A DNA stretch of 37,037 nucleotides from Acidimicrobiales bacterium (GTDB taxonomy: Bacteria; Actinomycetota; Acidimicrobiia; Acidimicrobiales; Iamiaceae), in the NCBI GenBank assembly GCA_012730075.1, contig JAAYBP010000105.1, positions 1 to 37,037 of the forward strand. The letters run 5' to 3'. The notes under the pieces are model-generated. The model had not been told where the DNA came from, did no database searches, and worked only from the letters and a program-made list of their open reading frames with translations. Below are positions 1-37,037 of the stretch, one piece after another (the first letter of the stretch is position 1; each line of letters begins with the position of its first letter). The translations under genes were made by a program, and so were the position numbers.

Positions 1-170
1 GCGCCCGCGAAGAAGGCGCCCGCGAAGAAGGCGGCGTCCACGAAGAAGGCGGCCCCGGCGACGAAGGCAGCCGCGAAGAAGGCGCCGGCGAAGCGGGCGA
101 CGCCCGCGAAGAAGGCCGCCCCGGCGAAGAAGGCGGCGAAGAAGGCTCCGGCCAGGAGGACGTCGGCCAG
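1..170 (+). repeat. Low-complexity (A/P)-A-K-K coding repeat (histone H1-like tail)
   Basis: Iterated gcgcccgcgaagaag / gcggcgaagaag units encoding APAKKAPAKKAA... Confidence 0.85.
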
Positions 171-555
171 GAAGCGGTCACCGTTCCCGGCCCGGTTCCT
201 CGAAGCCCAGCGCGAGGCGCTGCTCGCCGAACGCGCCACCTACCTCGTCCAGGCCGAGACGCTCGAGGCGGAGGCGGTCGCGCTCGTCACCGACCTCGAC
301 CCCGGCGACGTCCAGTTCGACGAGGAGTCCGGCGAGGGCGACACCCTCGCGGTCGAGCGCGAGCGCGACCTCGCCCTCTCGGCCCAGGCCCGGCAGGCGG
401 TCGAGGAGATCGACCACGCCCTGGCCAAGTTCGACCTCGGCACCTACGGCATCTGCGAGGTGTCCGGTGAGCCGATCCCGAAGGAACGCCTGGAGGCGAT
501 CCCGTGGGCGCGTGAGCGGGTGGAGTACAAGATCGGTGGGCTCGGCCGTCGCTGA
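1..555 (+). CDS. DksA/TraR-like protein with Lys/Ala/Pro-rich N-terminal tail (5' truncated by window edge)
   Basis: Frame +1 is open from base 1 to TGA 553-555 and is missing from the ORF track because its start lies outside the window. Translation APAKKAPAKKAASTKKAAP...RFLEAQREALLAERATYLVQAETLEAEAV...GTYGICEVSGEPIPKERLEAIPWARERVEYKIGGLGRR*. Coiled-coil plus DksA/TraR C-terminal motif; located directly upstream of lspA. Confidence 0.85.
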   Translation, partial: APAKKAPAKKAASTKKAAPATKAAAKKAPAKRATPAKKAAPAKKAAKKAPARRTSARKRSPFPARFLEAQREALLAERATYLVQAETLEAEAVALVTDLDPGDVQFDEESGEGDTLAVERERDLALSAQARQAVEEIDHALAKFDLGTYGICEVSGEPIPKERLEAIPWARERVEYKIGGLGRR

Positions 556-1072
556 CGACCGCGCCGAGGCCGACCGGCCGGCGCGCCCCGGGCGCGCCGG
601 CACGGTCTCCGTCCTCGCCGCGGTCGTCGTCATCGTCGATCAGGTCTCGAAGCACTGGGCGGTCAACCGGCTGTCGGGCGGGCGGGTCGTCGAGGTGGTC
701 GGCGACCTCCACTTCGCCCTGACCTGGAACACCGGCGCCTCCTTCAGCCTCGGCGAGGGCCGGAACCTCGGCCCCCTGATCGCCGTGCTCGCCCTGGGGG
801 TGGTCGCCTGGCTGCTCCGTTCGGGCCACAGCCGCACGATCCCCGGTGCGGTCGCGGCGGGCCTGGTCGCCGGCGGCGCGATCGGCAACCTCGTCGACCG
901 GGCGTTCCGTTCGGGTCCGGCGGGCGCCCCGTCGGGCTTCATGGGTGGCGCGGTCGTCGACTTCATCGCCCTGCCCTGGTGGCCGACCTTCAACGTCGCC
1001 GACTCGGCGGTCGTGGTCGGGGCGATCCTCCTCGTCTTCGCCACCTGGCGCGAGGGCGACGGCGACGGGTGA
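536..1072 (+). CDS. lspA: Lipoprotein signal peptidase (signal peptidase II)
   Basis: VIVDQVSKHWAV, NTGASFSL, GGAIGNLVDRAF, VVDFIALPWWPTFNVADSAVVVG are LspA motifs; GTG start at 536 overlaps the upstream gene. Confidence 0.93.
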   Translation: MGSAVADDRAEADRPARPGRAGTVSVLAAVVVIVDQVSKHWAVNRLSGGRVVEVVGDLHFALTWNTGASFSLGEGRNLGPLIAVLALGVVAWLLRSGHSRTIPGAVAAGLVAGGAIGNLVDRAFRSGPAGAPSGFMGGAVVDFIALPWWPTFNVADSAVVVGAILLVFATWREGDGDG

Positions 1073-1989
1073 CCGTCCACCGCGAGACCGTGCCCGCCGC
1101 CCTGGCCGGCCAGCGCATCGACCGGGTCGTGGCCTTCGTCGCCGACGTCAGCCGCCGCGAGGCGGCCGACCTGCTCGATGCGGGGCGGGTGGTCGTCGAC
1201 GGCCGGGTGGTGGAGCGGCCGTCGACCCGCGTCGAGGAGGGGAGCGAGGTCGTCGTCGAGGTCGACCCGGCCCCCACCGGGCCGGCGGTGCGCGCGGAGG
1301 CGGCGGTCGAGGTGCCCGTCGTCGCCGTCGACGAAGCGTTCGTCGTGGTCGACAAGCCGCCCGGCCTGGTCGTGCACCCCGGCGCCGGGCAGGCGACCGG
1401 CACGATGGCCGCCGGCCTGCTCGCCCGGTTCCCCGAGCTGGCCACCGTCGGCGACCCCGAGCGCCCCGGCATCGTGCACCGCCTCGACCGCGACACCTCG
1501 GGTCTGCTCGTCGTCGCCCGCACCGAGGCCGCCTACCACCACCTCGTCGACCAGCTCCAGCGCCGGTCGGTCGAGCGCACCTACGTGGCGGTCGTCGCCG
1601 GCCATCCCGATGCGTCCGTGGGCCTGGTCGACGCCCCGATCGGACGCTCGCCGCGGCAGCCGACCCTGATGGCCATCCGCACCGACGGCAAGGCGGCCCG
1701 CACCCGCTACGAGGTCGAGGAGACCTTTACCGAACCCGACCGGGTCGCCCGGGTGACGTGTCGCCTCGAGACGGGGCGCACCCATCAGATCCGGGTGCAC
1801 ATGAAGGCGATCGGGCATCCGGTCGTGGGCGACGTCCGCTACGGCGGGGGGCGCACGCGCGTCGCCTGCCCCCGGCCGTTCCTCCACGCCGCCCGGCTCG
1901 CCTTCGACCACCCCGCCACCGGCGAGCGGGTGTCCTTCGATGCCGCCCTGCCCGCGGACCTCACCGCCGTGCTGGCCGGCCTCTCCTAG
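1069..1989 (+). CDS. rluD: RluA/RluD family 23S rRNA pseudouridine synthase
   Basis: N-terminal S4-like domain plus HRLDRDTSGLLVVARTEAAY and GRTHQIRVHMKAIGHPVVGD; GTG start overlaps the lspA stop (GTGA). Confidence 0.92.
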   Translation: MTVHRETVPAALAGQRIDRVVAFVADVSRREAADLLDAGRVVVDGRVVERPSTRVEEGSEVVVEVDPAPTGPAVRAEAAVEVPVVAVDEAFVVVDKPPGLVVHPGAGQATGTMAAGLLARFPELATVGDPERPGIVHRLDRDTSGLLVVARTEAAYHHLVDQLQRRSVERTYVAVVAGHPDASVGLVDAPIGRSPRQPTLMAIRTDGKAARTRYEVEETFTEPDRVARVTCRLETGRTHQIRVHMKAIGHPVVGDVRYGGGRTRVACPRPFLHAARLAFDHPATGERVSFDAALPADLTAVLAGLS

Positions 1990-2004
1990 CCGGCGCGCAC
2001 GCGG

Positions 2005-2448
2005 TCAGCGGGCGGGTTCGGGCCAGGGGGCGGCGCCGCGGGTGATGGCGGCGACGTCGGCGAGCGTCCGGCCTTCGAGCAGGCTGCGCATCCGGCTCCC
2101 TGCGTCGGCCCACACCGCGAGCAGCACGCACTGGCCCTCGTGGTCGCACGCGCCGTTCTGGTGCGGCTCGCCGAAGTCGCCGACGACGATCGGGCCGTCG
2201 ACGGCGGAGACGATCTGGGCGAGGGTGATCTCCGCCGGGTCGCGGGCCAGCACGTAGCCGCCGCCGACCCCGCGCTTCGAGCGCACCAGGCCCGCCCCCT
2301 TGAGGGCGAGGAGGATCTGCTCGAGGTAGGGCTGGGGGAGCCCGGTGCGCTCGGCGATGTCGCGCACCGCGGTGGGCGTCTCGTCGGGGTGGAGGGTCAG
2401 CGACAACAGGGCGCGGCAGGCGTAGTCACCCCGGGTCGAGACCTTCAT
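2005..2448 (-). CDS. Rrf2 family transcriptional regulator
   Basis: MKVSTRGDYACRALLSLTLHPDETPTAVRDIAERTGLPQPYLEQILLALKGAGLVRSKRGVGGGYVLARDPAEITL: winged helix of Rrf2/IscR; C-x5-C (CDHEGQC) downstream. Confidence 0.92.
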   Translation of the reverse strand: MKVSTRGDYACRALLSLTLHPDETPTAVRDIAERTGLPQPYLEQILLALKGAGLVRSKRGVGGGYVLARDPAEITLAQIVSAVDGPIVVGDFGEPHQNGACDHEGQCVLLAVWADAGSRMRSLLEGRTLADVAAITRGAAPWPEPAR

Positions 2449-2579
2449 GGCCGAGCATGGTACGGCCCCGGCCCCCGGATGCCGCGGGACGCCCGTGGCC
2501 GGGGGACTACCGGACGTCGCGGAGGGGCCGATAGGGTCCACGGCGCCCCGGGAGGTCCGGGGTCTCGGAAGGGGTCCTC

Positions 2580-3686
2580 GTGGGTGACCACCCGCTCATC
2601 CCCGACTACGACGGCGGTTGCATCTCGGGCCTCGTCCCGGCGCTGATCGAGCCGTCGGACGGGGCGCCGCCGGCCTGGCTGCCCGCCGCCGCGGTGGAGG
2701 CCGACCAGGTCGTGCTGCTCGTGCTCGACGGCCTCGGTTGGGAGCAGCTCCAGGCCCGCCGACCGCTGGCGCCGACCCTCTGCGACCTGGCCGGTGGGCC
2801 GATCGACAGCGTCACGCCGACCACCACCGCCACCGCCCTCACGTCGATCGCCACCGGTCTGCCGCCCGGCGACCACGGTGTCGTCGGCTACCGGGTCGCG
2901 GTCGACTCCGAGGTCCTGAACATCCTCCGCTGGAGCACGCCGCGGGGTGATGCCCGCCGGTCGATCGACCCCGAGCGGTTCCAGCCCCACTCGGCGTTCT
3001 GCGGGCAGCGTCCCGCGGTCGTCACCAAGGCCGAGTTCGCGTCGTCGGGCTTCAGCGGCGCCCACCTCAGCCAGGTGCGGTTCAACGGCTACCGGGTGCC
3101 GTCGACGCTGGTCACCGAGATCCGCCGGCTGCTCGCCGCGGGCGAGCCGTTCCTCTACGCGTACTACGACGGCGTCGACAAGGTCAGCCACGAGTACGGC
3201 CTCGGCGAGCACTACGACGCCGAGCTGTCCGCCGCCGACCGCCTGGTGGCCGACGTCCTCTCCGTCCTCCCGCCCGGTGCCGCGCTCGTGGTCACCGCCG
3301 ACCACGGGCAGGTCGACGTCGGCGACCGCATCGTCCACCTCCACCCCGACCTCGGGGAGCACATCGCCATGCAGTCCGGTGAGGGCCGCTTCCGGTGGTT
3401 GCACGCCCGGCCGGGCCGGGTCGCCGCCCTGCACGAGGCGGCCGCCGCCCACCACGGAGGCGACGCCTGGGTCGTCACCCGCGACGAGACCATCGAGGAC
3501 GGGTGGTGGGGTCCACGGGTCACCGACGACGCCCGGGCCCGCCTCGGCGACGTCGCCCTCGTCGCCCGCGAGCCGGTGTCGTTCCACGACGACGCCGACA
3601 CGGGCCCCTTCGTGCTCGTCGGTCGCCACGGGTCGATGACCCCGGCCGAGGTGCTCGTCCCCTGCCTGGTCGGCGCCAACCTCTGA
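2580..3686 (+). CDS. Alkaline phosphatase superfamily / type I phosphodiesterase-nucleotide pyrophosphatase family protein
   Basis: VLLVLDGLGWEQL, TPTTTATALTSIATGLPPGDHGVVGYR, YYDGVDKVSHEYG, TADHGQVDVGD metal-site motifs. Confidence 0.88.
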   Translation: MGDHPLIPDYDGGCISGLVPALIEPSDGAPPAWLPAAAVEADQVVLLVLDGLGWEQLQARRPLAPTLCDLAGGPIDSVTPTTTATALTSIATGLPPGDHGVVGYRVAVDSEVLNILRWSTPRGDARRSIDPERFQPHSAFCGQRPAVVTKAEFASSGFSGAHLSQVRFNGYRVPSTLVTEIRRLLAAGEPFLYAYYDGVDKVSHEYGLGEHYDAELSAADRLVADVLSVLPPGAALVVTADHGQVDVGDRIVHLHPDLGEHIAMQSGEGRFRWLHARPGRVAALHEAAAAHHGGDAWVVTRDETIEDGWWGPRVTDDARARLGDVALVAREPVSFHDDADTGPFVLVGRHGSMTPAEVLVPCLVGANL

Positions 3687-3748
3687 CCCCCCTGGACCGG
3701 CGGGCGGTACCGCGGCGTACCCTGGTCGACCCCGCCGACGGAGGACAG

Positions 3749-4357
3749 ATGACCGACACCACGCCGCCCGCCCCCGGATCGTCCGCAGACGGATCGCCCG
3801 CGCCGAACGAACCCGGCGCCGACGGACCGAGCCCCGACCCGACGGTGCAGGGCGAGCTGGTCGACGAGGCGATCGGGGAGGACGACGACCGCCGGGAGGC
3901 GATCGAGGAGCCGGCCAAGCTGATGCGCATCGGCTCGATGATCAAGGGCCTCCTCGAAGAGGTGCGCACCGCCGACCTCGACGACGCCGCCCGGGTCCGC
4001 CTGCGCGAGATCTACGAGACGTCGCTCGCGGAGCTGGGGTCCTCGCTGTCCGACGACCTGCTCGAGGAGCTGAAGCGGGTCACCAGCCCGTTCGCCGAGA
4101 GCGCCGAGAGCGCCGAGCCGCCGTCGGACGCCGAGCTGCGCATCGCCCAGGCCCAGCTCGTCGGGTGGCTGGAGGGCCTCTTCCACGGCATCCAGGCGTC
4201 GCTCTTCGCGCAGCAGATGGCGGCCCGGGCCCAGCTCGAGCAGCTCCACCGCCAGCTCCCCTCCGGCGGCGCGCCCGGTGCGGCCGGCCCCGCCGGTCCC
4301 GGCGGCCCGCCCCGCCCCGGCGGCCTCGGCGAGCCCGGCCCCGGCACCTACCTCTAG
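3749..4357 (+). CDS. bpa: Bacterial proteasome activator (Bpa / DUF2587-like)
   Basis: KLMRIGSMIKGLLEEVRTADLDDAARVRLREIYETSLAELGSSLSDDLLEELKRV...AQLVGWLEGLFHGIQASLFAQQMAARAQLEQ and C-terminal ...GPGTYL*, resembling the GQYL terminus of mycobacterial Bpa. Confidence 0.85.
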   Translation: MTDTTPPAPGSSADGSPAPNEPGADGPSPDPTVQGELVDEAIGEDDDRREAIEEPAKLMRIGSMIKGLLEEVRTADLDDAARVRLREIYETSLAELGSSLSDDLLEELKRVTSPFAESAESAEPPSDAELRIAQAQLVGWLEGLFHGIQASLFAQQMAARAQLEQLHRQLPSGGAPGAAGPAGPGGPPRPGGLGEPGPGTYL

Positions 4358-4391
4358 CCCGACCGGGGTTGAGGGGCGGCGCCGGGGTTGG

Positions 4392-4397
4392 TACGGT
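4392..4397 (+). promoter_or_regulatory. Putative -10 element (TACGGT) for dnaE
   Basis: ggTACGGTccg; the same GGTANGGTC context precedes several other genes in the window. Confidence 0.45.
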
Positions 4398-4416
4398 CCG
4401 AATCACAGCCGTGTCA

Positions 4417-4439
4417 TTCGTCCACAGACTGTGGACGAA
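4417..4439. promoter_or_regulatory. Perfect dyad TTCGTCCACAG-A-CTGTGGACGAA with DnaA-box-like half sites upstream of dnaE
   Basis: 11-bp perfect inverted arms with a 1-nt spacer; TGTGGA hexamers at 4430, 4443 and 4455. Confidence 0.7.
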
Positions 4440-4514
4440 CCATGTGGAAGCGGTTGTGGACCACCGTCGACGGTTCGTCGGCACCCCGCCGGGGCGGGAG
4501 GTCGAGGAGGTTCC

Positions 4515-7500
4515 GTGGGGGGCTCGTTCACCCACCTTCACACCCACACCGAGTACTCGATGCTCGACGGCGCGTCGCGCATCGAGTCGGTCGTGGCGGC
4601 GGCGGCGGCCGACGGCCAGCCGGCGCTCGGCATCACCGACCACGGCAACATGTACGGCGTCCTGCCGTTCTACAAGGCATGCCGTGAGCAGGGCATCAAC
4701 CCGGTCATCGGGTTCGAGGCCTACATGGCCCACGAGCACCGCAGCGAGCGCATCGCCACCCGCGGCAAGGTCGACGACACCGGCGGTGAGGGCGAGGGCG
4801 GCCGGAAGGCCTACTACCACCTGACCCTGCTCGCCGAGAACGACGTCGGCTACAAGAACCTGATCCAGCTCTCGTCGCGGGCGTTCCTCGAGGGCTACTA
4901 CCGCAAGCCCAAGGTCGACTGGGAGACCCTCGCCGACCACAGCGAGGGCGTCATCGCCACCACCGGCTGCCTCGGCGGGCACGTCCTCCAGTCGCTCCTG
5001 AACGGCGACCGCGACGGCGCGGTGCAGAAGGCGGCGCGGCTCCAGGAGATCTTCGGGCGCGACAACCTCTTCGTCGAGCTCCAGGACCACGGCATCCCCG
5101 AGCAGCACCGCACCAACCCGCAGCTCGTCGACATCGCCCGCCGCATCGGCGCCCCGCTGCTCGCCACCAACGACAGCCACTACACCCACGCGGACGACGC
5201 CGAGGGCCACGACGCCCTCCTCTGCGTGCAGACCGGCGCCCAGATCTCCCAGGGCGAGAACGAGCGCTTCAAGTTCAAGGGCCACGGCCACTACCTGAAG
5301 TCGGCCCAGGAGATGCGCCACCTGTTCCGGCACCTCGAGGTGGCGTGCGACAACACGCTCTGGGTCGCCGAGCGGGCCGACGTCACCATCGACACGTCCG
5401 GTCAGCCGAAGCTGCCGAGCTTCCCCCTGCCCGACGGCTTCGCGTCCGACACCGAGTACCTGCGCCACATCACGCTCGAGGGGGCGCGGGCCCGCTGGGG
5501 CGACGACCTGCCCGAGGCGGTGTCCGACCGCCTCGCCTACGAGCTGAAGACCATCGACGACATGGGCTTCTCGGCGTACTTCCTCATCACCTGGGACCTC
5601 ATCAAGCACGCCCGCGACCTGGAGATCCGGGTCGGTCCCGGGCGGGGGAGCGCGGCGGGCTGCGCGGTGGCGTACTGCCTGCGCATCACCGACATCGACC
5701 CGATCAAGTACGAGCTGCTCTTCGAGCGCTTCCTCAACCCCAGCCGGGTGTCGATGCCCGACATCGACATGGACTTCGACTCCCGCTACCGGGACGAGAT
5801 GATCCGCTACGCGGCCGAGCGCTACGGCCGCGACCACGTCGCCCAGATCATCACCTTCTCCACCATCAAGGCCCGGGCCGCGGTGCGCGACGCGGCCCGG
5901 GTGCTCGGGCTGGCCTACGGCGTCGGCGACAAGGTCGCCAAGGCGATGCCGCCGCTGGTGATGGGGCGCGACACGCCGCTCTACGCCTGCATGGAGGAGC
6001 ACCCGAAGTTCGTCGACGGCTACCAGCGGGCCGCCGAGCTGCGGAAGATGTACGCCGAGGACCCCGAGGTCGCCCGGGTCGTCGACGTCGCCAAGAGCCT
6101 CGAGGGCATGCGCCGCCAGGACGGCATCCACGCCGCCGCGGTGGTGATCACCGACGACTCCCTCACCGAGTACCTGCCGATCCAGCGCAAGCCCGGGCCG
6201 GGGCAGGACCCCGACGAGGCGCCGGTCGTCACCCAGTACGAGATGGGCAGCGTCGAGGAGCTCGGCCTGCTCAAGATGGACTTCCTCGGACTGCGGAACC
6301 TCGACGTCATCACCGACACGATCCAGCTCATCCGCGACTTCCGGGGCGTCGAGGTCGACATCGACGACCCGCCGCTCGACGACGAGGCGACCTTCGAGAT
6401 GCTCCGCCGGGGCGACTCGATCGGCGTGTTCCAGTTCGAGGGCGGCGGGCTACGCCAGCTCCTGCGCCGCATGGCGCCCACCACCTTCGAGGACGTCGCC
6501 GCCCTCGTCGCGCTCTACCGGCCGGGGCCGATGGGCGTGAACATGCACAACGACTACGCCGACATCAAGAACGAGCGCAAGGCGGTGTCGTACTTCCACC
6601 CCGACGCCGAGGAGCTCCTGGCCGACACGTTCGGGCTGATGATCTACCAGGAGTCGATGATGGGCGTGTCGCAGCGCTTCGCCGGCTACTCCCTCGCCGA
6701 CGCCGACAACCTGCGCAAGGCGTGCGGCAAGAAGAAGCGGGAGGTGATGGAGCAGGAGCGGGCCAAGTTCGTCGACGGATGCGACGCGTCCGGGTACGGC
6801 CGCGACCTCGGCACCCACCTGTTCGACACGATCGAGAACTTCGCCGACTACGCCTTCAACAAGTCCCACGCCTACGGCTACGGCTTCGTCTCGTACCAGA
6901 CCGCCTACCTGAAGGCGAACCATCGCATCGAGTACCTGGCGGCCCTGCTGACCAGCGTCAAGACCAACCTCGACAAGGCGGCGGTGTACCTCAACGAGTG
7001 CCGCCAGTCGCAGATCCCGGTGCTGGTCCCCGACGTGAACCGTTCACAGGCCGACTTCGTGCCCGCCCGCCTCGACGACGGTACCGAGGTGATCCCCTTC
7101 GGCCTCTCCGCGGTGCGCAACGTCGGGTCGGGGCTCGTCGCCCAGCTCCTCGAGGAGCGCGACGCGGGCGGTCCCTTCGGCGACTTCTACGACTTCTGCG
7201 ACCGCGTCCCGCTGCCGGTGCTCAACAAGAAGACGATCGAGTCGCTGATCAAGGCGGGCGGGTTCGACTCGCTCGGCCACCCCCGCAAGGGCCTGCTGAT
7301 CAGCTTCGAACCCATCGTCGACATGACGATCTCGCGGCGCCGCCAGGAGGACCAGGGCGTCATGTCGCTCTTCGACGACGCCCCGAGCGGAGACGGCGGC
7401 TTCGACGACCGGCCCGAGATCCCCGACGTCGAGTTCGACAAGACCGAGCGCCTGAAGCTCGAGAAGGAGATGCTCGGCCTGTACGTGTCGGACCACCCGA

Positions 7501-8090
7501 TGATGGGCATCGAGGCCGCCCTGCGTCGACGCACCGACACCACCCTGCGCGCCCTGATCGACCAGGCGGAGAGCCCCGGCGTCGAGGCCGACGGCGGGCG
7601 CGACGCCAAGCCGGTCACCGTCGGCGGGGTCGTCACCGGCCTCCAGCACAAGTTCACCAAGGCCAACAAGCGCATGGCGGTGTTCGTGCTCGAGGACCTG
7701 GAGGCGTCGATCGAGGTCACCGTGTTCCCCACCGCCTTCGAGTCGATCGGCCACGTCCTCGCCGACGACCTGGTGGTGGTGCTGCGGGCCCGCCTCGACG
7801 CCCGCGAGGACGTGCCCAAGCTGATCGCGATGGACGTGTCGCCGTGCGCCGACCTGTCAGAGTCGCCGCCGCTGCGGCTCCGGGTCCCGCCGCACCAGGT
7901 GTCCGACGAGCGGGTCAGCCGGCTGAAGGACGTCCTGGTCGCGTTCCCGGGCGACTCGCAGGTGCAGCTCCACATGGGCGACAAGGTCGTGCGCCTGCCC
8001 GATTCCTGGTCGGTGCAGGTCGACAGCGGCCTGGTGTCGGAGCTGAGGGTCATCTTCGGGGCCGACTGCATCCTCTCCGAATCGGCCTGA
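4515..8090 (+). CDS. dnaE: DNA polymerase III subunit alpha
   Basis: PHP domain FTHLHTHTEYSMLDGA; VGPGRGSAAGCAVAYCLRITDIDPIKYELLFERFLNPSRVSMPDIDMDF; C-terminal OB-fold region. GTG start with SD GAGGAGG at 4504-4510. Confidence 0.97.
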   Translation: MGGSFTHLHTHTEYSMLDGASRIESVVAAAAADGQPALGITDHGNMYGVLPFYKACREQGINPVIGFEAYMAHEHRSERIATRGKVDDTGGEGEGGRKAYYHLTLLAENDVGYKNLIQLSSRAFLEGYYRKPKVDWETLADHSEGVIATTGCLGGHVLQSLLNGDRDGAVQKAARLQEIFGRDNLFVELQDHGIPEQHRTNPQLVDIARRIGAPLLATNDSHYTHADDAEGHDALLCVQTGAQISQGENERFKFKGHGHYLKSAQEMRHLFRHLEVACDNTLWVAERADVTIDTSGQPKLPSFPLPDGFASDTEYLRHITLEGARARWGDDLPEAVSDRLAYELKTIDDMGFSAYFLITWDLIKHARDLEIRVGPGRGSAAGCAVAYCLRITDIDPIKYELLFERFLNPSRVSMPDIDMDFDSRYRDEMIRYAAERYGRDHVAQIITFSTIKARAAVRDAARVLGLAYGVGDKVAKAMPPLVMGRDTPLYACMEEHPKFVDGYQRAAELRKMYAEDPEVARVVDVAKSLEGMRRQDGIHAAAVVITDDSLTEYLPIQRKPGPGQDPDEAPVVTQYEMGSVEELGLLKMDFLGLRNLDVITDTIQLIRDFRGVEVDIDDPPLDDEATFEMLRRGDSIGVFQFEGGGLRQLLRRMAPTTFEDVAALVALYRPGPMGVNMHNDYADIKNERKAVSYFHPDAEELLADTFGLMIYQESMMGVSQRFAGYSLADADNLRKACGKKKREVMEQERAKFVDGCDASGYGRDLGTHLFDTIENFADYAFNKSHAYGYGFVSYQTAYLKANHRIEYLAALLTSVKTNLDKAAVYLNECRQSQIPVLVPDVNRSQADFVPARLDDGTEVIPFGLSAVRNVGSGLVAQLLEERDAGGPFGDFYDFCDRVPLPVLNKKTIESLIKAGGFDSLGHPRKGLLISFEPIVDMTISRRRQEDQGVMSLFDDAPSGDGGFDDRPEIPDVEFDKTERLKLEKEMLGLYVSDHPMMGIEAALRRRTDTTLRALIDQAESPGVEADGGRDAKPVTVGGVVTGLQHKFTKANKRMAVFVLEDLEASIEVTVFPTAFESIGHVLADDLVVVLRARLDAREDVPKLIAMDVSPCADLSESPPLRLRVPPHQVSDERVSRLKDVLVAFPGDSQVQLHMGDKVVRLPDSWSVQVDSGLVSELRVIFGADCILSESA

Positions 8091-8194
8091 CGCCGGCGCG
8101 GTCCGACGCCCCCGGCCAGCCGGTTTGCGCTCGGCGTCCGGGGAGACTGGACTTGTAGGGCTGCGCGCCACCGCTCCGGAGGAACCAGAACGCC

Positions 8195-8863
8195 ATGGCC
8201 ATCGAGGTCGAGACCAAGGACTGCACCGCACTTTCCGACGCCGAGTTGGCCGAGATGGCCGATCTCTGCGCCGCGGGACCGCGTCCGTACGAGGTCGGAC
8301 TGCTCTCCAAGCAGGCCGAGGAGTGGGTGCTGATCACCCTCGCCCGCGAGAACGGGCGCATCAAGGGCTTCTCGTTCTGCACCCTCGAGCGCATCGGCGG
8401 CACGCCGAGCGTGCTGGTGGGCCTGGCGTCGATCAAGCGCACCGCCAAGCGCGACACGGTCCTGCGCCAGATGATGACCGACCAGCTCCGCCGGGCCGTG
8501 CTGGCCTTCCCCGACGAGGACGTCCTCGTCGGCACCCGGCTCGCCACCGCCTCGGCGTTCGACGCCTTCCGCGCCCTGACCGACATCGTGCCCCGGCCCG
8601 ACTACGTCGCCACCGGCGAGGAGCGGGCGTGGGGGCGCCGGCTGGCCAAGCGCTTCGGCGTGCCGACCGACGCGTACGACGAGCGGGCCTTCAAGGTCAC
8701 CGCCGCCGAGACCCCGGCGCTGGTGTTCGACCACGACAGCCTCAAGCCCGAGTCGATCCCGGCCGACGTGGTCGCCCTGTTCGACGACGTCGATGCCGAC
8801 GGCGGCGATTCCCTCGTCGGCTTCGGCTGGGCCCTCGCCGACGACCTGGTCAAGCTGATCTGA
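8195..8863 (+). CDS. Uncharacterised protein, possibly GNAT-fold-like
   Basis: ATG with SD ggagga; MAIEVETKDCTALSDAELAEMADLCAAGPRPYEVGLLSKQAEEWVLITLARENGRIKGFSFCTLERIGG... Family not recognised. Confidence 0.7.
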   Translation: MAIEVETKDCTALSDAELAEMADLCAAGPRPYEVGLLSKQAEEWVLITLARENGRIKGFSFCTLERIGGTPSVLVGLASIKRTAKRDTVLRQMMTDQLRRAVLAFPDEDVLVGTRLATASAFDAFRALTDIVPRPDYVATGEERAWGRRLAKRFGVPTDAYDERAFKVTAAETPALVFDHDSLKPESIPADVVALFDDVDADGGDSLVGFGWALADDLVKLI

Positions 8864-8888
8864 TCCCGGCCCGCGGGGCGGCGCGGCC

Positions 8889-9509
8889 GTGGAGCTGAAC
8901 GACGCGATCCGGCTCCGCCGGATGGTGCGGACCTTCGGGCCGGACCCGGCGCGCCCGGATCGGGTCGACGCCGACCTGCTCGACGACCTGCTCGACCGGT
9001 CGCGGCGGGCGCCGTCGGCCGGGAACGTGGCCGCGGTCCGGTTCCTGGTCCTCGACGACGTCGACGCGGTCGCCCGGTACTGGGACCTGACCCTCGCCCC
9101 CGACCGGCGCGCGGGCTTCGCCTGGCCGGGCCTGCTGGTCGCTCCGGTGCTGGTGGTGGTGTGGGTCGAACCCGACGCCTACCCGCGCCGGTACGCGGAG
9201 GCCGACAAGGCGGCTACCGGACGGGGGAGCGGGGTCGACGCCTGGCCGGTGCCGTACTGGTGGGTCGATGCCGGCGCCGTCGTGCAGAACCTGCTCCTCG
9301 GCATCGTCGACGCCGGGCTGGGCGGCTGCCTGTTCGGCCTGTTCGAGCACGAGGAGGCGGTGCGCGCCGCGTTCGGCGTACCCGCGGGCTGGCGGGCGGT
9401 GGGTACCGTCGCCATCGGCCACCCCGGCCCCGAGGAGCGCCGCGGTCGCTCGGCCGGCCGTCGGCGACCCGACCGCGACGAGCTGATCCGGCGCGGCGCC
9501 TGGGGTTGA
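8889..9509 (+). CDS. Nitroreductase family protein
   Basis: MELNDAIRLRRMVRTFGPDP...LLDRSRRAPSAGNVAAVRFLVLDD; WWVDAGAVVQNLLLGIVDAGLGGCLFGLFEHEEAVRAAFGVPAGWRAVGTVAIGHPG. Confidence 0.88.
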   Translation: MELNDAIRLRRMVRTFGPDPARPDRVDADLLDDLLDRSRRAPSAGNVAAVRFLVLDDVDAVARYWDLTLAPDRRAGFAWPGLLVAPVLVVVWVEPDAYPRRYAEADKAATGRGSGVDAWPVPYWWVDAGAVVQNLLLGIVDAGLGGCLFGLFEHEEAVRAAFGVPAGWRAVGTVAIGHPGPEERRGRSAGRRRPDRDELIRRGAWG

Positions 9510-9597
9510 GGCGCCTCCGGGGCCCACGCGACGTGGTCCGGCGGGGGCCTCCGGCAGCCGAAATGTTGCGGAATGGTTGCTGTCGTCACGCCGATGA

Positions 9598-10446
<849 letters not shown>

Positions 10447-10494
10447 CCCGACCGCCGGATCGCGGTCGATCCGTCCGATCCCCCGAACCCGCGC

Positions 10495-10531
10495 CGAGGC
10501 GCCCGTCCCGACGATCGGGGCGGGCGCCTCG
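10495..10531. terminator. Strong hairpin between convergent genes (likely bidirectional terminator)
   Basis: cgaggcgcccgtcccga-cga-tcggggcgggcgcctcg: 17-bp stem with one T.G wobble and a CGA triloop; no clear U-tract. Confidence 0.7.
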
Positions 10532-10538
10532 TCCGCGT

Positions 10539-11378
10539 TCACCAGGGGCTCGTGCCCGGCGACCCGGACGCCGGCGGGGGTGGTCCGCCCGCGGGTCCGA
10601 TCGGGGCGTGTCCGCCGCCCGGGGGGTGGGCGAGGGGATTCGGCGGCGTGCGGGCGGTGGCCGCGGCGAGGCCGGCGACGGCCGTGACGGTCAGGGCGAC
10701 CGCGGCCACCCGGAGTCCGTTGCCGGGACGGAACCCGGTCGATTCGAACGGATCCGGCAGCCCGTAGGCCGCGGCCCGCTCGGTGATCTCGTCGCGCATC
10801 GTGTGGAAGTCGTCCCGGGCCGCGGAGTACGACAGCCAGATCCAGCCGAGGCCGCCCAGGGCCAGCACCACGACCAGTACCGCCGCACCCCGCGCCTCGC
10901 GACCCTGCCGCAGGCGGAAGCCGACGTAGGCGGCGATGGCGGCGAGCGCGGTGACGACCGAAAGGGCGAACCCGTCGCTCACCGGCCCCAGGATCCACTC
11001 CCGGCTCGGCGTGCCGGACTCGACGGTGACGGTGTTGGCCCCGCCGAACCCGGGCACCGGCTCGCCCTCGACGTCGACCCGGAGCTGGGTGCGGCCCCAT
11101 CCGGTCCACCACACGTCGCCCACGTCGTCGATGGCGATTCCGAACCAGCGCCCGTACGGGGCGGCGGTCGCGACGAGCAGGGCCAGCAGGGCGACGAACA
11201 TCATCAGCGGGGCCCGCGACGTCTGGACCGGCTGGAGCGACGAGCGCGGCGCGGCGGTGAACGCGGCCGCGGCGGGCGGCAGGCCGGGAGGGACGCTGGG
11301 GTCGGGGCCGGATGGTCCGGCGGGCGCCGCGGGCGGCTCCGCCGGGTAGCCGGAGGGCGGGATCCACTGGTTCGCCAC
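10539..11378 (-). CDS. Multi-pass membrane protein with Pro-rich N- and C-terminal tails, unknown function
   Basis: VANQWIPPSGYPAEPPAAPAGPSG...APLMMFVALLALLVATAAPYGRWFG...ALSVVTALAAIAAYVGFRL...GAAVLVVVLALGGLGWIWLSY...VAAVALTVTAVAGLAAATA... Confidence 0.75.
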   Translation of the reverse strand: MANQWIPPSGYPAEPPAAPAGPSGPDPSVPPGLPPAAAAFTAAPRSSLQPVQTSRAPLMMFVALLALLVATAAPYGRWFGIAIDDVGDVWWTGWGRTQLRVDVEGEPVPGFGGANTVTVESGTPSREWILGPVSDGFALSVVTALAAIAAYVGFRLRQGREARGAAVLVVVLALGGLGWIWLSYSAARDDFHTMRDEITERAAAYGLPDPFESTGFRPGNGLRVAAVALTVTAVAGLAAATARTPPNPLAHPPGGGHAPIGPAGGPPPPASGSPGTSPW

Positions 11379-11512
11379 CTCTGCCCCCTCGGTGTGGTCG
11401 GCGCGACCGTACCAGGACTTCCCGAGGGCGCGATTTGGGTCGCGCGCCCCATGGTGGGAGGTCGGGCGCCGTGGGATCATCGGGTCGCCTGCCGCCGGGA
11501 GGGAGACGAGGG

Positions 11513-12499
11513 GTGACGGCACCACGGGCGCGATTCCAGGCGGAGCGGGTCGGGGGAGAGGCGGATGACGTGATCGACGTGACGACGCCGTGGGAACGGC
11601 CTCCGGTGCCGCTGCGCGGCGTCGACCTGTACGTGTCCTTCGGCGCCGCCGAGGCGGAGATGTGGCGACGCACCGGTCAGGAGCTGACCGCCGGGCTGAG
11701 GCGGGTCGCGGCCCGTCGGCCGCTCGACGTCGACGATCCGGCGCGCCTGATGCGTCGCCTCGCCCGGGCCGCCGCCGAGGGAGACGGGTCGGCCGCGGGG
11801 GCGCTGCGCCTCGCCCACGAGCGGGCCCGGCTCGTCCGCGGCGCCGAGGGCCGACGCGCCTGCGCCCGTGCGGTCGTCGGCTGGCTGCTCGAGGAGGGCT
11901 ACCGGGCGGTGGTGTTCCACGAGTCGATCGCCGCGGCCGAGGAGATCGCCGATTCGATCGCCGGACGGGGCGGACGGGCGGTCGTCGACCACGAGCAGAG
12001 GGCCCCCCGGGACCGCGCCGCGGACGTGCAGCGCTACCGCGAGGGCCACGCCCGGATGCTCGTCGCCGTCCGGCCCGAGGAGGGCGCCGACCGCATCCCG
12101 CCGGCACCGGTCTCGGTCGTCGTCAGCGGGTCACGATCGCCCCGTCAGCGGCTCGCCCGCCTCGAACCGGCTGGTCGTGGCGTCGAGGGTCACGGGGGCC
12201 TGTTCATCTCGATCCTCGTCGAGGGCACGCCGGAGGAGGCCTTCGTCGGCGGTGGCGACGCCGCGCTGCTCGGAGCCGAGCGGGTTGCCCACCACCGCTG
12301 GCCGGTCACGTCGGTCCGGGACGCGCTCGTGCGCCCGTCGTCGCACGAGCCGTGGGTCGGGATCGACTCGCCGGCCGACCTGCTGACGGCGTCGGCGCTG
12401 GGCGTGGGCGGCCGGCTGCCCCGGACCGCCGCCGGGGCGTCGACCCGCGACCCGGGGGCGCGGCGCTACGCCGAGGCGCCCGTCGAGCACGCCGGCTGA
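11513..12499 (+). CDS. Orphan SF2 helicase C-terminal-domain-like protein
   Basis: ARAVVGWLLEEGYRAVVFHESIAAAEEIADSIAGRGGRAVVDHEQRAPRDRAADVQRYREGHARMLVAVRPEEGADRIPPAPVSVVVSGSRSPRQRLARL resembles helicase motifs IV-VI; no RecA1/Walker A half in or upstream of the ORF. GTG start with gggaggga SD. Confidence 0.6.
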   Translation: MTAPRARFQAERVGGEADDVIDVTTPWERPPVPLRGVDLYVSFGAAEAEMWRRTGQELTAGLRRVAARRPLDVDDPARLMRRLARAAAEGDGSAAGALRLAHERARLVRGAEGRRACARAVVGWLLEEGYRAVVFHESIAAAEEIADSIAGRGGRAVVDHEQRAPRDRAADVQRYREGHARMLVAVRPEEGADRIPPAPVSVVVSGSRSPRQRLARLEPAGRGVEGHGGLFISILVEGTPEEAFVGGGDAALLGAERVAHHRWPVTSVRDALVRPSSHEPWVGIDSPADLLTASALGVGGRLPRTAAGASTRDPGARRYAEAPVEHAG

Positions 12500-12544
12500 G
12501 CCGGCCGGCCCGTCGGGGTCGCGCGGCGGCGTAGGGTCCCGCCC

Positions 12545-13303
12545 GTGGACACCGGTCTGGACGGCAGCGTCGCGGTCGTCACCGGCGCGTCGCGCGGGAT
12601 CGGGCTCGCCACCGCCACCCGGCTGGCGGCCGAGGGCGCCCGGGTGGTGCTGACCTCCCGCAAGGCCGACGCGCTCGATGCCGCCGTCGCCCACGTGGTC
12701 GACGCGGTGCCCGGCGCCGAGGTGACCCGCGTCGTCGCCAACGCCGGTGACCCCGATGCGGCCGCCGTCGTCGTCGCCGCCGCCCTCGACGCGTTCGGGG
12801 CCGTCGACGTCGTCGTGAACAACGCGGCGACCAACCCCTACTACGGCCCGGCGCTCGACATCTCGCCCTCGCAGTGGGACAAGACCTTCGACGTCAACCT
12901 CCGCGGGGCCCACGCGCTGATCCGGGAGGCGGCACGGGCGGGGATGGCCGACCGGGGCGGGGCGGTGGTCAACGTGGCGTCCGTGGGCGGCTTCATCGCC
13001 GAGCCCGGCATCGGCGTCTACAACGTGACCAAGGCGGCCCTGGTGCACCTGACCCGCACGCTCGCGGCGGAGCTGGGCCCGGCGATCCGGGTCAACGCGG
13101 TCGCCCCGGGCCTGGTGCGCACCGACATGGCGCGGGCGCTCTGGGAGGAGCACGGCGACGCCATCGCGGCCCGGTTCCCGATGCGACGCCTCGGCGAGCC
13201 CGACGACATCGCCGCCGCGGTGTGCTTCCTCGCCGGGTCGGCGGCGTCGTGGATCACCGGTACGACGCTCGTCGTCGACGGGGGTGCCCTGACCCGGGCC
13301 TGA
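12545..13303 (+). CDS. SDR family oxidoreductase
   Basis: VAVVTGASRGIGLATATRLAAEGA, NNAATNPYYGP, YNVTKAALVHLTRTLAAELGP. Confidence 0.93.
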   Translation: MDTGLDGSVAVVTGASRGIGLATATRLAAEGARVVLTSRKADALDAAVAHVVDAVPGAEVTRVVANAGDPDAAAVVVAAALDAFGAVDVVVNNAATNPYYGPALDISPSQWDKTFDVNLRGAHALIREAARAGMADRGGAVVNVASVGGFIAEPGIGVYNVTKAALVHLTRTLAAELGPAIRVNAVAPGLVRTDMARALWEEHGDAIAARFPMRRLGEPDDIAAAVCFLAGSAASWITGTTLVVDGGALTRA

Positions 13304-13405
13304 CGGGGCGTGACGGATGACCGTGACGAGTGACCGCGGGCGACCCCTCCCGCCCGGCGGCGAACTGTGAGACCATGGTCACACCCCGATCAGGAGGTGG
13401 ACCGA

Positions 13406-13840
13406 GTGCACGTCGAAGGCCTGCTGCGGAACAAGGGTGCCGAGGTGGTCACGGTCGAGGGATCGACGACGGTCGCCGACGCGCTCCAGACCATGGCGAC
13501 CCGCCGCGTCGGCGCGCTGGTCGTCAGCGCCGACGGGTCCGCCGTGGACGGCATCGTCTCCGAGCGTGACGTCGTCTGGGGCCTGGCCGACCGAGGGGCC
13601 GGGCTGCTCGGCGAGACGGTCGCCACGATCATGACCCGCGACGTCGTCACCTGCGGGATGGCGACCACCGTCGACCAGCTCTCGACGATGATGACCGAGG
13701 GCCGCATGCGCCACGTGCCCGTCGTGGTCGACGGCGCCCTCGCCGGCATCGTGAGCATCGGCGACGTCGTCAAGGACCGCCTGCGCGAGCTGGAGGCGGA
13801 GACCCAGAGCCTGCACGAGTACATCAGCCACGGCCGGTAG
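13406..13840 (+). CDS. CBS domain-containing protein
   Basis: Two CBS motifs (TVADALQTMATRRVGALVVSADGSAVDGIVSERDVV; TVDQLSTMMTEGRMRHVPVVVDGALAGIVSIGDVV); SD aggagg upstream of GTG. Confidence 0.92.
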   Translation: MHVEGLLRNKGAEVVTVEGSTTVADALQTMATRRVGALVVSADGSAVDGIVSERDVVWGLADRGAGLLGETVATIMTRDVVTCGMATTVDQLSTMMTEGRMRHVPVVVDGALAGIVSIGDVVKDRLRELEAETQSLHEYISHGR

Positions 13841-13886
13841 GTCGTCCACCGGTCCGCGCCGTCCGCCCCCGTCGCCGCGCCGCCGA

Positions 13887-15014
13887 CTAGAGGTCGCGTC
13901 GCCGGACCTTGCCGAGCGGGGTGCGGGGGAGCGCGTCGACGACTTGCACGGCCCGCGGCGCGCACCAGGCCGGCAGCTCGGCCCGCACCCGGTCCCGCAG
14001 GGCGTCGAGGCCCGGCGCGGCGGCCCCGGGTGCCGGGACGACCCACGCCTCGACGCGCTCGCCCCACTCGGCGTCGGGCCGTCCCGCCACCGCGACCTCG
14101 GCGACGGCGGGGTCGCGCCGCAGCACCGCCTCGACCGCGTCGGGCCAGACCTTCTCGCCGCCGGTGACGATCACGTCGTCGAGGCGGCCGTGGACGGTGA
14201 CCGTGCCGTCGGCCGCGACCGACCCGGCATCGCCGGTGGCGTACCAGCCGTCGCGGCCCGGGAGCCGGTCGACCCCGCCGTCGGACCGGCGGTAGCCGCG
14301 GGCGACCCCGGGGGTGCGGAGGTGGAGCTCGTCACCGACGACCGTCACCTCCACCCCGGGGAGCGGCCGGCCGCCGTAGACGACGCCCCCTCCGGTCTCC
14401 GTCATCCCCCAGGTGCGCACGACGTTGGCGGGCCGATCGGCGACGGGATCGGCGGACCCGCCGAGCACGACCCACCGGAACCCCGCCGCGCCGACCCGGT
14501 CGAGCGCGGTCGGCACCAGCGAGACGAGCGACGCTCCACGGTCGCGAGCGTCGGCGACCGCGGCGGCGTCGAAGCGGTCGTGCACCTCCAGGTCGACGCC
14601 GTCGACGAGGGCCCGCACCACGACCCCGAGCCCGCCGACGTGGGCGAGCGGGAGGCAGGCGAGCCACCGGTCGCCGGCCCCGACCCCCAGGTGCCGGTGC
14701 ACCGCGGCGGCCTGGGCGGCGAGGGCGGCGTGGGTGAGCACGACGCCCTTCGGCGGCCCGGTCGTCCCGCTGGTGGGGATCACCAGGGCGTCGCCGTCGT
14801 CGACGTCGGGTGCGGCGGCGCCGGTCATCGTCCGGCCGGGGTCGAGCGGATCGAGGACGACCGCCGGCCGCAGCGCGTCGAGCACGGCGGCGCGCGCCGG
14901 GGCCGGCAGCCGCGGGTCGATCGGGGCCACGGCGTCGCCCGCGTCCCACGCGGCGCGCAGCGCGTCGACGAAGGCGGTCCCGCCCTGGGCGACGACGGCG
15001 ACGAGGCGGGCCAC
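13887..15014 (-). CDS. menE: AMP-binding enzyme, o-succinylbenzoate-CoA ligase-like
   Basis: PTSGTTGPPKGVVLTHAAL, TWGMTETGGGVVYGG, GWYATGDAGSVAADGTVTVHGRLDDVIVTGGEKVWPDAVEAVL, PRTPLGKVRRRDL. Start GTG 15014 preferred because of the adjacent -10-like TACGCT. Confidence 0.78.
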   Translation of the reverse strand: MARLVAVVAQGGTAFVDALRAAWDAGDAVAPIDPRLPAPARAAVLDALRPAVVLDPLDPGRTMTGAAAPDVDDGDALVIPTSGTTGPPKGVVLTHAALAAQAAAVHRHLGVGAGDRWLACLPLAHVGGLGVVVRALVDGVDLEVHDRFDAAAVADARDRGASLVSLVPTALDRVGAAGFRWVVLGGSADPVADRPANVVRTWGMTETGGGVVYGGRPLPGVEVTVVGDELHLRTPGVARGYRRSDGGVDRLPGRDGWYATGDAGSVAADGTVTVHGRLDDVIVTGGEKVWPDAVEAVLRRDPAVAEVAVAGRPDAEWGERVEAWVVPAPGAAAPGLDALRDRVRAELPAWCAPRAVQVVDALPRTPLGKVRRRDL

Positions 15015-15100
15015 GGCGGCGAGCGTACGCGGGTCGGCCCGCGACACCGGGGGCGTGGGGGTACGGTCCGGGTCCCGCCGCCCGACCCCGGAGGACCCCG

Positions 15101-16741
<1,641 letters not shown>

Positions 16742-16884
16742 CCCGCCCGGGCGCACCGGCCGCCGTCGACCGTCGGGACCCGCCGGGGTCCCCGGGAGGG
16801 GTGGCGCGCACGGCCACACTGGGGCCCGGCACGCGCCCGCCCCGCTGACGCGACGCCGACCGCACCGGTCCGGAGCCTCCGCAC

Positions 16885-18300
16885 TTGCTGTTCCCCACCT
16901 TCGAGTTCGCCGCCTTCTTCTCGGTGGTGTTCGTCCTCAACTGGCTGCTCCGGCCCCACCCGGTGCCGTGGCGGCTGATGCTGCTGGCGGCGAGCTTCGT
17001 CTTCTACGCCGCCTTCGAGCCCGCCTACTGCCTGCTGCTCGCCTTCTCGATCCTCGCCAACCAGGCCTTCGGCGTGGCGATCCACCGGGCGGTCGGCGAG
17101 GGCGCGCGCCGTGGCCTGCTCGTCGCGGGCGTCGTGGTCAACCTCGGGCTGCTCGGCTACTTCAAGTACGCCGACTTCTTCGTCGAGTCGGTCACCGACG
17201 TGCTGGGCGGGTTCGGCATCGACACCGGGTGGGTGTCGCTCGAGATCGTGCTGCCGGTCGCCATCTCGTTCTTCACGTTCCAGGCGCTCAGCTACGTCAT
17301 CGACATCTACCGCCGCGACGCCGAGCCGTCGCCGCTGCTCGACTTCGCGGTGTACCTGTCGTTCTTCCCGCACCTGGTCGCCGGGCCGATCGTGCGGGCG
17401 CGGGAGCTGCTGCCGCAGATCCGCGAGCGGGCCGACCCCCGGCGGGTCAACTCGGCGTTGGCGTTCCGGCTGATCATGGCGGGGCTGTTCAAGAAGGTCG
17501 TGATCTCGAGCTTCGTCGCGGCCGCCATCGTCGACGACGTGTTCGCGGTGCCGGAGCGGTACCGGTCGATCGAGATCCTGTTCGCGATCTACGCCTACGC
17601 GATCCAGATCTACGCCGACTTCAGCGGCTACACCGACATCGCCATCGGGTGCGCCCTGCTGCTCGGCCTGCGGTTCCCGCAGAACTTCGACGCCCCGTAC
17701 GCCGCACTCTCGATCCAGGCGTTCTGGCGCAAGTGGCACATGACCCTGTCGTTCTGGCTGCGCGACTACCTGTACATCCCCCTCGGCGGCAACCAGGGCG
17801 GCGAGCGGCGGCGCGACCTCAACCTGTTCCTCACGATGGTCATCGGTGGCCTCTGGCACGGCGCGGCGTGGACGTTCGTCGTGTGGGGTGCGATCCACGG
17901 CGTCGCCCTCGTCGCCGAGCGGCGGATCCTCGCCGCCCGTGAGGCCGCCGGGAAGGTGCCGGGGACGTTCTCGCCCGTGATCCGCTGGGCGGTCACGTTC
18001 CACGTCGTGTGCCTGGCGTGGGTGTTCTTCCGGGCTGATTCCTTCGGGGCGGCCTTCACGCTGCTGTGGCGCCTGGTCGCCGCCCCCGGCGTCGGCGAGG
18101 CGGTCACCCCGATGCTGGTGTTCGTCGTCGTGGCGATGGTCGCGGCCCAGTTCGTGCCCTCGGAGGCCGTCGACCGGGTCCAGGTCGTGTTCTCCCGCAG
18201 CGCCCCGATCGTCCAGGCGCTCGCCCTGGCGATCGGCCTCCTCCTCGTCGACGCGCTCGGCCCCGAGGGCGTCGCCCCCTTCATCTACTTCCAGTTCTGA
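16885..18300 (+). CDS. MBOAT family O-acyltransferase (AlgI/DltB-like)
   Basis: FFSVVFVLNWLL..., SFFTFQALSYVIDIYR, FFPHLVAGPIVRARELLPQ, IYADFSGYTDIAIGCALLLG, FWRKWHMTLSFWLRDYLYIPLGGNQGG, GGLWHGAAWTFVVWGAIHG; TTG start. Confidence 0.92.
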   Translation: MLFPTFEFAAFFSVVFVLNWLLRPHPVPWRLMLLAASFVFYAAFEPAYCLLLAFSILANQAFGVAIHRAVGEGARRGLLVAGVVVNLGLLGYFKYADFFVESVTDVLGGFGIDTGWVSLEIVLPVAISFFTFQALSYVIDIYRRDAEPSPLLDFAVYLSFFPHLVAGPIVRARELLPQIRERADPRRVNSALAFRLIMAGLFKKVVISSFVAAAIVDDVFAVPERYRSIEILFAIYAYAIQIYADFSGYTDIAIGCALLLGLRFPQNFDAPYAALSIQAFWRKWHMTLSFWLRDYLYIPLGGNQGGERRRDLNLFLTMVIGGLWHGAAWTFVVWGAIHGVALVAERRILAAREAAGKVPGTFSPVIRWAVTFHVVCLAWVFFRADSFGAAFTLLWRLVAAPGVGEAVTPMLVFVVVAMVAAQFVPSEAVDRVQVVFSRSAPIVQALALAIGLLLVDALGPEGVAPFIYFQF

Positions 18301-18353
18301 GCAAGGCCGGGGGCGTCCACCTCCCGGGGGTGGGTGCCTGCGAGGCTGGAGGC

Positions 18354-19970
18354 GTGTCGAGAAGGCCCCCTCCCGTACGTCGCGCGCGCCCGCGCGGCCG
18401 GCGGCTCGGGGCGTTGGTCGCCGCGATCGTCCTGATCACCGCCGTCGCGTGCAGCGACGACGACGGCGGCAAACCCGAGGCCGCGGACGGGGCGACCGAA
18501 CGCCCGACCCGCGGTTCGATCACCGTCGACGCCGAGGAGCGCACCCCCGCCGGTGCCCTGCCCGAGTTGACCGCGGTGCGGCTCGACGAGGTCGGCGGGG
18601 CCCGGATCCTCGTCGATTCCACCGGACGCCAGGTGCTGCTGAACGGAGCGTCCTACAACGCCCTCGCCGACCTGCCGACCGCGCACGCGGCCCTCCCACC
18701 GAATCGGGCGCCCACCGCGGACGACTGGGACGCCATGGCCGCCCTCGGCTTCGACGTCGTCCGGCTGGAGGTGTCGTGGTCGGCCCTCGAGCCCGAGCGC
18801 GGCCGCTACGACGACGCCTACCTGGCGAGCATCCGCGACGCGGTCGACGAGGCCGCGGCCCGGCGGCTGTACGTCGTGGTGGCGATGCACCAGGAGGCGT
18901 GGGGCCCCGCGGTGGCCTCCCCGCCGGACACCGTCTGCCCCGAGGGCACCCAGGCCGCGCTCGGCGGGAACGGTGCGCCGGCCTGGGCCACCCTGGTCGA
19001 GGTGGCCCCCGTGGCGACCTGTCACCTGCCCGGCGCCCCCGAGACCGCTCCGGCGGTGTCGGCCGCCTTCGCCGCCCTCTACGAGGACCGCGACGGCCTG
19101 CGGGGCGCCTACGCCGGGGCCTGGCGTCGGGTCGTCGCCGCCCTCGGCGACCACCCCGCCGTGGCCGGCTACCAGCTCGCCACCGCGCCGGTGCCCGCCG
19201 GCCCCGACCCCGCCGCCCGCTACACCGACCTGCTCCGGGCGTCGCTGGGCGAGGTTCGCGCCGCGGAGGCCGAGGTCGGCGCCCCGCGGCGGCCGGTGTT
19301 CGTCAGCCCGATGGCGAACCACCCGGCGGCCGGTTCGCTGCCCGAAGCCGCCCTCGCCCTCGACGACCAGCTCGTGCTCGCCCCCGACCTCCCGGCCGCG
19401 GGCGCCGGCCGCGACCCGGTCGGGGTGCTGCGGGCCGCGGCGGACGAGGCGCGGTCCCGGGGCTGGGGCCTCTGGGTCGCCGGGTACGACGCGGACCCGA
19501 CCGACGAGGCCTCGGTCGACGCCCTGGCGGCGGTGAGCTCGGCGATGGACGCCCTCAGCGTCGGAGGGGCGTTCGACGAGTGGCGGCGTTGGTGCGGCGA
19601 CCCCGAGAGCATCGTCGTGCCGGGCGCCCAGCCCGCCGAGGAACAGCACGAGGCCACCGACGTGCTGTGCCCCGACGACGTGGGGGCGGGGGCCGATCCC
19701 CGGCTGGAGGCGATCCTCGCCCGACCCCGGCCCCGGGCGGCGCCGGGTCGGATCACCACCGTGTCGGGTTCCACGGACCGCGTCGCGGTCAGCGGCGCCA
19801 TCGACGACGACCTCGCGGCGGGCAGCGACGTCGTGCTGTGGGTCCCGGGTTCCGCCCGTCCCCGGCCGGCGGGCGATACCGTCGACGGGGTGGTGCTCAC
19901 CCGCGTTCCCGGTGGGTGGTACGTGCTGGCCGCGGTGACCGAGTCGCCCTACACGGTGGAGGTGCGATGA
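18354..19970 (+). CDS. Lipoprotein with degenerate GH5/endoglycoceramidase-like domain (putative pseudo-glycosidase)
   Basis: Signal plus lipobox-like LITAVAC; RILVDSTGRQVLLNGASYNAL, DWDAMAALGFDVVRLEVSWSALEPERGRYDDAYLASIRDAVDEAAARRLYVVVAMHQE; expected NEP and TEFG motifs replaced by ATAP and VAGYD. Confidence 0.72.
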   Translation: MSRRPPPVRRARPRGRRLGALVAAIVLITAVACSDDDGGKPEAADGATERPTRGSITVDAEERTPAGALPELTAVRLDEVGGARILVDSTGRQVLLNGASYNALADLPTAHAALPPNRAPTADDWDAMAALGFDVVRLEVSWSALEPERGRYDDAYLASIRDAVDEAAARRLYVVVAMHQEAWGPAVASPPDTVCPEGTQAALGGNGAPAWATLVEVAPVATCHLPGAPETAPAVSAAFAALYEDRDGLRGAYAGAWRRVVAALGDHPAVAGYQLATAPVPAGPDPAARYTDLLRASLGEVRAAEAEVGAPRRPVFVSPMANHPAAGSLPEAALALDDQLVLAPDLPAAGAGRDPVGVLRAAADEARSRGWGLWVAGYDADPTDEASVDALAAVSSAMDALSVGGAFDEWRRWCGDPESIVVPGAQPAEEQHEATDVLCPDDVGAGADPRLEAILARPRPRAAPGRITTVSGSTDRVAVSGAIDDDLAAGSDVVLWVPGSARPRPAGDTVDGVVLTRVPGGWYVLAAVTESPYTVEVR

Positions 19971-20992
19971 CGGTCGAGCGCCGCGAGCCGCGGTCGCTGC
20001 GGTACCACGACCTCTCGGGGTCCCGCCCGCTGCCGGCCGGTCGGGTGCTGGTCATCGGCATGCTCGCGTTCGCCATGGCGGCGGTGCTGAACGCCGATGG
20101 GCTCTACGAGCTGGCCAGCCGGCAGCCGGTCGGTTGGAAGCGCGACGTCGCCCGCACCGCGGTCGCGCCGGCCTGCTTCGTCGGGCGGGTGACGCACCTG
20201 AAGGACGTCCGGGGCGCCATCCGCGGCGCCGCCGACAAGTCCGTCACCGACTGCTCCGACGGCGCTCGCAGCGGATCGGACTCCTTCGTCGAACCGGTCA
20301 CCACCACGACGGTCGGCCCGGGCCAGACCACCGAGCCGCCGGTGGTCGCCCGGGTGCCCAGCACCGAGGAGCCGCTGCGGATGTGGCTCGGCGGCGACTC
20401 GATGACGATCGAGCTCGCCAACGCGGTCGAGGCGGCGGTCGTCGACCGTCCCGAGATCTCCCTGACGACGCACGCCCAGGTCAGCTCGGGGCTGTCGCGG
20501 CCCGACTACTTCGACTGGCCCGCCCACCTCACCGACGAGGTGCTGCCGGAGCGACCCGAGGTGGTCGTGGTCATGTTCGGGGCCAACGACTCCCAGGGTC
20601 TCGACATCGACGGCCGCCCGTACCAGCCGTCGGCTCCCGAGTGGCAGGCGGAGTACCGGCGCCGGGTCGGGGTGGTGATGGACATGCTCCGCGGTGACGG
20701 GCGCCTGGTGATCTGGGTGGGTCAGCCGCGGATGCGCGACGCCGGGTTCGACCAGCGGATGGCCGTGCTCGACGGGATCTACTCCGAGGAGGCGGCGAGC
20801 CGCCCGTGGGTGCACTTCCTCGACAGCCGGCCCGTGCTCAGCCCCGACGGCGACGCGTACCAGGCGGGCACCGGCGGCACGTCGCTGCGCCAGTCCGACG
20901 GCATCCACCTCGACACCGGCGGCGCGGCGCGACTGGCCACCGCCGTGCTCGACGCCGTGCAGGAGCAGTTCGTCGAGCGTCGGCCGGGCTGA
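19967..20992 (+). CDS. SGNH/GDSL hydrolase-like membrane-anchored protein (DUF459-type)
   Basis: N-terminal TM; GGDSMTIELANAV, VVVMFGANDSQGL, VIWVGQPRMRDAGFDQRM, SDGIHLDTGGAARLA; ATGA overlap with upstream gene. Confidence 0.87.
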   Translation: MTVERREPRSLRYHDLSGSRPLPAGRVLVIGMLAFAMAAVLNADGLYELASRQPVGWKRDVARTAVAPACFVGRVTHLKDVRGAIRGAADKSVTDCSDGARSGSDSFVEPVTTTTVGPGQTTEPPVVARVPSTEEPLRMWLGGDSMTIELANAVEAAVVDRPEISLTTHAQVSSGLSRPDYFDWPAHLTDEVLPERPEVVVVMFGANDSQGLDIDGRPYQPSAPEWQAEYRRRVGVVMDMLRGDGRLVIWVGQPRMRDAGFDQRMAVLDGIYSEEAASRPWVHFLDSRPVLSPDGDAYQAGTGGTSLRQSDGIHLDTGGAARLATAVLDAVQEQFVERRPG

Positions 20993-21042
20993 CGTCGCAC
21001 CATCGACCTCCGCCGGCCGGTGCGCCGGTAGGGTCCGCGATC

Positions 21043-21840
21043 GTGGGTGACGTCCCGATCGAGGTGGTGGTGTTCCTGGGGATCCTCGGCCTGGCCGTGG
21101 GATCGTTCGTCAACGTGGTGATCGTGCGCGTGCCGTCGGAGGAGTCCCTGCTCCACCCGCCGTCGAAGTGCCCGCTGTGCGAGACGCCGATCAAGCCCCG
21201 CGACAACATCCCGGTGCTGTCGTGGCTGCTGCTGCGGGGGAAGTGCCGGGCCTGTGGTGAGCCGATCCCCGCCGGGTACCCGCTCGTCGAGGCGGCGAAC
21301 TGCGTGCTGTGGGTCGCCGCCGCCCTCCGCTTCGGTGACTCCTGGGCGGTGATCCCGTTCCTGCTGCTCTTCTCGACGCTGCTCGCCCAGTCGGTGATCG
21401 ACCTGGAGCTGTACCGCCTGCTCGATCGCATCACGTTCCCGGTCCTCGGCGTCTCGGTCGTGCTGATCGCGGTGATCGGGGCGATCGAGGGCGAACCGTC
21501 CCGCATCACGATGGCCCTGCTCGGCGCCGTCGGCTACTTCCTGTTCCTGTTCATCCCGGCCATGGTGTACCCGAAGGGCATGGGCCTGGGCGACGTGAAG
21601 CTGGCGCTGCTCATGGGCCTCTTCCTCGGCTGGGTGCACCCGGTGCTGTGCCTGTACGCCGTGATCGTGGCGTCGGTGCTCGGCCTGGTCGCCGGGGTGA
21701 TCCTCTACTTCGCCCGCGGGCGGAAGAGCAGCCAGTTCCCGTTCGGCCCCTGGCTGGCGCTCGGCTGCGTCGTCGTGCTGCTCGCCAGCAACACGATCCT
21801 CGACTTCTACGGCCTGCCCACCGCCCCCTTCCTGGCCTGA
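21043..21840 (+). CDS. pilD: Prepilin peptidase (A24 family, leader peptidase/N-methyltransferase)
   Basis: AVGSFVNVVIVRVP, KCPLCETPIKPRDNIPVLSWLLLRGKCRACGEPI, DLELYRLLDRITFP, GMGLGDVKLALLMG. Confidence 0.93.
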   Translation: MGDVPIEVVVFLGILGLAVGSFVNVVIVRVPSEESLLHPPSKCPLCETPIKPRDNIPVLSWLLLRGKCRACGEPIPAGYPLVEAANCVLWVAAALRFGDSWAVIPFLLLFSTLLAQSVIDLELYRLLDRITFPVLGVSVVLIAVIGAIEGEPSRITMALLGAVGYFLFLFIPAMVYPKGMGLGDVKLALLMGLFLGWVHPVLCLYAVIVASVLGLVAGVILYFARGRKSSQFPFGPWLALGCVVVLLASNTILDFYGLPTAPFLA

Positions 21841-21888
21841 CCCGGATCGGGGTCGGGGGCGGCGGGGATCAGCCTCTACATTCGGACC

Positions 21889-23127
21889 GTGCTGCGCTTC
21901 CTGACCGCCGGCGAGTCCCACGGCCGCGCCCTCGTCGTCATCGTCGAGGGCCTCCCCGCGGGTCTGCCGGTGACGGTGGCGCAGATCCAGGACGAGCTGG
22001 CCCGCCGCCGGCTCGGCTACGGCCGGGGCCCGCGGATGCGGTTCGAGGTCGACGAGGTCACGATCGTCTCCGGCGTGCGCCACGGGCGCACGCTCGGCTC
22101 GCCGGTCGCCGTCGAGATCGCCAACACCGAGTGGGAGCGCAACCCCGAGAAGTGGCAGACCGAGATGTCGGTCGATGCCTCCGACGGTCCGACCCGGCAG
22201 CCCCTCACCCAGCCCCGCCCCGGGCACGCCGACCTGGCCGGCATGCAGAAGTACGACTTCGTCGACGCACGCGACGTCCTCGAACGGGCCTCGGCGCGCG
22301 AGACCGCCGCCCGCGTCGTCGCCGGAACCCTCGCCAAGGCCTGGCTCGCCACCCTCGGGGTCGACGTCGTCTCCCACGTCGTCCGCATCGGAGACGCCGC
22401 CGCCCCGATCGGCCCGCCCCCGACGATCGACGACCTCGATCGCATCGACGCCGACGAGGTCCGCTGCCTCGACTCCGGGGCGTCGGCGGCGATGATCGTC
22501 GCCATCAAGGAGGCGGCCAAGGACGGCGACTCGCTCGGCGGCACCGTCGAGGTCGTCGCCCACGGCGTGCCGGTCGGCCTCGGCAGCCACGTCCACTGGG
22601 ACCGCAAGCTCGACTCCAAGCTCGCCGCCGCCCTGATGAGCATCCAGGCGGTCAAGGCGGTCGAGATCGGCGACGGGTGGGACGTCGCCGGGCGGCGGGG
22701 GAGCGACGCCCACGACCCGATCACCTGGGATGCCGACGCCGGTGACTACCGGCGGGCCAGCCACCGGGCCGGCGGCGTCGAGGGCGGCATGTCCACCGGC
22801 GAGCCGGTGATCGCCCGGGTGGCGATGAAGCCGCTCGCCTCGCTCAACCGCCCCGTGCTCGGCACCGTCGACGTCCTCACCAAGGAGGAGACGGTCTCGT
22901 TCAAGGAGCGCACCGACGTCACCGCGGTGCCCGCCATGGGCGTCGTCGCCGAGACGATGGTCGCGCTCGTCCTCGCCGACGAGGTCGCCCGCAAGTTCGG
23001 TGGCGACACCGTCGCCGAGACCCGCCGGAACCTCGACGCCTACCTCGCCGCCCTGCACGACGGCCCGCTCGGCCCGTCGGGGACCGAGGCTCCGACAGGC
23101 GGCGACGCGATCGCGGACGGTGGCTGA
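21889..23127 (+). CDS. aroC: Chorismate synthase
   Basis: [96 protein letters not shown]. Confidence 0.97.
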
Positions 23128-23713
23128 GCCGGTGTCGGACGTCCGCCACCCGCCGCCGGTCGCCCTCGTCGGGATGATGGGCTCGGGGAAGTCGACCGTC
23201 GGCCGCCGTCTCGCCAAGCGGCTCGGCCGTCCCTTCGTCGACGCCGACGACGAGCTGGTCCGCCGGTCGGGGCTGACGGTCCGCGACTGGTTCGAGCGCG
23301 AGGGCGAGGACGGCTTCCGGCGGGCCGAGGCGGACCTCCTGGCCGACCTGCTCGCCGCGCCCGGGCCGTCGGTCGTGGCGACCGGCGGTGGGGTGGTGAC
23401 CCGGCCGGCCAACCGGGCCGCCCTCGTCGAGCGGGCCACGGTGGTCTGGCTCCGGGCCGGCGCGCCGTACCTGGTCTCCCGCGTCGAGCAGTCGACCGGC
23501 CGCCCGTTGATCGACGACGACCCGGCCGCGGTCGTCGGCCGCCTCGTCGAGGAGCGGGCGCCGCTGTACGCCGAGGTCGCCGACCTCGTCGTCGACGTCG
23601 AGCCGTTCCACTCCGCCCACGAGAAGCCCAAGCGGGAGCTGGCGGTCAAGCTCGCCGAGCTGGTGCTCGACCACGAGGCCCGCACCGGCGCGGCGACGGG
23701 GGGCGTGCGGTGA
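23120..23713 (+). CDS. aroK: Shikimate kinase
   Basis: [52 protein letters not shown]; start could also be GTG 23132. Confidence 0.93.
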
Positions 23714-24714
23714 TCGAGCTCGAGGTCCCCCTCGCCGACCGGAGCTACCCGGTGCTCGTCGGGGCCGGGGCGCGGCACCGGCTGCTCGAGGTGCTGCCGG
23801 TCGGCGCCCGGCGGGCCGCGGTCATCACCCAGTCCGCCATCGGCTGGGAAGTCGATCCCGGCGTCGAGCACCGCCGCTTCACGATCGGCGACGGCGAGGA
23901 CGCCAAGCACCTCGGCACCGTCGAGGACCTCTGCCGCGACCTCGCCCAGTGGGGGCTGACCCGCGGCGACGTGATCGTCGCCGTCGGCGGCGGGGTCGTG
24001 ACCGACGTCGGCGGTTTCGTCGCGGCCGTCTACCACCGGGGCGTGCCGGTGGTGCACGTGCCCACCACGCTCCTCGGTCAGGTCGACGCCGCCATCGGGG
24101 GCAAGACCGGCGTGAACCTCCCCGAGGGCAAGAACCTCGTCGGCGCGTTCTGGCAGCCGTCCGCCGTGCTGTGCGACACCGAGACGCTCGGCACGCTTCC
24201 TCCCCGCGAGTACCGGTCCGGGCTGGGGGAGATGGCCAAGTACGCGTTCCTCGGGGTCGACGACCTCCCCGACCTGCCGCTGGACGAGGCGGTGGCGGCC
24301 TGCGTGCGCCTCAAGGCCGACGTCGTGGCCTCCGACGAGCGCGAGGGCGGCCGCCGGGCGATCCTGAACTACGGCCACACCCTCGCCCACGCCCTCGAGA
24401 CCGAGGGGGCCTACGGGCTGCGTCACGGCGAGGCCGTGGCGATCGGCCTCGTCTACGCGGCCGAGGTCGCGTGCCGCCTGGGCCGGATCGACGGGGACCG
24501 GGTGGCCGAGCACCGCCGGGTCGTCGCCGGCTACGACCTGCCGATGCACGTCCCCGGCGACCTCGACGCCGAGCGGGTGGTCGACCTGTTCTCCCGCGAC
24601 AAGAAGGCGGTCGCCGGCGTGACGTTCGTGCTCGACGGCCGCCGCGGGGTCGAACCCGTCCCCGTCGACGACCGGGCCCTGCTCCTCGACGCCCTGGAGG
24701 CCTGCCGTGGCTGA
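23710..24714 (+). CDS. aroB: 3-dehydroquinate synthase
   Basis: VGGGVVTDVGGFVAAVYHRGVPVVHVPTTLLGQVDAAIGGKTGVNLPEGKNLVGAFWQP; NYGHTLAHALE. Confidence 0.97.
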   Translation: MIELEVPLADRSYPVLVGAGARHRLLEVLPVGARRAAVITQSAIGWEVDPGVEHRRFTIGDGEDAKHLGTVEDLCRDLAQWGLTRGDVIVAVGGGVVTDVGGFVAAVYHRGVPVVHVPTTLLGQVDAAIGGKTGVNLPEGKNLVGAFWQPSAVLCDTETLGTLPPREYRSGLGEMAKYAFLGVDDLPDLPLDEAVAACVRLKADVVASDEREGGRRAILNYGHTLAHALETEGAYGLRHGEAVAIGLVYAAEVACRLGRIDGDRVAEHRRVVAGYDLPMHVPGDLDAERVVDLFSRDKKAVAGVTFVLDGRRGVEPVPVDDRALLLDALEACRG

Positions 24715-25165
24715 ACCGATCGTGCTCCTGCTGTCGGGCCCGAACCTCAACCTGCTCGGCGAGCGCCAGCCGGAGGTCTACGGCACCGCGACGCTCGACG
24801 ACCACGTCGCCACCGCCACCACCGAGGCGGCCCGCCACGGCCTCGCCGTCGAGCACCTCCAGTCGAACCACGAGGGCGAGCTGGTCGAGGCCATCCACGG
24901 CGCCCGCGGGCGCGTCGCCGCGATCGTGGTCAACGCCGGCGCCCTCACCCACTACGGCTGGTCGCTCCACGACGCCCTCGCCGCCTTCGAGGGTCCGGTG
25001 CTGGAGGTCCACCTATCCAACCCCGGTGGCCGCGAGCCGTGGCGCCACACGTCGGTGATCGCGCCGGTGGCCTCGGGCACCATCGCCGGGCTCGGTGGCG
25101 ACGGCTACCGCCTCGCCCTCGACGCGGTCGCCCGCCTGCTGGGCGCGGACGGGGTGCTGGGATGA
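24707..25165 (+). CDS. aroQ: Type II 3-dehydroquinate dehydratase
   Basis: LLLSGPNLNLLGERQPEVYG, LQSNHEGELVEAIH, VVNAGALTHYGWSLHDAL, VLEVHLSNPGGREPWRHTSVIAPVASGTIAGLGGDGY. Confidence 0.95.
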   Translation: MAEPIVLLLSGPNLNLLGERQPEVYGTATLDDHVATATTEAARHGLAVEHLQSNHEGELVEAIHGARGRVAAIVVNAGALTHYGWSLHDALAAFEGPVLEVHLSNPGGREPWRHTSVIAPVASGTIAGLGGDGYRLALDAVARLLGADGVLG

Positions 25166-26283
25166 GTCCCGATGGCGTGCTCGCACCGATGGCCGTGGCC
25201 GACCGGGCGCCCCGGCTGCGCGAGGCGCTGGCCGCCGCCGAGGTCGACGCCCTGCTGGTCACCGACCTCACCAACGTGCGCTACCTGACCGGCTTCACCG
25301 GGTCCGCCGGGCGCCTGCTCGTCACCGCGGAGGCCCTCGTCCTCACCACCGACGGCCGCTACGCCGACCAGGCGCCCGCCCAGGCCGCGGCGGCGGGGGT
25401 CGACGTCGAGGTCGCGGTCGGGGCCACCCTCGCCGACCAGGACCGCACCCTGGCCGCCGCGGTGCCGTCGGGCGCGCGCCTCGGGCTGGAGGCGGCGTCG
25501 GTCACCTGGGCCGACCTGCGTCGCTACGAGCGCGAGCCGTTCGGGTCGGAGTTGGTCCCCACCGAGGGGCTGGTCGAGGCGGCGCGTGCGGTGAAGGACG
25601 TCGGCGAGATCGACCGCCTCGCCCGGGCCGCCGCGATCGCGGACGCCGCCCTCACCGAGGTGGCCCCCCGCCTGCTCGACCGACCCACCGAGACCGAGGT
25701 CGGTCTCGAGCTCGACTTCACGATGCGCCGCCTGGGCGCCGACGACGTCAGCTTCGAGACGATCGTCGCCTCCGGTCCGAACGGCGCCCTGCCGCACCAC
25801 CGGCCCGACGACCGCACGATCGTCCCCGGGGACCTGGTCGTGATCGACTTCGGGGCGCTCGTCGAGGGCTACCACTCCGACATGACGCGCACGTTCACGA
25901 TCGGCGACGTCGACGCGACGCAGCGGCGCATGTACGACGTCGTGCTGGAGGCGCAGGCGGCCGGGGTGGCGGTCGCCGGTCCGGGCGTGGCGACGCGCGA
26001 CGTGGACGCGGCCTGCCGTGAGGTGATCGCCGCCGCGGGCTGGGAGGACGCCTTCACCCATGGAACCGGCCACGGCGTGGGCCTGGTGATACACGAGGAC
26101 CCCCGGGTCGGGCGGTCGTCGACCGCTACACTCGCTCCCGGTCACGTCGTCACCGTGGAGCCCGGGGTGTACCTCGTCGACCACGGCGGCGTCCGCATCG
26201 AGGACACGATCCTCGTGACCGACGGGGGGTGCCGCCCCCTCACCCTCTTCCCCAAGGATCCCACCCCGGCCGCGCCCGGCTGA
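25162..26283 (+). CDS. M24 family Xaa-Pro aminopeptidase/dipeptidase
   Basis: TNVRYLTGFTGSAG, LVVIDFGALVEGYHSDMTRTFTIGD, THGTGHGVGLVIHEDPRVG, VTVEPGVYLVDHGGVRIEDTILVT. Confidence 0.94.
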   Translation: MSPDGVLAPMAVADRAPRLREALAAAEVDALLVTDLTNVRYLTGFTGSAGRLLVTAEALVLTTDGRYADQAPAQAAAAGVDVEVAVGATLADQDRTLAAAVPSGARLGLEAASVTWADLRRYEREPFGSELVPTEGLVEAARAVKDVGEIDRLARAAAIADAALTEVAPRLLDRPTETEVGLELDFTMRRLGADDVSFETIVASGPNGALPHHRPDDRTIVPGDLVVIDFGALVEGYHSDMTRTFTIGDVDATQRRMYDVVLEAQAAGVAVAGPGVATRDVDAACREVIAAAGWEDAFTHGTGHGVGLVIHEDPRVGRSSTATLAPGHVVTVEPGVYLVDHGGVRIEDTILVTDGGCRPLTLFPKDPTPAAPG

Positions 26284-26310
26284 CGGGCCCGACGACGACC
26301 AAGGACCTCC

Positions 26311-26871
26311 ATGGCCATCACCACCAACGACCTCAAGAACGGCATGGTGCTCGACCTCGACGGCAAGCTCGTCCAGGTCGTCGAGTTCCAGCACGTGAAG
26401 CCGGGCAAGGGCCCCGCCTTCGTCCGCACCAAGATCCGCAACGTCCGTACCGGAGGGGTGGTCGAGCGGACGTTCCGTGCCGGAGAGAAGGTCGAGCGGG
26501 TCACGATCGACAAGCGGGAGATGCAGTACCTCTACCGCGACGGCGACGACTACGTGTTCATGGACAACGCCAGCTACGAGCAGATGAACGTCGGCAGCTC
26601 GGCCCTCGCCGACGCGGCGAGCTATCTCGTCGACGGCGCCACCGTCGTGCTCCAGATGCACGGCGACGAGATCGTCGGCACCGACCTGCCCGCCGCCGTC
26701 GAGCTGAGCGTCGTCGAGACCGAGCCGGGCATACAGGGCGACCGCGTCTCGGGTGCCACCAAGCCGGCGACGATGGAGACCGGGCTGGTCGTGCAGGTGC
26801 CGCTGTTCGTCAACGTGGGCGACGTCTTGAAGATCGACACCCGTTCGGGGGAGTACATCACCCGTGCCTGA
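26311..26871 (+). CDS. efp: Elongation factor P
   Basis: TNDLKNGMVLDLDGKLVQVVEFQHVKPGKGPAFVRTKIRNVRTGGVVERTFRAGEKVERV; C-terminal VGDVLKIDTRSGEYITRA. Confidence 0.97.
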   Translation: MAITTNDLKNGMVLDLDGKLVQVVEFQHVKPGKGPAFVRTKIRNVRTGGVVERTFRAGEKVERVTIDKREMQYLYRDGDDYVFMDNASYEQMNVGSSALADAASYLVDGATVVLQMHGDEIVGTDLPAAVELSVVETEPGIQGDRVSGATKPATMETGLVVQVPLFVNVGDVLKIDTRSGEYITRA

Positions 26872-27268
26872 CCGCCCCGGTGGGGTCGGATCCCGCCGGG
26901 AGGCCCGGGAACGGGCCCTCGCCCTGCTCTACGAGGCCGAGGTCAAGGGGCTGGACGGCCCCGCCGTGCTCGCGGCGCAGCCGATCGAGGTCGACGACTA
27001 CGCCGCCGACCTGGTCGCCGGCGTGGCCGAGCACCTCACCGTGCTCGACGAGCGGATCGGCCGCCACGCCCGCGGCTGGGTCGTCGAGCGGATGCCGGTC
27101 GTCGACCGCACGCTGCTGCGCATGGCGGCCTACGAGCTCGGCTGGCGGCCGGACGTGCCGCGCAACGCGGTGATCAACGAGGCGGTCGAGCTGGCCAAGC
27201 GGTACTCGACCGACGACTCGGGTCGCTTCGTCAACGGCGTCCTCGCCGCCATCGCCGCCGCCACCTGA
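26864..27268 (+). CDS. nusB: Transcription antitermination factor NusB
   Basis: RREARERALALLYEAEVKG, VVDRTLLRMAAYELGWRPDVPRNAVINEAVELAKRYSTDDSGRFVNGVLAAIA. Confidence 0.95.
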   Translation: MPDRPGGVGSRREARERALALLYEAEVKGLDGPAVLAAQPIEVDDYAADLVAGVAEHLTVLDERIGRHARGWVVERMPVVDRTLLRMAAYELGWRPDVPRNAVINEAVELAKRYSTDDSGRFVNGVLAAIAAAT

Positions 27269-27289
27269 CCGGGGCGCGCGACCCGGGGG

Positions 27290-29656
27290 CTACGGCTGTT
27301 CGAACGCTTCCACGGTGACCGGGCCGGTGGTGTCGTTGGCGCCCTGGATGCCGATGCGCCAGGTGAGCGTGTCGTCCGGGGAGAAGCGCGCCCCCTCGGC
27401 TCCGCCGGGCCCGGTCTCGTCGAAGCGCCGGATCTCGTCGTTGGTGGCGGGATCGCGGATCACGATCACGATGTCGAAGGTCGGGTCGGTGGTGGTGGCG
27501 GTGATGCTCACCACCGCGCCGCCGGTGACGGTGAGGTCGACGTAGGGCTCGTCACCGGGCGTGTCGACCGACCCGGCGGTGATCGCCGAGCTGCCGTCGC
27601 CCAGGGTGAACACCGCGCCTTCCGACACCGTCAGGGTGAACGATCCGGTGGTGCCGGCGAAGCTGTCGGCGATGCGAACCCGGTAGCGGCCCGCGTCACC
27701 CGTGGTGAAGGTCTCGGCGCCGCCCTCGGCGGTGGCCAGCGCCACCGAGTCGCCGTCGGGGTCGATCACCGACCGGTCGATCCCGGCGGGGCCGGAGAAG
27801 TCGATCTCGTAGGGGCGGCCGCCCTCCAGCTCGATCGAGTACTCGACGATCTGGCCCGCGGCGGTGATCTCACCCGACACCGTCTCGTCGACCGAGATCG
27901 ACTCCTCGGTGACGTCGCTGACGGTCACCTCGATGTCGAAGGGCCGCCAGGTCTCGGTGCCGAGGACCAGGCGGTACTCGCCCGACGCGGGAGGATCGAC
28001 GATCGAGAACGCCGACAGCTCGTCGCCGTTGGGGTCGACCAGGTACCCGTCGAGGAAGTCGTCGACCTCGTCGTCGGTGAGCCGGGCGTCGATCGTGAGC
28101 CGCTCCCCGGCCTCGGCCAGGAACGTCAGGACCACGAAGCCGGCGTCGTTCAGCTCGGTCGAGGTCATCTCGCCCGGGGACAGCTCGGCCGCGGGCTCGG
28201 CCGCCTCGGGCCGACCGATCATCCGCAGCACCATCTCGGCGCTCACGTTGGGCGCGATGGCCGTGGCGTAGTCGGCGAGGGTGGCGAGCGGGTCGACCCG
28301 CCAGCCGTCGCCCTCCTCGACGGTGACCAGGGCGAGCTCCTCGATGCCGAGCGTCCGCCAGCCGTCGGTGAGGCAGAACGCCGGCTCGGCGTCGGCGTCG
28401 TCGATGGCGTCGTCGTCGTCGACACCGGTCACGTCGAGGCACTCGCCGTCCCACCGGACGTCGTAGGTCTCCGGGTCGCCGTCGGTCTCGGTGGCGGTGA
28501 CCGATCCCTCCAGCTCGGTGACGACCACGCGGCGGCCCCCGGCGTCGCGCTCGCTGACGTCGGTTTCGAAGCGGTCGATGTCGGTCTCGGCCTCGTCGAG
28601 CCCGTGGCCGACCCACTGCTCGAGGGCCGAGGCGTAGGCGCGGACGGCGCGGCCCACCGGCCCGGACGCGGCGTCGCCGGTCGCGTCGGCGTCGAGCGTG
28701 CCCGATGCGGTGAGCAGCGCACGGACCGCGTCGTCCGGCGAGTCGGCGCCCACTCCGGCCTCGGGGGTCGGGAGGTCGGGGGCGTCGAGGCCGAGCACTT
28801 CGACCGCGTACTGGGCGGCGGTGTGGAGCGGGCTCACGTACCAGCCACCGTCGCGCTCCACCGCGACCAGGAACGGGGGGATCTCGTCGTCGTCGGAGTC
28901 GTCGGGGGTCGCTGCTAGGTCGTCGACGTCGAGGTCGATCGAGTCGGGGCCGTCGCCGTCGGACTCGCGCTCGACGACGTCACGGGTCAGGCCGCCGAAG
29001 GCGCCGGGATCGAAGCCGATGGTGCCTCGTCCGCCGATGATCGAGACGCGGGCCGCGCCGTCGCCCAGCTCGTCGACCTCGTAGCGGAGCGAGGTCAGCT
29101 CGACGTCGACGCCGCCGAAGGTGTCCTCGGCCGGTGAGAGGTCGAGGTCGGCGGAACGATCGGCGGCCGCCCGGTAGACCTCGCCGAGGGCCTCGGCCTC
29201 GTCGGGCTCGATGACGTCGAGCAGGGCGATCGGATCCTCGGCCTCGACCGCCTCGGCGAGCTGTCGCACCGCCGCCTCGGGGCTGGAGGCTCCGCCGCCG
29301 TCGCCGCGGACCGCCCGGAACACGGCGAGACCGACCCCGGCGACGGCGAGGGCGCCGACCGCGATCAGGGCGACGGCGATCAGTCCGCGGCGCCGCTTCC
29401 GCGGCGGTGCGGCGCCCGGCGCGCCGGGCTGGCTGGTCGCGGGCCAGGCGGTGGGCGGCGGCGCGGTGGGCGGCGGCGCGGTGACGGGGGGTGTGACCCC
29501 CGGCGGCGGGTTGCCGACCTGGCGGGGCGGCGCCGGTCCGATCGCCACCGTGGGCGGCTCGGCCGGGGCGGACGCCGGCGGCGGCGTCGGCGGGGTGGGC
29601 CGCGACCGGGGGGTGGGCCAGGCGGGGGTCGAGGTGTCGTCGTCGGAGGGGGTCAC
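27290..29656 (-). CDS. Membrane-anchored extracellular protein: Pro-rich cytoplasmic tail, one TM, two related internal modules, C-terminal PPC-like domains
   Basis: MTPSDDDTSTPAW...KRRRGLIAVALIAVGALAVAGVGLAVF...; repeated SP(E/D)(A/D)AVR.L ... GW.V.PL.T.A.YA modules; GEITAAGQIVEYSIELEGGRPYEI...DAGRYRVRIADSFAGTTGSFTLTV. Confidence 0.8.
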   Translation of the reverse strand: MTPSDDDTSTPAWPTPRSRPTPPTPPPASAPAEPPTVAIGPAPPRQVGNPPPGVTPPVTAPPPTAPPPTAWPATSQPGAPGAAPPRKRRRGLIAVALIAVGALAVAGVGLAVFRAVRGDGGGASSPEAAVRQLAEAVEAEDPIALLDVIEPDEAEALGEVYRAAADRSADLDLSPAEDTFGGVDVELTSLRYEVDELGDGAARVSIIGGRGTIGFDPGAFGGLTRDVVERESDGDGPDSIDLDVDDLAATPDDSDDDEIPPFLVAVERDGGWYVSPLHTAAQYAVEVLGLDAPDLPTPEAGVGADSPDDAVRALLTASGTLDADATGDAASGPVGRAVRAYASALEQWVGHGLDEAETDIDRFETDVSERDAGGRRVVVTELEGSVTATETDGDPETYDVRWDGECLDVTGVDDDDAIDDADAEPAFCLTDGWRTLGIEELALVTVEEGDGWRVDPLATLADYATAIAPNVSAEMVLRMIGRPEAAEPAAELSPGEMTSTELNDAGFVVLTFLAEAGERLTIDARLTDDEVDDFLDGYLVDPNGDELSAFSIVDPPASGEYRLVLGTETWRPFDIEVTVSDVTEESISVDETVSGEITAAGQIVEYSIELEGGRPYEIDFSGPAGIDRSVIDPDGDSVALATAEGGAETFTTGDAGRYRVRIADSFAGTTGSFTLTVSEGAVFTLGDGSSAITAGSVDTPGDEPYVDLTVTGGAVVSITATTTDPTFDIVIVIRDPATNDEIRRFDETGPGGAEGARFSPDDTLTWRIGIQGANDTTGPVTVEAFEQP
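29448..29477. repeat. 15-bp tandem repeat gcggtgggcggcggc x2 (encodes APPPT repeats on minus strand)
   Basis: Two perfect adjacent copies followed by a partial gcggtg. Confidence 0.85.
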
Positions 29657-29665
29657 GGTGTCGCC

Positions 29666-31087
29666 TCAGCTGTCCACGGTGAAGCGGAAGCTGAAGCTGC
29701 CCCCGGTGTTGTCGACGCCCCAGAGCTGGATGCAGCGCCACTGGTCGGTGTTGGCGGTGAAGGTCCAGGTCTCGTCGGCCCCGGGACCGAAGTCGTTGAC
29801 CCGGGCGTCGAGCGGAGGCTCCTCGTCGCGGCCGAACACGTCGATGCCGATGTCGAGGCCGGTGTCGTTGACCGAGGCGATGAAGCTGATCGTCACGCCC
29901 TCGCGGATGAACACGCAGAAGTGGGCCCGGTTGTCGTCGGCGACCGGCGGCTGGAACTGGCTCTGGGTGCGCTCGATGTAGGTCGGATCCTCGGGATCGT
30001 CGCCGTAGTAGAAGTAGTACTCGGCGACCCGGACCACCTCGATGGTGAAGGCGCCGGTGGCCCCGCCCATGCCGCCGGTGACCCGGATGCGGTAGTCGCC
30101 GCTCTGCTCGGCCACGAATCGGGGCACCTCGTCGAGAGGGTCGACGACCGTGGCGACCGAGGCGCCGTCCGGCGAGAGCACGCCCGAGGTGAGGTCGGTG
30201 CCGTCGTCGTCGGGGGTCAGGTACACCAGGTAGTGCTGACCCGCCTCGCCGGCGAACTCGTAGTCGATCGCGTCGCCCGCCTCGGCGAGCTCCCCCGCGA
30301 TCTCGTCGTCCTCGGCGAGCTCGACCGCGACGACCTCGACCTCCTTGACCCGCACGGTGATGTCGCCCTCGACCTCCTCGTCGGCGACCAGGAGCACCCG
30401 GTACTCGCCGGAGGTGGCGGCGTCGACGACCTCGGCCGGGACGATCGGGTCGCCCTCGGGCGGGAGCGCGACCGACGTGAGCGTGCCCTCCTCACCCTCG
30501 GGCAGCGACGCCGAGACGGTGTAGCTGGTGTCCGCCTCGCCCTCGAACGTGGCGATGGCCATGGCGGCGTCGCCGAGGGGCAGCTCGGTGGCCTCGCCGA
30601 GCTCGGCGGGCTCGGCCTCCTCCGCGATCACGTCCTCGGCGTCGTCGATCGCGTCGGCGAGCAGCTCCGGGTCGCCCTCGCGGATCGCGCCGGCGAGGGC
30701 GAGGCGGTCCTGCTGCGCCTCGGCGAGGTCCTCCGCGTGGTCGGGCAGCGCGTCGCCGGGCTCGGGGTCGCCGCGGAGGAGCCCGAGGCCGACGACGGCG
30801 AGGGCCGCGACCACCAGGAGCGCGACGACGCCGAGGATCAGGAACGGCAGCTTGCTCCGACGGCGGGGCGCGGCGGCCGGCGGCTGGGCCCCCGGGACGC
30901 CGGGTCCGCCGGGCCCGCCGGGTCCGCCGGGCCCGCCGTAGCCCCCGTAGGCGGGTGGCGCGGGAGTCCCGGCCGCCGGGTACGGCGAGGTCGGTGGGAC
31001 CGGGGGCGGGGCGTTCGGCGGTCCCGCGGGAGGCGGTGGGTACCCGCCCGGCGGCGTCGATCCGGGCGGCGGCGGTGGGTAGCTCAT
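29666..31087 (-). CDS. Membrane-anchored extracellular protein with Pro/Gly-rich N-terminus and PPC-like beta-domains
   Basis: MSYPPPPPGSTPPGGYPPPPAGPPN...GGYGGPGGPGGPGGPGVPG...RRRSKLPFLILGVVALLVVAALAVVGLGLL; GELAEAGDAIDYEFAGEAGQHYLVYLTP...QSGDYRIRVTGGMGGATGAFTIEV. Confidence 0.8.
   Translation of the reverse strand: MSYPPPPPGSTPPGGYPPPPAGPPNAPPPVPPTSPYPAAGTPAPPAYGGYGGPGGPGGPGGPGVPGAQPPAAAPRRRSKLPFLILGVVALLVVAALAVVGLGLLRGDPEPGDALPDHAEDLAEAQQDRLALAGAIREGDPELLADAIDDAEDVIAEEAEPAELGEATELPLGDAAMAIATFEGEADTSYTVSASLPEGEEGTLTSVALPPEGDPIVPAEVVDAATSGEYRVLLVADEEVEGDITVRVKEVEVVAVELAEDDEIAGELAEAGDAIDYEFAGEAGQHYLVYLTPDDDGTDLTSGVLSPDGASVATVVDPLDEVPRFVAEQSGDYRIRVTGGMGGATGAFTIEVVRVAEYYFYYGDDPEDPTYIERTQSQFQPPVADDNRAHFCVFIREGVTISFIASVNDTGLDIGIDVFGRDEEPPLDARVNDFGPGADETWTFTANTDQWRCIQLWGVDNTGGSFSFRFTVDS
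30901..30936. repeat. Perfect 18-bp tandem duplication cgggtccgccgggcccgc x2 (encodes Gly-Gly-Pro repeats)
   Basis: 30901-30918 is identical to 30919-30936. Confidence 0.9.
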
Positions 31088-31578
31088 GGTGCGGTCACCT
31101 GGTCGATCGGGGGGAGCGGGGTGGGGGAGGGCGTCCGGGCCGTCCGTCGTCTGTCGCGGGCGCCGAGACCGAGTCCGAGGATGCCCAATATCGCGCCGGT
31201 TGTCGCCAGGGCGGTGCCCCCTCCCACCTCGGTGCCCTCGATCCGTACGAGCGCGAGGGCGGCCAGGGCGGTGCCGGCTCCGGCGAGGAGCACCCCGGCG
31301 AGCGCCGCGGTGGCGCCCGCCCGGCCCCCGAGACCCGCCGCGACCAGGAGGAGCGCACCCCCGAGGGGCACGGCGTAGACGACGAGGCCGGCGGGCCGCG
31401 GGACGAAGGCGTCGACCCGACCCGAGAGCACCAGGTCGGCCACCCGGCGGAGCGCGATGGCGGAACCGGCGCCGCGGCGGCTCCACGGCAGGAACGTGGC
31501 CACGAGCAGGAGGATCCCGCCGAGGGCGAGCGCGACGGACGCCCCGTCGATCCCCGCTCCGAGCCTCCGGTCGGTCAC
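31084..31578 (-). CDS. Small multi-pass membrane protein, unknown function
   Basis: VTDRRLGAGIDGASVALALGGILLLVATFLPWSRRG...AGLVVYAVPLGGALLLVAAGLGG...ALAGVLLAGAGTALAALALV...[27 protein letters not shown] overlap with next gene; -10-like TAGCCT 7 nt before GTG. Confidence 0.75.
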   Translation of the reverse strand: MTDRRLGAGIDGASVALALGGILLLVATFLPWSRRGAGSAIALRRVADLVLSGRVDAFVPRPAGLVVYAVPLGGALLLVAAGLGGRAGATAALAGVLLAGAGTALAALALVRIEGTEVGGGTALATTGAILGILGLGLGARDRRRTARTPSPTPLPPIDQVTAP

Positions 31579-31680
31579 GGCCCGAAGGCTACCGACCCGC
31601 GCGGTAGGGGTCCTGCGGCGACGGCCTCCGGGAGGCCGGTCGGCCGCGCCCGGGCCGTCGATCCGGTAGAAACGCCGGCC

Positions 31681-33249
31681 ATGGTCGTCCGCCGCATCCT
31701 GTCCGCCGTGCTCGCCGTGGGTCTCGTCGCCGCCTGCTCCTCGGGTGACGACGCCGGCTCGGAGGACGCCGGCGGCGAACCGTCTACCACCTCCACCTCC
31801 ACCGCTCCGCCGGAGCCCGCGCCCGCCGTGGCGTCGGAGTTCGTCGAGAACGAGTGCTGGTGGGACCTCCCCGACACCCACCCCGACGAGGTCACGATCA
31901 CCTGCGGCACGGTCGAGGTGCCGTCGGACCCGACCGATCCGGACTCCGAGCCGTTCACCCTCGCGGTGGCGCGCGCCCACCACGCCGACTCCGACCCCGA
32001 CGCGGCGCCGATCCTGCTCCTCCACGGTGGTCCGGGCGGGAGTGCGCTCGGCGGCGCCCTCAACGTCGGCGACGGGAGCCTCGTCGCCGACCGCGACCTG
32101 ATCACGTTCGACCAGCGGGGCTCGGGCCGGTCGCTCCCGTCGCTGAACTGCCCCGAGAAGGAGGAGGCGATCCTGGACGCGCTCGGCACCGCCGATCCCT
32201 GGGAGGACGAGTACGCCGCCAACCGCACGGCGGTCGAGGCCTGCTACGAGCGCCTGACCGTCGACGAGGGCATCGACCTCGACCTGTTCGACACGCCGAC
32301 CTCCGTGCAGGACATGGAGGTGCTGCGGGAGACCTTCGGCGTCGAGCAGTGGAACCTGTGGGGCGGCTCCTACGGCACCCGGCTCGGCCTCGACTACGCC
32401 CGCACCCATCCCGACCGGGTCCGCAGCCTGCTGATCGACTCGGTCTACCCGCCGCAGGTCAACGGTCTGGAGCGCGAGCTCCAGCGGGTCCCGACCGCCC
32501 TCCAGCGCCTCTTCGACGCCTGCGCGGAGGACGAGGCCTGCGCCGGGCTGGGCGACCTCGGCGAGCAGTTCGACCAGGCGGTGGCCGCCCTCGACGCCGA
32601 GCCCGAGGCGGTCACCACGACGGTCCGGGTGGGGGGCGAGGACGTCGAGCGCGACTTCGTCGTCGTCGGATCCGACATCGGGGCGGGCATGTTCGCGGCG
32701 ATGTACCAGACCGACCTCATCCCGGCGATCCCGACGATCATCGCCGACCTCGCCGCCGGGGGCCGGGCGATCATCCCGCTCTACGTCCAGACCGGCGTGC
32801 CGCAGCTCGTCGACCTCTCCGAGGGCGCGTACATCTCGATCGAGTGCGCCGACTCCGGCACCGCCATCGACGACGACGAGCGCGAGGAACTGGTCGCCGA
32901 CCGCAGCGGCGACACCCTGGTCGCCCTCACCACCGCGATGACGTTCTGCGACGTGTGGCCGGTCGAGCCGGTCGACCCCTCGTTCTCCGAGGTCGCCGTG
33001 CCCGACGTCCCGACGCTCGTGTACGGAGGCACGCTCGACCCGATCACCCCGTACACCGACTCCGCCGAGCAGGCGGAGGCGATGCCCGACGCGGTGTACG
33101 TCGAGGTCCCCCGCGGCGGCCACGGCGTCGCCGCGTTCGACGACTGCACCCGCGCCGTGCGGGCCGCGTTCTGGGACGACCCGGCGACGCCGCTCGACCC
33201 GTGCACGGCCTCGATCGAGCCGGTGCCCTTCGCCGTCGAGGCGGGGTGA
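31681..33249 (+). CDS. Alpha/beta hydrolase lipoprotein (TAP-like tripeptidyl aminopeptidase family)
   Basis: Lipobox VAAC; PILLLHGGPGGSALGG, LITFDQRGSGRSLPSLNCPE, NLWGGSYGTRLGLDYARTHPDRVRSLLIDSVYPP, LVYGGTLDPITPY, GGHGV. Confidence 0.92.
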   Translation: MVVRRILSAVLAVGLVAACSSGDDAGSEDAGGEPSTTSTSTAPPEPAPAVASEFVENECWWDLPDTHPDEVTITCGTVEVPSDPTDPDSEPFTLAVARAHHADSDPDAAPILLLHGGPGGSALGGALNVGDGSLVADRDLITFDQRGSGRSLPSLNCPEKEEAILDALGTADPWEDEYAANRTAVEACYERLTVDEGIDLDLFDTPTSVQDMEVLRETFGVEQWNLWGGSYGTRLGLDYARTHPDRVRSLLIDSVYPPQVNGLERELQRVPTALQRLFDACAEDEACAGLGDLGEQFDQAVAALDAEPEAVTTTVRVGGEDVERDFVVVGSDIGAGMFAAMYQTDLIPAIPTIIADLAAGGRAIIPLYVQTGVPQLVDLSEGAYISIECADSGTAIDDDEREELVADRSGDTLVALTTAMTFCDVWPVEPVDPSFSEVAVPDVPTLVYGGTLDPITPYTDSAEQAEAMPDAVYVEVPRGGHGVAAFDDCTRAVRAAFWDDPATPLDPCTASIEPVPFAVEAG

Positions 33250-33262
33250 CCGGGGCGGGCGG

Positions 33263-33811
33263 GTGGAGCTGACGCTTCCCTCGCTCGTCGTGCCTGCCGC
33301 CGGGCTCACGCTGCGGCCGTGGCGGCCGGACGACGCGCCCGCCCTGGTCGCGGCCTGGGGCGACCCCGACATCGCCGCCGAGACCGTCGTACCGAAGGTC
33401 GCGGACCGCGACGAGGCGGTCCGCTGGATCGCGGCGGCTCCCACCCGGGCCGCCGCCGGGGTCGCCGTCGACGTGGCGGTCGAGCGCGACGGCGCCGTCG
33501 TGGGCGAGGTGGGCCTGGCCCGCCTCACCCTCCGGGTCGCGGACGGCGCCGGGCGACGCGTCGAGTGGGAGATCGGCTGGTGGCTGCTCCCCCCGGCGCG
33601 CGGGGCGGGGGTCGCGACCGCGGCCGCGGACCGCCTCGCCGGGTGGGCGGTCGCCCAGCCGGGCATCGAGCGCGTCGTCGCCCGCATCCGCTCGGGCCAC
33701 GGGGCGTCGGAGGCGGTCGCGCGCCGGATCGGTCTCCGCCGCGTCGGCGCCGCGGGCCCGGACCGTGACCTCTGGGTCGGGCCCCCGTCGGGGTGTTCCG
33801 GCGCGGGGTAG
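33263..33811 (+). CDS. GNAT family N-acetyltransferase
   Basis: LTLRPWRPDDAPALVAAWGDPDI, VEWEIGWWLLPPARGAGVATAAADRLAGWAVAQPGIERVVARIRSGHGASEAVARRIGLRRVG. Confidence 0.87.
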   Translation: MELTLPSLVVPAAGLTLRPWRPDDAPALVAAWGDPDIAAETVVPKVADRDEAVRWIAAAPTRAAAGVAVDVAVERDGAVVGEVGLARLTLRVADGAGRRVEWEIGWWLLPPARGAGVATAAADRLAGWAVAQPGIERVVARIRSGHGASEAVARRIGLRRVGAAGPDRDLWVGPPSGCSGAG

Positions 33812-33814
33812 GGT
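33809..33814 (+). promoter_or_regulatory. Putative -10 element (TAGGGT) of the pyr operon
   Basis: gggTAGGGTcgg; places the TSS near 33821, just before the PyrR-loop hairpin. Confidence 0.5.
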
Positions 33815-33822
33815 CGGGGCCG

Positions 33823-33855
33823 TCCGTGAAGCGGGTCCGGTGAGGCCCGCACGGA
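33823..33855 (+). ncRNA. PyrR-binding-loop RNA hairpin in the pyrR 5' leader (overlaps SD)
   Basis: tccgt-gaa-gcgggtc-CGGTGA-ggcccgc-acgga: 5-bp lower stem, 5'-side GAA bulge, 7-bp upper stem (one U.G), CNGNGA hexaloop; ggagga SD at 33853-33858. Confidence 0.8.
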
Positions 33856-33866
33856 GGAAGCAGCGA

Positions 33867-34433
33867 GTGGCAGACAGAGAGCGACGCATCTCGCCGCCGT
33901 ACGGCGGTGTGTTCGTGCCCCGGACGCGGGTCCTCGACCGCGACGACGTGGCCCGGGCCATCTGGCGGATGGCCCACGAGGTGATCGAGCGGAACCACGG
34001 CCTCGACGGCGTGGTCCTGGTCGGCCTCCAGACCGGCGGTGGTTGGATCGCCGAGCGCCTGGCCGAGGCCCTCGACTCGATCGAGCACGTCCGGCCCGCG
34101 GTCGGCCTCCTCGACGTGGCGTTCTACCGCGACGACATCGGGCTGCGGCCGGTGCTGCCCGAGGCGGTCACCGAGCTGCCCTCCGACATCGACGGCGCCC
34201 AGGTGGTGCTCGTCGACGACGTCCTCTTCACCGGCCGCACGATCCGCGCCGCCCTCGACGCCCTCCACGACTACGGCCGGCCCCGCAGCGTGCAGCTCGC
34301 GGTCATGGTCGACCGGGGCCACCGGGAGCTGCCGATCCGCCCCGACTACGTCGGCAAGAACCTGCCGACCCGCCGCGACGAGGTGGTCGACGTCCACCCC
34401 GAAGGCGTCGACCTGGGGGAGATGGTCCGGTGA
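33867..34433 (+). CDS. pyrR: Bifunctional pyr operon regulator / uracil phosphoribosyltransferase
   Basis: [84 protein letters not shown] start 8 nt after SD. Confidence 0.95.
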
Positions 34434-35443
34434 GGCACCTGCTCTCCTCGGCCGACCTCGACCGCGACGACGTCGAGGCGCTGCTCGACCTCACCGACAG
34501 CTTCGTCGAGGTCAGCAACCGGGCGATCCCCAAGGTCCCCGCGCTCCGGGGTCGCACCGTCGCCACCATGTTCTTCGAGGACTCCACCCGCACCCGGCTG
34601 TCGTTCGAGACGGCCGCCAAGCGCCTGTCCGCCGACACGATGAGCTTCAGCGCCTCGTCGTCGTCGGTGAACAAGGGGGAATCGCTCCGCGACACGGCTC
34701 TCACGCTCGAGGCGATGGGCGTCGACGCCGTCGTCGTGCGCCACCGGTCGTCCGGCGCGCCGCACCGGGTGGCGTCGTGGGTCGACGTCCGCGTCGTCAA
34801 CGGCGGTGACGGCTGGCACGACCATCCGACCCAGGGGCTCCTCGACGCCTACACGCTGCGCGGCCGCCTCGGTCCGCTCGACGGACGGCGGGTGGCGATC
34901 GTCGGCGATGTCAAGCACTCCCGGGTCGCCCGGGCCGACGTGGCGATCCTGACGACGCTCGGGGCGGAGGTCACCCTCGTCGCCCCGCCGACGCTGCTCC
35001 CGCCGTCGATCGAGGGCTGGCCCGCCACCGCGGTCCACGATCTCGACGCCGTGCTGCCCGAGGTCGACGCGGTCGTCCTCCTCCGCATGCAGCGCGAGCG
35101 CATGACCGAGGCGCTGGTGCCGTCGCTTCGCGAGTACACCGCCCGCTGGGGCCTCACCGTCGATCGGGCCCGCCGCCTTCGCGACGATGTCGTGTTCATG
35201 CACCCCGGGCCGATGAACCGCGGCGTCGAGATCGCCCCCGAGGTGGCCGACGACCCGCGGGCGGTCATCGTCGACCAGGTGCGCAACGGCGTCGCCGTGC
35301 GGATGGCGGTGCTGTTCCGCCTCCTCGCCGGCGAGGGCCCCGAGCCGGTCGCCGACGTCGTCTCCGACGGTGCGGACGACCGGTCCGTCGCCGCCGACCT
35401 GAGCGAGCAGCCGGTCGGGGCCGGCGACGGAGGTGCGACGTGA
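34430..35443 (+). CDS. pyrB: Aspartate carbamoyltransferase catalytic subunit
   Basis: [74 protein letters not shown] overlap with pyrR. Confidence 0.96.
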
Positions 35444-36753
35444 GCCAGGCGAGCCGGGGGAGTGGGCCGTCGATCGTGATTCGCGGCGGCCGCGTCGTCG
35501 ACGCGTCGGGCGAGCGCCGCGCCGACGTGGCGGTGGTCGAAGGCCGCGTGGCGGCGGTCGAGGCTGACCTCGACGTGCCGTCCGGTGCCCGGGTGCTCGA
35601 CGCGGGTGGCTGCGTCGTCGCCCCCGGGTTCGTCGACCTCCACGCCCACCTGCGCCAGCCGGGCCGGGAGGAGGCCGAGACCGTCGAGTCCGGCAGCCGC
35701 TGCGCCGCGCTCGGCGGTTTCACCGCGGTCGTCGCCATGCCCAACACCACCCCGGCGATCGACAGCGCGTCGGTCGTGCGGGAGGTGATCGAGCTGGGTC
35801 GCACCGCGCTGTGCGAGGTCCACCCGTCGGGCGCGATCACGGTCGACCGGGCCGGGGAGCGGCTCGCCCCGATGGGCGAGATGGCCGACCTCGGCGTGCG
35901 GATCTTCACCGACGACGGCACCGGGGTGCAGGACGACGGGCTGATGCGACGGGCGATGGAGTACGCCGTCGGCCTTCCGTACGACGTCGTGCTCGCCCAG
36001 CACTGCGAGAACGACCGGCTCTGCGCCGGCGGCCACATGCACGAGGGCGAGTGGTCGTCGCGGCTCGGCATAGCCGGTCAGCCGGCCGAGGCCGAGGAGG
36101 CGATGGTCGCGCGCGACATCGCCCTCGCCCGCCTCACCGGGGCCCGGATCCACATGCAGCACATGTCGACGGCCGGGTCGGTCGCCCTGATCGCGGCGGC
36201 CCGGGCCGAGGGTCTGGCGATCAGCGCCGAGGCGACGCCGCACCACCTGCTGCTCACCCACGCGGAGTGCGCCTCGTTCGATCCGACCTTCAAGGTCAAC
36301 CCGCCGCTGCGCACCGACGCCGACGTCGAGGCGGTCCGGCGCGGCGTGCTCGACGGCACCCTCGACGTGATCGCGACCGACCACGCGCCCCACCCGCCGG
36401 AGGCGAAGGACGAACCGTTCGACCTCGCCCCGCCGGGGATGCTCGGGCTGGAGTTCGCCCTCGGTGTCGCCCTGTCGGTGCTGGACCTGCCGCTGCCGGA
36501 GCTGGTGCGGCGGCTGTCGACCCGCCCGGCCGAGATCGCCGGCCTCACCGATTCGCAGGGCGGGCCGGTCGAGCCCGGTCGCCCGGCGAACCTCTGCGTG
36601 TTCGACCCGACCGCGACCTGGACGGTCGAGCCCGGCATGACCGCCAGCCGCAGCCGCAACATCCCCTACGTCGGCCGCACCCTCTCCGGCCGGGTCCGCC
36701 ACACCCTCCGCGCCGGCGAACCCGTCGTCCTCGACGGCACCCCCCAGCGGTAA
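35440..36753 (+). CDS. pyrC: Dihydroorotase
   Basis: [84 protein letters not shown]. Confidence 0.96.
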
Positions 36754-36762
36754 CACCTGGGG
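36742..36762 (+). terminator. Possible weak hairpin spanning the pyrC stop
   Basis: CCCCAG-cggtaacac-CTGGGG; no U-tract. Confidence 0.3.
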
Positions 36763-36801
36763 TCGGAGGAAAACCGTTACCCGGGGCGGCGGGGACGGGG
36801 T

Positions 36802-36819
36802 TTGAGCGGTTCTTGAGCG
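36802..36819. promoter_or_regulatory. Direct repeat TTGAGCG-GTTC-TTGAGCG (11-bp period), candidate response-regulator site
   Basis: Two perfect 7-mers with a 4-nt spacer in the intergenic region upstream of the 36868 ORF. Confidence 0.4.
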
Positions 36820-36867
36820 TGTCGGTGGACGCTCCTCCTGGCATCGACCACGAGGAAGGAACCCATC

Positions 36868-37037
36868 ATGCCGATCAAGAAGCACCCCGTCCGCACCCTC
36901 ATCTTCATGGCGATCTCCCTGGTCGTCGGGCTCATCGGCGTCTTTCGACCCACCGGTCCCGACCTGTCGTCGGGCGACTGCATCGCCGGAGGCAACCAGG
37001 TGAAGGAGGTCGACTGCTCGTCGCCCTCGGCCCGCTA
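36868..37037 (+). CDS. Secreted/membrane-anchored protein (3' truncated), septum-formation-like Cys motif
   Basis: MPIKKHPVRTLIFMAISLVVGLIGVFRPTGPDLSSGDCIAGGNQVKEVDCSSPSAR...; aggaagga SD; runs off the window end. Confidence 0.65.
   Translation, partial: MPIKKHPVRTLIFMAISLVVGLIGVFRPTGPDLSSGDCIAGGNQVKEVDCSSPSAR

Follow-up and report, generated by a model that had tools for sequence, protein, structure and literature searches.

The DNA analyzed here (hereafter, the window) comprises positions 1 to 37,037 of the forward strand of contig JAAYBP010000105.1, from an Acidimicrobiales bacterium of the Iamiaceae (assembly GCA_012730075.1). Its forward strand carries pyrR, with a GTG start (33867-34433); pyrB, encoding aspartate carbamoyltransferase, which overlaps the pyrR stop codon and whose start is approximate (34430-35443); and pyrC, encoding dihydroorotase (35440-36753). 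The pyrR product matches NF003549 with 213 bits against a cut-off of 138, and PDB PyrR chains at 4e-51; pyrB matches NF002032 (397 bits), and pyrC matches NF006836 (508 bits) and TIGR00857, the latter above its cut-off. Beyond pyrC, at 36868-37037, lies a small ORF whose start looks like a membrane anchor (MPIKKHPVRTLIFMAISL) and which is cut off by the end of the contig. carAB does not directly follow pyrC in the window; the sister genome G296 differs. Immediately 5' of pyrR are a putative promoter element, a hairpin resembling the binding loop of the PyrR protein, and a Shine-Dalgarno (SD) sequence that the hairpin partly covers.

The hairpin (33823-33855, forward strand) reads, from 5' to 3', UCCGU, GAA, GCGGGUC, CGGUGA, GGCCCGC and ACGGA. 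Its lower stem pairs UCCGU (33823-33827) with ACGGA (33851-33855), a GAA bulge follows at 33828-33830, and the 7-bp upper stem (33831-33837 with 33844-33850) closes a CGGUGA hexaloop (33838-33843) of the CNGNGA form recognized by PyrR. With a UCCNGNGAGGY loop region and a stem interrupted by a purine-rich internal bulge, the hairpin agrees with the PyrR binding-loop consensus. The initial annotation had proposed this sequence, fold and consensus match from the letters alone, and all three held up: the fold is exact, and homologues conserve the structure. The annotation had also pointed to the Rfam PyrR model as a check, and in this respect it fared less well, since RF00515 does not list the window site even at E ≤ 10. 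The predicted folding energy of the window's 81-nt fold is no stronger than that of shuffled sequences (z = −0.38). Given that the fold alone is unremarkable and RF00515 is silent, support for the hairpin must be comparative. A SAM-IV match on the opposite strand scored 17.5 bits, below threshold, and was set aside as chance.

Comparative evidence came from 110 pyrR loci of the class Acidimicrobiia, the window's own and some duplicates included (98 are distinct); the loci were found partly with author-made patterns, the genomes are mostly MAGs, and sequences of close kin do not count as independent. The hairpin lies just 5' of pyrR in 110/110 of these loci. Among 85 distinct aligned sequences (alignment A1), 91.2% of pair cells hold standard pairs, as opposed to 19-43% when the pairing partner is slid, and 81 cells show double changes, compared with 24.2 in shuffles. 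The structure is thus kept by compensatory change, as expected of a PyrR binding loop, while the key loop letters (C, G, G and A) and the 3' arm of the lower stem are invariant across the 85 sequences. Some other lineages (L149, L169, L172, L177) have a lower stem of CCUUU with AAAGG or CAAGG instead of CCGU with ACGG. In L027 (~2919-3000), about three copies of the binding loop's 3' arm (gcccgcacggatatg) lie between hairpin and SD, in a slippage-like pattern.

A covariance model, R1, was built from the 85 aligned hairpins; its E-values are rough. It scores the window hairpin at 54.2 bits and, across the 3.3-Mb genome, yields just two confident sites, one before pyrR (E = 1e-11 genome-wide) and one before carA (E = 7e-14), the next match having an E-value of 0.2. 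R1 sites are present in 179 of 296 genomes of the class. When the two genome lists were compared by eye, none of the listed genomes without a clear pyrR match had a site, a co-occurrence that is in part trivial, as most of the sites lie before pyrR. Every site that was read sits before pyrR or carA. By comparison of these sequences, the window hairpin is a real element whose conservation rules out chance, and it is predicted to be a PyrR binding loop.

The position of the hairpin within the transcript can be estimated from a putative −10 element, TAGGGT (33809-33814). A TANNNT motif falls between −26 and −16 relative to the CGT of the hairpin's lower stem in 91/98 relatives, and exactly at −17 in 71 of the 98; in control windows farther upstream, the motif occurs in 15/1156 cases (1.3%). 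Standard promoter spacing, 7 nt past the −10 box, would place the transcription start in a zone at 33819-33823. Since the −10 box stands at a fixed spacing, the RNA should begin at the foot of the hairpin (~33821 in the window), and the pyrR-pyrB-pyrC mRNA should carry the hairpin at its extreme 5' end. These data lend support to the earlier suggestion that transcription starts a few nucleotides before the hairpin. An acetyltransferase-like ORF upstream (33263-33811) ends in a TAG stop codon that overlaps this putative −10 box.

The SD sequence, GGAGGA (33853-33858), lies partly within the lower stem, 8 nt before the GTG at 33867; positions 33853-33855 belong to both, so that the overlap with the 3' arm of the lower stem described in the initial annotation is confirmed for this species. 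In most relatives the SD starts 2-6 nt past the stem, and the window represents the extreme, with an SD that begins inside it. The predicted cost of opening the SD is correspondingly 5.8-7.0 kcal/mol in the window, compared with a mean of 2.4-3.6 kcal/mol over all loci. When the outer 5' flanks were swapped between loci, masking dropped from 2.37 to 2.02 ± 0.06 kcal/mol or, under the other assumed start, from 3.62 to 2.98 ± 0.12 kcal/mol, suggesting that flank and SD are co-adapted, albeit modestly. Because the bare window hairpin already hides the SD to this extent, basal translation without PyrR may be low. The same masking would suit a hairpin that acts independently of PyrR, as a 5' stabilizer or a constitutive cover for the SD, but this explanation is very improbable given that the loop and bulge letters are invariant and that the sites read all stand before pyrR or carA, with none seen in a listed genome lacking a clear pyrR.

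In Mycobacterium smegmatis, the PyrR binding loop of the leader is reportedly located at the SD of pyrR, such that pyrR translation is blocked. The window resembles this arrangement in that its binding loop covers the first gene's SD, and the position of the SD inside the stem is consistent with the block to translation initiation originally predicted, which would be the first step of regulation. PyrR-dependent translational repression in M. smegmatis is a published mechanism (Fields and Switzer 2007, as cited in PMC13328217). Relative to M. smegmatis, the Acidimicrobiia add a terminator within the first codons of pyrR and, at a carA leader peptide, another binding site.

In most loci, pyrR codons 9-17 read ACG CCC CCN TAY GGG GGC GTT TTT GTT, with small variations. 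The corresponding RNA, CGCCCCC-NNNN-GGGGGCG followed by a run of U's, is an intrinsic terminator. Strict terminators are found at about codon 9 in 76/96 loci, with a single one in the remaining 30-nt bins between −200 and +560. Over all collected loci, again found with author-made patterns, a strict terminator lies within 140 nt of the binding loop at 89/149 pyrR sites and 13/17 carA sites, as opposed to 4/919 control windows; the other 60/149 pyrR sites, in some lineages, have a binding loop without one. The terminator stem covaries, with 13 double-change cells compared with 2.0 in shuffles. Codon usage is shifted toward U-rich codons, since within the motif GTT accounts for 77% of Val codons and TTT for 49.5% of Phe codons, as opposed to 7.8% and 11.5%, respectively, elsewhere in pyrR, such that the usage of these codons is 4-10 times the norm for the gene. 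In 64 of 92 loci with a terminator-like match, no more than 1 in 60 synonymous recodings equals the native sequence, and this test is conservative because the peptide is kept. The codon in the terminator loop can encode Y, F, R, L, H, Q, K or S; this freedom suggests that the RNA, rather than the peptide, is conserved. None of the solved PyrR structures aligns to the N-terminal extension (PPYGGVFV). For the family, codon bias and covariation led to rejection of the idea that peptide conservation alone accounts for the hairpin. Judged by these sequence features, an intrinsic terminator is embedded in the coding frame of pyrR, or in the ORF of a leader peptide, across most of the class.

The second binding loop in the window's genome (L144, G000:C407, minus strand, ~3838) lies 5' of carA, the identity of which was confirmed by TIGR01368, and has its own −10-like box, TAGGTT. 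Contig C407 was assigned to the window's organism by binning, and the assignment is backed by a like arrangement in three sister genomes; two binding-loop sites are present in 4/4 genomes of the genus. The SD at this site serves a 23-codon ORF (LQHDPIALCRPAGGVFVRGRSAR), the end of which overlaps the carA start, and within the ORF an 11-bp terminator hairpin (−21.3 kcal/mol) precedes UUUUCGUA. The carA leader ORFs of the family have 22-31 codons, contain the hairpin, end at the carA start, and mostly have good U-tracts. In other lineages, separate leader ORFs precede pyrR at four loci (L227, L230, L231, L172), where the leader stop overlaps the pyrR start, and at L177 the stop codon of such an ORF falls within the terminator loop. 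From these separate leader ORFs, we infer that the N-terminal extension of PyrR is a leader that has become fused to the gene. At L146, the hairpin in the carA leader ORF (from 2929) is 15 bp long and nearly perfect (UGCAUGUUCGUGCAC/GUGCAUGAACAUGCA), and it lacks a U-tract. At L145 (G110), an ORF that by eye is AlaX-like (alanyl-tRNA editing) lies between pyrC and the carA loop (~4090-4900, minus strand).

The window's own pyrR departs from the class-wide pattern. A terminator-like stem-loop, CGCCGCC GUAC GGCGGUG, spans codons 9-14 (33892-33909; −12.2 kcal/mol), with a 7-bp stem that carries compensated changes and sits at the same place as the embedded terminator of the relatives. The tail behind this stem is UGUUCGUG, giving a degenerate U-tract at 33910-33917 (TGTTCGTG, with 4 T of 8, where relatives have TTTTTGTT). 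A strict terminator scan of the window returned no hit, and 4/60 synonymous recodings score at least as well as the native sequence. Sister genomes resemble the window; in G110 the tail is weaker still, and both hairpins there are without a U-tract. The initial annotation had stated that there is no terminator, which holds for the window under the strict scan but overlooks the degenerate stem-loop in codons 9-14 and the full terminators of most relatives. The poor U-tract and the outcome of the recoding test suggest that the window's terminator may be vestigial, and translational repression is probably the dominant step for this copy of pyrR, as far as can be predicted from sequence. A terminator that lies in a translated ORF and could be covered by a ribosome, the arrangement needed for ribosome-dependent attenuation, is predicted class-wide and at carA, and in weak form in the window's pyrR.

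The degenerate U-tract, the empty strict scan, and an SD overlap that is strongest in the window would all fit repression at translation alone, like that of M. smegmatis, with the coding-region hairpin a by-product of the conserved peptide PPYGGVFV. This explanation is possible but rather unlikely, since it leaves unexplained the covarying stem, free loop codon and skewed GTT/TTT usage of the relatives, the occurrence of the same hairpin in otherwise unlike carA leader peptides, and the failure of PyrR structures to align to the N-terminal extension.

The data are best accommodated by a model in which PyrR-UMP stops translation initiation and an exposed terminator then ends transcription, as the general rule in the class, with regulation in the window mainly translational; we give this model a probability of roughly 0.7. 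We infer PyrR binding, the response to UMP, and competition between ribosome and terminator from the conserved arrangement. When UMP is plentiful, PyrR-UMP would bind and stabilize the hairpin at the 5' end of the pyrR-pyrB-pyrC mRNA, and the bound hairpin would block the SD, preventing pyrR translation. A translating ribosome would cover the terminator in codons 9-17, or in the short leader ORF before pyrR or carA; if the start were blocked, the terminator would be left uncovered, fold, and stop transcription. Because the terminator is hidden within the first codons, a block to the ribosome would probably also end transcription of the operon. The location of the terminator within an ORF whose SD is the target of PyrR suggests that the ribosome itself serves as the antiterminator, like in E. 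coli pyrL. In the window's species, the pyrR copy would act mainly on translation, while the carA copy would keep the full attenuator. With moderate confidence, we further propose that PyrR in the Acidimicrobiia controls transcription via the ribosome, with the embedded terminator reading initiation, PPYGGVFV representing a former leader, and the module persisting in free form before carA.

Classical attenuation of the Bacillus type, in which PyrR stabilizes an anti-antiterminator and an antiterminator competes with both the binding loop and the terminator, would account for the presence of the latter two elements. It is also compatible with the RF00515 alignment to one pyrR site of the family (35 bits), which extends over the full length of the model, including binding loop and terminator. 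However, the mean probability of the terminator helix in the family is 0.97 with the binding loop closed and 0.96 with the loop forced open. Folding of the family terminator is thus unaffected by the state of the loop, and no competing RNA-only antiterminator is apparent in the family by this thermodynamic test, which leaves room for kinetic folding effects. In the window alone, which has a weaker terminator hairpin, opening the binding loop lowers the probability from 0.77 to 0.54, which points weakly toward the Bacillus mechanism, yet the U-tract there is poor. Overall, we consider Bacillus-type attenuation improbable.

The proposed coupling of PyrR to transcription through the ribosome has parallels in other systems. 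For the Thermus ZO5 pyr operon, Van de Casteele and colleagues are said to have proposed in 1997 a ribosome-dependent PyrR attenuation without an antiterminator. The Acidimicrobiia leaders share the lack of an antiterminator and the idea that a translating ribosome prevents terminator formation, so the logic is not wholly new; whereas the Thermus case is a proposal for one leader, the Acidimicrobiia form is class-wide, fused into pyrR, repeated at carA, and backed by comparative data. Attenuation at E. coli pyrL-pyrBI senses UTP through RNA polymerase. It resembles the Acidimicrobiia arrangement in having a terminator within a leader ORF that the ribosome suppresses, but in the Acidimicrobiia a protein, PyrR, would gate initiation. 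The advancing ribosome is known to inhibit the pyr leader terminator in E. coli (PMC5021804). The Bacillus binding-loop consensus, ARUCCAGAGAGGYU, and the attenuation mechanism associated with it have been summarized (PMC7430163). Like RF00515 and the Bacillus pyr attenuators, the Acidimicrobiia leaders combine the binding-loop consensus with a downstream terminator; they differ in that no antiterminator was detected, the terminator lies inside a translated ORF, and RF00515 scores are below the cut-off. Of the genomes scanned, 0/21 exceed the RF00515 gathering cut-off of 54 bits, with a best score of 40 bits, indicating that the Rfam model at its cut-off misses Acidimicrobiia sites.

A literature search turned up no publication dealing with PyrR leaders in Acidimicrobiia, and the embedded class-wide form and its carA copy appear to be undescribed in the literature searched. 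If the model is correct, a single device joins the two known modes of PyrR action, termination as in Bacillus and translation as in mycobacteria, and explains how blocking the start of one gene could shut off an entire operon. The N-terminus of the protein would then owe its sequence to an RNA terminator and not to what the protein does, a reason for caution in interpreting conserved N-terminal motifs. The sites before both pyrR and carA suggest that the PyrR regulon of this large and mostly uncultured class is wider, taking in carAB as well as pyrRBC.
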